From positions 1 through 64,000 of the forward strand of contig JAJEHI010000158.1 in the NCBI GenBank assembly GCA_022823775.1: 64,000 nt of DNA. Reading direction: 5' to 3'. The DNA comes from Defluviicoccus sp. GTDB taxonomy: Bacteria; Pseudomonadota; Alphaproteobacteria; MPNO01. Below the pieces are notes generated by a model that saw only the letters and a list, made by a program, of their open reading frames with translations, was not told where the DNA came from and ran no database searches. The translations under genes were made by a program, and so were the position numbers. Below, in pieces: positions 1-64,000 of the stretch (positions are counted from its first letter, which is position 1; the number at the start of each line of letters is the position of its first letter).

Positions 1-1849
1 CCGCACCAACACCGCGATGGTCCGGAAGGCCCGCCAGGGGGTGATGGAGTTCCTGCTGATCAACCACCCGCTGGACTGCCCGATCTGCGACCAGGGCGGC
101 GAGTGCGACCTGCAGGACCAGGCGATGGCCTACGGGTTCGATCGCTCGCGCTTCGCCGAAAACAAGCGCGCCGTGCCCGACAAGGATTTCGGCCCCTTGG
201 TCGAGACCCACATGACGCGCTGCATCCACTGCACGCGCTGCATCCGTTTCGTCACCGAGGTAGCCGGCGTCGAAGAGCTCGGCGCGACCGGACGCGGCGA
301 ACACATGGAAGTCGGCACCTATGTCGAGAAGGCGCTCGCCTCAGAACTTTCGGGCAACATCATCGACCTTTGCCCGGTCGGCGCGTTGACCTCGAAGCCC
401 TACGCCTTCAACGCGCGTCCGTGGGAGCTGACCAAGACCGAATCGATCGACGTGATGGATGCCGTGGGCAGCAATATCCGCGTCGACGCGAGGGGCGGCG
501 AGGTGCAGCGGATCGTCCCGCTGCTCAACGAGGACATCAACGAGGAGTGGATCTCCGACAAGGCGCGGTTCGCCTGCGACGGGCTGCGCCGTCAGCGGCT
601 CGACACGCCCTACGTCCGGAAGCACCGCAAGCTGGCGCCGGCTAGCTGGACGGAAGCGCTGGGCGCGGTGGCCGAGAGGATGAAGAAGACCGCGCCGGAC
701 CGCGTCGCGGCGATCGCCGGGGACCTCGCCGATTGCGAGGCGATGGCGATGCTCAAGGACCTGTTCGCCGCGCTGGGATCGCCCCATGTCGACGCCCGCC
801 AGGAGGGCGCGAAGCTATCCTCCGGCGCGCGCGTGGGCTACCTGTTCAACACCGCCATCGCGGGGATCGAAGACGCCGATGCCTGCCTCATCGTCGGCGC
901 CGATCCGCGCCGGGAAGCGCCGCTTGTCAATGCGCGGCTCCGCAAGCGCCACGCGATGGGCGGTTTCCCGGTCGGCCTGATCGGGGAGGCGGTCGATCTG
1001 ACCTATCGCTACGACCGTCTCGGCAACGACGCCACGATCCTGGCCGACATCGCCGAAGGCAGGCACGCTTTCTGCTCCGTCCTGGACGCGGCGAAAAAGC
1101 CGATGATCGTGCTGGGCGAGGGGGCCTTCGCACGCGCCGACGGGGCGCGAATCATCGGAACCGCCCGCGCCGTCGCCGAACACTTCGGCATGACGGAAGA
1201 CGGTTGGAACGGGTTCAACGTGCTGCACAGGGCGGCCGCGCGGGTCGGTGCGCTCGATCTCGGCCTCGTGCCGGGCGAGGGCGGGCGCGACGTCGAAGGC
1301 ATCCTCTCCGGCGCCGAGAGCGGCGAAATCGAGCTGGTCTACCTGCTGGGCGCCGACGAGATCGACACGTCCAGGCTCGGCAAGGCGTTCGTCGTCTACC
1401 AGGGCCATCACGGCGACGCCGGCGCGATGCGGGCCGACGCGATCCTTCCGGGCGCGGCCTACACCGAAAAGGAGGCGACCTTCGTCAACCTCGAAGGACG
1501 TCCGCAGCGCACCGCCCGCGCGGTGCATCCGCCGGGCGAAGCGCGCGAGGACTGGCGCGTTCTCCGCGCGCTGTCCGAAGCCCTCGGCAAGCCGCTGCCC
1601 TGCGATACCGTCGAAGAGGTGCGCGCCAGAATGGCCGAACTAAACCCCGTTTTCGCCGGCACCGGCTCGGTCGAGGCAGCGCCCTGGGAGGCTTTCGGCG
1701 AGGACGGAAGCCCCGATCCCGGACCCTTCGAAACCGCGATCGACAACTACTACATGACCGACCCGATCTCGCGGTCGTCGGAGACCATGGCCGCCTGCAC
1801 GCGGGCCTTCCTCTCGCCCGCGCACACGAAGACCGGCACCGATGGATAG
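1..1849 (+). CDS. nuoG: NADH-quinone oxidoreductase subunit G (partial, 5' end outside window)
   Basis: Iron-sulfur subunit of the complex I peripheral arm, carrying electrons from NADH towards quinone. The reading frame is already open at base 2 and gives 615 residues. A family member is about 690 residues, so roughly the first 75 lie upstream. Cluster ligands are visible in the motif [17 protein letters not shown] (about bases 65-115) and in [12 protein letters not shown] (about bases 218-253). The rest is the large molybdopterin-oxidoreductase-like domain, which has no cofactor role in complex I. The stop codon lies inside the start of nuoH (8-base overlap), indicating translational coupling. 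Confidence 0.96.
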
Positions 1850-2861
1850 CTTTCTCGACATCTATGTCTGGCCGACGGTGCTGATCGTCCTGTCGATCGT
1901 GGCGATCATCGTGCCGGTTCTCACCGGCGTCGCGTACATGACCTACGCCGAGCGCAAGGTGATCGCCGCCGTGCAACTCCGCAAGGGCCCGAACGTGGTC
2001 GGCCCGCTCGGACTGCTCCAGCCGATCGCGGACGGCCTCAAGCTCCTGTTCAAGGAAACCATCATCCCGGTCGGCGCGAACCGGGTGGTCTTCCTTCTGG
2101 CGCCGATGCTGACTTTCATCCTGAGCCTGATCGCCTGGGCGGTGATCCCGTTCGACGACGGCTGGGTGCTCGCCGACATCAATGTCGGCATCCTCTATCT
2201 GTTCGCGATCTCCTCGCTCGGCGTCTATGGGATCATCATGGCGGGCTGGGCGTCGAACTCGAAATACGCTTTCCTCGGGGCGCTGCGCTCGGCCGCGCAG
2301 ATGGTGTCCTACGAGGTTGCGATCGGCTTCGTGATCATCAGCGTGCTGCTCTGCGTCGGATCGCTCAATCTGAGCGAGATCGTCAAGGCGCAGGAGGGGC
2401 TGTGGTTCTGCATCCCGCTGTTGCCGATGTTCGTGATGTTCTTCGTTTCGACGCTCGCCGAGACCAACCGCGCCCCCTTCGACCTGCCGGAAGCCGAGGC
2501 CGAGCTGGTATCGGGCTACAACGTCGAATACTCGTCGATGACCTTCGCGCTGTTCTTCCTCGGCGAATACGCCAACATGATCCTGATGAGCGCGATGACG
2601 ACGGTGCTGTTCCTCGGCGGTTGGTTGCCGCTGATCGACATCGCACCGTTCAACTGGATCCCGGGCGTGATCTGGTTCGGCGCCAAGGTGGCGTTCTGCC
2701 TGTTCGTCTTCCTTTGGGTCCGCGCCACCTTCCCGCGCTACCGCTACGACCAGCTGATGCGGCTTGGCTGGAAGGTGTTTCTGCCCGGATCGCTGCTGTG
2801 GCTGGTGCTGGTCGCGGGCTATCTGGTCGCGACCGGCACGGCGCCGATGGGAGTACGGTGA
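1842..2861 (+). CDS. nuoH: NADH-quinone oxidoreductase subunit H
   Basis: Membrane subunit that joins the peripheral and membrane arms of complex I and forms part of the quinone chamber. It has 339 residues, many hydrophobic helices, and the conserved acidic loop containing [18 protein letters not shown] at about residues 205-222, typical of NuoH/ND1. The ATG lies inside the end of nuoG. The stop overlaps the next start as TGATG, so the genes are coupled. Confidence 0.97.
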
Positions 2862-3349
2862 TGGCCCTGCTCGACCGCTCCGCCCGGGCGCTGTTCCTGA
2901 CCGAGCTCCTCTCGGGGATGGCGCTCACGCTGCGCTACCTCTTCAAGCCCAAGGTGACAGTCAACTATCCCTTCGAGAAGGGACCGCTCAGCGCCCGCTT
3001 CCGCGGCGAACACGCGCTTCGCCGCTATCCAAACGGCGAGGAACGCTGCATCGCCTGCAAGCTCTGCGAGGCGATCTGCCCGGCCCAGGCGATCACCATA
3101 GAGGCCGAGCCGCGCGCCGACGGCAGCCGGCGGACGACGCGCTACGACATCGACATGACCAAGTGCATCTATTGCGGGTTCTGCGAGGAGGCGTGCCCGG
3201 TGGATGCCATCGTGGAGGGACCCAATTTCGAGTTCGCGACCGAGACCCGCGAAGAGCTGATGTACAACAAGGAAAAGCTCCTCGACAACGGCGACCGCTG
3301 GGAGGCGGACCTCGCCGCCAGGCTCAGCGCGGACGCGCCGTACCGCTAG
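2861..3349 (+). CDS. nuoI: NADH-quinone oxidoreductase subunit I
   Basis: Ferredoxin-like subunit carrying two [4Fe-4S] clusters (N6a, N6b) between NuoG and the terminal cluster in NuoB. The protein has 162 residues. Two CxxCxxCxxxCP motifs are complete, at Cys63/66/69/73 and Cys102/105/108/112. The ATG at 2861 shares one base with the nuoH stop. Longer upstream extensions of this frame run through nuoH and are not real. Confidence 0.97.
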
Positions 3350-3358
3350 GGCCGACCG

Positions 3359-3973
3359 ATGATCGTCCAGACTATCGCGTTCTATCTCTTCGCGGCTGTC
3401 ACCGTGGCGGCCGGCGTGATGGTGATCTCCGCCCGCAATCCGGTGCATTCGGTGCTGTTCCTGATCCTCGCCTTCTTCAACGCGGCGGGGCTGTTCGTCC
3501 TGATGGGCGCCGAGTTCATCGCGATGGTCCTGGTGATCGTCTATGTCGGCGCGGTCGCGGTGCTCTTCCTGTTCGTGGTGATGATGCTCGACATCAATTT
3601 CGTCGAGCTGCGCCAGGGTTTCCTGCAATACCTGCCGATCGGCGCCCTGATCGGGATCGTTCTGATGGCCGAGCTGGTGCTGGTCTTCGCCGGCTGGGCG
3701 TTTGCGCCGGAGGACACGACCGTCAAGGCGGCTCCCACCCCGCCGGCGGCCGAGGCGACCAACACGCACGCGCTGGGGAACATCCTCTATACCGACTACA
3801 TATACGCGTTCCAGGCCGCCGGCGTGATCCTGCTGATCGCCATGATCGGCGCCATCGTACTGACGCTGCGGGCGCGCGAGGGGGTGCGCAAGCAGCGGAT
3901 CGGCGACCAGCTCGGGCGCGGCCGCGACGACGCGGTCGAGCTCAAGAAAGTCCAGCCCGGGAGCGGCGTCTGA
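3359..3973 (+). CDS. nuoJ: NADH-quinone oxidoreductase subunit J
   Basis: Small proton-channel subunit of the complex I membrane arm. The protein has 204 residues with five likely membrane helices and a polar C-terminal tail rich in Arg/Lys. The conserved stretch with [20 protein letters not shown] lies in the second and third helices. It starts 9 bases after nuoI and ends one base before nuoK. Confidence 0.96.
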
Positions 3974-3974
3974 C

Positions 3975-4280
3975 GTGGTCGGTCTCGCGCATTACCTGAC
4001 AGTCGCCGCGATCCTGTTCACGCTCGGCATCTTCGGCATTTTCCTCAACCGGAAGAACGTAATCGTCATCCTGATGTCGATCGAGCTGATCCTGCTCGCG
4101 GTCAACATCAATCTCGTCGCTTTCTCGGTGCATCACCAGGACCTGGTGGGCCAGGTCTTCGCGCTCCTCGTGCTCGCCATCGCGGCGGCGGAAGCCGCGA
4201 TAGGCCTCGCCATCATCGTCGTCTATTTCCGGAACCGCGGCTCGATCGCGGTCGAGGACATCAACCTGATGCGGGGCTAG
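3975..4280 (+). CDS. nuoK: NADH-quinone oxidoreductase subunit K
   Basis: MrpC-like small antiporter-type subunit of complex I, 101 residues with three membrane helices. The two membrane glutamates needed for proton transfer in the family are present at Glu37 and Glu73. It begins with GTG directly after the nuoJ stop. Length and helix pattern match NuoK exactly. Confidence 0.97.
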
Positions 4281-4283
4281 GGC

Positions 4284-6215
4284 GTGCTGTATTCGCTTGC
4301 CGTATTCCTGCCGCTGATCGGCGCGGCCGTGGCCGGGCTGTTCGGTCGGCTGATCGGCGACCGGGCCTCGCAATACGTGACCTGCGGGGCGCTGATCGCC
4401 TCCGCCGCGATCTCCACCCTCATCCTCTACGAGGTGGCGCTCGGCGGCGAGCCGCGAACGGTCGTGCTGTTCTCCTGGATCACGTCGGGCACGTTCGACG
4501 TCGTCTGGTCGCTCCGCTTCGACCAGCTGACGGCGGTGATGGTGTTCGTCGTCTCCGTGGTTTCGGCCTGCGTTCACGTCTACTCGATCGGCTACATGCA
4601 CCACGATCCGTCGATCCCGCGGTTCATGGCGTATCTCAGCCTGTTCACCTTCTTCATGCTGGCGCTGGTGACCGCCGACAACCTGCTGCAGCTCTTCTTC
4701 GGCTGGGAAGGGGTCGGGCTCTGCTCCTACTTCCTGATCGGGTTCTGGTACGACCGGCCGGCCGCGAACGCGGCCGCGATCAAGGCCTTCATCGTCAACC
4801 GGATAGGCGATTTCGGATTCGCGCTCGGCATCATGGGCGTGTTCCTCGTGTTCGGTTCGATCGAGTTTTCGACGATCTTCTCGGCCGCGCCGGAGAAGGC
4901 GGATGCGACGATCGCGTTCCTGGGCTACGAAGCGCACGCGCTGACCGTCCTCTGCATCCTGCTGTTCATCGGCGCGATGGGGAAATCGGCCCAGCTCGGG
5001 CTTCACACCTGGCTGCCCGACGCGATGGAAGGCCCGACGCCGGTCTCGGCGCTGATTCACGCGGCGACGATGGTCACCGCCGGCGTTTTCCTGGTGGCCC
5101 GCATGTCGCCGCTCTTCGAACATTCTCCGGCGGCGCTGACGGTGGTCGTCGTGATCGGCGCGGCGACGGCGTTCTTCGCAGCGACGATCGGGCTCTGCCA
5201 GAACGACATCAAGCGGGTGATCGCCTATTCGACCTGCAGCCAGCTCGGCTACATGTTCTTCGCCTGCGGGGTGTCGGCCTATTCCGCCGGCATCTTTCAC
5301 CTGATGACCCACGCGTTCTTCAAGGCGTTGCTGTTCCTCGGCGCGGGCTCGGTGATCCACGCGATGTCGTCCGAGCAGGACATGAGGAAGATGGGCGGAC
5401 TTTACTCCCTGATCCCGCTCACCTACGGGTTGATGTGGGTCGGCAGCCTGGCGCTGGCCGGCATCCCGATCTTCGCCGGCTTCTACTCGAAGGACGTGAT
5501 CATCGAATCGGCGTTCGGCGCGCATACCCTCGCGGGAGACTTCGCCTTCTGGGCCGGTATCGCGGCGGCCTTCATGACCGCGTTCTACTCGTGGCGGCTC
5601 CTGATCATGACCTTCCACGGCGCGCCGAGGGCCGACGAGCGCACCATGGCGCATGTCCACGAATCGCCCAAATCGATGACGGTGCCGCTGATCGTGCTCG
5701 CCATCGGCGCGGTCTTCTCCGGCATGCTCGGCTACCACTATTTCGTGGGCGACGGGCTCAAGGACTTCTGGGGCGATTCGATCCTCGTCCTGCCCGGCCA
5801 CGACGCACTGGAGAACGCCCACCATTCTCCGTTATGGGTCATTGCGCTCCCGGTCGTCGTCGCGGTCGCCGGGATCGCGCTCGCCTACTGGTTCTACATG
5901 CTCAGACCGTCCATCCCGGGCGAGGTCGCCGGCAGGTTCGGCGCGATCTACCGCTTCCTGCTCAACAAGTGGTACTTCGACGAGCTCTATGACCGGATCT
6001 TCGTCCGTCCGGCGCACCGGATCGGGCGCGGCCTGTGGAAGGAGGGCGACGGCACGCTGATCGACGGGCTCGGCCCCGACGGCCTGTCCGCAGTGGCGCG
6101 AGTGCTCGCGCGCCGGGTCAGCATGCTGCAGTCGGGCTACGTCTACCACTACGCGTTCGCGATGCTGATCGGCGTCGCCGCGTTCGTGACCTGGTACCTC
6201 TACGCGCACGGCTAG
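4284..6215 (+). CDS. nuoL: NADH-quinone oxidoreductase subunit L
   Basis: The distal antiporter-like proton-pumping subunit of complex I, 643 residues with about 15 membrane helices plus the long C-terminal lateral helix region. Recognisable core segments include [17 protein letters not shown] at about residues 140-157 and the [27 protein letters not shown] block at about residues 245-275. It starts with GTG, 3 bases after nuoK. Confidence 0.97.
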
Positions 6216-6226
6216 GAGGCGAACGC

Positions 6227-7741
6227 GTGACCGACTGGCCGATCCTGAGCCTGGTGATCTTTCTGCCGACGATAGGCGCGCTGTTCGTGTTCCTGGTCCG
6301 GGGCGACGCGCGCATCGTGGCCCGCAACGCGCGGATGACGGCGCTCTGGACCTCGCTGATCACCTTCGTTCTGTCGCTTGGGATCTGGATCGACTTCGAT
6401 ACCTCGACGGCCGCGTTCCAGTTCGTCGAGCGCGCCGACTGGATCCCGATCCTCGGCGCCAGCTACCACCTCGGCGTCGACGGCATCTCGATGCTGTTCG
6501 TGATCCTGTCGACTTTCCTCACCCCGCTCTGCGTGCTGGCGAGCTGGGAAGCGATCCAGACCCGCGTCAAGGAGTACATGATCGCCTTCCTGCTGCTCGA
6601 GACCTTTATGGTCGGGATGTTCTGCGCGCTCGATTTCGTGCTGTTCTACATCTTCTTCGAGGGCGTGCTGATCCCGATGTTCCTCATCATCGGCGTCTGG
6701 GGCGGGGCGAACCGGGTCTACGCGGCGTTCAAGTTCTTCCTCTACACGCTGACCGGCTCGGTGCTGATGCTGGTCGCCATCATGGTGATCTACTTCGACG
6801 CCGAGACGACCGACATCGTCGAGCTCCTCAGGCTCGGCTTCGATCCCGACCTGCAAATCTGGCTCTGGCTCGCCTTCTTCGCGAGCTTCGCGGTCAAGGT
6901 ACCGATGTGGCCGGTCCACACGTGGCTGCCCGACGCCCATGTCGAGGCCCCGACGGCTGGCTCAGTGATTCTCGCCGGCATTCTCCTGAAGATGGGCGCC
7001 TACGGCTTCCTCCGCTTCTCGCTCCCCATGCTCCCGGTGGCGAGCGATTTCTTCGCTCCCCTGATCTTCACGCTGAGCGTCATCGCGATCGTCTACACCT
7101 CCCTCGTCGCGCTCGCGCAGGAGGACATGAAGAAGCTGATCGCCTATTCGTCGGTCGCCCATATGGGCTTCGTCACCATCGGGATTTTCACGGTCCGGAC
7201 GCAGGGCGTGGAGGGAGCCATCGTCCAGATGCTGAGCCACGGGGTGATTTCCGCCGCCCTGTTCCTCTGCGTCGGCGTGGTCTACGACCGGCTGCATTCG
7301 CGCGAGATTTCCCGCTACGGCGGACTCGTCCACCGGATGCCCGTTTATGCCGCGGTGTTCATGGTGTTCATGCTGGGCTCGGTCGGGCTGCCGGGGACCA
7401 GCGGTTTCGTGGGCGAATTCCTCGTCCTCGTCGGCGCCTTCCAGGTCAACACCTGGCTCGCCCTGCTTGCGACCACCGGCATCGTCCTTGGCGCGGCCTA
7501 CATGCTCTACCTCTACCGCAGGGTGATCTTCGGTGAGCTCACCAAGGAAGACCTGAAGACGATGACCGACCTCAGCCGGCGCGAGATCGCGATATTCGCG
7601 CCGCTCGTCGCGGCGACGCTCTGGATGGGCGTCTGGCCGGAACCGTTCCTCGATGTGATGCACGCGTCGGTCGCCAACCTGATCGAAAACTACGAAGTCG
7701 CGCTCAGGGCCGCGGACGCCGTCACGGTGGCCGGCAGGTGA
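6227..7741 (+). CDS. nuoM: NADH-quinone oxidoreductase subunit M
   Basis: Antiporter-like proton-pumping subunit of complex I, 504 residues. The GTG at 6227 is preferred because GGAGG lies just upstream at 6216-6219 and it follows the nuoL stop. Longer versions of this frame overlap the nuoL 3' end. The family block [19 protein letters not shown] is present at about residues 230-248, with the lysine-bearing helices that form the proton path. Confidence 0.96.
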
Positions 7742-7751
7742 GGGGCGGAAA

Positions 7752-9203
7752 ATGACCGACGCGCTGCCCGAGCTGACCCTTATCCTGCCCGAGCTCATCC
7801 TCGTCTGCGGCGGGATGGCGCTCCTGATGGTGGGCGCGTTCACGGGCGATCGTTCTTACCATTCGGTGAGCTGGGTATCGGTTCTCGTCATTCTCGGCGC
7901 GGGCGTGGCGGCGAGCGCGACGACGGAGCCCCGGACCACCCTGTTCGGCGATCAATTCGTCGTCGACGCGTTCGGCCACTTCATGAAATGGCTGGTGTTC
8001 ATCGGCTCCGCTCTCGCCATCGTCATGTCCTTCGGATACAACCGGCGCGAGCGAATCGGCCGGCCCGAATACCCGATCCTGATCGTCTTCGCGACGCTCG
8101 GGATGTCGATGATGATATCGGCGAACGACCTGATCTCGCTCTATGTCGGGCTGGAGCTCCAGTCGCTCGCACTCTACGTGATCGCCGCGTTCCGGCGGGA
8201 TTCGGCGCGCTCATCGGAAGCCGGGCTCAAATATTTCGTCCTCGGCGCGCTGTCTTCCGGCATGCTCCTTTATGGCTGCTCGATGGTCTACGGCTTCGCC
8301 GGCTCGACCGGGTTCGAGACGCTCGCGGGGCTCTTCTCGCGCGCCGACGCGGCGCCGGAGATCGGCGTGGTCGTCGGGCTCGTCTTCGTCATTGCCGGGC
8401 TCGCCTTCAAGATCTCCGCCGTCCCGTTCCACATGTGGACGCCGGACGTCTACCAGGGCGCGCCGACACCGGTCACCGCGTTCTTCGCCATCGCGCCGAA
8501 GGTCGCGGCGATGGCGCTCTTCGTCAGGGTGCTGGTCGGGCCGTTTTTCGACCTGTTCCAGCAATGGCAGCAGATCGTCGTGTTCATCGCGATTCTCTCG
8601 ATGATCCTGGGCGCGCTGGCGGCGATCTGGCAGACCAACATCAAGCGCCTCCTGGCATACAGCTCGATCGGACATGTCGGGTTCGCGCTGGTCGGGCTCG
8701 CCGCCGGCAGCACCGACGGCGTGCGCGGAGTCGCGATCTACATGGCGGTCTACCTGGTGATGACGGCGGGCACGTTCTGCTGTGTGCTGGCGATGCGCCA
8801 GAACGGGCGCATGGTGGAGAATCTGACGGACCTTGCCGGGCTCTCCCGCAATGCACCCCTCATGGCGCTCGCGCTCGCGATCTTCATGTTCTCGATGGCG
8901 GGAATCCCGCCGCTCGCCGGGTTCTTCTCGAAGCTCTATGTCTTCCTCGCGGCGGTCGATGCCGGGCTGTACACGTTAGCCGTGATCGGCGTGCTGACCA
9001 GCGTGATCTCGGCCTTCTACTATCTCAGGATCGTCAAGATCATGTATTTCGACGAGCCTGCCGAGGCCTTCGACAAGCCGATGGGGCGCAGCCTCGCCGC
9101 CATCGTCGCGGTCTCAAGCGTGCTGGTCGTCGCGTTCATCGCTTTCCAGACGCCCATCGTGCGCGCCGCCGAGGTCGCGGCCGCCGTGCTGTTCTTCTCC
9201 TGA
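7752..9203 (+). CDS. nuoN: NADH-quinone oxidoreductase subunit N
   Basis: Third antiporter-like subunit of complex I, 483 residues, about 14 membrane helices. The core block [27 protein letters not shown] at about residues 218-244 is diagnostic. It is the last nuo gene, with birA following after 7 bases, so biotin and CoA genes are probably co-transcribed with complex I. Confidence 0.97.
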
Positions 9204-9210
9204 CCGGCCG

Positions 9211-9924
9211 GTGCGACTCCCGGACGGCTATCGGCTCGTCAGTCTTCATCGGATCGACAGCACCAATGCCGAGGCGCTCCGACGCGCGGCGGAGGGAGCG
9301 CCCCACGGGACCGTTGTGCTGGCGGCGGAGCAGACCGCGGGCCGCGGCCGCCGGGGCAGAAGCTGGCTTTCGGCGCCCGGCAACCTCTATATGACCGTCC
9401 TCGTCCGCCCGCCGGAAGGATGCGCCACGGCCCAGCTTTCCTTCGTCGCGGCCGTCGCTCTCGGCGAGACGATGGACCGCGAAACGGATTTCCGGTTCAA
9501 ATGGCCCAACGATCTCCTGGTGGGAGGACGCAAGATCGCGGGCATTCTGATCGAAGCCGATGGCGACGCGGCCGCGGTGGGAATCGGGGTCAACGCGGCT
9601 CGGACCCCGGAGGGAGTCTCGGATACCGCCGCCGATCTGGGCGGGCGCGAGGACGCGGCGACGCTCTGCGTCAGGATATGCGGCTCTTTCGACCGCTGGT
9701 ATCGGCGCTGGCTGGCAGAGGGATTCGGTCCGGTGCGGGACGCCTGGCTCGCGCGCGCCGCCGGTCTGGGCGAGATCGCCGCGGTCCAGACGGCGCGGGG
9801 AACGGTCAGCGGCCGTTTCGACCGCTTGACGGCGGAAGGCGCGCTGGTCCTTGTCGACCCCTCGGGCGGAGAGACGGAAATCGCCGCTGGCGAGGTTTTC
9901 TTCGGGAGGCGCGGGTGCTGCTGA
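9211..9924 (+). CDS. birA: Biotin--[acetyl-CoA-carboxylase] ligase, catalytic form without DNA-binding domain
   Basis: Activates biotin with ATP and attaches it to carrier lysines such as that of AccB. The protein has 237 residues. The biotinyl-AMP loop GRGRRGR is at residues 44-50 and KWPNDLLVGGRKIAGILIE starts at residue 97. There is no N-terminal helix-turn-helix, so this is a monofunctional ligase and not the bifunctional BirA repressor. It starts with GTG and overlaps coaX by 10 bases. Confidence 0.94.
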   Translation: MRLPDGYRLVSLHRIDSTNAEALRRAAEGAPHGTVVLAAEQTAGRGRRGRSWLSAPGNLYMTVLVRPPEGCATAQLSFVAAVALGETMDRETDFRFKWPNDLLVGGRKIAGILIEADGDAAAVGIGVNAARTPEGVSDTAADLGGREDAATLCVRICGSFDRWYRRWLAEGFGPVRDAWLARAAGLGEIAAVQTARGTVSGRFDRLTAEGALVLVDPSGGETEIAAGEVFFGRRGCC

Positions 9925-10688
9925 CCATCGATTCGGGCAATACCAACATCGTTTTCGCGCTCTACGAGGGAGAGGAACAGCGCGGCGTCTGGCGCAGTTC
10001 GAGCGATGCGAAGCGCACCGCCGACGAATACGCGGTATGGCTGAGCCAGCTGATGTCGCTTCGCGGCTTGTCCGCGTCGGACGTGGATGCCGCGATCGTC
10101 GCCACCGTCGTCCCGGAGGCGCTGTTCAGCCTGCGGAGCCTTTGCCGCGGCTACTTCGACTGCGATCCGCTGGTGGTCGGGGAACCGGGGGTGGAGCTCG
10201 GCGTCGGAGTCCTGGTGGACAGCCCGTCGGAAGTCGGCACGGACCGGCTGGTCAACGCCGTCGGCGCGCACGAACGCTTCGGCGGCCCGCTCATCGTCAT
10301 CGACTTCGGCACCGCCACGACCTTCGATGTCGTCGACGGGAAGGGGAACTATGTCGGCGGCGTGATCGCACCCGGAATCAACCTTTCCCTCGATGCGCTC
10401 CACGCGGCAGCCGCGCAATTGCCGCGCGTGGCCGTCCGACGCCCGCCGAGCGTGATCGGCAAGCGGACCGTCCCCGCCATGTTGTCGGGGGTCTATTGGG
10501 GTTATGTCGGGCTGATCGAAGGCCTGGTCGCCCGAATTGTCGAGGAGTACGGCACCGAAATGAAAGTCATTGCAACGGGCGGTCTCGCCCCGCTCTTCGC
10601 CGAGGGGACCGAGGTTATCCGCAACGTCGATTCCGAAATGACGCTGCGCGGCCTGGCATCGATCTGGCGACGGAACGCAACCGCATGA
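9915..10688 (+). CDS. coaX: Type III pantothenate kinase
   Basis: First step of coenzyme A synthesis, phosphorylating pantothenate. The protein has 257 residues of the ASKHA fold: an N-terminal phosphate loop VLLTIDSGNTN with Asp6, GTDR at 108-111, and DFGTATTFDVV from 130. The GTG at 9915 places the phosphate loop at the N-terminus as expected for CoaX. It overlaps birA upstream and the ATG of the RNase J gene downstream. The nuoN-birA-coaX-rnj arrangement is a common alphaproteobacterial neighbourhood. Confidence 0.95.
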   Translation: MLLTIDSGNTNIVFALYEGEEQRGVWRSSSDAKRTADEYAVWLSQLMSLRGLSASDVDAAIVATVVPEALFSLRSLCRGYFDCDPLVVGEPGVELGVGVLVDSPSEVGTDRLVNAVGAHERFGGPLIVIDFGTATTFDVVDGKGNYVGGVIAPGINLSLDALHAAAAQLPRVAVRRPPSVIGKRTVPAMLSGVYWGYVGLIEGLVARIVEEYGTEMKVIATGGLAPLFAEGTEVIRNVDSEMTLRGLASIWRRNATA

Positions 10689-12358
10689 CCCGGGCCGAAG
10701 ATCCGTTCGTCCCGGGCCCGGAGGAGCTTCTGTTCGTTGCGCTCGGCGGCGCCGGCGAGATCGGGATGAACCTCAATCTCTACGGCTGCGACGGTCGTTG
10801 GCTGATGGTCGATCTCGGGATCGGTTTCGGCGACGAGTCGACGCCGGGGATCGACGTCCTCGTTCCCGATCCGGGTTTTATCGCGGAACGACGCGCCGCG
10901 CTCGAAGCCATCGTGGTGACGCATGCGCATGAGGACCATCTGGGCGCGGTGGCGACGCTCTGGCCGCGGCTGCGATGCCCGGTCTACGCGTCCCCTTTCG
11001 CCGCGGCGGTCCTGAAACGGAAGCTTGCCGAGGCAGGGCTCGACGACGTGCCCCTCCGGATCGTCGCGCCCTACGAGCGGTTCGACGCCGGCCCGTTCGA
11101 GGTCGAGTATTACACGGCCGCGCATTCGATCCCCGAGGGCCATGTCCTCGCCATTCGCACGCAGGCGGGCCTCGCCGTCCATGCGACCGACTGGAAGCTC
11201 GATCCCGCGCCCCTGGTCGGCGCCGAGACCGACATGGACGGGCTGCGGGCGCTCGGCGCGGAGGGCGTCGACGCGCTTCTGATCGATTCGACCAACGCCA
11301 TGGTGGACGGGCGCGCCGGTTCGGAGGGCGCGCTCCGGGAAAGCCTTACCGAGATCGTCGCCGGATGCGCCGGGCGCGTCGCGGTTGCCTGCTTTTCCAG
11401 CAATATCGCGCGGATCGAGACCATCGCGCACGCGGCCGCGGCCAACGATCGCCAGACCTGCCTCGTGGGGCGTTCGATGTGGCGGATGGTCGAGGCCGCC
11501 CGGGAGACCGGCTACCTCGCCGACACGGCGCCGTTCCTGACCGAGCACGACGCGGGATACCTCCCGCCCGAGAGGGTGGTGTTGGCGGTGACGGGAAGCC
11601 AGGGAGAACGGCGGGCGGCGCTGACCCGTATCGCCGCCAACGACCACCCTGCAGTCGCGCTCGAGCCGGGCGATACGGTGATCTATTCCTCGCGGCAGAT
11701 CCCGGGCAACGAGGTCGCGATCGGCCGGGTGCAGAACCAGCTCGCGCGGCAGGGGATCGAGGTGATCGTGGACGGCGAGCGCGATACGCACGTATCCGGC
11801 CATCCCGCCCGCGAAGAGCTGCGAGCCCTCTACGATTGTCTCAAGCCCGCGCGCGTCGTGCCGATCCACGGCGAGGCCCGGCATCTGTTCGAACAGATCG
11901 CGCTGGCGCGACAGGCCGGCGTCGCCGACGGGCTGGTGGCCGAGAACGGCACCGTGGTCAGGTTGATCCCGGGCCCGCTCGAAACCGTCGGCGCGGTGGA
12001 AACCGGACGGCTCGGTCTCGACGGCAAGCAGCTGGTACCCCTGGACGGCCAGACGGTTCGCGCGCGCCACCGGATCGGCGCCGCGGGATCGGCGGCGGCA
12101 ACGGTGGTCCTCGACCGCCGCGGCAGGCTGGCGGCCGATCCCATGGTCTCCCTGCAGGGCGTCACGGAACCCGAAGACGGCGAGGAGTTGCAGGAAGACG
12201 CGATCGACGCGCTGATCGATGCCATCGAGGACCTTCCGAAGAACGCACGACAAGACGACGAGCGGATCGAGAAGACGGCGCGGAGCGCGGTCTCCGGCAC
12301 GCTGCGGCGGGCCACCGGCAAGCGTCCGGCGATCCAGGTTCACGTGGTCCGGGTCTGA
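10685..12358 (+). CDS. rnj: Ribonuclease J
   Basis: Metallo-beta-lactamase/beta-CASP nuclease with 5'-3' exo- and endoribonuclease activity in mRNA decay and rRNA maturation. The protein has 557 residues. The metal-binding signature THAHEDHLGA is at about residues 79-88, and the catalytic domain is followed by beta-CASP and C-terminal regions. Near residues 370-400 is a HVSGHPAREELR-type segment with the family's C-terminal histidine motif, then VVPIHGEARH. The ATG overlaps the coaX stop. Confidence 0.94.
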   Translation: MTRAEDPFVPGPEELLFVALGGAGEIGMNLNLYGCDGRWLMVDLGIGFGDESTPGIDVLVPDPGFIAERRAALEAIVVTHAHEDHLGAVATLWPRLRCPVYASPFAAAVLKRKLAEAGLDDVPLRIVAPYERFDAGPFEVEYYTAAHSIPEGHVLAIRTQAGLAVHATDWKLDPAPLVGAETDMDGLRALGAEGVDALLIDSTNAMVDGRAGSEGALRESLTEIVAGCAGRVAVACFSSNIARIETIAHAAAANDRQTCLVGRSMWRMVEAARETGYLADTAPFLTEHDAGYLPPERVVLAVTGSQGERRAALTRIAANDHPAVALEPGDTVIYSSRQIPGNEVAIGRVQNQLARQGIEVIVDGERDTHVSGHPAREELRALYDCLKPARVVPIHGEARHLFEQIALARQAGVADGLVAENGTVVRLIPGPLETVGAVETGRLGLDGKQLVPLDGQTVRARHRIGAAGSAAATVVLDRRGRLAADPMVSLQGVTEPEDGEELQEDAIDALIDAIEDLPKNARQDDERIEKTARSAVSGTLRRATGKRPAIQVHVVRV

Positions 12359-12373
12359 GCGGAGCCAGGGGGA

Positions 12374-12619
12374 ATGAGCTGGGTCTCCGGCATCGTCGTC
12401 TTTCTCATCCTCTGGTGGCTGGTCTTCTTCGTCACGCTTCCCTTCGGGATCCGTTCGCCGCACGAAGCCGGCGAAACGGTCGGGGAGGGCCATGCGGACG
12501 GCGCCCCCGTCAGGCCCCGCCTGTGGCTGAAAGCCGGCGTTACCACCGCGATCGCGGCGATAATCTGGGGCATCGTTTACTGGTTCATCGCGGCCGACCT
12601 CATATCGTTCCGCGGCTGA
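12374..12619 (+). CDS. DUF1467 family small membrane protein
   Basis: The protein has 81 residues: one N-terminal membrane helix (about 4-24, rich in Val/Ile/Phe/Trp), a polar loop with FGIRSPHEAGE, and a second helix (about 55-74). The sequence and position match the DUF1467 proteins often found near RNase J and proS in Rhodospirillales. No biochemical role is known. It begins 15 bases after rnj behind a GGAG(C) element. Confidence 0.85.
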   Translation: MSWVSGIVVFLILWWLVFFVTLPFGIRSPHEAGETVGEGHADGAPVRPRLWLKAGVTTAIAAIIWGIVYWFIAADLISFRG

Positions 12620-12623
12620 TCCC

Positions 12624-13157
12624 ATGTCCTATTGCGAGATCGCCCCCGGCCATCCGTTCCACGGCCCCTACCACGACACCGAATACGGTTTCCCCGTCCG
12701 CGACGACGCGGTCCTGTTCGAGCGTCTCGCGCTGGAGATCAACCAGGCCGGCCTCTCCTGGCTCACGGTCCTCAAGAAGCGCGAGGCGTTCCTCGCCGCG
12801 TTCGACGGGTTCGATGTCGGCAGGGTCGCCCGCTACGGGGATCCCGAGAAGGCGCGGCTCCTCTCGGATGCCGGGATAATCCGCAACCGTCTGAAGATCG
12901 ACGCCGTGATTCACAATGCCCGGGTCATCGAGGCACTGATCGCCGAACACGGCTCCTTCGCCGCATGGCTCGACCGCCAGCACCCGCTGCCGAGGGACGA
13001 CTGGGTGAAGCTGTTCCGCAAGACGTTCAGGTTCACCGGCGGCGAGATCACCGGCGAATTCCTGATGAGCACGGGATACCTTCCGGGCGCGCACGACGAA
13101 GACTGCCCGGTCCACCGCGAAATCCTGGCGCTGCGTCCGGCCTGGAGCAGAGTCTGA
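12624..13157 (+). CDS. tag: DNA-3-methyladenine glycosylase I
   Basis: Removes 3-methyladenine from alkylated DNA. The protein has 177 residues. Positions equivalent to the E. coli Tag zinc ligands are present: Cys4, His17, His157 and Cys161 (H-x3-C near the C-terminus). Glu38 and Trp46, equivalent to the substrate-pocket residues, are also there in LEINQAGLSWLT. It starts 4 bases after the DUF1467 gene. It sits where the epimerase gene mce and proS would often be close neighbours, so it may have been inserted here. Confidence 0.92.
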   Translation: MSYCEIAPGHPFHGPYHDTEYGFPVRDDAVLFERLALEINQAGLSWLTVLKKREAFLAAFDGFDVGRVARYGDPEKARLLSDAGIIRNRLKIDAVIHNARVIEALIAEHGSFAAWLDRQHPLPRDDWVKLFRKTFRFTGGEITGEFLMSTGYLPGAHDEDCPVHREILALRPAWSRV

Positions 13158-13277
13158 CCGGAAGGGGTTGGACGCGTGCGGCCCGGAACCGAATGTGCCA
13201 TGATCCCGGTCGTTACGGTGCGAGTACGATGAAGAGCGTGTCCGGAACGTCGGTGCAACGATGGAAGAGCGGCAGCA
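13158..13277. other. Intergenic region before the ABC transporter operon
   Basis: 120 bases between the tag stop and the ABC ATPase start. I see no terminator hairpin. A weak promoter-like pair, TTGGAC and GAATGT with 17 bases between, lies at about 13170-13198 but is not convincing. A promoter for the transporter operon is expected here. Confidence 0.3.
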
Positions 13278-14828
13278 GTGGCGTCCGATGACGCGGCGGC
13301 GCGTCTCGCGCTAACCGATATCTGCAAGACATTTCCCGGCGTCGTCGCGAACGATGCCGTCTCGCTCACGCTGGGGCCCGGCGAAATCCACGCGCTCCTG
13401 GGCGAAAACGGGGCCGGCAAGTCGACCCTGGTGAAGATCGTCTACGGCGTGTTGCGCGCCGATTCCGGCGAAATGCGGTGGAACGGACAACCCGTCCAGG
13501 TCGCATCGCCCGCCCAGGCGCGCCGGCTGGGCATCGGCATGGTGTTCCAGCACTTCTCGCTGTTCGATTCGCTGACCGTGGCGGAGAACATCGCGCTCGG
13601 CTTCGACGAAAAGGTTCCGATGCGCGATCTCACGGCGCGAATCGGGGAGGTATCGGCTCATTACGGGCTCGCTCTCGATCCTGGCAGACACGTACACACG
13701 CTTTCGGTCGGGGAACGCCAGCGGGTGGAGATCGTCCGTTGCCTGCTGCAGAACCCGAGCCTCCTGATCATGGACGAACCCACCTCGGTGCTGACCCCGC
13801 AGGAGGCCGACCGCCTGTTCGAGACGCTACGTCAGCTCGCCTCGGAAGGCGTCACGGTGCTCTACATTTCCCACAAGCTGGAAGAGATCCGGGCGCTGTG
13901 CGAGGCAGCGACCGTGCTGCGCGGGGGAAAAGTGGTCGCGACCTGCGATCCGCGCACGGAAACGGCCCGGAGCCTCGCCCAGATGATGATCGGCGGCGAG
14001 CTGGCGACTCCCGTGCGGAGCGGGGCGGACGAGGCGGGGAGCGAACGGCTCACCGTAAGAAGCCTGTCGCTCGAATCCGAGCATCCCTTCGGTACGCCGA
14101 TCCGCGATGTGAGCCTGAGCGTGCGCGCCGGCGAAATCCTCGGCATCGCGGGCGTCGCCGGGAACGGCCAGCCGGAGCTCCTCGCGGCGCTGAGCGGGGA
14201 GACGCTGTGCCCGCAAGCCGACTCTATCCTGCTGGATGGCCAGCCGGTCGGCCGCCTGGGCCCCAGGGCGCGCCGCGCGCGCGGTGTCTGCGTGGTGCCG
14301 GAAGAACGTCTGGGGCAGGGCACGGTGCCGGAGATGACGCTTTCCGAGAACGGCTTCCTCAGCGCCTATCTTCGGAGCGGGATGCTGCGCCAGGGGCTTC
14401 TCCAGCTGCGCGCAATGTCCCGCTTCGCCTCCGACATCATCGAAGCCTATAGCGTGATGACACCCGGACCGGCAACGGCGGCCGGGAGTCTTTCGGGCGG
14501 CAATCTGCAGAAATTCATCATCGGACGCGAAATCCTCCAGAACCCCGATATCCTCATAGCCGCGCATCCGACCTGGGGGGTCGACGCCGGCGCGGCGGCG
14601 GCGATCCAGCAGGCGTTGCTCGACCTGGCCAAGGCGGGCGCGGCGGTCCTGGTGATTTCGCAGGACCTCGACGAGCTGTTCGCGATCAGCGACCGGCTCG
14701 CGGTGATCTGCGAGGGCCGGCTGTCGGCCAGCCGGCCCACCAAGGATACGACCGTGGAACAGGCGGGCCTGCTCATGGGCGGCATGTTCGACGAGGCCGG
14801 CGAGATTATCGAGACCCATGCTGCCTAG
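13278..14828 (+). CDS. ABC transporter ATP-binding protein, dual-domain, nucleoside/BMP type
   Basis: Energises import of the substrate bound by the BMP-family protein encoded downstream. The protein has 516 residues with two nucleotide-binding domains. Domain 1 has Walker A GENGAGKST at 42-50, a signature LSVGERQRVEI and Walker B LLIMDEPTS. In domain 2 the Walker A is degenerate (GVAGNGQPEL), while the signature LSGGNLQKF is kept and Walker B reads ILIAAHPTWGVD. This asymmetry is typical of sugar and nucleoside (NupO/YufO-like) ATPases. GTG start. The end overlaps the first permease gene by 11 bases. Confidence 0.92.
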   Translation: MASDDAAARLALTDICKTFPGVVANDAVSLTLGPGEIHALLGENGAGKSTLVKIVYGVLRADSGEMRWNGQPVQVASPAQARRLGIGMVFQHFSLFDSLTVAENIALGFDEKVPMRDLTARIGEVSAHYGLALDPGRHVHTLSVGERQRVEIVRCLLQNPSLLIMDEPTSVLTPQEADRLFETLRQLASEGVTVLYISHKLEEIRALCEAATVLRGGKVVATCDPRTETARSLAQMMIGGELATPVRSGADEAGSERLTVRSLSLESEHPFGTPIRDVSLSVRAGEILGIAGVAGNGQPELLAALSGETLCPQADSILLDGQPVGRLGPRARRARGVCVVPEERLGQGTVPEMTLSENGFLSAYLRSGMLRQGLLQLRAMSRFASDIIEAYSVMTPGPATAAGSLSGGNLQKFIIGREILQNPDILIAAHPTWGVDAGAAAAIQQALLDLAKAGAAVLVISQDLDELFAISDRLAVICEGRLSASRPTKDTTVEQAGLLMGGMFDEAGEIIETHAA

Positions 14829-15909
14829 GCTCGAACCCCGGAGCGGCGTCTCGGCCGCGATGATGCTGCTCACGCCGGCGATCGCCGTGGGACTGACGCT
14901 GATCGCCGGGGTAATCATGTTCGCGGCGCTCGGATTCGATCCGGGACGCGCGCTCTACACATTCTTCGTCAAGCCGGTGTCGACCCTTTACGGCGTCTCG
15001 GAATTGCTGGTCAAGGCGACGCCGCTCGCGATTATCGGTATCGGACTGGCGCTCGGTTTCCGCGCCAACGTGTGGAATATCGGCGCGGAGGGGCAGTTCA
15101 CGCTGGGCGCGATCTGCGGCGGGGGAGTGGCGCTCGCCCTTCATGGCGTGGAGAGCTGGCTGGTCCTGCCCGCGATGGCCGTCGCGGGCATCCTCGGCGG
15201 TCTCGCATGGGGCGCGATTCCCGCTCTCCTGAGGGTGCGGTTCAACGCTAACGAAATCCTCACCAGCCTGATGCTGACCTATGTGGCGACGCTCCTGTTG
15301 AGCTACCTCGTCCATGGGCCGTGGCGAGACCCGGATGGGCTGAACTTCCCGGAATCGCGCATGTTCGAAGATTCGGCGCTGCTGCCCGTCATCCTGGACG
15401 AGACCCGGCTTTCCATCGCCGCGCCGATCACGCTCCTGATCGTCCTCGCAGGATGGTTGGTGTTGAGCCGCGCCTTTCTCGGTTTCCAGATCAAGGTGGT
15501 CGGACAGTCCCCGGCGGCCGCCAGCTATGCCGGGTTCTCCGAGAAGAGGCTGATCTGGACGACGCTCTGCGTCTCCGGCGCGCTGGCCGGCCTGGCGGGA
15601 ATGTTCGAGGTGTCGGGGCCGATCGGCCAACTCCATCCCGTCGTGTCGCCGGGTTACGGCTTCACCGCGATCATCGTCGCCTTTCTCGGCCGGCTCCACC
15701 CGGTCGGCGTCCTGTTCGCGTCGCTCCTGATCGCGCTCAGCTATCTGGGCGGAGAGCTGGCGCAGATCGAGCTCAAGCTCCCGCTGGCGCTTACCGGTGT
15801 GTTCCAGGGGATGCTGCTGTTCTTCCTGCTGGGGACGGATGTGCTGATCCGCTACCGTGTCCGTTTCGGCCGGCGCGGCGCGCAAATCGCGCTGCCGCAG
15901 GGAGGCTGA
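14818..15909 (+). CDS. ABC transporter permease, nucleoside/BMP type (first subunit)
   Basis: Inner-membrane half of an importer of the BPD_transp_2 family. The protein has 363 residues with about ten membrane helices. Conserved segments include GFRANVWNIGAEGQFTLGA at about residues 79-97 and RFNANEILTSLMLTYVA at about residues 141-157. ATG at 14818 overlaps the ATPase gene. It pairs with the next gene, as in NupP/NupQ systems for purine nucleosides. Substrate is inferred from the family only. Confidence 0.9.
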   Translation: MLPRLEPRSGVSAAMMLLTPAIAVGLTLIAGVIMFAALGFDPGRALYTFFVKPVSTLYGVSELLVKATPLAIIGIGLALGFRANVWNIGAEGQFTLGAICGGGVALALHGVESWLVLPAMAVAGILGGLAWGAIPALLRVRFNANEILTSLMLTYVATLLLSYLVHGPWRDPDGLNFPESRMFEDSALLPVILDETRLSIAAPITLLIVLAGWLVLSRAFLGFQIKVVGQSPAAASYAGFSEKRLIWTTLCVSGALAGLAGMFEVSGPIGQLHPVVSPGYGFTAIIVAFLGRLHPVGVLFASLLIALSYLGGELAQIELKLPLALTGVFQGMLLFFLLGTDVLIRYRVRFGRRGAQIALPQGG

Positions 15910-15910
15910 G

Positions 15911-16831
15911 TTGGATACCGCCGCCGCGGTCATCGTATCCATGATGGCGGCAGCGACGCCGCTGCTCTATGCCGCGCTCGGCGAGCTGGTGACCGAAAAG
16001 TCGGGCGTTCTCAATCTCGGGGTCGAGGGGATGATGATCACCGGCGCCGTGACGGCCTTCGCCACGGCGACGATCACCGGGAGCTCGGCGATCGGCATCG
16101 TCGCCGGAGCGGCGGCCGCGATGGCGCTGTCGCTGATCTTTGCCGTGCTGACCCTTTCGCTCGTGGCCAACCAGGTCGCGACGGGGCTCGCGCTCACAAT
16201 TTTCGGCATCGGGCTCAGCGCGCTGATCGGCCAGGGTTACGTGGGCACGCCGCTCGATGCGCTCCCCAAGCTCGACATCCCGGGTATCAGCGACATCGCC
16301 TTCGTCGGTCCGGTGGTCTTCGGCCACGACTTCCTGATCTATTTCTCCTTCGTCATGGTCGGCGTCGTGGCGTGGTTTCTATACAAGACCCGCGCGGGGT
16401 TGGTGCTGCGCGCGGTGGGCGAGTCGCACGACGCCGCGCACGCGATCGGCTATCCGGTCATCGGCATTCGCTATCTCGCCGTTGCCTTCGGCGGCGCGAT
16501 GGCCGGGGTGGGCGGAGCCTATCTCTCCGTCGCCTACACCCCGATGTGGATCGAGAACATGACGGCGGGTAGGGGATGGATCGCGCTCGCCCTGGTGGTG
16601 TTCGCGACCTGGCGGCCGGGCAGGGTGCTGCTCGGCGCCTATCTGTTCGGCGGCGTCACCATCCTGCAGCTTCACGGCCAGGGTTTCGGCCTCGGTATCG
16701 CATCGCAGATCCTCTCGATGCTGCCCTATCTCGCGACGATCCTGGTCCTGGTACTGATCTCCAGCGACCGCGCCCTGATCCGGCTCAACGCGCCCGCCGA
16801 TATCGGCAAGATTTTCCGCCCCGCAAGCTGA
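15911..16831 (+). CDS. ABC transporter permease, nucleoside/BMP type (second subunit)
   Basis: Second membrane subunit, 306 residues. The N-terminal LGELVTEKSGVLNLGVEGMM block (about residues 22-41) is typical of YufQ/NupQ-type permeases. Start is TTG at 15911, chosen because GGAGG lies 6 bases upstream and the spacing to the previous stop is one base. The next in-frame ATG would cut into the first helix. Confidence 0.9.
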   Translation: MDTAAAVIVSMMAAATPLLYAALGELVTEKSGVLNLGVEGMMITGAVTAFATATITGSSAIGIVAGAAAAMALSLIFAVLTLSLVANQVATGLALTIFGIGLSALIGQGYVGTPLDALPKLDIPGISDIAFVGPVVFGHDFLIYFSFVMVGVVAWFLYKTRAGLVLRAVGESHDAAHAIGYPVIGIRYLAVAFGGAMAGVGGAYLSVAYTPMWIENMTAGRGWIALALVVFATWRPGRVLLGAYLFGGVTILQLHGQGFGLGIASQILSMLPYLATILVLVLISSDRALIRLNAPADIGKIFRPAS

Positions 16832-16902
16832 CGGATAGCCTTACCAGCCGCGACTTGGTTGGGTTATCCTGCGATGTACCGCAAGACAAGGAGAGGCGAT
16901 CC

Positions 16903-17976
16903 ATGAAACGCGCAGGACTGTTGCTTGCCGCCGCGGCCGCTCTCGGGCTCGCCGCCGGGGCCCAAGCCGCCGACAAGCTCAAGGTCGGCTTCGTCTATGT
17001 CGGCCCGATCGGCGACCACGGCTGGACCTACCGCCACGACGTCGGCCGTCTGGCGATCGAGAAGACCTTTGGAGACAAGGTGGAAACGACCTATGTCGAG
17101 AGCGTGAGCGAAGGCGCCGATTCCGAACGCGTCATCCGCCAGCTCGCATCGACCGGCCACGGGTTGATATTCACCACCTCGTTCGGCTTCATGAACCCGA
17201 CCGTCAAGGTCGCCAAGAAGTTCCCCAAGGTGAAGTTCGAGCACTGCTCGGGTTACAAGCGCGCGGCCAACGTCTCGACCTACCTCGCCCGCTTCTACGA
17301 AGGGCGGACGATCTCGGGCCTGGTCGCGGGCAAGATGACCAAGTCGAACGTCATCGGCTACATCGCCTCGTTCCCGATTCCGGAGGTGGTCCGCGGCATC
17401 AATGCCTTCACGCTCGCGCTGCGCGAGGTGAACCCGAAGGCCGAGGTCAAGGTGGTCTGGGTCAACACCTGGTACGACCCGGGCAAGGAGGGCGACGCCG
17501 CCAAGGCGCTGATCGACCAGGGCGCGGACGTTATCCTGCAGCACACCGATTCGCCCGCCCCGGCGCAGATCGCGCAAAAGCGGGGGGTATGGGCGGTCGG
17601 CCAGGCCTCCGACATGACCAAGTTCGCGCCCAGGGCGCATTTGACCGCGATCATCGACAATTGGGACAGCTACTACGTCGCCCGCACCAAGGCAGTACTC
17701 GACGGCACTTGGAAGGAATCGGACGTGTGGGGCGGGCTCAAGTCCGGCATGGTGGAGATGGCGCCCTACAACTCGGCGATCCCGAAGGACGTGGTCGCGC
17801 TCGCCAAGCAGGCCGAGGCCGACATCAAGTCGGGCAAGCGCCATCCCTTCCAGGGGCCGGTGCGCAACCAGGCCGGCAAGGTGGTCATTCCCGAGGGCAA
17901 GACGGCCGACGACAAGATGCTGCTCTCGATGGACTGGTACGTCGAGGGCGTGCAGGGCAAGCTGCCCGGCAAGTAG
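16903..17976 (+). CDS. BMP-family periplasmic substrate-binding protein
   Basis: Binds the transported ligand, probably a nucleoside, in the periplasm. The protein has 357 residues. A signal peptide covers residues 1-22 (KR, hydrophobic Ala/Leu core, AQA then AD). There is no lipobox cysteine, so it should be soluble, unlike the BMP lipoproteins. The opening KLKVGFVYVGPIGDHGWTYRHD is the family's ligand-site start. A good ribosome site, AAGGAGAGG, precedes the ATG. It is the last gene of the transporter cluster and is followed by a strong terminator. Confidence 0.93.
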   Translation: MKRAGLLLAAAAALGLAAGAQAADKLKVGFVYVGPIGDHGWTYRHDVGRLAIEKTFGDKVETTYVESVSEGADSERVIRQLASTGHGLIFTTSFGFMNPTVKVAKKFPKVKFEHCSGYKRAANVSTYLARFYEGRTISGLVAGKMTKSNVIGYIASFPIPEVVRGINAFTLALREVNPKAEVKVVWVNTWYDPGKEGDAAKALIDQGADVILQHTDSPAPAQIAQKRGVWAVGQASDMTKFAPRAHLTAIIDNWDSYYVARTKAVLDGTWKESDVWGGLKSGMVEMAPYNSAIPKDVVALAKQAEADIKSGKRHPFQGPVRNQAGKVVIPEGKTADDKMLLSMDWYVEGVQGKLPGK

Positions 17977-17995
17977 TCTACCGACGCCTTGAAGG

Positions 17996-18025
17996 GCCCG
18001 GCGCGCCTCGCGCGCCGGGCTTTTT
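17996..18025 (+). terminator. Rho-independent terminator after the ABC transporter operon
   Basis: A perfect 11-base-pair inverted repeat (arms 17996-18006 and 18010-18020, loop CTC) is followed directly by five T. It lies 20 bases after the binding-protein stop and separates this operon from proS. Confidence 0.93.
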
Positions 18026-18033
18026 CCTGCCGA

Positions 18034-18062
18034 TTGCGGGCTTCCGGGCCATTTTGTAGAGT
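18034..18062 (+). promoter_or_regulatory. Candidate sigma-70-type promoter of proS
   Basis: TTGCGG (18034-18039) and TAGAGT (18057-18062) are separated by exactly 17 bases. The pair sits just after the terminator and would start transcription about 30 bases before the proS ATG. This fits proS-lolC-lolD-dnaE as a separate transcription unit. Confidence 0.55.
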
Positions 18063-18098
18063 CCGCCGCCCCTTGAACCTGCCCGGACGAAGGTCCAG

Positions 18099-19442
18099 AT
18101 GCGGCTGTCCACGTTCTTCATGCCCACGTCGAGGGACGACCCGGCCGAGGCGCAGATCGTCTCGCACCGGCTGATGCTGCGTGCCGGCATGATCCGGCAG
18201 GCGAGCGCCGGGATCTATTCCTGGCTGCCGCTCGGCTACCGCGTGCTGCGCAACGTGGAACGGATCGTCCGCGAGGAACAGGACCGCGCGGGCTGCCAGG
18301 AAATGCTGATGCCCACGATCCAGTCCGCCGATCTATGGCGCGAGAGCGGGCGTTACGAAGGTTACGGCAAGGAGATGCTGCGCATCGAGGACCGTCACGG
18401 CCGCGACATGCTGTACGGTCCCACCAACGAGGAACAGATCACCGAAATCTTTAGTCATTACATCAAGAGTTACCGAGAAGTACCTAAATTACTTTATCAT
18501 ATTCAGTGGAAGTTTCGAGACGAAGTGCGCCCGCGCTTCGGCGTGATGCGCGGCCGCGAGTTCCTGATGAAGGACAGCTACTCCTTCGACCTGGACTACG
18601 AGGGCGCGCGCCGCTCCTACAACAAGATGTTCGTGTCGTACCTGCGGACCTTCGCCCGGCTCGGCTTGAGGGCGATCCCGATGGAGGCCGATACCGGGCC
18701 GATCGGCGGCGATCTCAGCCACGAATTCATCATCCTCGCCGGAACGGGGGAGAGCGAGGTCTATTGCCACCGCGCCCTGATCGAGCAGGACGTGCTCGGC
18801 ACGGACGTCGACTACGAGGGAGACCTCGCGCCGGAGGTCGCGCGCTGGACCGAATACTACGCGGCGACCGACGAAAAATTCGATGAGGAGGAAGCGGCGG
18901 CACTGGGCGACGACCTGGTTCGCGCGCGCGGGATCGAGGTCGGCCACATCTTTTACTTCGGCACCAAGTATTCGAAGACAATGAACGCGGCGGTGCGCGG
19001 CCCCGACGACGAGGAGATATTCCTCGAGATGGGGTCTTACGGCATCGGCGTATCGCGCCTCGTGGGCGCCATCATCGAAGCTTCGCACGACGACGATGGA
19101 ATCGTCTGGCCGGATGCGGTCGCCCCGTTCCGCGTCGGAGTGATCAATCTCAAGGCTGGCGATTCGAAGTGCGACGCCGTCTGCGACGACATCTACCGGG
19201 CGCTTCAGGGAACCGGCCGCGAGACCCTGGTCGACGACCGCGCGCTCCGCGCCGGCGCCAAGTTCGCGGACATGGATCTGATCGGCCTGCCGTGGCAGGT
19301 CATCGTGGGTCCGCGCGGAATCGGTAACGGCAGCGTCGAACTGAAGCGGCGCGATACCGGAGCCCGCGAGGAGATCTCGATCGAGTCCGCGCTCTCGCGC
19401 TTGACCGGGTCGTCCGACGCCGGAGGCCCGGCCGCTTCGTGA
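18099..19442 (+). CDS. proS: Prolyl-tRNA synthetase, short bacterial form
   Basis: Charges tRNA-Pro. The protein has 447 residues, the compact alphaproteobacterial form that lacks the ~180-residue editing insertion found in E. coli ProRS. Class II motif 2 ([22 protein letters not shown]) lies at about residues 134-155, motif 3 with [13 protein letters not shown] at about residues 312-324, and an anticodon-binding domain follows. An AT-rich codon island covers motif 2 (about 18446-18522, see findings). The stop overlaps the lolC GTG (GTGA). Confidence 0.96.
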
Positions 19443-20686
19443 TATTCTCGCCCTTCGAGCGCATGATCGCGATGCGCTACCTGCGCGCCAGGCGCGAAGA
19501 GGGCTTCATATCGGTCATCGCGGGTTTCTCGCTTGCCGGCATCGCCCTTGGAGTCGGCACGCTGATCGTCGTCATGTCCGTGATGAACGGTTTCCGGGCC
19601 GAGCTCATGTCCAAGATCCTCGGGCTCAACGGCCATCTGGGGGTGCGCGCGGTGAGCGGTTCGCTCCAGGAGTTCGATCCGCTGGCGAAACGGCTCCGGA
19701 GCGTTCCCGGTGTCGTCAGCGTCACGCCGATCGTCGAAGGGCAGGTGATGGCGGCCGCCAACGGGGTGGCCGGCGGCGCCCTCGTCCGGGCGCTGCGACC
19801 GGACGATCTCAGGGCGCGGCGCATCGTCGCCGATAACATCCGCGGCGGCAGCCTCGACGATTTCCAGGGTCGAAGCGCCGTGATGGTCGGCGAAAATTTC
19901 GCACGGCGCTTCGGGCTCTCTCCCGGCTCCAAATTGCGGCTGATCTCGCCGCAATCCAAAACGACCGCCTTCGGGTCCGTACCCCGCATCAAGACGTACG
20001 AGGTCGCCGCGATCTTCCACCTCGGCATGTTCCAGTACGACAACGGTTTCGTGTTCATGCCGCTCGAAGCGGCCCAGCTCTATTTCCGGACCGGATCGGG
20101 AGTGAGCCAGCTCGAGGTCTTCGTGGAAGACCCCGACAGGCTGAGCGACATCAAGGGCCTGATCGAGGAGCGGGCGGAGCGCGAGCTTCGACTGATCGAC
20201 TGGCGGCAGACCAACGCCACCTTCTTCAACGCGGTGGAGGTGGAACGGAACGTGATGTTCCTGATCCTCACGCTGATCATCCTGGTGGCCGCCTTCAACA
20301 TCGTTTCCAGCCTCATCATGCTCGTGAAGGACAAGGGATCGGCCATCGCGATCCTGAGGACGATGGGGGCGAGCCGGGCCGCGGTGATGCGGATTTTCCT
20401 GCTCGCCGGCGCCTCGATCGGTATCGTCGGAACCGCGATCGGCTTCGCGCTGGGTCTGGCCTTCGCGAGCAATATCGAGACCATCCGCCGCTGGCTGGAA
20501 GGCCTTTCCGGCACCGATCTCTTCTCCGCCGAGATCTATTTCCTTTCCAGGCTGCCCTCCCGGGTCGAGACCGGGGACGTGGTCCTCGTCGTCGGAATGT
20601 CGATCGTCCTGTCGCTGCTGGCAACGCTTTATCCGGCGTGGCGGGCTGCCCGCCTCGATCCCGTGGAAGCGCTCCGCTATGAGTGA
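19439..20686 (+). CDS. lolC: Lipoprotein-releasing system membrane protein LolC/E
   Basis: Inner-membrane subunit of the Lol ABC system that releases lipoproteins for transfer to the outer membrane. The protein has 415 residues: one N-terminal membrane helix (about 21-45), a large periplasmic domain, and three C-terminal helices of the FtsX-like fold. Alphaproteobacteria usually have one LolC/E-type gene forming a homodimer, and only one is present here. It starts with GTG overlapping the proS stop and is coupled to lolD by an 8-base overlap. Confidence 0.94.
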
Positions 20687-21368
20687 CCCGGCGCCCGCCG
20701 TCGCCTTGCAGAAGGTGGCCAGGACCTACCGTCAGGCCAGTGCCGGCCTCGAGGTCCTGAAATCGGTGAGCCTTTCGGTCATGCCGGGGGAAATCGTCGC
20801 CGTCGTCGGACCCTCCGGAGCCGGCAAGTCGACGCTGCTGCATATCGCCGGCCTGCTCGACAGGCCTTCCGCCGGCTCGGTCTTCTTCGCCGGCGAGGAC
20901 TGCACCGGGATCGGCGACGACCGGCGCACGGCGATCCGGCGCGGCGGCATCGGATTCGTCTACCAGTTCCATCACTTGCTGCCCGAGTTCTCGGCACTGG
21001 AGAACATCGTGCTGCCCCAGATGATCGCCGGGCGCTCCCGCCGGGAAGCGGCCCTGCATGCACGCGAGTTGCTGGAACGGATCGGCCTCGCCGAGCGCGC
21101 GACGCACCGGCCCGCGCGGCTGTCGGGCGGGGAGCAGCAGCGGGTCGCTATCGCCCGCGCGCTCGCCAACCGCCCCAGGGTTCTGATCGCCGACGAGCCG
21201 ACCGGGAACCTCGATCCGCAAACGGCCTCGTCGGTCTTCGAAATGCTCCTCGCGGCGGTCCGGAACCGGGGCGTCGCCGCCCTGATCGCGACCCACAATA
21301 TCGAGCTCGCCGGCAGGATGGACCGGCGCCTGGTGTTGCGGGACGGCACCGTCCGGCCGGAGAAATAA
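20679..21368 (+). CDS. lolD: Lipoprotein-releasing system ATP-binding protein LolD
   Basis: ATPase of the Lol lipoprotein exporter. The protein has 229 residues. Walker [10 protein letters not shown] is at 44-52, the LolD-type loop [17 protein letters not shown] starts at about 92, signature [15 protein letters not shown] at about 148, Walker [13 protein letters not shown] at about 168. It overlaps lolC and is followed by an 84-base gap before dnaE. Confidence 0.96.
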
Positions 21369-21452
21369 TCCACAAACCGCTATGCCGTCCGAGTGGCGAT
21401 TCGGCGCCGCGCGTGGAATCCTTCGGTCCCGATTCCAGATCGTACGCACCCC

Positions 21453-24400
21453 ATGCCCCACGCCGATTTCGTCCATCTCAGGGTCCACACGCCCTATTCG
21501 CTGTCCGAGGGGGCGATCAAGATCGCCGATCTCGTGAAGCTCTGCGTCGACGAGGCCATGCCGGCCGTGGCGGTGACCGACACCAACAATCTCTTCGGCG
21601 CGCTCGAATTCGCGATGGCGGCTGCCGCGGAGGGGATTCAGCCGATAATCGGCTGTCAGATCGCGGTCGCCCCGATGGAAGCGGATGCCGGGTCACGGGC
21701 GAACGGCCGCATGGGCGCCCGTTCCGGACGCAAGGAAAGACGCGATTTCCTGGTCCTTCTGGTGCAGGACGAGGAGGGATACCGGAACCTCATGGCGCTG
21801 GTGTCGAAGGCGTTCCTGGAATCCGAGGCTGGCGATCCGCACGTTTCTTTCCGGGATGTCGCTCTGCACGCATCGGGGCTGATGGCGCTTACCGCCGGCG
21901 CTTCCGGCGCGCTCGGCCGGCTTCTCGCGGACGGGCAGGTGCAGAAGGCGAGCGGCGCGCTCCAACAACTCCGGGACGCGTTTCCGGGCCGGCTTTATGT
22001 CGAGCTCACCCGCCACGGCGAGGAGATCGAACGGCGCATAGAGGACGACCTGATCGACCTCGCCATGACCCACGACCTGCCCCTCGTGGCGACCAACGAG
22101 GCCTATTTCGCGGATGCCTCCATGCACGAAGCGCATGACGCGCTTCTCTGCATCGCCCAAGGCACCCACGTCGCCGAACAGGAACGGCGTCGTCTGACGA
22201 CGGACCACCGTTTCCGCGGCGCGGCGGAAATGCGCGCGCTGTTCGCCGATTTGCCGGAGGCGCTGGATAACACGCTGGCCATCGCCAGGCGCTGCGCGTT
22301 CATGCCCGAACCGCGCGAGCCCATCCTCCCGCGCTTCGAGACCTCGCGGGGAGAAGCCGAGGCGGAGGCCTTGACCGCCGCCGCGCGGGCGGGCCTCGAA
22401 GCGCGTCTCGAAGCGAGCGTCTATCCGGCGGACGCGACGGCCGAAGAGCGGGAAGACGCGGCGAAGCCCTATCGCGAGCGTCTGGCTTTCGAGCTCCGGA
22501 CCATCATCGACATGGGCTTTCCGGGCTACTTCCTGATCGTCGCCGATTTCATCCAGTGGGCCAAGAAACAGGGGATTCCCGTCGGTCCCGGCCGCGGTTC
22601 GGGCGCGGGGTCGGTGGTTGCCTGGGCGCTCACCATCACCGACCTCGACCCGCTGCGCTTCGGGCTCCTCTTCGAGCGTTTCCTGAACCCGGACCGGGTG
22701 TCCATGCCCGACTTCGACATCGATTTCTGCCAGGACCGCCGGGACGAGGTGATCCGCTACGTCCAGGACAAGTACGGCGCCGACCGGGTGGCCCAGATCG
22801 TCACCTTCGGGACGCTGCAGGCGCGCGCCGCGATCCGCGACGTGGGGCGCGTTCTCGGCATGCCGTACGGCCAGGTCGACCGGATTTCGAAGCTGGTGCC
22901 GTTCAACCCCGCGCACCCGCCGACCCTCGCCGAAGCGCTCGAGAAGGAACCGCAGCTGAGGGAAATCCGCGCCGGCGACGAACAGGTGGCGAAACTGCTC
23001 GATCTTGCGATGGCGCTGGAAGGCCTCTACCGCCACACATCGACCCATGCGGCCGGCGTGGTCATCGGCGACCGGCCGCTGACCGACCTCGTCCCGCTCT
23101 ACCGGGACCCGCGCTCGGACCTCCCGGCGACCCAGTTCTCGATGAAGTACGCCGAGCTCTCGGGCCTGGTGAAATTCGACTTCCTGGGTCTCAAGACGCT
23201 GACCGTTCTTCACCGCGCGCTCGAGCGAATGCCGGAGAACGCGCGGCCCGACCTGCTCGCCCTGCCGCTCGACGACGGAAAGACCTACGACATGCTCGGC
23301 CGCGGCGACACGGCGGGCGTGTTCCAGATGGAAAGCGCGGGGATGCGCGACGCGTTGCGCCAGATGAAGCCCGACAGCTTCGGAGACCTCATCGCGCTCG
23401 TCGCCCTCTACCGTCCCGGGCCGATGGACAATATCCCGCGCTACAACGGCTGCAAGCACGGCCACGAGCAGCCGGATTACCTGCATCCCGACCTGGAAGA
23501 CATCCTCCGCGAGACGTTCGGGGTGATCATCTACCAGGAACAGGTCATGCAGATCGCCCAGAAGCTCTCGGGCTTCAGCCTCGCCCGGGCCGACCTGCTG
23601 CGGCGTGCGATGGGCAAGAAGATCCAGGCCGAAATGGATGCCCAGCGCGATGCCTTCGTCGACGGCGCAGTCGCCCGCGGGGTGGACGAGGCGAAAGCGA
23701 GGCAGATCTTCGATCAGGTGGACAAGTTCGCCGGCTACGGCTTCAACAAGTCCCACGCGGCGGCCTATGCGCTGATCGCCTATCAGACAGCCTGGCTCAA
23801 GGCCAACCACCCGGTGGAATTCTTCGCCGCGCTGATGACCATGGATCTCGGCAACACCGACAAGCTCGCGGCGATCCGCCAGGAACTCCAGAGGCTGGAC
23901 ATCCCCTTGCTGCCGCCCGACGTCAACCGCTCGGAGGCGACATTCGCCGTCGAGGTCGTTCGCAACGGCAACGAGACGAAGGCGATCCGATACGCGCTCG
24001 CGGCAATCCGGAGGGTCGGCGAACAGGCGATGGCCGATCTCGCGGACGAACGCCGGTCCGGCGGCCCCTTCGAGGACGAGTTCGATTTCGCCCAACGGCT
24101 CGGCGGGGTGCTCGCGAACCGCCAACAGCTCGAAAACCTGGTTCGCGCCGGCGCGCTCGACTCCCTGAACCCCAACCGGCGACAGGTCTTCGAAACCATC
24201 GACCGCCTCGTCCGTCTCGGCCAGGCAGCCGCTCAGGACCGGGAAAGCAACCAGACGAGCCTCTTCGGGAAAAACGGGGAAGGGATGCCGCCCGTCGAGA
24301 CGCGCCGCCCGGATGTCGACGACTGGACCGCGATGGAACGCCTCGACCACGAGTTCGATGCGGTCGGGTTCTATCTCTCCGCCCATCCCCTGGACGCGTA

Positions 24401-24947
24401 CGAACGCCGGCTGAAACGCCTTGGCGCGGTCCCGTACGGCGAGATCGCGCGCGGCGGGCGGGCGGGGACCTGCAAGCTCGCCGGGATCGTCGCGTCGCGG
24501 CAGGAACGCACTTCGTCGAAGGGAAGCCGGTTCGCTTATGTCGGCCTCACCGACTCGTCCGGTTCTTTCGAGGTCGTGGTGTTCAGCGACCTTCTCGTCC
24601 AGTCGCGCGACCTGCTGGACACCAACGGCCGGGTGCTCATCTCCGCCGAGTCGCGCGCGGAGGGGGACGGGGTCCGGCTGATCGCGCAACGCATCGAGCC
24701 GCTCGATCCGGCGATCGAGGGGATGGAGACGGGCCTGCTGGTGCGGGTGACCGATCCTGCCTGCCTCGAAACCCTCAAGTCCGAGATCGCCGGGTGGAAG
24801 CGGGGACGCGGCCGGGTCAGCCTGGTGATCGACATCGAAAGCGAACGGGAAGTCGAATTGAAGCTCCCCGAACGCTACAGCGTGCCGGCGGACGGCTTGC
24901 CGGCGCTCGGGGCGCTGGCCGGCGTCGGCGAAATCAGCGAAATCTGA
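21453..24947 (+). CDS. dnaE: DNA polymerase III subunit alpha
   Basis: Replicative polymerase catalytic subunit, 1164 residues, matching the usual DnaE length. It has an N-terminal PHP domain (FVHLRVHTPYSLSEGAIKI from residue 6), the polymerase palm with the catalytic acidic motif PDFDIDFCQDRRDEVIRYV at about residues 416-434, and GPGRGSGAGSVVAWAL before it. The fingers, beta-clamp-binding region (QTSLF near residue 936) and C-terminal OB fold follow. The ATG at 21453 puts the PHP domain at the expected place. An in-frame start 60 bases earlier adds residues that look unrelated. Confidence 0.97.
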   Translation: MPHADFVHLRVHTPYSLSEGAIKIADLVKLCVDEAMPAVAVTDTNNLFGALEFAMAAAAEGIQPIIGCQIAVAPMEADAGSRANGRMGARSGRKERRDFLVLLVQDEEGYRNLMALVSKAFLESEAGDPHVSFRDVALHASGLMALTAGASGALGRLLADGQVQKASGALQQLRDAFPGRLYVELTRHGEEIERRIEDDLIDLAMTHDLPLVATNEAYFADASMHEAHDALLCIAQGTHVAEQERRRLTTDHRFRGAAEMRALFADLPEALDNTLAIARRCAFMPEPREPILPRFETSRGEAEAEALTAAARAGLEARLEASVYPADATAEEREDAAKPYRERLAFELRTIIDMGFPGYFLIVADFIQWAKKQGIPVGPGRGSGAGSVVAWALTITDLDPLRFGLLFERFLNPDRVSMPDFDIDFCQDRRDEVIRYVQDKYGADRVAQIVTFGTLQARAAIRDVGRVLGMPYGQVDRISKLVPFNPAHPPTLAEALEKEPQLREIRAGDEQVAKLLDLAMALEGLYRHTSTHAAGVVIGDRPLTDLVPLYRDPRSDLPATQFSMKYAELSGLVKFDFLGLKTLTVLHRALERMPENARPDLLALPLDDGKTYDMLGRGDTAGVFQMESAGMRDALRQMKPDSFGDLIALVALYRPGPMDNIPRYNGCKHGHEQPDYLHPDLEDILRETFGVIIYQEQVMQIAQKLSGFSLARADLLRRAMGKKIQAEMDAQRDAFVDGAVARGVDEAKARQIFDQVDKFAGYGFNKSHAAAYALIAYQTAWLKANHPVEFFAALMTMDLGNTDKLAAIRQELQRLDIPLLPPDVNRSEATFAVEVVRNGNETKAIRYALAAIRRVGEQAMADLADERRSGGPFEDEFDFAQRLGGVLANRQQLENLVRAGALDSLNPNRRQVFETIDRLVRLGQAAAQDRESNQTSLFGKNGEGMPPVETRRPDVDDWTAMERLDHEFDAVGFYLSAHPLDAYERRLKRLGAVPYGEIARGGRAGTCKLAGIVASRQERTSSKGSRFAYVGLTDSSGSFEVVVFSDLLVQSRDLLDTNGRVLISAESRAEGDGVRLIAQRIEPLDPAIEGMETGLLVRVTDPACLETLKSEIAGWKRGRGRVSLVIDIESEREVELKLPERYSVPADGLPALGALAGVGEISEI

Positions 24948-24980
24948 GGCGGGGCGGCGCGACGGAGACCCCGATTTCGC

Positions 24981-25009
24981 TTGCGAACCGGACCCGGCGG
25001 GTTTATCAC
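24981..25009 (+). promoter_or_regulatory. Candidate rpsB promoter
   Basis: TTGCGA (24981-24986) and TATCAC (25004-25009) are spaced by 17 bases. Transcription would begin near 25016, giving a leader of about 125 bases that contains both hairpins described below. It lies between the dnaE stop and rpsB. Confidence 0.55.
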
Positions 25010-25040
25010 AACCGCGCTTCGTAGAACGCACGCGGGCACG

Positions 25041-25060
25041 GGAAGGCGGGACCGCCTTCC
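25041..25060 (+). promoter_or_regulatory. Leader hairpin 1 upstream of rpsB
   Basis: GGAAGGCGG at 25041-25049 is repeated inverted as CCGCCTTCC at 25052-25060. In RNA this gives a 7-8 pair stem with a small GC-rich loop. No T-run follows, so it is not a simple terminator. Confidence 0.5.
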
Positions 25061-25068
25061 ATCCGGTC

Positions 25069-25101
25069 GGCGGAGGAAACGGCCGCATCGTTTCCTCCGC
25101 C
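25069..25101 (+). promoter_or_regulatory. Leader hairpin 2 upstream of rpsB
   Basis: A perfect 13-base-pair inverted repeat, arms 25069-25081 and 25089-25101, with a 7-base loop GCCGCAT. It ends 40 bases before the rpsB ATG and has no T-run. Possible roles are binding of ribosomal protein S2 for autoregulation or mRNA stabilisation. This is inference from position. Confidence 0.55.
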
Positions 25102-25141
25102 GCACGCCCGCGGAGGGAAAACCGGACAAGGAAAAACGATC

Positions 25142-26041
25142 ATGGCAATGCCCGAGTTCACCATGCGCCAACTGCTGGAGGCCGGCGTCCATTTCGGCCA
25201 CCACACGAAGCGCTGGAACCCCAAGATGTCGCCTTACATCTTCGGCGTCAGGAACGGAATCCACATCATCGACCTGCAACAGACGATGCCGATGCTTTAT
25301 GCGGCGTTGTCCGCGGTTCGCGAAGTCACGGCGGCGGGCGGACGGATACTGTTCGTCGGAACGAAGCGTCAGGCGAGCGACCTGATCGCGGATGCCGCGG
25401 GACGTTGCGGCCAGTACTTCGTCAACCACCGCTGGCTCGGCGGGACCCTGACCAACTGGAAGACCATCACCGCGTCGATCCAGCGCCTGCGCGATCTCGA
25501 CGAGACCCTCGATACCGAGGAGAGCGGGCTGACCAAGAAGGAACTTCTGGGCCTTACCCGCGAGCGGGAAAAACTCCAGCGCGCGCTGGGCGGCATCAAG
25601 GAAATGGGCGGCCTTCCCGACATCCTGTTCGTCGTCGACACGAACAAGGAAGCGATCGCGATCAAGGAGGCGAAGAAGCTCAACATCCCGGTGGTGGGCA
25701 TCATCGACAGCAACTCCGACCCGGACGGCATCTCGTACGCGATTCCCGGGAACGACGACGCGATTCGCTCGATCGCGCTGTATTGCGACCTCGTCTCCAG
25801 GGCGGTGCTCGACGGCCTGCAGCAGGAAGCGATCGCGAGCGGCAGCGACATCGGCGAATCGGAGGAGGCGCCCGTCGAGGACCTCCCGGAGGGTGTCGAG
25901 GCGCAAGGCGAGAGCGAGCCTACGGAAGCTTCGGAGACCGGAGACGCCGAGCCGGCGCCCGAGCCCGAGCCCGTTACTGAAGCCGGGGACCCGGCGGCCG
26001 AGCCCGCCGCGGCGGTGGAGGAGGGTGCGGCCCCCGCCTGA
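25142..26041 (+). CDS. rpsB: 30S ribosomal protein S2
   Basis: Small-subunit protein needed for binding of S1 and mRNA docking. The protein has 299 residues. The core (1-~235) starts [22 protein letters not shown] and carries the expected [11 protein letters not shown] segment. Residues ~238-299 form an acidic, Glu/Pro/Ala-rich tail absent from E. coli S2 (241 residues). Such tails are common in alphaproteobacterial S2. An AAGGA site precedes the ATG. tsf follows after 78 bases. Confidence 0.97.
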
Positions 26042-26119
26042 CGAGGGCCGCCCGCGTCCGCGGGAGGCATTGTTTGACATCGGGCCCGTCCAGGGTTTCC
26101 GAAAGCCGAAGAGGACACG

Positions 26120-27040
26120 ATGGCGCAGATTACCGCGGCCCTGGTCAAGACGCTTCGCGACAAGACCGGCGCCGGCATGATGGATTGCAAGAAGGCCCTG
26201 ACCGAGGCGGCGGGAGATATCGACGACGCGGTCGACTGGCTGCGCAAGAACGGACTCGCCGCGGCGGCCAAGAAAGCCGGGCGCGTCGCCGCGGAAGGTT
26301 TGGTCGCGGTCGCTACCGAGGGCAACCGGGGCGCGGTGGTCGAGGTCAACGCCGAGACGGATTTCGTCGGCCGCAACGAAGAGTTCCAGAATTTCGTGCG
26401 GGACGTGGCCGTTATCGCGCTGCGGACGGACGGTTCGGTCGATGCCTTGGGCGAGGCCGCAATGGGCGAGGGGACGGTCGCTTCCCAACTCACCGACCTG
26501 ATCGCCAAGATCGGCGAAAACATGTCGATACGGCGCGTCGAGCGGCTTTCGGTCGCAAGCGGTGCGGTGGGCACCTACGTTCACAACAGCGTCGCGCCGG
26601 GGCTCGGGCGAATCGGAGTGCTGGTCGGTCTCGAATCGCCGGACGGCTCGGAGCGCCTCGACGGGTTCGCGCGCCAGCTTGCGATGCACGTGGCGGCGGC
26701 AAGCCCGCAGTGGACCTGGATCGAGGCCATCGACCCTGCCTCGCTCGACCGCGAGCGGGCGGTATTGACCGAGCAGGCGCGCGCCAGCGGGCGGCCGGAC
26801 AATATCGTCGAGAAGATGGTCGAGGGCCGGCTGAAGAAGTTCTACGAAGAGTCGGTCCTCCTGGAGCAGACATTCGTCATCGACGGCGAATCCAAGGTTT
26901 CCAAGGCTATCGAGGCCCTCGCCGGCGACATCGATGCGCCGGTGTCGGTGACCGGCTTTCATCGCTTCATGCTGGGCGAGGGCATCGAGAAGAAGGAAGA
27001 CGATTTCGCGGCCGAGGTGGCGGCAACGGCCGGCGTCTGA
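26120..27040 (+). CDS. tsf: Elongation factor Ts
   Basis: Nucleotide exchange factor for EF-Tu. The protein has 306 residues. The N-terminal [18 protein letters not shown] block (about 10-27) and [10 protein letters not shown] (about 80-89), which contacts EF-Tu, are intact. An AAGAGGA ribosome site lies just upstream. It is probably co-transcribed with rpsB. Confidence 0.97.
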
Positions 27041-27093
27041 TCGGTCGACCCGAGCGCCCCTCCGCCCGGAAACGAAAAGAGGCCGTCCGGACC

Positions 27094-27825
27094 GTGACCT
27101 ACCGGCGCATACTGCTCAAGCTTTCCGGAGAGGCCCTGATGGGGCCCGGGCAGTATGGGCTGGATCCCTCCACCGTCGAGCGCATCGCTTTGGAGGTCCG
27201 CTCGGTGGTGGGGGTCGGCGTCGAACTCTGCATCGTGATCGGCGGCGGCAATATATTTCGCGGCGTCACCGGCACCGCGCAGGGCATGGACCAAGCGACG
27301 GCCGACTATATCGGCATGCTGGCAACGGTGATGAACGCGCTCGCCCTCCAGGGCGTTCTGGAACAGCACGGCGTCGTCACCAGGGTGCTCTCCGCGATCC
27401 GCATGGAATCGGTATGCGAACCCTATATTCGCAGGCGCGCGATCCGGCACATGGAGAAGGGCCGCGTGGTCATCTTCGCCGCGGGCACCGGCAACCCGTT
27501 CTTCACCACCGATACCGCGGCCGCGCTCAGGGCCAGCGAGATGGGCTGCGACGCGCTCTTCAAGGGCACCCAGGTGGACGGGGTGTATTCCGCCGATCCA
27601 AAACTCGATCGCGACGCGGTGCGCTACGACAGGCTGAGCTATCTCGACGTCCTGTCGCGCGACCTCAAGGTGATGGACGCGTCGGCGATCTCGCTGGCGC
27701 GTGAAAACGGGATACCAATTCTGGTGTTTTCGCTTCAAACTTCGGGGGCGCTCGCCGACATCGTCGCGGGCGACGGTATGTACACCTTGATCGCCGAAGG
27801 GGACCAGAGCCGTGGCGGATCCTGA
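27094..27825 (+). CDS. pyrH: Uridylate kinase
   Basis: Phosphorylates UMP to UDP. The protein has 243 residues of the amino-acid kinase fold: [15 protein letters not shown] at 3-17, IGGGNIFRG at about 48-56, [13 protein letters not shown] at about 131-143. GTG at 27094 gives the standard PyrH N-terminus. Longer in-frame extensions run through tsf and are not plausible. It overlaps frr by 14 bases. Confidence 0.96.
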
Positions 27826-28369
27826 AATAGCCGATATCGAAAGGCGGATGAACGGCGCCGTCGAGGCGCTCCGGCGCGAATTCGCGGGACTCCGGACGGG
27901 CCGGGCCTCGGCCGCCCTTCTTGAGCCGCTGACCGTCGAGGCCTATGGCAGCAAGATGCCGATAAACCAGGTCGGAACCATCGGGGTTCCGGACCCGAGG
28001 ATGCTGACCGTCCAGGTGTGGGATCAAAGCCAGGTCGGCGCGGTCGAAAAGGCGATTCGCGATTCGGGTCTCGGGCTCAATCCCCAGACCGAAGGCAACG
28101 TGATCAGGGTTCCGATCCCGCAACTCACCGAGGAACGCCGCGTCGAGCTCACCAAGGTCGCGAACAAATATGCCGAACAGGCCCGGGTCGCGGTCCGCAA
28201 CGTCCGGCGCGACGGCATCGACCGGTTCAGAAAAATGGAAAAAGGCGGCGAGATTTCGCAAGACGAACAGCGCGCCTGGTCGACCGAAATCCAGGAGCTG
28301 ACGGACACGACCGTCGCCGAGATCGACGAGGCGCTGTCCGTCAAGGAGGCGGAGATTCTACAGGTTTGA
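27812..28369 (+). CDS. frr: Ribosome recycling factor
   Basis: Splits post-termination ribosomes together with EF-G. It has 185 residues, the standard length. The family core [21 protein letters not shown] (about 27-47) and the C-terminal helical segment [13 protein letters not shown] are present. GTG start inside pyrH. uppS follows after 5 bases. Confidence 0.97.
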
Positions 28370-28374
28370 CCGCG

Positions 28375-29109
28375 ATGGAGCCCGCGTACTCATACTCCGA
28401 CGAAGCGCCGCCGACCCATGTCGCGGTGATCATGGACGGCAACGGGCGCTGGGCCGAATCCCGGGGCCTCGATCGGGCCGCCGGGCACCAGGAGGGGATG
28501 GAGGCGGCCCGGCGCGCGGTCACGAGCGCGGCGGAGCTCGGTATCTCCTACCTGACGCTCTACGGGTTCTCGAACGAGAACTGGAACCGGCCGGCGCGGG
28601 AAATCGAGGACCTGATGGGCCTCCTGCGGCGTTATCTTCGACAGGAAGTCGAAGAGCTCGATCGCCAGAGCGTCCGGATCCTCTTCATCGGCGACCGCTC
28701 TCGGCTCGCGGACGACATCGTCGCCTTGCTCAAGATGGCGGAGCAACGCACGCGGCGTAACTCCGGGCTCACGCTGACGATCGCGCTGAGCTACAGCGGA
28801 CGGCAGGAAATCACACAAGCGGCGCAACGGCTGGCCAGGCGGGCCGCATCCGGCGAAATCGATCCGGACGGTATCGACGAAGCCGCGCTCGGCCGTGAGT
28901 TGTTCACGGCGAACGTCCCCGACCCCGACCTCGTAATCCGCACCAGCGGAGAAAAGCGGATCAGCAACTTTCTTCTGTGGCAATGCGCCTATGCCGAGAT
29001 GGTGTTCCTGGATACGCTCTGGCCGGATTTTTCCCGCGAAGACTTCGTTGTCGCCGTTCGCGAATTCCATGGGCGCGACCGGCGGTTCGGGATGACCCGT
29101 GTCGGCTAG
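28375..29109 (+). CDS. uppS: Undecaprenyl diphosphate synthase
   Basis: Builds the C55 lipid carrier for peptidoglycan and surface glycans from isopentenyl and farnesyl diphosphate. The protein has 244 residues. The catalytic motif MDGNGRW is at 20-26, and the RTSGEKRISNFLLWQ substrate motif is at about 197-211. ATG at 28375 gives a short N-terminal extension before the motif. It overlaps cdsA by 11 bases. Confidence 0.96.
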   Translation: MEPAYSYSDEAPPTHVAVIMDGNGRWAESRGLDRAAGHQEGMEAARRAVTSAAELGISYLTLYGFSNENWNRPAREIEDLMGLLRRYLRQEVEELDRQSVRILFIGDRSRLADDIVALLKMAEQRTRRNSGLTLTIALSYSGRQEITQAAQRLARRAASGEIDPDGIDEAALGRELFTANVPDPDLVIRTSGEKRISNFLLWQCAYAEMVFLDTLWPDFSREDFVVAVREFHGRDRRFGMTRVG

Positions 29110-29917
29110 CCGGGTCCGCGCCGAGCTCGGAAAGCGAACCCTGTCCGCCCTGGTACTGGCGCCGGTCGCGCTCCTCGCGCTCTATTTGGGATCGCCCTTC
29201 ATCGAGATCGTCCTTACCGCGGCGGCGGTCGCGATGGCCTGGGAATGGGACCGCATCTGCGGGGAGCGTCGCTTCGGCCTCAGCGGCTGGGCGGTAATCC
29301 TCTGTCTCGCCGTGGCGGGCGTCGCGGCGTGGAGCCGGCGCTTCGACATCGTCAGCGCCGCGCTGGCGTTAGGCAGCGTCGCCGCCTATTGCGCCGCCGC
29401 GGCCTCGCGCCGAAACCATCCGGCCTGGATCTCGGCCGGGCCGATCGTCATAGGCGTGCCCTGCGCGGCGCTGATGTGGCTCCGCGGTCTTCCGATCGAC
29501 GGCTTCGAGACGGCTCTCTGGCTGATCGGAGCGATCTGGATCACCGATATTGCAGCGTTCGCCGTCGGCCGGCTCGTGGGCGGCGCCCGCCTTGCCCCAC
29601 GGATCAGCCCGCACAAGACGTGGTCCGGACTGCTCGGCGCCATCGCGGTGGCGGCGGTGTGGGGGCTCGTTTTCGCCGAGTGGACCGGCGCGCGGACTCC
29701 ATGGCTCCTGTGCCTGCTCGGCGCCAGCGCGGCCGTCGCGGCCCAGGCCGGAGATCTCGGCATTTCCTGCGTCAAGCGGCGCTTCGGGGTGAAGGATGCG
29801 AGCAACCTGATCCCGGGCCATGGCGGCGTGCTCGACCGGCTCGACGGTATGCTGATTACCGCCCCCGCGCTCGTCGCCCTGGTGCTGGCCAGCAATACGG
29901 GGATATTCGCATGGTGA
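29099..29917 (+). CDS. cdsA: Phosphatidate cytidylyltransferase
   Basis: Makes CDP-diacylglycerol from phosphatidate and CTP at the inner membrane. The protein has 272 residues with about eight membrane helices. The C-terminal family signature is seen as VKRRFGVKDASNLIPGHGGVLDRLDG at about 226-251. GTG start inside uppS. The stop overlaps the dxr ATG. Confidence 0.95.
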   Translation: MSASRVRAELGKRTLSALVLAPVALLALYLGSPFIEIVLTAAAVAMAWEWDRICGERRFGLSGWAVILCLAVAGVAAWSRRFDIVSAALALGSVAAYCAAAASRRNHPAWISAGPIVIGVPCAALMWLRGLPIDGFETALWLIGAIWITDIAAFAVGRLVGGARLAPRISPHKTWSGLLGAIAVAAVWGLVFAEWTGARTPWLLCLLGASAAVAAQAGDLGISCVKRRFGVKDASNLIPGHGGVLDRLDGMLITAPALVALVLASNTGIFAW

Positions 29918-31092
29918 CGCCCGGCGCGCCGCGAACTGTGACGATCCTCGGCTCCACCGGATCCATCGGTTGCAGCACGATCGACCTGATCGGGCGGCAA
30001 CCGGACAGGTTCGACGTGATCGCACTGACCGCCAACACGAACGCCGAGCTTCTGGCGGACCAGGCCAAACGGCTCGGTGCCGGGTTTGCCGTCATCGCGG
30101 ACCCGTCCCGCTATCGCGCCCTGTCGGACGCGCTGAGCGGAACGGGAATCGAGTGCGCCGCCGGAGCCGAGGCTCTGGTCGAAGCGGCCGGTCGGCGGTC
30201 GGACTGGGCGATGGCGGGTATCGTCGGGGCCGCCGGGCTCGCGCCCACGCTCGCCGCCGTCAGCCGCGGCGCGATCGTCGGCCTGGCCAACAAGGAATGC
30301 CTGGTCTGCGCGGGTTCCCTGTTCATGCGCGAAGTAGAGGCAAGCGGAGCCACATTGCTCCCGGTCGATTCGGAGCACAACGCGATCTACCAGGTATTCG
30401 CCTCCGACGCGCCGGGCTCGATCGAGAAGATCGTGCTGACCGCTTCCGGCGGGCCGTTCCGGACCTGGCCGGTCGCGGACATCGCGCGAGCCACACCGGA
30501 CGAGGCGGTCGCGCATCCGAACTGGGACATGGGGGCGAAGATTTCGGTCGATTCGGCCACCATGATGAACAAAGGGCTGGAGCTGATCGAAGCGCACCAT
30601 TTGTTCGGCCTTCCCGCCGAGCGGATCGAGATCGTCGTGCACCCGCAGTCCATCGTCCATTCGATGGTCGCCTACGTCGACGGTTCGGTGCTCGCCCAGC
30701 TCGGCACGCCGGACATGCGCATTCCCATTTCATACGCTCTCGCATGGCCGAAACGGATGAAGACCCCAAGCGACCGGCTCGATCTCAGCGCCGTGGGCCG
30801 GCTCGACTTCGAAGAACCCGATCCGGTCCGGTTCCCCGCGCTTCGACTTGCGCGCGAAGCCCTGATCGCCGGGGGCGCCGCGCCGACCGTGCTCAATGCC
30901 GCCAACGAAGTCGCCGTGGAGCGCTTCCTTGACGGCCGCATCGGCTTTCTCGACATAGCGCGTATTGTGGAAGCGGTTCTCGAGGCGTTCTCGGGGACGG
31001 GCGTCGAGAGCCTTGAAGACGTGCGCGAAGCAGACCGGCGAGCGCGCGAGCGCGCCAGAGCGTTGATGGAGCCGGTGCCCGCGCGCGCCTAA
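29911..31092 (+). CDS. dxr: 1-deoxy-D-xylulose 5-phosphate reductoisomerase
   Basis: Second step of the MEP isoprenoid pathway, NADPH-dependent. The protein has 393 residues. The nucleotide site GSTGSIGCSTID is at 12-23. LANKECLVCAG lies near 124-134 and VDSEHNAIYQ near 149-158, with the metal-binding Asp and Glu, and HPNWDMGAKISVDSATMMNKGLE follows near 200. ATG at 29911 is the first plausible start and lies within the end of cdsA. Confidence 0.96.
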   Translation: MVTPGAPRTVTILGSTGSIGCSTIDLIGRQPDRFDVIALTANTNAELLADQAKRLGAGFAVIADPSRYRALSDALSGTGIECAAGAEALVEAAGRRSDWAMAGIVGAAGLAPTLAAVSRGAIVGLANKECLVCAGSLFMREVEASGATLLPVDSEHNAIYQVFASDAPGSIEKIVLTASGGPFRTWPVADIARATPDEAVAHPNWDMGAKISVDSATMMNKGLELIEAHHLFGLPAERIEIVVHPQSIVHSMVAYVDGSVLAQLGTPDMRIPISYALAWPKRMKTPSDRLDLSAVGRLDFEEPDPVRFPALRLAREALIAGGAAPTVLNAANEVAVERFLDGRIGFLDIARIVEAVLEAFSGTGVESLEDVREADRRARERARALMEPVPARA

Positions 31093-31116
31093 CGCCGCGC
31101 CGGCACCTCGATACGG

Positions 31117-32292
31117 ATGGACCTGTTGAGCAACGGCGTGGATATCGTCCTTCCTTTTCTGGGCTTTCTTCAGGACTACGTGATCCCCTTCCTGGTCGCG
31201 ATCACCGTTCTCGTGTTCGTGCATGAGATGGGCCACTACCTCGTCGCCCGCTGGTGCGGCGTGCGGGTGGAGGTGTTCTCGGTCGGCTTCGGCTCGGAGA
31301 TTTACGGCTGGACCGATTCGCGGGGAACGCGCTGGAAGCTCAGCTGGATACCGGTCGGCGGCTACGTGAAGATGTTCGGCGAAATGCTGCCGCCGCCGGC
31401 GGGGGAGGCCCAACGGGAGGCCGGATCGAACCCGGAAGACGACAGGGTTTCGTTCCATACCAAGTCCCTTTGGCGCCGCGCGGCCATCGTGTTCGCGGGG
31501 CCGCTCGCCAATTTCCTGTTCGCCGCGATCGTCCTCGCCGGCATCTTCGCGACCGTCGGCGAGCGCTCGACACCCGCCAACATCACCGCGGTAATCGACG
31601 GCAGCGCCGCCGCGCGCGCCGGAATCCAGCCCGGCGACGTCATCGTCCGCATCGACGGCACCGAAATCGAACGTTTCGAGCAGGTCGTCCGGATCGTCCG
31701 CATGTCGGCAGGCGTGCGGCTCCAGATCGAGGTGGAGCGGGACGGCAAGCCGGTGACGCTGTTCGCGGTGCCGGACACGGTCCGGCTCACCGACGGCCCC
31801 GCGAGGAACGGGCAGGTCGGTCGCCTCGGCGTGTCGCGAAGCGGGGGCGGGGTCCGCATCGTCCGTCACGATCCCGCGACCGCGGTGCTTCGCGGTTTCG
31901 GCGAAATGTTCCGCATGATCGGCGACATATTCCAGGCGCTCGGTCAGATGTTCGCCGGAACCCGGGACACGAGCGAACTCGGCGGTCCGCTCAGGATCGC
32001 ACAGATTTCGGGCGACGTGTGGCAGGCGGGTGCGGTCAGCATGCTGATCTTCCTCGCGGCGCTGTCGATCAATCTGGGTTTGATCAACCTGTTTCCCATC
32101 CCGATGCTGGATGGCGGACACCTGATGTTCTATGCGGTCGAAGCGGTGGCCGGACGGCCGCTCGGCGAACGCGCCCGGGAGTACGGCTACCGCATGGGAA
32201 TCGCCATGGTGCTCGGGCTTATGGTATTCGTGACCTGGAACGACCTGCTGCAGCTCCGGATCGTCGACTTCATCGTCGGCCTTGTGACCTAG
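31117..32292 (+). CDS. rseP: Site-2 zinc metalloprotease RseP
   Basis: Intramembrane protease that cuts anti-sigma factors and cleared signal peptides. The protein has 391 residues. The zinc site HEMGH is at 36-40 in the first helix, a PDZ domain follows (about 150-230), and the second active-site block NLFPIPMLDGGH is at about 325-336. Position between dxr and bamA is the usual one. Confidence 0.95.
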   Translation: MDLLSNGVDIVLPFLGFLQDYVIPFLVAITVLVFVHEMGHYLVARWCGVRVEVFSVGFGSEIYGWTDSRGTRWKLSWIPVGGYVKMFGEMLPPPAGEAQREAGSNPEDDRVSFHTKSLWRRAAIVFAGPLANFLFAAIVLAGIFATVGERSTPANITAVIDGSAAARAGIQPGDVIVRIDGTEIERFEQVVRIVRMSAGVRLQIEVERDGKPVTLFAVPDTVRLTDGPARNGQVGRLGVSRSGGGVRIVRHDPATAVLRGFGEMFRMIGDIFQALGQMFAGTRDTSELGGPLRIAQISGDVWQAGAVSMLIFLAALSINLGLINLFPIPMLDGGHLMFYAVEAVAGRPLGERAREYGYRMGIAMVLGLMVFVTWNDLLQLRIVDFIVGLVT

Positions 32293-32311
32293 GGAAAGTT
32301 CGAGGAAAGGC

Positions 32312-34603
32312 GTGCTTCGTTCGTTTCGTCGATTTACCGCGTCGGTTTGTGCGTTTGCAGCCGTCCTCGTCGTCCTGGCGGCGGCCGACGGTTCGCGCGC
32401 CCAGAACGCGGGCGGTCCGGTCGCCGAGATCCTCGTGGAGGGCGTCCAGCGGATCGAGGCCGAAACCGTCCGGTCGTATCTGACTTTCAGGGTCGGCGAT
32501 GCGGTCACCGACGCCGATCTCGACGACTCCCTGAAGCGCCTGTTCGAAACCGGTTTGTTCGCCGACGTGGTATTGCGCCGCGAGGAAAACCGGATCGTGG
32601 TCAAGATCGTCGAGAACCCGATCATCAACAGGATCGCGTTCGAGGGTAATCTTCGAATCGAGGACGATATCCTGCGCGACGAAATCACGCTGCGTCCCCG
32701 CGTGGTGTACACACGCTCGCGGGTGCAGAGCGACATGCTCCGGATCATCGAGATCTACCGGAGCACCGGACGTTTCGCGGCCCGTGTCGTACCGAAGGTC
32801 GTCCAGCTGCCCCAGAACCGCGTCAATCTGATCTTCGAGATCCACGAGGGAAGTCCCACCGACGTCCGGCGGATCACCTTTATCGGCAACACGAGATTCA
32901 GCGACGGCGAGTTGAGGGACGTCATCCAGACCAAGGAAACCGGCTTTTTTGCGTTCTTCAGCGGCGGCGACGTGTACGACCCCGATCGCCTCGCATTCGA
33001 CCGGGAATTATTGCGCCGCAAGTATCTCAATGCCGGCTATGCGGACTTCCGCGTGGTCTCCGCGGTCGCGGAACTGACGCCCGACAGGGACGCCTTCTTC
33101 ATCACCTTCACCGTGGAGGAAGGCAAGACCTACCGGTTCGGCAAGATCGGCGTGACCTCGGGGTTGCGGGACCTCGATGTCGCGGCGGTGGAGCAGGAAG
33201 TGGGGATAGAGGAGGGCGATCTCTACAGCGCCGGGGACGTGGAACGGACGGTAAGCGCCCTTACCGATGCCGCGGGACGTGCCGGCTACGCCTTCGTCGA
33301 CGTGAAATCGAAGATCGAGCGGGATCGAACGAAGCGCCTGATCGGCGTCACTTTCGAAATCCGGGAAGGACCGCGCGTCTTCGTCGAGAGACTGGACATC
33401 CGCGGCAACCTCCGGACCGAAGACAGGGTGATCCGCCGCGAGTTCCGGCTCGTCGAAGGCGATGTGTTCAACACCGACTTCGTCCGGCGCGCGAGGCGCA
33501 ATCTGCGCAATTTGGGTTTCTTCGAGGAAGTGGACATCGAGAATGTTCCCGGCTCCGCCCCCGATCAAACCGTGATCGAGACCACTGTCAAGGAGCGGGC
33601 GACGGGAGAAATCACCTTCGGCGCCGGCTATTCGACCGCGGTCGGAGGACTCGCGGAAATCGGGCTGCGCGAGCGCAACCTGATCGGTACGGGTCAGGAT
33701 CTGAGGGTGCGCGCGCAACTCGCTCAACGGGAACAGCAGATCGAGTTGAACTTCACCGAGCCCTATTTCCTCGACCGGAAGCTTGCCGCGGGGTTCGACA
33801 TCTTCACCACGGCACGAAACTATCAGAGGGAAAGTTCGTTCGATCAGGAAACCGTCGGTTTCGCTCTGCGCGCCGGTTACCCGCTCGCGGAAGACCTGGT
33901 CCAGCGTTGGCGTTATACGTTGCGCCGGGACGACATCACGGACGTTCCCTCCAACGCCGCGGCGGTCATCGCGCAGCAGGAAGGGGAGTCCATGATCTCC
34001 TCCATCAGCCACGCGATCGAATACGACACCCGGGACAGCCGGTTTTCGCCCCGGGAGGGCCTGCTCGCCAGTGTGGAACACGAAGCCGCGGGGCTGGGCG
34101 GTTCGGTACGGTTCCTCAAGACGGAAGCCAGGGGATCGATCTTCATTCCGTTGACCGATGACATCACAGGAAATGTCGGCCTGGGCGGCGGCTACGTGGA
34201 CGGACTCGGCGACGATGTCCGGGTTCTGGACCGGTTCCTCATCGGCTCCCGGGAATTGAGAGGATTCGCCGGCGCGGGCGCGAGTCCGCGCGACCGGGCG
34301 ACCGACGACGCGGTCGGCGGGAACTGGTATTACGCCGGGACGATCTCGGTGTCGTTTCCGGTGGGTTTGCCCAACGAGGCGGGCATGCGGGCGCGCACTT
34401 TCGTGGACTATGGAAGCACCGGCATCACGGATGACAGCGTTCCGGGCATTCTGGATCGCTCGAGTCTGCGGGCCTCCGCCGGGGTGGGGCTCACCTGGGC
34501 GTCCTTGATCGGGCCGATGAATATCGATCTGGGGTGGCCGATCCAGAAGGAAGATTACGACGACACGCAGCTTGTCCGGTTCAGCTTCGGTACCAGGTTC
34601 TAG
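32312..34603 (+). CDS. bamA: Outer membrane protein assembly factor BamA
   Basis: Central subunit of the complex that folds beta-barrel proteins into the outer membrane. The protein has 763 residues. It has a signal peptide (about 1-30, cut near SRAQNAGG), five POTRA repeats (about 35-415) and a C-terminal 16-strand barrel ending in FSFGTRF with terminal Phe. The barrel segment with RGFAGAG, the lid-loop motif, is at about residues 650-656. GTG start behind AGGAAAGG. It is intact, in contrast with the decayed lipid A genes nearby. Confidence 0.95.
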   Translation: MLRSFRRFTASVCAFAAVLVVLAAADGSRAQNAGGPVAEILVEGVQRIEAETVRSYLTFRVGDAVTDADLDDSLKRLFETGLFADVVLRREENRIVVKIVENPIINRIAFEGNLRIEDDILRDEITLRPRVVYTRSRVQSDMLRIIEIYRSTGRFAARVVPKVVQLPQNRVNLIFEIHEGSPTDVRRITFIGNTRFSDGELRDVIQTKETGFFAFFSGGDVYDPDRLAFDRELLRRKYLNAGYADFRVVSAVAELTPDRDAFFITFTVEEGKTYRFGKIGVTSGLRDLDVAAVEQEVGIEEGDLYSAGDVERTVSALTDAAGRAGYAFVDVKSKIERDRTKRLIGVTFEIREGPRVFVERLDIRGNLRTEDRVIRREFRLVEGDVFNTDFVRRARRNLRNLGFFEEVDIENVPGSAPDQTVIETTVKERATGEITFGAGYSTAVGGLAEIGLRERNLIGTGQDLRVRAQLAQREQQIELNFTEPYFLDRKLAAGFDIFTTARNYQRESSFDQETVGFALRAGYPLAEDLVQRWRYTLRRDDITDVPSNAAAVIAQQEGESMISSISHAIEYDTRDSRFSPREGLLASVEHEAAGLGGSVRFLKTEARGSIFIPLTDDITGNVGLGGGYVDGLGDDVRVLDRFLIGSRELRGFAGAGASPRDRATDDAVGGNWYYAGTISVSFPVGLPNEAGMRARTFVDYGSTGITDDSVPGILDRSSLRASAGVGLTWASLIGPMNIDLGWPIQKEDYDDTQLVRFSFGTRF

Positions 34604-34610
34604 CGCCGTC

Positions 34611-35213
34611 ATGCGGTCGAGGAACATATTTCGGCGTTTCGCCCTCCTTCCCGCGATCGCGGTCGGCGTCTTGTCTGTCGGAGCGTCGTCGCCCGCGACG
34701 GCGCAGGACAAATCTCCGTCCATCGGCATCGTCGACGTGCAGAAAGTCCTGCGCGAATCGCAGGCTTCCAAGACCCTGCGCCCGCAGATCGAGAAGCTGA
34801 GAAAAAATTACCAGACCTCCGTCCGGAAGCGCGAGGCGGAGTTGCGCAAGGCAAGCCAGGAATTGCAGCGCCAGCGCGCCATCCTGTCGCCCCAGGCATT
34901 TGCCAAGAGGAGAAATGCCTACGAGCAGAGCGCGCGTAAGGCCCAGGTGGACTTTCAGCAACGAAAGCGACAACTCGACAATGCCTACGGAAAGGCGATG
35001 AGGACCATCCAACAGTCGTTGGTGGTCGCGGCCGCGAAGATCGCGGAGGAACGCAAATTCGACATCGTCCTGCCGAAATCCCTCGTCTTGCTCGCGGATC
35101 AGAAACTCGACATAACCGGTGAGGTCCTCCGTCGGATCGACAAAAGCCTGCCATCGGTGAAGCTGGAGCCGACCGAACCGACGGAGAGCAAGACGCCGAA
35201 GTCGACCAACTGA
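34611..35213 (+). CDS. skp: Periplasmic chaperone Skp/OmpH
   Basis: Holds unfolded outer-membrane proteins in the periplasm. The protein has 200 residues with a signal peptide ending near ATA-QD (about 31), then a short beta region ([14 protein letters not shown]) and a long charged coiled coil (about 55-140) that forms the tentacles. ATG at 34611 is chosen since it starts right before the Arg-rich signal peptide and 7 bases after bamA. lpxD starts 2 bases after its stop. Confidence 0.92.
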
Positions 35214-35215
35214 GC

Positions 35216-36238
35216 ATGGCGGATCCCCGCTTTTTCCATCGTGTCGGTCCGTTTTCTCTCGGCGCGGTCGCGGAGCTCGCCGGCGCGACGCTCGGCGCCA
35301 ACGCCGATCCGGAACGCGAAGTGGCCGACGTGGCGCCGCTTCACGCCGCCGGGCCCGGCGACGTAAGTTTTTTCGAAAACCGGCGCTACGCGGACAGCCT
35401 TGGCGTCAGTACGGCGGGATCCTGCCTGATCCGGCCGTCCGATACGGGAAAAGCGCCACCCGGCATGGCGCTGCTGGTTACGGAAACGCCGTATCTCTCT
35501 TTCGCCCGCGTGAGCCGGGCCTTCTATCCGGTCCCCGCGGTCGATCCCGGGATCGCCCAGACGGCGGCGATCGACCCGACGGCCGAGATCGGTCCAGACT
35601 GCCGGATAGACAATTTCGCCGTGATCGAGGCGAACGTTTCGATCGGCGCGCGATGCCACATCGGTCCTCAGGCCGTGATCGGAAGAGGCGTCACGATAGG
35701 AGACGATGTGCGCATAGGGGCCGGATGCAGTCTCGGCCACTGCATCGTAGGCTCGCGGGTGCGCCTTTTCGCGGGCGTCCGGATCGGTGAGGACGGGTTC
35801 GGTTTCGCAACGGAAAGCGAGTCGGGTACGCATGTCGACATTCCGCAGATCGGCCGAGTCATCATCGAAGACGACGTAACGATCGGTGCCAATTCCACTA
35901 TCGACCGGGGCGCCGGTCCCGACACGGTTGTCGGCCAGGGGTCCAGAATTGATAATCTGGTCCAGATCGGGCACAATGCGGTCCTCGGACGTGGCTGCAT
36001 CATCGTCGCCCAGGCCGGCATTTCCGGAAGCGCCACACTTGGAGATTTCGCTGTTGTGGCCGCTCAGAGCGGGGTTGCCGGACATATCAGGATCGGCGTC
36101 GGCGGCAGGGTCGCCGCGAAGTCGGGCGCCATGCGCGATGTCGCTGACGGGGAAACCGTCGCGGGCGCGCCCGCGATACCGATCAAGCAATTCTTTCGCG
36201 GCATCGCCAGCTTGAAGCGGCTGTCGGAACGGGATTAA
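35216..36238 (+). CDS. lpxD: UDP-3-O-(3-hydroxyacyl)glucosamine N-acyltransferase
   Basis: Third step of lipid A synthesis, adding the N-linked hydroxyacyl chain. The protein has 340 residues. An N-terminal uridine-binding domain precedes a left-handed beta-helix made of hexapeptide repeats (about 110-310). The catalytic histidine segment [16 protein letters not shown] is at about 243-258. No lesions were seen and the length is normal, although lpxI and lpxB downstream are broken. Confidence 0.95.
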
Positions 36239-36247
36239 CCGCTGGGC

Positions 36248-36715
36248 ATGGATACAGTAGAGGCCGAAGCCGTCATTACCGATATCGGAATCGAGCGGGT
36301 GATGGAGATGATCCCGCACCGTTATCCGTTCCTGATGATCGACCGTATACTGGAGCTCGTGCCCGACGTCCGGGCGACGGGGCTCAAGAACGTCTCGGTC
36401 AACGAAGCGCATTTCCAGGGCCATTTTCTGACCGACAAGGTCATGCCGGGAGTGCTGCTTATCGAAGCGATGGCGCAAACGGCGGCCGTACTGGTCGTCC
36501 ACACGCTCGGACCCGAATCGGAGGGCAAGCTGGTCTATTTCATGTCGGTCGACGGGGCGCGGTTCCGCAAACCTGTCGTGCCGGGCGATTCCGTGCGGGT
36601 CGAGGTAGAGAAGATTCATCGCCGGGCCAACGTCTGGAAGTTCAGCGGCAAGGCGGTCGTCGACGGGTCGGTGGTCGCGGAAGCCAAATATGCCGCGATG
36701 ATCCGGGACAGCTAG
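36248..36715 (+). CDS. fabZ: 3-hydroxyacyl-[acyl-carrier-protein] dehydratase FabZ
   Basis: Dehydrates hydroxyacyl-ACP in fatty acid elongation and competes with LpxA for the same substrate. The protein has 155 residues of the hot-dog fold. The active-site segment FQGHFLTDKVMPGVLLIEAMAQ at about 57-78 contains the catalytic His and Glu. It sits between lpxD and lpxA as usual. Confidence 0.96.
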   Translation: MDTVEAEAVITDIGIERVMEMIPHRYPFLMIDRILELVPDVRATGLKNVSVNEAHFQGHFLTDKVMPGVLLIEAMAQTAAVLVVHTLGPESEGKLVYFMSVDGARFRKPVVPGDSVRVEVEKIHRRANVWKFSGKAVVDGSVVAEAKYAAMIRDS

Positions 36716-36720
36716 CCCGA

Positions 36721-37521
36721 GTGGCGGAGGTTCACGCCACGGCGATCGTCGAATCGGAGGCCCGGTTGGGGCAAGGCGTCGTCGTCGGTCCTTACTGCAC
36801 CGTAGGTCCCGATGTCGTGCTGGAGGACGGTGTCGGACTGATCTCCCATGTCGTCGTCGCGGGACATACGACAATCGGCCCGCGCACGACGGTCTATCCC
36901 TTCGCGTCCATCGGCATGCCGCCGCAGGATCTCAAATACAAGGGCGAGCCGTCCCGCCTGGAAATAGGTGCCGACAACGTCATCCGCGAACATGCGACCA
37001 TGAACCCGGGGACGGAAGGCGGCGGAATGCTGACCCGGGTCGGCGATAACGGACTGTTCATGGTGGGTACGCATGTGGCCCACGACTGCATGGTCGGCAA
37101 CCATGTCGTCTTTGCCAACAACGCCTCACTCGCCGGGCACGTCGTGGTGGACGATTACGCGATCGTCGGCGGCCTCTCCGGGGTTCACCAGTTTTGCCGC
37201 ATCGGCGCGCATTCCATCATCGGAGCCATGTCGTCGGTGATGCAGGATGTCATCCCGTACGGTTCCGCCTCGGGCGATCGCGCCCGGCTCAACGGACTCA
37301 ATGTCGTGGGCCTCCGGCGGCGGAACTTCTCGCGCGCGGATATACAGGCGCTGCGGACGGCCTACCGTTTGTTGTTCGCGGACGAGGGCACGCTGTCGGA
37401 GCGTGTCGCCGATGTCGCGGAGATGTACTCCGACAACGCCGCGGTGATGGACATCGTGGCATTCATGGGCGCCGATTCCACCCGCGCGATATGCCAGCCC
37501 AGGGCGGGCAATGCCCCCTAG
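36721..37521 (+). CDS. lpxA: UDP-N-acetylglucosamine O-acyltransferase
   Basis: First step of lipid A synthesis. The protein has 266 residues, the usual length. Hexapeptide beta-helix repeats run to about residue 190. The catalytic His segment GTHVAHDCMVGNHVVFANN is at about 119-137, followed by the helical C-terminus. GTG start, 5 bases after fabZ. Its 3' end overlaps the old lpxI start by 11 bases. It appears functional. Confidence 0.95.
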   Translation: MAEVHATAIVESEARLGQGVVVGPYCTVGPDVVLEDGVGLISHVVVAGHTTIGPRTTVYPFASIGMPPQDLKYKGEPSRLEIGADNVIREHATMNPGTEGGGMLTRVGDNGLFMVGTHVAHDCMVGNHVVFANNASLAGHVVVDDYAIVGGLSGVHQFCRIGAHSIIGAMSSVMQDVIPYGSASGDRARLNGLNVVGLRRRNFSRADIQALRTAYRLLFADEGTLSERVADVAEMYSDNAAVMDIVAFMGADSTRAICQPRAGNAP

Positions 37522-38104
37522 GGTCGGCGTCGTCGCCGGCGCGGGCGACATGCCCGAACGGGTCATCGCGGCGTGCAGGGACTCCGGATGAAACCCCTAC
37601 GTCATCGGGCTGCGGGATCAGGCCGATCCGGCATCGTTCTCCCGCCCTCCCGACGCTTGGGTTCGACTCGGCCAGGCCGGAAAGGGGGTCGAACTCCTCA
37701 AGTCCGCCGGCGCGGAGGACCTGCGTGTGGTGGCGCCGGAAACCCTGGCCGCGTCGCTCGCGGCGGGCACGCTGGACATCGATCAGGGAGTCATCGTCCA
37801 AAAGGGGCGCGTGATCGGGGTCGAAGCCGCGGAAGGAACCGATGCGCTGATGGAGCGTTGCGCGCCGCTGCTCGCGGAGGGTGGCGGCGGCGGCGGCGTC
37901 CTCGCCGAGGCGCGCAGATCGGAACAGGACACCCGTGTCGATCTGCCGACGATCGGCCCGCGCACCGTGGCCAACGCGGCCCGTGCGGGGCTCGCCGGCA
38001 TCGCCGTCGGAGCGGGTCGCGCGCTGGACATCGATGCCGACACCGTGGCCCGGGAAGCGGATGCCGCTGGGCTCTTCGTCGTCGGTGTCGAGGAGTCCGA
38101 ATGA
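37511..38104 (+). pseudogene. lpxI: Decayed lpxI (UDP-2,3-diacylglucosamine pyrophosphatase)
   Basis: The frame opens MPPRVGVVAGAGDMPERVIAAC and is stopped by TGA at codon 27 (37589-37591), where relatives usually have a residue such as Arg after the Gly. The same frame then continues as recognisable LpxI: VIGLRDQADPASF, LDIDQGVIVQKGRVIGVEAAEGTDALMERC and VDLPTIGPRTVANAARAGLAGIAV, to TGA at 38102-38104. Only about 197 sense codons remain, whereas LpxI proteins are about 270-285. The missing ~80 codons lie between the SAGAEDL region (about 37710) and LDIDQG (about 37770). No in-frame restart would yield a whole protein. LpxI normally makes lipid X for LpxB. Confidence 0.85.
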
Positions 38105-38377
38105 CGCGCAGAGCGCGACCGTGCAGGCCAGCGCATCGCACCCGATCTTCCTTGTCGCGGGCGAACCCTCGGGAGACGAAATCGGCGGCAACCTGAAGGC
38201 GGCGTTGCGGCTCTTGCGGGATGCGGACGCACGCCGGGCACAGCGCGAGGCGGCCGTAACCGCGCTTGCCGCGCTTCGGCGGGTGGGAAAAAGCCGAGCG
38301 TCGGGGCGGCCGAAGTGGTACTGGTGGCGGTGCGCCGGAAGTCCGGCGCACGGAGCGAACGAGGAGGTTTCCGATGA
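38101..38377 (+). pseudogene. lpxB: Relic of lpxB (lipid A disaccharide synthase)
   Basis: About 277 bases remain of a gene of about 1.2 kb. The frame from GTG 38121 reads HPIFLVAGEPSGDEIGGNLKAALR, the LpxB N-terminus. It joins at about 38211 to LLRDADARRAQREAAVTALAAL, which matches an LpxB C-terminal helix. A further frame change near 38276-38292 is needed to read on as KKPSVGAAEVVLVAV to a TGA at 38375-38377. ATG 38101 overlaps the lpxI stop (ATGA) but needs one extra base at about 38106 to enter the N-terminal frame. The final TGA overlaps the gloA ATG (ATGA). The catalytic core is gone. Confidence 0.8.
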
Positions 38378-38793
38378 CCGATGCCGCGGACAAGTCGAGC
38401 TATCGTTTCCTGCATACCATGATCCGGGTGAGAGACCTTGAGAAGTCGCTCGACTTCTATACCCGTCACCTCGGCATGAACCTCCTCCGGCGGCGCGAGT
38501 TCCCCGACGGCCGTTTCACGCTGGCCTTCGTCGGCTATGGCGAGGAGACCGGTAACACGGTGATCGAACTGACCCACAACTGGGACCAGGAAAACGCCTA
38601 CGACCTCGGCTCGGCATTCGGCCATCTCGCCGTCGCGGTTCCGGATGTCTACAAGACCTGCGAGGCGCTGGAGAAGGAAGGGGTCGGCATTCCGAGGCCG
38701 CCGGGGCCCATGAAATTCGGCGGCAGCCAGACCCACATGGCGTTTATCGAAGACCCGGACGGCTACCGGATCGAGTTGATCCAGCGCTCCTGA
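38374..38793 (+). CDS. gloA: Lactoylglutathione lyase (glyoxalase I)
   Basis: Converts the methylglyoxal-glutathione adduct to S-lactoylglutathione. The protein has 139 residues of the VOC fold. HTMIRVRDLEKSLDFYTRHLGM at 14-35 begins the first half; metal ligands are expected at His14, Glu65 (VIELTHNW), His83 (FGHLAVAV) and the C-terminal Glu (YRIELIQ). The ribosome site GAGGAGG lies inside the old lpxB 3' end, which may explain why that fragment is retained. Only 12 bases separate its stop from the convergent gltA. Confidence 0.94.
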   Translation: MTDAADKSSYRFLHTMIRVRDLEKSLDFYTRHLGMNLLRRREFPDGRFTLAFVGYGEETGNTVIELTHNWDQENAYDLGSAFGHLAVAVPDVYKTCEALEKEGVGIPRPPGPMKFGGSQTHMAFIEDPDGYRIELIQRS

Positions 38794-38805
38794 GGGCCGC
38801 CGCCG

Positions 38806-40140
38806 TCAGCCGCGCTCCGCGAGCGGCACATAGGGGCGCTGCTCGTATCCCGTATAGAGCTGGCGCGGGCGGCCGATTTTCTGGTTCGGGTCTTCGACCA
38901 TCTCGTTCCACTGGGCGACCCAGCCCACCGTCCGGGCCACGGCGAACAGCACGGTGAACATGCTGACCGGAATGCCGATCGCCTTGAAGATGATGCCCGA
39001 ATAAAAGTCGACATTGGGGTAGAGCCGGCGTTCGACGAAATACTCGTCCTCCAGCGCGATGCGCTCCAGCTCCATCGCCAGCTCGAGCAGCGGCTCGTTG
39101 TCGACCCCGAGCTCGTTGAGCACCTCGTGGCATGATTCCCGCATAAGCCGCGCCCGGGGATCGAAATTCTTGTAGACCCGGTGCCCGAAACCCATCAGGC
39201 GGAACGGATCTTCCGGATCCTTCGCCTTGTCGACGAACTCGGCTATCCGGTTGGGGCTGCCGATCTCGTTGAGCATGTTGAGCACCGCCTCGTTGGCGCC
39301 GCCGTGCGCGGGACCCCACAGGCTCGCGATGCCGGCCGCTATGCAGGCGAACGGATTGGCGCCGCTGGAACCGGCCAGCCGGACCGTCGACGTCGAAGCG
39401 TTCTGTTCGTGATCGGCGTGCAGGATCAGGATCCGATCCAGCGCCCTGGCGATCGTCGGGCTGATCTCATAGTCCTCGCACGGCGTCGCGAACATCATGT
39501 GGATGAAGTTCTCTGCATAGGTGAGATCGTTGCGCGGGTAGATGAACGGCTGCCCGAGGGAGTATTTGAACGCCCACGCGGCGATGGTCGGCATCTTCGC
39601 GATCATGCGGTAGGACGCGACCATGCGCTGGTAGGGATCGGAGATGTCGGTGCTGTCGTGGTAGAAGGCGGAAAGCGCACCGACGATGCCGCACATGATC
39701 GCCATGGGATGAGCGTCGCGCCGGAAGCCGTCGATGAACTTGTGGAGCTGCTCGTGCACCATCGTGTGGTAGGTGATGGCATGCACGAAGGTGTCCTTCT
39801 CCGAAGGAGTCGGCAGCTCCCCGTAGAGCAGCAGATAGCAGACTTCCATGAAGTCGCTGTGCTTCGCGAGATCCTCGATCGGGTAACCGCGATGCAGGAG
39901 GACGCCGGCCTCGCCGTCGATGAAGGTGATGCTGGATTCGCAACTTCCGGTGGCGGTGAACCCGGGATCGTAGGTGAACATGTCCGTCGCGCCGTATAGC
40001 CTGCGGATGTCGATCACCTTGGGGCCGCAGCTGCCCTGCAGGACGGGGAACGTGACCTTGGCGCCGGAGGCATTGTTGACGATCGTGATGCTGTCCTCCG
40101 GCGCGGTGTCGCCACGAATCGCGTCGTTGCCCATCTCCAA
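38806..40140 (-). CDS. gltA: Citrate synthase
   Basis: Condenses oxaloacetate and acetyl-CoA at the entry of the TCA cycle. The protein has 444 residues, the long proteobacterial hexameric type with an N-terminal extension. Catalytic segments are present: [12 protein letters not shown] (about 269-280), [11 protein letters not shown] (about 299-309) and [15 protein letters not shown] (about 340-354), plus the catalytic Asp in VDFYSGI near 395. Its mRNA runs towards gloA. The start at 40140 lies 68 bases downstream of the gltX stop. Confidence 0.96.
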
Positions 40141-40208
40141 AGTCCCCCGTTGACGAGAATTGCCGGCGGCGCGCCGCGGCCGGACTTTAAGGATTTCGTA
40201 CCTTCAGA

Positions 40209-41630
40209 TCAAATTCGCGGGTCGCGCGTCTCGCCGAGAGCGTCCTCGATACGGCCGAGCGTCTCCTCCCGCCCGAGAACGGCGGCGACCTCGAATATCC
40301 CGGGCGAGACGGTCGTACCGGCAAGACATGCCCGCAACGGTTGTGCGACGGCCCCCAACTTGGTATCCCGGTCGTGTGCGAAAGTCCGAATCGTCAGCTC
40401 GATCTCCCCCTGTTCCCAGGACTCGAGCGTTCCCAGCGCGTCCAGCAATCCGGCGAGTGTCGAGCGGGCGTTCTCTCCGAGCAGCTTCGCCGCCTTCGCG
40501 TCGATGGGGATGGGCCGCTCGGCGACATAGAAAGCGGCACTCTCCGCCAGAGCGACCAGACTGTTCGCGCGCGGCTTGAGCTCCGGCATCGCGCGTATCA
40601 ACCGATCGGTCTTGTCGGGGTCGAGGTCCGTGCCGACGGCCCGCTCAAGATCCGAACGGATCATTTCCACAAGCGCGCCGGGATCGGTCCGATCGATGTA
40701 ATGCGCGTTGAGGCTCATCAACTTGTCGAGATCGAACCGCGCCGCGCCGCGCCCGACACGGTCGAGATCGAACCACTCGATTGCCTGTTCCCTGGCGATT
40801 ATCTCCTCGTCCCCATGGCTCCATCCGAGGCGCAGCAACGCATTCGCCAGCGCATCGGGGAGAATGCCCATATCGCGATAGGCATCGACGCCCAGCGCGC
40901 CGTGCCGCTTGGACAGCTTGGCCCCATCGGCGCCGTGGATAAGGGGAATATGGGCATAGACCGGAGGTTCCCAACCGAAGGCGCGAAAGAGCTGGGTCTG
41001 ACGAAATGCGTTGTTGAGATGATCGTCGCCCCGGATCGCGTGGGTGATCCCCATGTCGCGGTCGTCCACGACCACGGCAAGCATGTAGGTCGGCGTTCCG
41101 TCGCTTCTCAGCAACACCATGTCGTCGAGCTGGCCGTTCGCCACGCGGACCGTGCCCTGCACCGCATCCTCGACGACGGTCTCGCCTTCGCGGGGGGCCC
41201 TGAAACGGACGACCGGATCGACGCCGGGCGGCGCGTCGCGCGGGTCGCGGTCGCGCCAGCGCCCGTCATAAAGCATCCCGCGCCCCTCCGCCTTCGCCTG
41301 CTCGCGCATTTCCGCGAGTTCTTCCGGTGCGGCATAACAGCGATAGGCCTTTCCTTCGTCGAGCAGGCGGTCCGCCGCCTCGACATGGCGCGGGAGACGC
41401 GAGAACTGGCTCACCGGCTCATCGTCCCAGTCAAGCCCGAGCCAGGAAAGGCCATCGAAAATCGCCGCGACGGCCTCGTCGGTGGACCGGCGGCGGTCGG
41501 TATCCTCGATCCTCAGCAGGAAGCGGCCGCCGTGGTGGCGCGCAAACAGCCAGTTGAACAGCGCCGTCCGCGCGCCGCCGATATGGAGAAATCCCGTCGG
41601 CGAGGGGGCGAAGCGGGTGACGACCGTCAT
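40209..41630 (-). CDS. gltX: Glutamyl-tRNA synthetase
   Basis: Class I synthetase charging tRNA-Glu and, where no glutaminyl enzyme exists, possibly tRNA-Gln. The protein has 473 residues. The HIGH-type motif is HIGG at 16-19 and the KMSKS-type motif is KLSKR at about 236-240. Both are usual for GluRS. It is transcribed with gltA downstream and is divergent from comEC (71-base gap with no clear promoter hexamers). Confidence 0.96.
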
Positions 41631-41701
41631 GGCGGTTCCTCTGCAAACCAGCTTGGCGGGGGCAAGGCGCGGGCGCCCCGGCAGAGGTCAGCGCTTACAC
41701 G

Positions 41702-43822
41702 ATGAACCGAGTGCTTGGCAACGCGGGTGTCCCGGCCGGCGCGGTATCCGGTCTGTCGGCCGCCATCGCCGCGGAGCGGGAACGCTGGGTTCTGTGGCTT
41801 CCCGTTGCGTTCGGGCTCGGTATCGCCGCCTATTTCTCGCTGCCTGCCGAGCCGGCGCCATGGCTCGTCGGCATATTCCTGGCGGCGCTCGCCGCGTCTT
41901 TCCTGCTCAGGCACCGGCCCTGGGGTCCCGCCCTGATCGGACTGGCCGCTCTGGCCGGCGGGTTCTCCCTTGCCCAGCTCCGGACGATCGCGGTGGAGGC
42001 GCCGGTGCTCGAACGCCGCATCGGACCGGTAACGGTGACCGGGACCGTCGAAACCGCGTCGCTCGACAGGCGCGGTTCGCGGCGGGTGACGCTCTCCCGG
42101 GCTCGGATTTCCGGCCTTCCGGCCGAACGGAGCCCCCGGCGCATCCGCGTCGGCATCCGTTCCGCCGGCGCCGAGCTCCAACCGGGTCGAATTCTCTCGG
42201 TTCGCGCAATTCTTCAGCCTCCGCTCGCGCCGGTCATCCCGGGCGGATTCGATTTCGCGCGACGGGCCTGGTACCGGCAACTGGGCGCGGTGGGTTTCGC
42301 CGTATCGCGCCCGACGATCTCGCCGGCCCGCGATCCGCCCGGCCCGCGCGCCCGCATCGACCTGCTGCGCCAGCGGATCGTTCAGAGGATCGCGCACGCC
42401 TTGCCGGGCGAGGAGGGCGCCATCGCGGCCGCGCTGACCGCGGGGAAGCGCGGTGCCATACCAGAACCTGTCCTGGTCGCTATGCGCGATGCCGGGCTCG
42501 CGCACCTGCTCGCGATTTCGGGGCTTCATTTCTCCCTCGTGGCGGCCCTTCTGTTCGGCGGGCTGAGGACGACGCTCGCGGCGTTTCCCTTCGTTGCGCT
42601 GCGCTATCCGATCAAGAAGTGGGCGGCCGCGGGCGCGCTCGCGGGCGCGCTGGTCTACCTGCTGATTTCCGGAGCCTCGATCCCGACCCAACGCGCCTTC
42701 ATCATGCTCTCCGTGGTCCTGCTCGCGGTCATGCTGGACCGGGCCGCGATTTCGATGAGGCTGGTCGCCGTCGCGGCCGCGGCGGTCCTCCTGATCGCGC
42801 CGGAAAGCCTGTTGGGCGCAAGCTTCCAGATGTCCTTCGCGGCCGTGGTCGCCCTGGTCGCGTTTTACGAGGCGGTCAGCGGCCGCTTCGCCGGCTGGCG
42901 CGCGGACGCCGGCGTCGCGCGGCGTATCGCGCTCTATGCGCTTGGCGTCGGGATGACGACGTTGATCGCCGGTCTCGCGACGGGGCCCTACGCGATATAC
43001 CACTTCAACCGGTTTGCCGTTTTCGGAATCGTCGCCAACGTCCTGGCGGTCCCCATCACCGGGCTCTGGATCATGCCCTGCGCCATCGTGGCGTTCCTGC
43101 TGATGCCGTTGGGACTCGAAGCGCTGGCGCTGCAACCGATGGGGTGGGGGATCGCCGCGGTCGTCGCGGTCGCAAAGACCGTGTCGTCCTGGCCTTCCTC
43201 CGTGCTCCTCGTTCCCGCGATGCCGACCGCGTTCCTTGCGCTGGCAACCTGCGGCGGACTCTGGCTCTGCCTCTGGCACGGCCGCTTGAGGATGCTCGGC
43301 CTGATCCCGATCCTGGCCGCCGTTCTGGTGGGAGCAAGAGAGAGGCCGCCCGACATCCTGACGGGACTCGATCCCGGCGCGGTCGCGGTGCGGTTGGAGG
43401 ACGGCCTCGCGATCGCTCCCGGTACGCGGCGGTTTACCCGCGAATACTGGCTCAGGAGCGCCGGGCTCGCCGAGCCCGCCCGATGGCCCGAAGGACGCGC
43501 CGCACTGACCTCCGCGCTCGCCTGCGACGGGATCGGATGCTTCCTCCGCCGGGGCCCGAACTCGGTAGCGATCGCTTTCGACCGCGCCGCGCTTCTGGAG
43601 GATTGTCGCAAGGCGACGCTGCTGATCGCCTCGGTCCGGGTTGTCCGGAGGAGGTGCCCAGAGCCCGGAACGTTGATCGACCTGCGTCAGCGCCGGCGCG
43701 AGGGCGCGCTCGCGATCTGGCTCGAACCGGACGGGCCGCGCATCCTGAGCGCGCGACGGATCCGCGGCGAGCGGCCCTGGGTGGCTCAATACTGGCGGAA
43801 GAGACAGACGAGACGCCCCTGA
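41702..43822 (+). CDS. comEC: ComEC/Rec2-type DNA uptake channel protein
   Basis: Inner-membrane channel family for uptake of transforming single-stranded DNA. The protein has 706 residues. An N-terminal region with early helices and an OB-like DUF4131 part precedes the competence domain, with [38 protein letters not shown] at about 242-280 and about ten helices. After about residue 540 the sequence is soluble and short. I see no HxHxDH metallo-beta-lactamase motif, so the nuclease-like C-terminal domain is absent or degenerate. The 3' end overlaps the convergent lexA by 37 bases. Confidence 0.9.
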
Positions 43823-44487
43823 ACCTTTACCTGGTCGGGACCGAAGATCCGGGTTTCGTGCTTCGGGTTGGCGGGTTCCAGGGCGATCGAATCGCGTCGG
43901 CGGCGAAACCGCTTGAGCGTGACCTCCTCGTCGCCCAGAAGCGCGACCACGATGTTGCCGTTCTCCGCCGTGTCGCCGCGCCGGATCACGGCGACGTCGC
44001 CGTCGTGGATGCCGGCCTCGATCATCGAGTCGCCCTCCACTTCGAGGGCGTAATGTTCCCCGGAACCCAGCAGGGACTGCGGCATCGAGAAGCTGCGAGT
44101 GTTGTCGCGCAGCGCTTCGATGGGAACGCCCGCGGCGATGCGGCCGTATAGCGGCATTTCGACCAGCTGCTGATCGTCGCGGCCGCTGGTTCCGCCGAGC
44201 TCGTTGGCGAAATCGCCCTCGATCACCCGGGGTGCGAACATGCCGCCGCGCTTGGAGGCGGGCTCCGCCATCGTCTCCGGCCGGCGCAGCACTTCCAACG
44301 CGCGTGCCCGGTGACGCAGGCGGCGGATGAAGCCGCGCTCCTCGAGGGCGACGATCAGGCGATGGATGCCCGACTTGGACTTGAGGTCAAGCGCCTCCTT
44401 CATCTCGTCGAAGGAGGGCGATACCCCGTGCTGGCCGATGAAGGTGTCGATATAGGCCAGAAGCTCGTATTGCTTGGGCGTCAGCAT
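43786..44487 (-). CDS. lexA: SOS regulator LexA
   Basis: Repressor of DNA damage genes, self-cleaving when RecA is activated. The protein has 233 residues. An N-terminal winged helix ([29 protein letters not shown]) precedes the peptidase domain. The cleavage bond Ala119-Gly120 lies in RIAAGVP, the catalytic Ser154 in EGDSM and Lys192 in VTLKRF. The start at 44487 faces an operator region (see below). Confidence 0.97.
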
Positions 44488-44514
44488 GGGTCACCGTTCG
44501 GCTTTGTCGCTACC

Positions 44515-44543
44515 AGATATGGAACGAAACGTAAACATGTCTA
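44515..44543 (-). promoter_or_regulatory. Candidate lexA promoter
   Basis: On the minus strand TAGACA (44543-44538) and ATATCT (44520-44515) are separated by 17 bases, 28 bases upstream of the lexA start codon. The -35 element lies inside the inverted repeat described next. Confidence 0.6.
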
Positions 44544-44549
44544 CATGTT
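44534..44549. promoter_or_regulatory. Inverted repeat AACATGT-CT-ACATGTT over the lexA -35 element
   Basis: Perfect 7-base arms with a 2-base centre. It overlaps both the -35 hexamer and the first half of the LexA box. Possibly a second mode of repressor binding; this is inferred from position and symmetry. Confidence 0.5.
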
Positions 44550-44561
44550 CTAGTAAAGTTC
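44547..44561 (+). promoter_or_regulatory. LexA operator GTTC-N7-GTTC
   Basis: GTTC (44547-44550), seven bases, GTTC (44558-44561): the direct-repeat LexA box known from Alphaproteobacteria. It lies just upstream of the lexA -35 element. A weaker copy, GAAC-N7-AAAC, is at 44522-44536. This supports autoregulation of lexA. Confidence 0.82.
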
Positions 44562-44603
44562 CGTTTTCCGGTCAAGCGCCGGATGCGGCTTCCGATTCGC
44601 CCC

Positions 44604-45824
44604 TCAGATGCCGACGACGCCACCCTGGAGCCGCAGGACACGAACCGCCGAGCCCTTCGCCGCGGCGGGCGCGAACGGCTCCCTGACGATCAGACAGTCG
44701 GCCCGGGCCATGTTCGCGAACATCGAACTGTCCTGGACATCGAACGGAGTCGCTGTCAGACCGCCGTCTTCGTCCATCGCGAGCGACGCCCTCAGATAGT
44801 CCTCCCGCTCGTCGTTCTTGCCGAGATCGGCGCCGAGCCGCGCGGGCTCGCCATCGTCCGGCACGGGCGCGACGGCCAGCAGCGCACGCAGCGCCGGCCT
44901 GAGAAAAATCGTCGCGCAGACCATCGACGAGACCGGGTTGCCGGGAAGGCCGAGCAGCGGGGTGTCGTCGAGGCGCCCGAAAATCAGGGGTTTTCCCGGC
45001 CGCATCGCAATACGCCAGAAATCCACTTCGAGACCGGCCTCGCCGAGGACGCTCCGCACCAGATCGTGGTCGCCCACGGAGGCGCCGCCGGTGGTCAGCA
45101 CGAGATCGGTGCCGCGCGCGCCCGCCGCCATCTTTCTCAGAGACTCCGCCGAATCGGGCGCGATCCCGAGATCGACGGGGACGGCGCCGAGGGCGGTGAC
45201 GAACCCGGCCAGCGCCAGCGCGTTCGAGCTCACGATCTGGTCGCGCCCGATCGGTTCGCCCGGCATGACGATCTCGTCGCCCGTCGCGAGGATCGCCACC
45301 CTGGGTTGACGACGTACCTTGAGCCACGGAAGGTTCATTCCGGCCGCCAGCCCGATATCGCGTGCCGTCAGTACCCGACCGGCATGCAGCAATACTTCGT
45401 CCCGGGAAAAGTCGAGGCCGGCCGGCCGCACATAACGCCCCCGGGGAGCCTTTCCGTCGACGACCTCGATGCATCCGCCGTCCGCTTGCCTGACGTTTTC
45501 CTGGATCACGATGGTATCGGCGCCATCCGGCACCGGCGCGCCGGTAAAGATGCGGACCGCTTCCCCGGTTTCCACCGTACCGTCGAACGCGCGGCCCGCG
45601 GGCGCGTAGCCCACGACCTTGAGCCGGGCGGGGAGGGTACCGACATCGCCGGCGCGGACCGCATAACCGTCCATCGCAGAGACGGCGAGCGGCGGCTGGG
45701 TACGTCGCGCCGCCACATCCTCGGCGAGCACGCGCCCCAGCGCCGAGCCGAGCCCGATCTGCTCCGCCGGCATCGGCTCGAGCGCGGCCAGAATGCGTTC
45801 GCGCGCTTCGGCGACCGGGATCAT
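44604..45824 (-). CDS. moeA: Molybdopterin molybdenumtransferase
   Basis: Inserts molybdate into adenylated molybdopterin. The protein has 406 residues, the usual length. The N-terminal SAMDGYAVRAGDV motif is at about 49-61 and the MoaB/Mog-like domain carries ATGDEIV and TTGGASVGDHD. It starts at ATG 45824, which overlaps the moaC stop (TGATG). lexA follows on the same strand after 116 bases that contain the lexA control region. Confidence 0.95.
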   Translation of the reverse strand: MIPVAEARERILAALEPMPAEQIGLGSALGRVLAEDVAARRTQPPLAVSAMDGYAVRAGDVGTLPARLKVVGYAPAGRAFDGTVETGEAVRIFTGAPVPDGADTIVIQENVRQADGGCIEVVDGKAPRGRYVRPAGLDFSRDEVLLHAGRVLTARDIGLAAGMNLPWLKVRRQPRVAILATGDEIVMPGEPIGRDQIVSSNALALAGFVTALGAVPVDLGIAPDSAESLRKMAAGARGTDLVLTTGGASVGDHDLVRSVLGEAGLEVDFWRIAMRPGKPLIFGRLDDTPLLGLPGNPVSSMVCATIFLRPALRALLAVAPVPDDGEPARLGADLGKNDEREDYLRASLAMDEDGGLTATPFDVQDSSMFANMARADCLIVREPFAPAAAKGSAVRVLRLQGGVVGI

Positions 45825-46300
45825 CAGCAGGCTTCGAACGTGCCGGACCGGCCGCCCGCCTTGCGGACGAGGCGGATGTCGCCGATCCGGATCGCGCGAT
45901 CCACGGCCTTGCACATATCGTAGACGGTCAGCGCGGCGACGCTTACCGCGGTCAACGCCTCCATCTCCACGCCCGTCCGTCCGGCGAGCCGGCAGGTCGC
46001 CTCGATATCGACGGCGCCCCGTTTTTCGTCGCAGCGCAAGTCGACGTCGATCGCCGTTAGCGCGAGAGGGTGGCAAAGCGGGATCAGCTCGGCCGTCCGC
46101 TTGGCGGCCATGATGCCGGCGAGCCGGGCGACGGTCAGCACATCGCCCTTGGCGACGCCGCCGGCGACGATCCTCCTTACCGTCTCGGGCGCCATCGATA
46201 CCGTGCCCCGCGCGGTCGCCGTGCGCTCGGTGACGTCCTTGTCGGAGACATCGACCATGACGGCCTTGCCTTGGGCGTCGAGATGGCTGAATTCGGCCAT
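45824..46300 (-). CDS. moaC: Cyclic pyranopterin monophosphate synthase
   Basis: Works after MoaA in molybdenum cofactor synthesis. The protein has 158 residues. Active-site segments [16 protein letters not shown] (about 73-88) and [23 protein letters not shown] (about 110-132) are complete. It is 4 bases after trpC and coupled to moeA. Confidence 0.96.
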
Positions 46301-46304
46301 CGTC

Positions 46305-47105
46305 TCAGGCCGCCTCGCGCCGCAGCAGGGCCTCGGTCGCGGCCTTGACGTCGGACTGGCTCATCAACGCTTCGCCGATCAGAAACGTCGTGACGCCCGC
46401 CGCCGCCATCGAGGCAAGATCGGCCGGGCTCGACAGCCCGCTCTCGCCGACCGTCAGCCTGTCCTTCGGAACCAGCGGCGCCAGCCGGCGCGTGGTCTCG
46501 ATGTCCGTCCTGAGGGTCTTGAGGTTGCGGTTGTTGATCCCGATCGGCCCGTTGTCGATCGCGAGCGCGCGCCCGAGTTCTTCCTCGTCGTGGACTTCGA
46601 CGAGCACGTCCATCCCGAGTTCCCTCGCGAAGGCGGCAAGCTCGCCGGCCCGGTCGTCTTCCAGCGCCGCCACGATCAGCAGAACGCAGTCGGCGCCGAT
46701 CGCCCGCGCCTCGGCCACCTGATAGGGATCCAACGTGAAGTCCTTGCGCAGAACCGGCAGATCGACCGCGCCTCGCGCCCGGGACAGGTGCTCGTCCGCG
46801 CCCTGGAAATAGGGAGGATCGGTGAGAACCGAAAGACAGGCAGCACCCCCGGCCTCATATTCCCGGGCAAGGCGCTCAGGGTCGAAATCTTTTCGAATCA
46901 GTCCCTTGCTCGGGGATGCTCGCTTGATTTCTGCAATGAGACCGTACCGTCCTTCCGCCCGCGCGCGTCTCAATCTCGCCGAGAAGCCGCGCGGAGGGGC
47001 GGCCCTTTTCGCGGCTTCGAGGAGCGAATCCATCGGACGACGACGCTTGCATTCCGCGACGTGGTCCCGTTTGACGGCGCAGATCTCTTGCAGGACGTCG
47101 GTCAT
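46305..47105 (-). CDS. trpC: Indole-3-glycerol phosphate synthase
   Basis: Fourth step of tryptophan synthesis. The protein has 266 residues of a (beta/alpha)8 barrel without a fused TrpF domain. [12 protein letters not shown] is at about 47-58, with the catalytic lysine and glutamate positions in LRKDF and [10 protein letters not shown] further on. ATG overlaps the trpD stop by 4 bases. Confidence 0.96.
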
Positions 47106-48166
47106 CCGTCTCCGGTCTCCGCGCCGCCCGCAGGAGGGATGCCTTCGTTCGACACTTCGACCATGCGGGCGAGGGCCGCCCGCGCGTCGCCCCGGTCGAT
47201 CGAGCGCGCGGCGAGCGCCGCGCCTTCCGCCAGGGTCTCCGCTGCGCCCGCGACCACCAGCGAGCCGGCGGCGGTGATGATGGCGCTGTCCCGGTAGGTG
47301 CCCGGCTCGCCGTCGAGCAGGGCGCGAAGCCGCTCCGCGTTATAGGCTCCGGTACCGCCCTTGAGGTCCTCGAAACGGCCTTCCGGAAGTCCCGCGTCCG
47401 CGGCCGTCACCGTGAAGCTCCGCACCGCGCCGCCGGACCACTCGGCAACCATCGTCTCGCCGAAGGAGGTCAACTCGTCCAGCCCGCCCGCGCCGTGCAC
47501 CACCCATGCGCGTTCGGAACCCAATCGGCCCAGCACCTCCGCCAACGGCTCAAGCCATTCCGGAGCGAACACGCCGACCAGCAGCCGGCGCACGAAGGCG
47601 GGATTGGACAGGGGCCCGAGCAGATTGAAGACGGTTCTGACCGCAAGCTCCACCCGCGGGCCCGCGACGTGCCGGGTCGCGCTGTGATGCCGCGGCGCCA
47701 TCATGAACCCGATCCCAGCCTCGCGGATCGACTTCTCGATCAGCGGAAAGGGCGCGTCGATGTCGACCCCGAGAGCGGTCAGGACGTCCGCCGCGCCCGC
47801 CCTTGAAGAGAGCGCCCGGTTTCCGTGCTTCGCGACCGGTATGCCGCAGCCCGCCACGACAAGCGCGGCCGCCGTGGAAATGTTCAGCGTACCGGCTCCG
47901 TCGCCGCCGGTGCCGACAACGTCGATGGCGTCGTCCGGAGCGTCGATCCGGGCCGCCTTGGCGCGCATCGTTCTCGCCGCTCCAGCGATCTCGTCGACGG
48001 TCTCCCCGCGCAGCCGAAGCGCCATCAGGAACGCACCGATCTGGGCCGGCGTCGCGTTGCCGGTCATGATCGTGTCGAACGCGTTCTCAGCCTCTCGCTC
48101 GCTCAGCCGATGACCGTCGGCGACACGCCCGAGCACGGCCTTGAAAGCATCGAAATCTTCACTCAT
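47102..48166 (-). CDS. trpD: Anthranilate phosphoribosyltransferase
   Basis: Second step of tryptophan synthesis. The protein has 354 residues. The phosphoribosyl-diphosphate site GTGGDGAGTLNIST is at about 85-98 and KHGNRALSSRAGAADVLTALG at about 113-133. It starts at 48166. In related genomes trpE and trpG lie directly upstream on this strand. Here they are absent and the foldase gene is next. Confidence 0.96.
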   Translation of the reverse strand: MSEDFDAFKAVLGRVADGHRLSEREAENAFDTIMTGNATPAQIGAFLMALRLRGETVDEIAGAARTMRAKAARIDAPDDAIDVVGTGGDGAGTLNISTAAALVVAGCGIPVAKHGNRALSSRAGAADVLTALGVDIDAPFPLIEKSIREAGIGFMMAPRHHSATRHVAGPRVELAVRTVFNLLGPLSNPAFVRRLLVGVFAPEWLEPLAEVLGRLGSERAWVVHGAGGLDELTSFGETMVAEWSGGAVRSFTVTAADAGLPEGRFEDLKGGTGAYNAERLRALLDGEPGTYRDSAIITAAGSLVVAGAAETLAEGAALAARSIDRGDARAALARMVEVSNEGIPPAGGAETGDG

Positions 48167-48331
48167 TGTCGAAAATTCGCTTTCGAAAACACAAAAAGAA
48201 TAGTCGGTTAGGTCTCCCTGCTAAAGTACTGCCGCAACTGACGTCGCCTTCTTATAGCAGCGATGCATTCCGCATCATAGCGGACCGGCGAGCCGTGGCC
48301 GGATCGGCCGCGCGAATTGCCCGGCATGGAC
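48167..48331. other. AT-rich gap between trpD and the foldase gene
   Basis: 165 bases holding no gene. The part next to trpD (about 48170-48260) is much richer in A/T than its surroundings and contains runs such as CACAAAAAG. On the minus strand TTTAGC and TATTCT with 17 bases between (about 48198-48226) may be a trpD promoter. This is where trpE-trpG would be expected. No fragment of either is recognisable. Confidence 0.5.
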
Positions 48332-50236
48332 TCAGGGACGGATCGCGCCCTCATCGAACAGGCGGTCGAGAGCCCCCGAATTCACCGACACCGGGTAAAT
48401 CGCGCGCAGCGCGCCGGTATATTGCGACAGCAAGTCGGCTCCCATCGCGGCCGCGACCTCGCCACGCATTTCGTCGAACGCGCCCTTGTCGGACGAGGGG
48501 CTGGCCGGCTCCACCCGATGCAGAACGGCAACGGCAAAGCCCGCCTCGGTCGCCCCGAGCGCCGCCTGACCCTGCTTGGCCCGGAACAGCTCGGCGGCGA
48601 GCGACGAGGGCAGGGGGGTGTCGCCGCGCTGGTCGAACCGCGTGAACGGGGAAGATGTCTTGACCGCCAACCCCAACTCCCGGGCGGCGGTGTCGAAGCC
48701 CCGGCCCGACTTGACCTCGCCCAGCAGCTTGTCGGCCGTCCGTTTCGCCGCCGCGTTCAGACGATCGTACCGCCACGCCGCCGCGACCTCTTTCCTGACT
48801 TTGTCGAACGGTTCCAGCGCCGGAGGAACGACCCGGTCGACCCGGACGATAAAATAACCCCCGAGCGGCGTATCGATCAGGTCGCTGACCTGCGTGGCGC
48901 CGGTCTCGAAGGCCGCCTGCAGGAAGCGGCGAAGTACGAGAAGCCCGTCGTCCGGATCGCCGGCGGCCGACCTGCCGCTGCGCTCGACGCTGCGGAACCG
49001 CAACAGCTTTGCGTTGACCGCACCGGCCGCCTCCTCGAGCGTGGCTCCTCCCGCCAGCGTGTCTTCGACCTGATTGGCAAGCTTGACGACCGCGTCGACG
49101 GCCTGCTCACGAGCGAGGTCCTCGCGGATCTTCGCCCGGGTTTCGGCGAAGCTCGGCGTCCGGCCGGGCTCGATCCGGTCGACCAGGAGAATGTGCCAGC
49201 CGACGGGAGAACGCACCGGCTCGCTCGGGACATTCGACGACAGCGCGAACGCCGCGTCGGCGATCTCCTGGGGCAGGTCCTCTCTTGTCAGAAGGCCCAG
49301 CGAAACCGCGTCCTCGTCCATTCCGGCGACCGCCTTCGCGACTTCGGCGATCGCGCGGCCGCTCCTCAACGCCTCGAGCGCGCGCCGCGCGGCGGCTTCG
49401 TCGCCGACGACGATTTGCGAGATATTGCGGCGCTCCGGGATGGAGAGTTGCTGGAGGCGGTTTTCGTATTCGTCGCGCAACTCTCCTTCCGCCGGCTCGA
49501 TTTCCGCCGCCACATCCTTCGGATCGAGGTGGAGCGCCGTCAGGTCCCGGCGCTCCGGCGCGGTGAACGCCGCCGCATTCTCCTTGTGAAAGTCCGTCAG
49601 CGTGCTGTCGCTCGGCGGCGCCAGCGTGCTGTCCGCCGGCCGGGGGATTTCCACGAAACGCGCGACGCGCCTGTCGTTGCGGTAATGGTAGAGCGACCTG
49701 ACGAGCGGATCCGGAGCCACGCTGGCCGAGCGCAGCACCCCGGTCAGATGCGACATCTGGATTTGCTGCCGCAAATCCTCCACGTAGCGCTGCTCGGTGA
49801 TCCCCAGCCGGGAGAGCGCGCTGTGAAACATCGACCGGTCGAAACCGCCGGCCGGGCCCTGGAAGGCAGGCTCGGCACGCAGGCGCAGGACGACCTGATC
49901 GTCGCCCACGATAATCCCGTTCTCCTCGGCATAGAGGTCCAGAAGACGCTGCGAGATCAGCCCGTCCAGCGTGCTCTCCGCCACCCCCAGATCCCGTGCC
50001 TGCTCCGAATCGACATCGCGTCCGAGGGTCCCGCGCAGCGCTTCGACCTGACGGCGGAAGGCCGCGCCGAACTCGTTGGCGGTGATCTTGGTCCCGCCCA
50101 CCTCCGCCACATCGGTCGAAAGCCCCGGCGCCCTGAGCATGTCCTCGATACCCCAGGCGGCGAAGCTGATAATCAGGAGCACGGCAAGCACCCGTACCAC
50201 CCAGGTCGCGGCCTTGCTCTTCATCGCCTGCAGCAT
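48332..50236 (-). CDS. ppiD: PpiD/SurA-type peptidylprolyl isomerase, membrane-anchored
   Basis: Periplasmic foldase anchored in the inner membrane. The protein has 634 residues. An N-terminal membrane helix (about 10-30, VVRVLAVLLIISFAAWGIED) is followed by a SurA_N-like helical domain and a parvulin domain around residues 250-370, with ISQIVVGDEAAARRALEALR and GWHILLVDRIEPG near its ends. ATG at 50236 is chosen since it leaves five residues before the Lys-rich start of the helix. An upstream extension would add unrelated Arg-rich sequence. Confidence 0.88.
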   Translation of the reverse strand: MLQAMKSKAATWVVRVLAVLLIISFAAWGIEDMLRAPGLSTDVAEVGGTKITANEFGAAFRRQVEALRGTLGRDVDSEQARDLGVAESTLDGLISQRLLDLYAEENGIIVGDDQVVLRLRAEPAFQGPAGGFDRSMFHSALSRLGITEQRYVEDLRQQIQMSHLTGVLRSASVAPDPLVRSLYHYRNDRRVARFVEIPRPADSTLAPPSDSTLTDFHKENAAAFTAPERRDLTALHLDPKDVAAEIEPAEGELRDEYENRLQQLSIPERRNISQIVVGDEAAARRALEALRSGRAIAEVAKAVAGMDEDAVSLGLLTREDLPQEIADAAFALSSNVPSEPVRSPVGWHILLVDRIEPGRTPSFAETRAKIREDLAREQAVDAVVKLANQVEDTLAGGATLEEAAGAVNAKLLRFRSVERSGRSAAGDPDDGLLVLRRFLQAAFETGATQVSDLIDTPLGGYFIVRVDRVVPPALEPFDKVRKEVAAAWRYDRLNAAAKRTADKLLGEVKSGRGFDTAARELGLAVKTSSPFTRFDQRGDTPLPSSLAAELFRAKQGQAALGATEAGFAVAVLHRVEPASPSSDKGAFDEMRGEVAAAMGADLLSQYTGALRAIYPVSVNSGALDRLFDEGAIRP

Positions 50237-50419
50237 GGTGCGGGTTCCCGTTGTGGTCGGCCGTGCCGGCGGACGGCGCACATGGCTATATCTATTGGCT
50301 GCCGTTGCGGATCGCAACCGCCGCGCCGGAGCCCGGCCCGCGGGTGATCCGGTTTTCTGGCGCTCCCGGGCGGGCCGTGGTAAAATCCTGGTCGTCCGAT
50401 TTACCGTAAATTATCGCCA
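50237..50419. other. Divergent intergenic region between ppiD and tpiA
   Basis: 183 bases. On the plus strand a TAAAAT element at 50381-50386 could be a -10 box for tpiA, though no good -35 is seen. A perfect TTTAC-C-GTAAA palindrome is at 50400-50410, close to the tpiA start. No gene is seen. Confidence 0.35.
50400..50410. promoter_or_regulatory. Palindrome TTTAC-C-GTAAA before tpiA
   Basis: Five-base perfect arms ten bases before the tpiA ATG, in the place of its ribosome site. No purine-rich ribosome site is visible there. It may be an operator or an unusual translation signal; function unknown. Confidence 0.3.
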
Positions 50420-51181
50420 ATGACCGGGTCCCTCCGCCCGCTGATCGCGGGAAACTGGAAGATGAACGGCTCGCGCGCGACGACGCGCGACCTGTTGGCC
50501 GGGCTGCGCGCTTTCCTTCGCGAATCCGGGCCCGCCGGATGCGACATCGTGGTCTGCGCCCCGGCGCCCTATCTCCCGCTCGCGGCCGACCGGCTGGAAG
50601 GCGTTTCCGAAATCGAGCTCGGCGGGCAGGATTGCCACACCGCTGTATCGGGCGCCCATACCGGCGACGTTTCGGCGGCGATGCTCCTCGATGTCGGCTG
50701 CGCCTACGTCATCGTCGGGCACTCGGAACGGCGAGCCGACCACGGCGAAGACAGCGAAACGGTCAAGGCCAAGGGAGAGACGGCCATCGCGTCGGGACTC
50801 ACCGCCATCGTCTGCATCGGCGAAACCCTGGAGGACCGGGATGCGGGACGGGCGGTCGACGTCGTCGGCTCCCAGCTCGACTCATCCCTGCCGGACGGAA
50901 CGGACGCGGCCAATACGGTAATCGCATACGAACCCGTGTGGGCGATCGGTACCGGCCGGACGCCCAACGAGGCGGAAATCGGCGAAATCCACGCCAGCAT
51001 CCGCGCGCGGCTGCTCGACCGCACGGAAGACGGGAGCGGCGTCCGCATCCTCTACGGCGGATCGGTCAAACCGGAAAATGCCGCCGCGATACTCTCGGTG
51101 CCGGACGTAAACGGCGCCTTGGTGGGCGGAGCGAGCCTCGACGCCACGGCTTTCTGGTCCATTTGTCAATCATGTCCGTAG
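50420..51181 (+). CDS. tpiA: Triosephosphate isomerase
   Basis: Interconverts dihydroxyacetone phosphate and glyceraldehyde 3-phosphate. The protein has 253 residues. Catalytic Lys14 is in AGNWKMNG, the His in IVGHSERR (about 95-102), and the Glu plus flexible loop in [11 protein letters not shown] (about 172-182). Start is ATG 50420 without an obvious ribosome site. Confidence 0.96.
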
Positions 51182-51242
51182 CAATTCGGACCCAATGGCG
51201 CTACATCTTTGCCGGCGCTGAACGCATGAAGGCACGCGCGAC

Positions 51243-51560
51243 ATGATCGCAATCGTTCTGGTGGTTCACCTCTTCATCGCCATCGCCCTTGTCGGCGTGG
51301 TCCTTGTGCAACGCTCCGAAGGCGGCGGGCTGGGCATCGGCGGCGGTACGATGGGCGGGCTGATGACAACCCGCGGCTCGGCCAATCTGCTGACCCGGGT
51401 GACCGCGGTTCTGGCCGCCTGTTTCATGGCGACCAGCATCGTGCTCGCGATCCTGTCGGGAGCGACCCAGGAACCGCGCTCGGTTCTCGACCGTCCCGTG
51501 CAGCAGGCGCCCGCGCAGCCGGCCGAACCCCGCGCGCCCAGCGTGCCGCTCGCCAATTAG
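51243..51560 (+). CDS. secG: Preprotein translocase subunit SecG
   Basis: Small accessory subunit of the SecYEG channel. The protein has 105 residues with two membrane helices (about 1-22 and 48-72) joined by the conserved loop [21 protein letters not shown]. The C-terminus is Pro/Ala-rich. Located between tpiA and pyrG as in many alphaproteobacteria. Confidence 0.93.
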
Positions 51561-51606
51561 GGAGGCCGGCGGATCGACGTGGCCGCGTGACATCGGACGG
51601 GGGTCG

Positions 51607-53235
51607 ATGACTCGCTACATTTTCATTACCGGCGGCGTCGTCTCTTCCCTCGGCAAAGGGCTCGCCTCCGCCGCGCTGGGCGCGCTTCTGCAGGCGCGCG
51701 GCTACAAGGTGCGGCTCCGCAAGCTCGATCCCTATCTCAACGTCGATCCCGGCACGATGAGTCCGACCCAGCACGGCGAGGTCTACGTGACCGACGACGG
51801 GGCCGAGACCGATCTCGATCTCGGCCATTACGAGCGGTTTACCGGCGTGCCGGCCAGCCAGAGCGACAACGTTACGACGGGCCGCATTTATCAAGACGTC
51901 ATCGAACGGGAACGCCGGGGCGACTATCTGGGCGCGACGATCCAGGTGATCCCGCACGTTACCGACGCGATCAAGGCGTTCATCTCCGCGGACGCCGGCG
52001 ACGTCGATTTCATCCTCTGCGAGATCGGCGGCACGGTGGGCGATATCGAGAGCCTGCCCTTTCTCGAGGCGATTCGACAGAAGGCGAACGAGCTCGGGCG
52101 CGAACGCGCGATGAACGTTCACCTGACCCTCGTTCCCTATCTCCAGTCGGCAAGGGAGCTGAAGACCAAGCCGACCCAGCATTCCGTCAAGGAACTGCAG
52201 AGCGTCGGCATCCAGCCCGATCTCATACTTTGCCGGTGCGAGCAGGACGTGCCGCTGGAAGACCGAAAGAAAATCGCGCTGTTCTGCAACGTACCGGTGG
52301 AGAACGCGATCGCGGCACCCGATATGGACACCATCTACGAGGTGCCGATCTCGTACCACGAGCGCGGATTCGACGGTCAGGTCTGCCGCCATTTCGGCAT
52401 CGCCGACGGGCCGGAACCCGATCTCACACGCTGGGTGGAGATCGTCGAGCGGATCAGGAATCCGGAAGGCGAAGTCACCATCGCGGTGGTCGGCAAATAC
52501 ACCACGGTCCTCGATTCCTACAAATCGCTCGCCGAGGCGCTGGAGCACGGCGGTATCTCCAATCGGGTCAAGGTCCGCCTCGAATGGATCGACTCGGAAA
52601 TCTTCGAGTCCGAGGACGCGGTTCACCACCTTTCGGGCGTCGAGGGAATCCTCGTCCCGGGCGGTTTCGGCGAACGCGGCGCCGAGGGAAAAATCGCCGC
52701 GGCCCGCTTCGCGCGCGAACACAACGTCCCCTATCTCGGGATCTGCTTCGGCATGCAGATGGCCGTCATCGAGGCGGCCCGCAATCTCGCCGGCATCGCG
52801 GGCGCGGGATCGACCGAATTCGGCCCCGCGCGAGAACCCGTGGTCGGGCTGCTGCACGAGTGGATCAAGGGCGGCCGGATCGAGCAGCGCGGCGCCGGGG
52901 ACGATCTGGGCGGCACGATGAGGCTCGGCGCGTATGACTGCGCCATCGAGGGATCCTCGCTCGCCGCGGAAATCTACCGAGGGACGGCGATCAGCGAGCG
53001 CCACCGCCACCGCTACGAAGTCAACATCAACTACCGTTCCCGGCTGGAGGATGCGGGAGTGGTATTCTCCGGCCTGTCGCCGGACGGGATGCTGCCCGAG
53101 ATCGTCGAGATCCCGGCGCACCCCTGGTACCTCGGCGTCCAGTTTCATCCGGAGCTCAAGTCGAAGCCGTTCGACCCCCATCCGGTCTTCGATTCCTTCG
53201 TTCGCGCCGCCATCGAACGTTCGCGCCTGGTGTAG
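51607..53235 (+). CDS. pyrG: CTP synthase
   Basis: Makes CTP from UTP using glutamine-derived ammonia. The protein has 542 residues. The N-terminal synthetase domain ([20 protein letters not shown] from 4) precedes a class I glutamine amidotransferase domain. The oxyanion segment reads [10 protein letters not shown], the catalytic Cys is in [13 protein letters not shown] at about 378-390, and the catalytic His/Glu pair is in FHPELKS near 517. Confidence 0.97.
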
Positions 53236-53240
53236 AGCGG

Positions 53241-54086
53241 ATGGCCGAACCGCACAGGATCCGCATAGGCGGCGCCGAAGTCGCCAACGACGCCCCGTTT
53301 ACGCTGATCTCGGGGCCGTGCCAGATCGAGAGCCGCGACCGGGCTCTCGAATGCGCCGAACGTCTCGTCGACATCGCCGGCCGGGTCGGGGTGCCGCTGA
53401 TCTACAAATCGTCCTTCGACAAGGCCAACCGGACGTCGCTCGCATCGAAGCGCGGGATCGGGATGGAGGAGGGGCTCGCCATCCTGGCGGAGGTGCGGGA
53501 CAGGCTGGGCTGTCCCGTCCTGACCGATGTCCATTTGCCGGAGCAGTGCGCGCCGGCGGCGGAGCGCGTCGACGTTCTTCAGATACCCGCTTTTCTGTGC
53601 CGTCAGACCGACCTTGTGGTCGCCGCCGCACAAACGGGCCGGCCCCTCAACATCAAGAAGGGCCAGTTCCTGGCGCCCTGGGACATCGTCAACGTGGTCG
53701 AGAAGGCGCGCGCGTCCGGCAACGACGACGTGATGGTCTGCGAACGCGGCGCGAGCTTCGGATACAACACGCTGGTCAACGACATGCGCGCCCTGCCGCA
53801 GCTTGCGGAGACGGGCTGCCCGGTGGTGTTCGACGCGACCCATTCGGTGCAGCAACCCGGCGGGCTCGGAGGCGCCAGCGGCGGGCAGCGGGAATTCGTG
53901 CCGGTGCTCGCGCGCGCGGCGGTGGCCGTGGGCGTGGCGGGCGTCTTCATGGAAACCCACCCCGACCCGGACAACGCGCCGAGCGACGGCCCCGCGATGG
54001 TTCCCCTCGACGCGCTGGAGCCGCTTCTGGAACAGCTCGTCGCCGTCGATCGGCTCGCCAAGAGCCTGGCGTCGATCGTGCTATAG
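53241..54086 (+). CDS. kdsA: 2-dehydro-3-deoxyphosphooctonate aldolase
   Basis: Makes Kdo-8-phosphate, the sugar that caps lipid A. The protein has 281 residues. [11 protein letters not shown] is at about 20-30, [12 protein letters not shown] at about 55-66, and [12 protein letters not shown] at about 133-144. All expected substrate residues appear present. Its retention matters when judging the broken lpxI and lpxB genes, since Kdo has no acceptor without lipid IVA. It starts 5 bases after pyrG. Confidence 0.96.
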
Positions 54087-55400
<1,314 letters not shown>

Positions 55401-55489
55401 AACCTATCGGGCCGATACGGCCGATGCCTGCCTCGCCACTTGAAATTTGTGGCTTGACTTATTGAATCTCATCGTGATTGGGTGACGAC

Positions 55490-55852
55490 ATGGCGGTGAG
55501 ATTGGACAGGCGGAGAGCGATCAGGAGCGTGGCGGGCCCGGTTCTGGGGGTCGCCCTGACCGCCTATTTCGCGTTCAACGCGTTCCAGGGCGACCGCGGC
55601 GTGTTGCGAATCATCCAGCTCGACCAGGAAATCGCCCGTGCCGAGAAAACCCTCGCCAGGGTAACCGCGGAACGGGATCATCTCGATCGGTACGTGGAGG
55701 CCCTCAGGAGCGATCGTCTGGATGCCGATTACCTCGACGAGCGGGCACGCGTGATCACTGGCCTCGTCGGGGCCGACGACATCGTGATTTCCGACACCGA
55801 GACCAAGCGGCGTTTTTCGGTCGTCGGCGGTCCGCCCACCATCCGCCGCTGA
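55490..55852 (+). CDS. ftsB: Septum formation initiator FtsB/DivIC
   Basis: Bitopic division protein that bridges FtsQ and FtsL. The protein has 120 residues: a short basic N-terminus, one membrane helix (about 13-30), then a coiled coil (about 38-72) with heptad Leu/Ile. ATG 55490 is preferred to the upstream TTG since a GGTGA site precedes it. The 89-base gap after eno is AT-rich and has TTGAAA (55440-55445) near TTGAAT (55462-55467), a weak promoter possibility. Confidence 0.88.
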   Translation: MAVRLDRRRAIRSVAGPVLGVALTAYFAFNAFQGDRGVLRIIQLDQEIARAEKTLARVTAERDHLDRYVEALRSDRLDADYLDERARVITGLVGADDIVISDTETKRRFSVVGGPPTIRR

Positions 55853-56053
55853 CTCTCCCGCGCCCGACGATCCAAGCGGCGGCTCCCGCCCGCAGGCGGC
55901 GCATGTTCGTTGCGCAAACCCTCGCCAAAACGACACAAACTTACGCATCCGTTTGTTGCGCCCCGTCAGGGTCGATTAGTATCCTTGGATCGGCGGTAAC
56001 CGCTCGACCCGCATCGCTGCGCGTTCGCTCGGAAACGCAAGGGAATATCGCTG
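55853..56053. other. Intergenic region upstream of the pdh operon
   Basis: 201 bases with no gene. It contains the palindrome TTGCGCAA (55910-55917) and a candidate promoter at 55953-55982. No terminator for ftsB is seen. Confidence 0.5.
55953..55982 (+). promoter_or_regulatory. Candidate promoter of the pyruvate dehydrogenase operon
   Basis: TTGTTG (55953-55958) and TAGTAT (55977-55982) with 18 bases between. It lies about 70 bases before the pdhA ATG and fits a shared transcript for pdhA, pdhB, pdhC, lpd and lipA. Confidence 0.45.
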
Positions 56054-57118
56054 ATGGCCGCGAGGCCGAAGAAATCCGCATCGGGCCAGCGCGCCTCGTC
56101 GGCAGCGGAAAAGAGGCCCGCCAAAACCGTGAACGGCGGAGCGGCGCCGTCCGACGGCGATCCCGCGGAACTGCTCGCCTTCTATCGCGAAATGCTGCTG
56201 ATCCGGCGCTTCGAGGAGCGGGCGGGCCAACTCTACGGCATGGGGCTGATCGGGGGATTCTGCCACCTCTATATCGGTCAGGAAGCCGTGGTGGTCGGCA
56301 TGCAGGCCTCCGCCGGTCCGAAGGATGCGCTGATCACGAGTTACCGGGACCACGGCCACATGCTGGCCTGCGGCATGGATCCGAAAGGCGTGATGGCCGA
56401 GCTGACCGGCAGGCGGAGCGGCTATTCCAAGGGCAAGGGCGGCTCGATGCACATGTTCAGCCGCGACAGGAATTTTTTCGGCGGACACGGCATCGTCGGC
56501 GCCCAGGTTCCGATCGGTACAGGCATCGCGTTCGCCCAGAAGTATCGGGGCGACGGCGGGGTGACCGCCGCCTATATGGGCGACGGGGCGCTGAATCAGG
56601 GTCAGGTCCACGAGGCGCTCAACCTGGCCGCGCTGTGGTCGCTTCCGATCGTTTTCGTGATCGAGAACAACCGATACGGCATGGGCACCTCGGTGGAACG
56701 CGCCTCCGCCCTGCCGGAACTCCACCGGGTCGCGGAACCCTTCGGGATGCCGTCCGCGCAGACCGACGGCATGGACGTGGTCGCGGTCAGGGACGCGGGC
56801 AGGATCGCGATGGAGCACTGCCGGGCCGGAGACGGGCCATACGTTCTGGAGGCCCTGACCTACCGCTACAGAGGGCACTCGATGTCCGATCCGGCCAAGT
56901 ACCGGAGCAAGGAAGAAGTCGCCGAGATGCGGGCGGAGCACGATCCGATCCAGAACCTCCGCACCCGGCTGATCACCATCGGCGCCGCGGACGAGGAGTC
57001 GCTGAAGGAGATAGACCGGGACATCAGGACGGTCGTCGCCGACGCCGCGGAGTTCGCGCAAAACAGTCCGGAACCGGATCCGGAAGAATTGCTGACCGAC
57101 GTGCTGGTCGAGGCCTGA
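56054..57118 (+). CDS. pdhA: Pyruvate dehydrogenase E1 component subunit alpha
   Basis: Thiamine diphosphate-dependent decarboxylation of pyruvate with the beta subunit. The protein has 354 residues. A Lys/Ala/Ser-rich tail (about 1-35) is followed by the E1 fold. The TPP motif GDGALNQGQVHEALNLAALW is at about 177-196, ending in VIENN. The phosphorylatable-loop-like RYRGHSMSDPAKYRSK is near 270. It is the first gene of the operon. Confidence 0.95.
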   Translation: MAARPKKSASGQRASSAAEKRPAKTVNGGAAPSDGDPAELLAFYREMLLIRRFEERAGQLYGMGLIGGFCHLYIGQEAVVVGMQASAGPKDALITSYRDHGHMLACGMDPKGVMAELTGRRSGYSKGKGGSMHMFSRDRNFFGGHGIVGAQVPIGTGIAFAQKYRGDGGVTAAYMGDGALNQGQVHEALNLAALWSLPIVFVIENNRYGMGTSVERASALPELHRVAEPFGMPSAQTDGMDVVAVRDAGRIAMEHCRAGDGPYVLEALTYRYRGHSMSDPAKYRSKEEVAEMRAEHDPIQNLRTRLITIGAADEESLKEIDRDIRTVVADAAEFAQNSPEPDPEELLTDVLVEA

Positions 57119-57144
57119 CAACGGCGCGGTACAAATAGCCCGAC

Positions 57145-57402
57145 ATGCCCATCAACATTCTCATGCCGGCGCTTTCGCCCACGATGACCGAGGGCAACCT
57201 CGCCAAGTGGCGCAAGAACGAGGGCGATCCGGTGAGTTCGGGCGACGTGATCGCGGAGATCGAGACCGACAAGGCGACGATGGAGGTCGAGGCGGTCGAC
57301 GAGGGCGTGCTCGGCCGGATCGTCGTCCCGGAGGGCGCCGAGGGTGTGGCGGTCAACTCCATCATCGGCGTGCTGCTCGTCGACGGGGAGGACCCGTCCG
57401 CT
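57145..57402 (+). repeat. Lipoyl-domain coding repeat, copy 1 (in pdhB)
   Basis: Closely matches 58527-58784 in pdhC. The longest identical run seen is 44 bases (57268-57311 against 58650-58693), around the lipoylated lysine codon. It reflects domain duplication or gene conversion. Confidence 0.85.
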
Positions 57403-58494
57403 CTTGGAACCGGCCCGGCCGAGGTTTCCAACGGTCACGGTGCCGCGCCGGCGGCGCCCGCCGCCGCGGCACCGGTCGCTGCGGTGCGCGAAGAGGCACC
57501 GGAAAGCGAGACCGTCCGCCAGACTGTCCGCGAGGCGCTGCGCGACGCGATGGCGGAGGAGATGCGCCGCGACGAAACCGTGTTCCTGATGGGCGAGGAG
57601 GTCGCGGAGTACCAGGGTGCCTACAAGGTCAGCCAGGGGTTGCTGGAGGAGTTCGGGCCGCGCCGGGTGGTCGATACCCCCATCACGGAGCACGGGTTTA
57701 CCGGTCTGGGCGTGGGCGCGGCATTCGCCGGGCTGCGGCCGATCGTCGAATTCATGACCTTCAACTTCGCCATGCAGGCGATGGATCAGCTCATCAACTC
57801 GGCGGCCAAGAGCCTCTACATGTCGGGCGGCCAGATTTCGGCGCCCATGGTGTTCCGGGGACCGAACGGCGCCGCCGCCCGGGTCGCCGCCCAGCATTCC
57901 CAGAACTTCACCAGCTGGTTCGCCCACGTGCCGGGGTTGAAGGTGATCGCGCCATACAGCGCGGCCGACGCCAAGGGGCTGCTCAAGTCCGCGATACGCG
58001 ACCCCAACCCGGTCGTGTTCCTCGAGAACGAGATTCTCTATGGCGCGTCGTTCGACGTACCGGCCGGTGTCGATTTCACGGTCCCGATCGGAGAGGCGCG
58101 CATCTGCCGCGCCGGTGCGGACGTGACGATCGCGGCGCTCTCGATCGCCGTCGGGCATGCGCTCGAAGCGGCCGAATTGCTGGCCGGGGAGGGGGTGGAC
58201 GCCGAGGTGATAGACCTCAGGACGGTCCGGCCTCTCGATACCCGGACGCTGGTCGAATCTGTCAGGAAGACCGGGCGCCTGGTTTCGGTGGAAGAGGGCT
58301 GGCCGTTCGCCGGGATCGGCGCCGAGCTCGCCGCGGTCATGATGGAGCAGGCCTTCGACTGGCTCGACGCGCCGGTCGTGCGTGTGACCGCGGCCGACGT
58401 CCCCCTCCCATACGCCGCGAACCTGGAGCGTCTGGCGCTTCCCCAGGTCGAGGACGTGGTACGCGCCGCCAGGGACGTGCTGTACAAGAGCTGA
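57145..58494 (+). CDS. pdhB: Pyruvate dehydrogenase E1 component subunit beta with N-terminal lipoyl domain
   Basis: Completes the E1 active site. The protein has 449 residues. An N-terminal lipoyl domain (about 1-80) carries the lipoylated lysine in [15 protein letters not shown] at about Lys43, then an Ala/Pro-rich linker (about 90-120). The E1-beta domain starts near [16 protein letters not shown], with [21 protein letters not shown] and [19 protein letters not shown] lipoyl domain on E1-beta is an alphaproteobacterial trait. Its lipoyl DNA is nearly a copy of that in pdhC. Confidence 0.95.
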
Positions 58495-58526
58495 GCGCGC
58501 CGACCATCCCCGAGGAATAACGTTCG

Positions 58527-58784
58527 ATGCCCATCAACATCCTGATGCCGGCGCTGTCGCCGACCATGACCGAGGGAAACCTCGCCAAGTGGCTCAAGAG
58601 CGAAGGGGAGCCTGTCGAGGCGGGAGAGGCGATCGCCGAGATCGAAACGGACAAGGCGACGATGGAGGTCGAGGCGGTCGACGAGGGCGTGCTGGGCAGG
58701 ATCGTCGTTCCGGAAGGCTCCGAGGGCGTCGCGGTCAATGCGGTGATCGGCGTCCTTCTCGCCGAGGGCGAGGACGCAGGGTCC
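58527..58784 (+). repeat. Lipoyl-domain coding repeat, copy 2 (in pdhC)
   Basis: Second copy of the sequence at 57145-57402. At protein level the two domains differ mainly by conservative changes such as Asp/Glu and Ser/Ala. Confidence 0.85.
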
Positions 58785-59759
58785 ATCGGGGAACTACCGG
58801 CCCCGGCGGAGCAGCCCGAACCCGGGGCCGAGCCGGCGCCGGAAGCTCCACCGACCTCCGAGAGCGTTGCCGAAAACGCTCCCGCCAGATCGGGCCGGGA
58901 AGAGAGAGTCGCCGCGAGCCCGCTCGCCCGGCGCATGGCGGCCCAGGCGGGACTCGACCTTTCGGCCATCCGGGGCAGCGGACCGAGGGGGCGCATCGTC
59001 AAGGCCGACATCGAGGCCGCGCTGGCCGGCAGTGCGGCGGTCCCGCCACCCGCTCCCGCCGGTGCGCCCGCGGCCGAGGACCGGACGGTCAGGCTGTCGA
59101 CGATGCGGCGGGTGATCGCCGAACGGATGACGGAATCCAAGGCGACGGTCCCTCACTTCTATCTCGGCGTCGACTGCGAGGTCGACGAACTGCTCAAGGT
59201 CCGCCGCGAGATCAACGACCGCATCGAAGGAGCGAGAGTGTCGGTGAACGACATCGTCATCCGCGCCTGCGCGCTCGCGCTGCGGGACGTTCCGGCGGCG
59301 AACGTGTCCTGGGCCGGGGAGGGGACGATGACGCAACACGGCGCCGTCGACATCTCCGTGGCGGTGGCGATTCCTGGCGGACTGGTCACGCCTATCGTCA
59401 GGAACGCGGATGCCAAGGGCCTCGTCGGCATCGCCGCCGAGATGAAGGAGCTCGCCGGGCGCGCACGCGAGGGCAAGCTGCTTCCGGAAGAGTATCAGGG
59501 CGGAAGTTTCTCGATTTCCAATCTCGGCATGTACGGGGTCAAGAGCTTCGATGCGGTGATCAACCCGCCGCAGGCCTGCATCCTCGCCGTCGGCGCGGCC
59601 GAACCGCGCCCGGTCGTACGGAACGGCGAGATCGTTCCCGCGACCGTGATGTCGTGCACGCTGTCGGTCGACCACCGCGTGGTGGACGGCGCCATCGGGG
59701 CCGAACTGCTGGGCGCGATCAAGCGGTATATCGAATACCCGCCGGCGATGCTGGCCTAG
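58527..59759 (+). CDS. pdhC: Dihydrolipoamide acetyltransferase (E2) of pyruvate dehydrogenase
   Basis: Core of the complex, moving acetyl groups from lipoate to CoA. The protein has 410 residues with one lipoyl domain (about 1-80, lysine near 43), an Ala/Pro-rich linker, the E3-binding domain (ASPLARRMAAQAGLDLSAIRG at about 131-151), a second linker, and the catalytic domain with DHRVVDGAIGAELL near the C-terminus. It begins 32 bases after pdhB. Confidence 0.96.
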   Translation: MPINILMPALSPTMTEGNLAKWLKSEGEPVEAGEAIAEIETDKATMEVEAVDEGVLGRIVVPEGSEGVAVNAVIGVLLAEGEDAGSIGELPAPAEQPEPGAEPAPEAPPTSESVAENAPARSGREERVAASPLARRMAAQAGLDLSAIRGSGPRGRIVKADIEAALAGSAAVPPPAPAGAPAAEDRTVRLSTMRRVIAERMTESKATVPHFYLGVDCEVDELLKVRREINDRIEGARVSVNDIVIRACALALRDVPAANVSWAGEGTMTQHGAVDISVAVAIPGGLVTPIVRNADAKGLVGIAAEMKELAGRAREGKLLPEEYQGGSFSISNLGMYGVKSFDAVINPPQACILAVGAAEPRPVVRNGEIVPATVMSCTLSVDHRVVDGAIGAELLGAIKRYIEYPPAMLA

Positions 59760-59773
59760 ACGGGGAGGCAAGC

Positions 59774-61171
59774 GTGGCGCGGCATTCTTTCGACATCGCC
59801 GTTCTCGGCGGCGGACCGGGAGGTTACGTCTCGGCGATTCGCGCGGCCCAGCTCGGGATGAAGGCATGCGTGGTGGAACGGGAACATCTGGGCGGGATTT
59901 GTCTCAACTGGGGCTGCATTCCGACCAAGGCGTTGCTCAAGACCTCGGAGATCAATCACCTGCTGGGCAATCTCGACGGTTTCGGCTTCGCCGCCGAGTC
60001 CGTTTCCTTCGATCTCGAGAAGATCGTCAAGCGTTCGCGGGACGTGGCGGGTCGCCTGAGCGCCGGGGTAAGCCACCTGCTCAGGAAGAACGGGGTCGCA
60101 GTAATCGAGGGGCACGGTCGGCTGCGAGGACCCGGAACGGTATCCGTCGAACGCGATGGCGCCCCGGTCGAGGAAATCGAGGCGCCGCACGTCGTGCTCG
60201 CCACGGGCGCGCGCGCCCGTACCCTTCCGGGGTTGGAACCGGACGGCGAGCGGATCTGGACCTACCGGGAAGCGATGGTTCCGCCCGCGATGCCGTCGTC
60301 CCTTATGGTAATCGGCTCGGGTGCGATCGGTATCGAATTCGCGAGCTTCTACCGCGACCTGGGTGCGGAGGTGACGGTCGTCGAAATTCTCGACCGCATA
60401 CTTCCCGTAGAAGACGAAGAAATCTCCTCAATTGCTAGAAAAGCTTTCGAAAAACAGGGTATCGAAATCCTGACCGGCGGGGCGGTTACCGCCCTCGAGC
60501 CCCAGGGCGCGGGAGTCGCGGCAACGATCGAAGCGGACCGGGAGACGCGCCGGATCGAGGTGGAGAAAGTCATTCTCGCCGTCGGGATCGTGGGCAACGT
60601 GGAAGACATCGGGCTCGAAGGAACGGCCGTCGAGGTGGACCGCGGCCATGTCGTCGTGAATTCCTGGAACGAGACGGGAGAGGCCGGCGTCTACGCGATC
60701 GGGGACCTGGTGGGCCCGCCATGGCTCGCGCACAAGGCGAGCCACGAAGGCGTGATCTGCGTCGAGCGCATCGCGGGGAAGGAGACCCGCCCGCTCGACG
60801 TCTCCAGCATTCCGGGCTGCACCTATTGCCGGCCGCAGATCGCAAGCGTCGGCCTTACCGAAGCCGCGGCGAAAGAGGCGGGCCACGAGGTGAAGGTCGG
60901 ACGGTTTCCCTACCTCTCCAACGGCAAGGCGATCGCCATCGGCGACGACGAGGGTACGGTCAAGACGGTATTCGATGCCTCGACCGGCGCGTTGCTCGGC
61001 GCCCACATGATCGGACCGGAGGTGACCGAGCTCATCCAGGGTTTCGCCATAGCCAGGACGCTGGAGACCACCGAGGCGGAGCTCATGGAAACGGTTTTCC
61101 CCCATCCGACGCTGTCCGAAACGATGCACGAGTCGGTCCTTGACGCCTACGGGCGGGCACTTCATTTCTAG
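59774..61171 (+). CDS. lpd: Dihydrolipoyl dehydrogenase (E3)
   Basis: Reoxidises dihydrolipoamide and reduces NAD+. The protein has 465 residues. The FAD site is [10 protein letters not shown] at 12-21, the redox disulfide is in [16 protein letters not shown] at about 39-54, the NAD site is [13 protein letters not shown] near 183, and the active-site [10 protein letters not shown] is at the C-terminus. GTG start at 59774 after GGGGAGG. An AT-rich codon island lies at about 60397-60470 (see findings). Confidence 0.96.
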
Positions 61172-61202
61172 GTTGAGCCGGTCGGGAAGGATTGCCCTTG
61201 CG

Positions 61203-62159
61203 ATGACCAGCGCCAGCCAGACCGCGACGGTCCGCCATCCGGAAAAAATCGGACGGCAGGACAATCCGATCCCCCGGAAGCCGCCCTGGATCCGGGTGAG
61301 GGCGCCGGTCTCCCCGGCCTACGGCGAGACCCGCAAAGTGGTGCGCGACCTCGGCCTCGCGACGGTGTGCGAAGAAGCGGCGTGCCCCAATATCGGGGAG
61401 TGCTGGGCGCGGCGACATGCGACGATGATGATCCTGGGAAGCGTCTGTACCCGGGCTTGCGCCTTCTGCAACGTCGCGACGGGAATTCCCGACCGCCTGG
61501 ACCCGCACGAGCCGGGCCGGGTCGCCGAAGCGGTCGCGAGGCTGGGCCTGCGGCACGTCGTCATCACGTCGGTCGACCGCGACGATCTCGACGACGGGGG
61601 CGCCGGGCATTTCGCGCGCGTGATCGGCGCCATCCGCCAACTCAACCCCGGCACCACCATCGAGGTCCTGACGCCCGATTTCCTGAGAAAGGACGGGGCA
61701 ATCGAACGGGTCGTCGAAGCGCGCCCCGATGTCTACAACCACAACCTCGAAACCGTGCCGAGGCTCTACCCGACGGTGCGGCCGGGGGCCCGGTATTTCC
61801 ACTCGCTCAGGCTGCTTGACCGGGTGAAACAACTCGATCCGACGATGTTCACCAAGTCGGGGCTCATGGTGGGGCTCGGCGAGAGCCGGGAAGAGGTTCA
61901 CCAGGTGATGGACGACCTGCGTGCCGCGGACGTGGATTTCCTCACCGTCGGCCAGTATCTCCAACCCACGCCCAAGCATCACGCGATCGAGCGCTTCTGG
62001 ACTCCGGAAGAGTTCGAAGGGCTCGCCGCGATGGCCAAGGGCAGGGGATTCCTGATGGTCTCCGCGACGCCGCTGACGCGCTCTTCCTACCACGCCGACC
62101 GGGATTTCGAGTCGCTGCGGGCGGCGCGTCGGTCGCGGCGGCCAGGGGCGTCGGGCTGA
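61203..62159 (+). CDS. lipA: Lipoyl synthase
   Basis: Radical SAM enzyme that inserts two sulfurs into protein-bound octanoate, serving the lipoyl domains encoded just upstream. The protein has 318 residues. The SAM cluster motif Cys82-x3-Cys86-x2-Cys89 ([10 protein letters not shown]) and the auxiliary cluster ligands Cys56, Cys61 and Cys67 are complete. ATG 61203 is preferred to a start 63 bases earlier that overlaps lpd. Confidence 0.96.
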
Positions 62160-62163
62160 CGCC

Positions 62164-62649
62164 ATGCCGAGCCACACGGAAGTCCGTTACGCCGCATACG
62201 AACCTGGTCAGATTTTCGGCCTCGTGGCGGATGTCGAGAGCTATCCGTCCTTCCTGCCCTGGTGCACCGATTGCAGGATCGTCAAGCGCGACGGAAACGT
62301 GCTCCATGCCGACCTTGAAATCGGCTTCAAGATGGTGAACGAGAGCTTCCGCTCCCGGGTGACGCTGGATCCGGTCGAGCGCATCGACATCGTTTATCTC
62401 GACGGGCCGTTCCGCTATCTGAACAGCTGCTGGAAATTCAATCCGAAAGGCGAGGGCTGCCTGATCGATTTCTCCATCGACTTCGAGTTCAGGTCGTTGC
62501 TGCTGCGCAAGATCATGGGCCCGTTGTTCAACGAGGTCGTCCGCCGCAGCGTAGGCGCGTTCGTGAGCCGGGCGGATTTCCTCTACGGCCGCGGGAGCCG
62601 GGGGAGGGGAAGCGCCCGCGGCAGGCTCTCGCCTTCGGTTCAGAAATAG
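62164..62649 (+). CDS. Coq10/RatA-type START-domain protein
   Basis: Polyketide cyclase/START-like fold that binds ubiquinone and supports its use in respiration; the E. coli member RatA was described as a toxin. The protein has 161 residues. It opens MPSHTEVRYAAYEPGQIFGLVADVESYPSFLPWC and carries FRSLLLRKIMGPLFNEVVRR. It starts 4 bases after lipA. The last 10 bases overlap the convergent DUF429 gene. Confidence 0.9.
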   Translation: MPSHTEVRYAAYEPGQIFGLVADVESYPSFLPWCTDCRIVKRDGNVLHADLEIGFKMVNESFRSRVTLDPVERIDIVYLDGPFRYLNSCWKFNPKGEGCLIDFSIDFEFRSLLLRKIMGPLFNEVVRRSVGAFVSRADFLYGRGSRGRGSARGRLSPSVQK

Positions 62650-63443
62650 ACCCTGCCTTCGATCCGCTCGACGGGATCCCGCGCGGCTCCGCGCAGGCGG
62701 GGCAGGTTGGCCGCGGCGACTGCGGCGAGCACCGAATCCAGCGCGTCCCCGCCCGTGTCCTCGATCGCTATTTCCGCAAGCGAATTATCCGGTTCGTTCA
62801 GTAACCCCCTGTATACAAATATCTTTAGGAGATTTCGGCGCGCGTCCCTCAGAACATCGCCCCGGCCCTTGTAGGACCTATAGAGATCGAGCCGCTTGAG
62901 GAGGGATGCGGGGCAGGTTTCGGCGAGCAGCACCTTGCCGGACGCCGGCGCCTGCATCGGAACGACCCGCGCGGCATCGGATTCGACGAGCGGCAGCAGC
63001 ACGCCCGCGATCCCGGCATGGGTCTGGCGATACAGCCGGAGGTTGTAGGCGGAAAACGGCACTCTCGCGGAGCCATCGGTGCGCCGCTTCAGTTCGCGCC
63101 CGTTCGCGGCGCCGCGGCAGGACTCCCGGAGCGAATCGGCGTCCGGATAACGCCCCGGAAAGGCGCGAAGGAACGCCTCCCACCGGGTCTCGCGGATCAG
63201 CGGTTTCGGCAGGCTGAACGGAAAATCGAGACCCGCCGCCGCGCGTCGTTCGCCCGCCAGGAAAGTCCTCAGCGCCGCCAGCGCGGAGTCGCGGTCGCGG
63301 TCGCCGTTCGACAGCTCCCGTGCGGGAAAGCACTCCTCGAGCGTCAGACAACCCCGGATTTGCGTCCCCACCGCGATCCAGATTCGATCGCCCGCCTGCC
63401 GCGCACCCGAAAAATCGACCCCGATGACGCGCTGGCGCGTCAC
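62640..63443 (-). CDS. DUF429-like protein, predicted RNase H-fold nuclease
   Basis: The protein has 267 residues. It opens VIGVDFSGARQAGDRIWIAVG, an RNase H-like first strand with Asp, and has GLDFPFSLP near 75-83 followed by a Glu/Asp-rich C-terminal part (IEDTGGDALDSVLAA) that could supply further acidic residues. The start GTG 63443 overlaps the cinA stop (GTGA), so it is translationally coupled to cinA. Function is not known. This gene is not part of the usual lipA-coq10-cinA-pgpA order. It contains an AT-rich codon island at about 62783-62842. Confidence 0.65.
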   Translation of the reverse strand: MTRQRVIGVDFSGARQAGDRIWIAVGTQIRGCLTLEECFPARELSNGDRDRDSALAALRTFLAGERRAAAGLDFPFSLPKPLIRETRWEAFLRAFPGRYPDADSLRESCRGAANGRELKRRTDGSARVPFSAYNLRLYRQTHAGIAGVLLPLVESDAARVVPMQAPASGKVLLAETCPASLLKRLDLYRSYKGRGDVLRDARRNLLKIFVYRGLLNEPDNSLAEIAIEDTGGDALDSVLAAVAAANLPRLRGAARDPVERIEGRVYF

Positions 63444-63925
63444 CTCAGGAGACCTCCGACAAGACCCATCGCGGCCAGCACGGACGCTTCGCGGACCGCC
63501 GTCCGGCCCCCCGAGAAGGTATAGCGCCAGTGGACGGTTCTTCCTCCCCGGCGGGCGGCGGCGATATGGACCCGGCCGACAGGCTTGGCTTCGGTTCCGC
63601 CTCCGGGTCCCGCGACCCCGGTGATCCCGACGGCGATGTCGGCGGGGCTGTTGGCGAGCCCACCCGTCGCCATCGCGCGAGCAACCGGCTCGCTTACCGC
63701 GCCATGGGTCTCGATCAACCGGGCAGGAACGGAGGCGAGCTCGGTCTTGGCCTCGTTGGTGTAGGTCACGAGGCCGCGTTCGACGACGTCGGAAGAGCCG
63801 GCTATCGCGGTGAGAGCGCCGGCGAGAAGCCCGCCGGTGCAGGATTCCACCGTCGCCACCGTCAGACCCGCCGACCGGCAACGCTGGAGCAGCGCCTCGG
63901 ACGCGCGAAGAATTTCATCGTTCAA
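63440..63925 (-). CDS. CinA C-terminal domain protein (nicotinamide-nucleotide amidase)
   Basis: Deamidates nicotinamide mononucleotide in the NAD salvage cycle (PncC activity). The protein has 161 residues, C-terminal domain only, without the N-terminal MoaB-like part of full CinA. Motifs seen are TVATVESCTGGLLAGALTAIAGSS (about 22-45) and GITGVAGPGGGTEAKPVGRVHIA (about 99-121). The start is TTG 63925, overlapping the pgpA stop (TTGA). No in-frame ATG is available. Confidence 0.92.
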   Translation of the reverse strand: MNDEILRASEALLQRCRSAGLTVATVESCTGGLLAGALTAIAGSSDVVERGLVTYTNEAKTELASVPARLIETHGAVSEPVARAMATGGLANSPADIAVGITGVAGPGGGTEAKPVGRVHIAAARRGGRTVHWRYTFSGGRTAVREASVLAAMGLVGGLLR

Positions 63926-64000
63926 ACCAGCAACTCCCGGACAACCGATAGTCCCGCCAACGCATAGATCCCCGCCAGGATATCGTCCATCATCACGCCC
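63922..64000 (-). CDS. pgpA: Phosphatidylglycerophosphatase A (partial, 5' end outside window)
   Basis: Only the last 25 codons are in the window, read from base 63999 down. GVMMDDILAGIYALAGLSVV is the conserved C-terminal helix of PgpA, with the MDD metal-binding motif. The enzyme removes phosphate from phosphatidylglycerophosphate. Stop overlaps the cinA start, so the two are coupled. Confidence 0.85.
   Translation of the reverse strand, partial: GVMMDDILAGIYALAGLSVVRELLV

Follow-up and report, generated by a model that had tools for sequence, protein, structure and literature searches.

The leader of rpsB in a Defluviicoccus genome carries the rpsB motif, a conserved RNA that probably serves autoregulation by ribosomal protein S2

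Introduction

Ribosomal proteins such as S15, L20 and S6:S18 repress their own messages through leader folds, and an S2 autoregulatory leader of E. coli rpsB-tsf was reportedly described by Aseev et al. in 2008. In the stretch of Defluviicoccus sp. DNA analysed here (the window, 64 kb in length), two consecutive perfect hairpins lie in the leader between dnaE, which ends at 24947, and rpsB, raising the question of what RNA they belong to and what it does. An earlier note on this DNA, made from the sequence alone, suggested an alphaproteobacterial S2-binding or stability element distinct from that of E. coli. Here, we find a real and conserved leader of a known kind, so that the type is not new, and we ask how far its anatomy supports control by S2.

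Results

Two hairpins are the side arms of a larger leader fold

Both inverted repeats are exact, as first described; the first has the reported arm length of 9 nt (25041-25049/25052-25060), whereas the second measures 14 nt and not 13 (25068-25081/25089-25102). Because a 2-nt loop is impossible in RNA, the first hairpin (P2) is drawn with 8 bp and a GGAC loop, while the second (P3), with 14 bp and one G-U pair, is the sole perfect stem of at least 12 bp (loop 3-12) within the window, six mononucleotide shuffles of which contained 0 or 1 such stem each. The 151-nt leader folds at -69.5 kcal/mol compared to a shuffled mean of -57.6 kcal/mol (z -3.0; 0/200 shuffles as good), in a minimum-energy structure that lacks the pseudoknot described below, pseudoknots being beyond the folding program. 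A scan of the leader returned no terminator-like site.

These hairpins are only two arms within an element of approximately 25027-25127, directly upstream of the rpsB ATG at 25142, and the initial reading of the hairpins alone passed over its conserved parts, a stem termed P1 and a pseudoknot. P1 closes the junction carrying P2 and P3 through pairs C25031-C25037/G25106-G25112, followed outwards by a bulged A25030, the pair C25029-G25113, a G25028.A25114 mismatch and a terminal pair C25027-G25115. The 3′ strand of the pseudoknot ends 1 nt before AAGGA and 15 nt before AUG. The features of the locus are as follows (P1 nucleotides in the list and below are also given without their leading 25, as in A30 for A25030).

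24981 to 25009, + strand: promoter; -35 TTGCGA (24981-24986), 17-nt spacer, -10 TATCAC (25004-25009), with a predicted start at ~25016
25027 to 25037, + strand: P1 5′ strand; C27, N28 (mismatch), C29, bulged A30, C31-C37, from the RF01815 alignment, our own fold and covariation
25041 to 25060, + strand: P2 hairpin; 8 bp (25041-25048/25053-25060), GGAC loop, the first hairpin of the earlier note
25062 to 25067, + strand: pseudoknot 5′ strand UCCGGU at the P2/P3 junction, pairing with 25121-25126, from sequence and relatives' covariation
25068 to 25102, + strand: P3 hairpin; 14 bp plus one G-U pair (25068-25082/25088-25102), the second hairpin of the earlier note
25106 to 25116, + strand: P1 3′ strand with conserved GGAGG (25112-25116), from the RF01815 alignment and relatives' leaders
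25121 to 25126, + strand: pseudoknot 3′ strand ACCGGA, pairing with 25062-25067, from relatives' covariation
25128 to 25132, + strand: Shine-Dalgarno-like AAGGA, 9 nt before AUG, from sequence
25142 to 26041, + strand: rpsB, ribosomal protein S2 (299 aa), presumed to be both the target gene and its regulator (TIGR01011, 326 bits, cut-off 76.3)
26120 to 27040, + strand: tsf, elongation factor Ts, second gene of the operon (TIGR00116, 303.3 bits, cut-off 104.05)

Several other candidates were considered and set aside. An alternative switch, in which the 3′ arm of P3 (25091-25100, with CCUCC) would pair with GCGGAGGGAA (25110-25119), was rejected as CCUCC is not kept in the congeners L032-L034. 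Matches to microRNA and Streptomyces RNA families were low-scoring hits to a strong hairpin, and a raiA match at 27932-28047 (15.3 bits, cut-off 101.3) is weak and was taken as chance.

The element is an rpsB motif that scores below the Rfam cut-off

An Rfam search, one of the checks proposed in the earlier note, identified the leader element as the "rpsB motif" (RF01815; Meyer et al. 2009), with a full-length match at 25027-25139 (33.9 bits, E 1e-3 in 10 kb). This score falls under the gathering cut-off of 40 bits, a limit for automatic inclusion rather than a statement about anatomy, and routine Rfam annotation would therefore miss the site. Across the 4.8-Mb genome the window site is the best match and the next reaches 14.5 bits, leaving a single copy, before rpsB. 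When the search was extended to 61 genomes (the genome itself plus relatives), 32 gave a match with E of at most 1 and just 7 of the 61 passed the cut-off, which is accordingly strict for this group and suggests that many alphaproteobacterial members of RF01815 are hidden by it.

In the description by Meyer et al. (2009; PMC2704228), P1 is one of three stems meeting at a junction, the other two, P2 and P3, are variable, and a previously unidentified pseudoknot joins J2/3 to a 3′ extension after P1; the authors connect the motif with the region upstream of rpsB by which S2 exerts its control in E. coli. All four parts (P1, variable P2 and P3 at the junction, and the pseudoknot between J2/3 and the 3′ extension) are present here. 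The window element shares with RF01815 (PMC2704228) its place before rpsB and the conserved letters CAC-A-C, UCCGGU and AACCGG, and departs from it in its 33.9-bit score, in a C after UCCGGU and in hairpins longer than those of many relatives; the C and the long hairpins may lie behind the low score. In the window's genus this C is paired within P3, whereas 112 of 127 leaders have the usual G.

To score the site independently of its own genus, we used a covariance model (R1) built from 28 leaders (alignment A2, below) with that genus left out, which gave the window site 42.4 bits (E 8.9e-9, cmsearch). In an own-genome search with R1, in which 150 of 8628 candidates were scored and the window site was not among them, the best other place reached 18.5 bits.

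Compensatory changes support P1 among relatives

The leader sample comprised 160 rpsB upstream regions, of which 20 were order-level (20 of 22 matches kept; L051 and L052 dropped as fragments) and 140 class-level (without the fragments G072 and G119 and without G000 and G006, which the order set already contained, but with the second, divergent rpsB of G098). Anchors were set by sequence patterns and not by pairing. Anchor scores were passed by 144 of 160 regions, compared to a mean of 19 and a maximum of 24 of 160 shuffled upstreams, in which 51% of P1 cells were paired. An anchored motif with at least 5 of the 6 core P1 pairs was recovered in 127 of 160 regions (20/20 order-level, 107/140 class-level) and not in the remaining 33. 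Several of these 33 are anchoring failures and others, small divergent genomes, may lack the motif, so that 127 reflects what this procedure recovers and should not be read as a census.

Within the core of P1, 94% of cells were paired in register, falling to 35-59% when slid by 1-3. Two-sided compensated cells numbered 218 (mean 67 and maximum 87 over 500 permutations) and unpaired cells 86 (mean 268, minimum 245), such that the covariation check suggested for relatives' rpsB leaders turned up compensatory changes in abundance. Alignment A2 was made from 32 compact leaders without the window's genus and held 28 sequences; L104, L125, L132 and L180 were left out because automatic 5′ anchors gave them oddly short or different stretches. 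It was 98.1% paired, with 42 two-sided changes against a shuffle mean of 11.1 (0/500 as high). Plain MAFFT alignments (A1, which held the truncated L037, and A3) misalign P2 and P3 and were kept out of the counts.

The bulged A30 is present in 127 of 127 leaders, a count biased by the anchor pattern, which contains that A. Position 28/114 is mostly a non-standard pair (A.A in 44, G.A in 41, A.C in 21 and U.C in 12 of 127 leaders), and its two sides are associated (chi-square p 5e-9, for A/G/U vs A/C only in 121 of 127 leaders and with relatedness ignored). This covarying position and the conserved A30 offer a concrete target for locating S2 binding.

The pseudoknot is conserved and the hairpins vary

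In alignment A2 the pseudoknot letters are nearly fixed and most pairs invariant; leaders were therefore anchored on GGMGG-N-AA, without pseudoknot letters, an anchor passed by 136 of 160 upstream regions. CCGG forms the 3′ side in 110 leaders, every one of which (110/110) has the upstream complement CCGGU. Another 3′ side is present in 26, and the exactly altered complement accompanies it in 10 (2.4 expected); the consensus G follows that complement in 9 of these 10. Altered pairs include UCCAGU/ACUGGA, UCUGGU/ACCAGA and UCCGAU/AUCGGA, with UUCGGU/ACCGAA seen in an alignment. The exact complement is absent from 16 of the 26; by our reading 11 of these are mis-registered, two (L132, L142) pair via G-U, and three (L105, L136, L186) are without a partner. 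From the end of the pseudoknot to AUG the relatives' leaders have a median of 15 nt, a conserved distance.

P2 and P3 behave differently. A stem of at least 5 bp occupies the P2 place in 72% of 116 leaders (27% of shuffles) and the P3 place in 54% of 125 leaders (24% of shuffles), with length and sequence free to vary among relatives. The two hairpins are variable scaffolding and show the least conservation within a known autoregulatory RNA. This pattern bears on the proposal that the hairpins are a 5′ stability element or RNase barrier of the mRNA that does not bind S2. P2 and P3 are indeed unusually strong here and near the predicted 5′ end, but what is conserved at a fixed place before rpsB is P1, the A bulge, GGAGG and the pseudoknot and not the freely varying hairpins, and a pure stability hairpin would have no need of a compensated pseudoknot; we consider a stability role improbable. 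The fold of the S2 leader, its conservation and its place are direct observations of this analysis.

The element is most likely transcribed whole and travels with rpsB

The earlier note placed a good promoter at 24981-25009. Its TTGCGA/TATCAC boxes are identical in three congeners (L032, L033, L034), which favours the assignment, but a consensus scan found no promoter before rpsB and its strength is only moderate. More broadly, 51 of 143 leaders carry TAT[CA]A in the 50 nt preceding P1, most often 16-23 nt ahead of it, where shuffles gave 17.3 on average and 28 at most; in a control region the count was 13 of 142. In Magnetospirillum gryphiswaldense, the mapped starts are at 1,038,568 and 1,038,569 (PMC9549626), and the RF01815 match there begins at 1,038,575, 6-7 nt after them. 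With a promoter upstream of the element and a Magnetospirillum start before the motif, the element is most likely transcribed whole, and the evidence runs against a transcription start downstream of 25101, which the earlier note had named as grounds for doubt.

Gene neighbourhood separates the element from dnaE. In all 30 RF01815 loci the next gene is rpsB. A dnaE gene was found upstream in 24 of them, and two of the remaining six (L004, L013) have little sequence on that side. In E. coli, rpsB is preceded by map, encoded on the opposite strand; the element goes with rpsB. Strong hairpins between two genes might suggest a transcription attenuator or terminator, acting on dnaE or rpsB; this is very unlikely given the linkage to rpsB and not to dnaE and the absence of a terminator-like site.

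On the dnaE side, a 9-bp perfect inverted repeat (AGCGAAATC/GATTTCGCT, 24936-24981) brackets the dnaE stop codon, its 3′ arm overlapping the beginning of the rpsB -35 box; the congeners L032-L034, but not L035, have a similar hairpin. A 1131-codon open frame (21693-25088, - strand) runs antisense to dnaE into the rpsB leader and is most likely a high-GC artefact.

Alpha- and gammaproteobacterial S2 leaders share a skeleton

The E. coli rpsB leader (L193 213-348, tff/t44) matches Rfam RF00127 (t44) with 83.5 bits. No RF00127 match was found in the window leader at E up to 5, and model R1 reaches the E. coli leader weakly (15.2 bits, E 0.037). Nonetheless, the two leaders have in common a CNCA bulge (CACA in E. 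coli), P1, GGAGG, three nucleotides (CAU in E. coli), AACC (within AACCCC in E. coli), all in the same order, a pseudoknot and the operon rpsB-tsf; they differ in the pseudoknot letters, which are UGGGGU/ACCCCA in E. coli with the pairs compensated. Since the E. coli leader has the same skeleton, the window element is the alphaproteobacterial form of the E. coli element. The supposition that it differs from the E. coli structure was mistaken, down to the compensated pseudoknot, and of the two roles first suggested S2 binding is the better supported. By contrast, the S15, L20 and S6:S18 leaders, which the element would resemble in its mode of action, have different folds and genes, and the window element is not a member of those classes.

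RF00127 and RF01815 are separate Rfam families with no common clan, both typed as sRNA genes, and one paper counts them as two distinct RNAs that occur within the same genomes (PMC5955585). That type ('Gene; sRNA') and the GenBank label of E. coli t44/tff as a putative small RNA would fit a free-standing small RNA acting on other messages, a reading that we hold to be highly improbable for an element that extends into the rpsB ribosome site with a conserved spacing to AUG, has no terminator and occurs as one genome copy, before rpsB; a leader fragment could persist as a by-product. The comparison suggests one common core for the alpha- and gammaproteobacterial S2 leaders, which Rfam keeps apart and labels as small RNA genes. 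Extending this, we offer as an evenly balanced proposal that the recognition site for S2 (or S2-S1) is that shared core (bulged A30 between C-G pairs, covarying 28/114, GGAGG and the pseudoknot), that RF00127 and RF01815 are one ancestral autoregulator under two names, and that P2/P3 are dispensable.

Proposed S2 autoregulation

We propose, with a probability of roughly 85%, that the leader is the alphaproteobacterial S2 autoregulatory element, to which surplus S2, probably with S1, would bind to repress rpsB-tsf translation. Transcription would begin near 25016, and the mRNA would form P1 bearing P2 and P3 as side hairpins. The pseudoknot would lock the junction between P2 and P3 to the sequence flanking P1 on its 3′ side, and would end 1 nt short of the Shine-Dalgarno sequence. 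By analogy with E. coli, surplus S2, probably together with S1, may then bind the conserved core (bulged A, mismatch, GGAGG and pseudoknot) and stabilise the fold beside the ribosome site, which would block 30S subunit loading on rpsB and lower the output of S2 and of downstream Ts.

The ideas that S2 binds, that S1 takes part and that translation is repressed are carried over here from E. coli work. A 2024 review (PMC10931766) states that in E. coli S2 represses rpsB-tsf translation with S1 needed for effective repression, that the ribosome site lies outside the operator, and that control can be abolished by deleting a conserved upstream bulge; it terms the mechanistic details unclear. The deleted bulge would, we infer, correspond to A30. 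The anatomy seen here is compatible with the E. coli account in that the core ends just before the Shine-Dalgarno sequence, and S1 is encoded in the genome. A literature search, with many subscription papers out of reach, found no test of the rpsB motif in an alphaproteobacterium.

Further observations on S2

The second rpsB of G098 (L192, on contig 103) is divergent, its product having 44% identity to the window's S2; the rpsB motif was not found upstream of it, and it may be an organelle-like or contaminant sequence. The S2 protein of the window itself carries a C-terminal extension of ~70 residues rich in Glu, Ala and Pro (25823-26038), beyond residue 227, where the TIGR01011 match stops.
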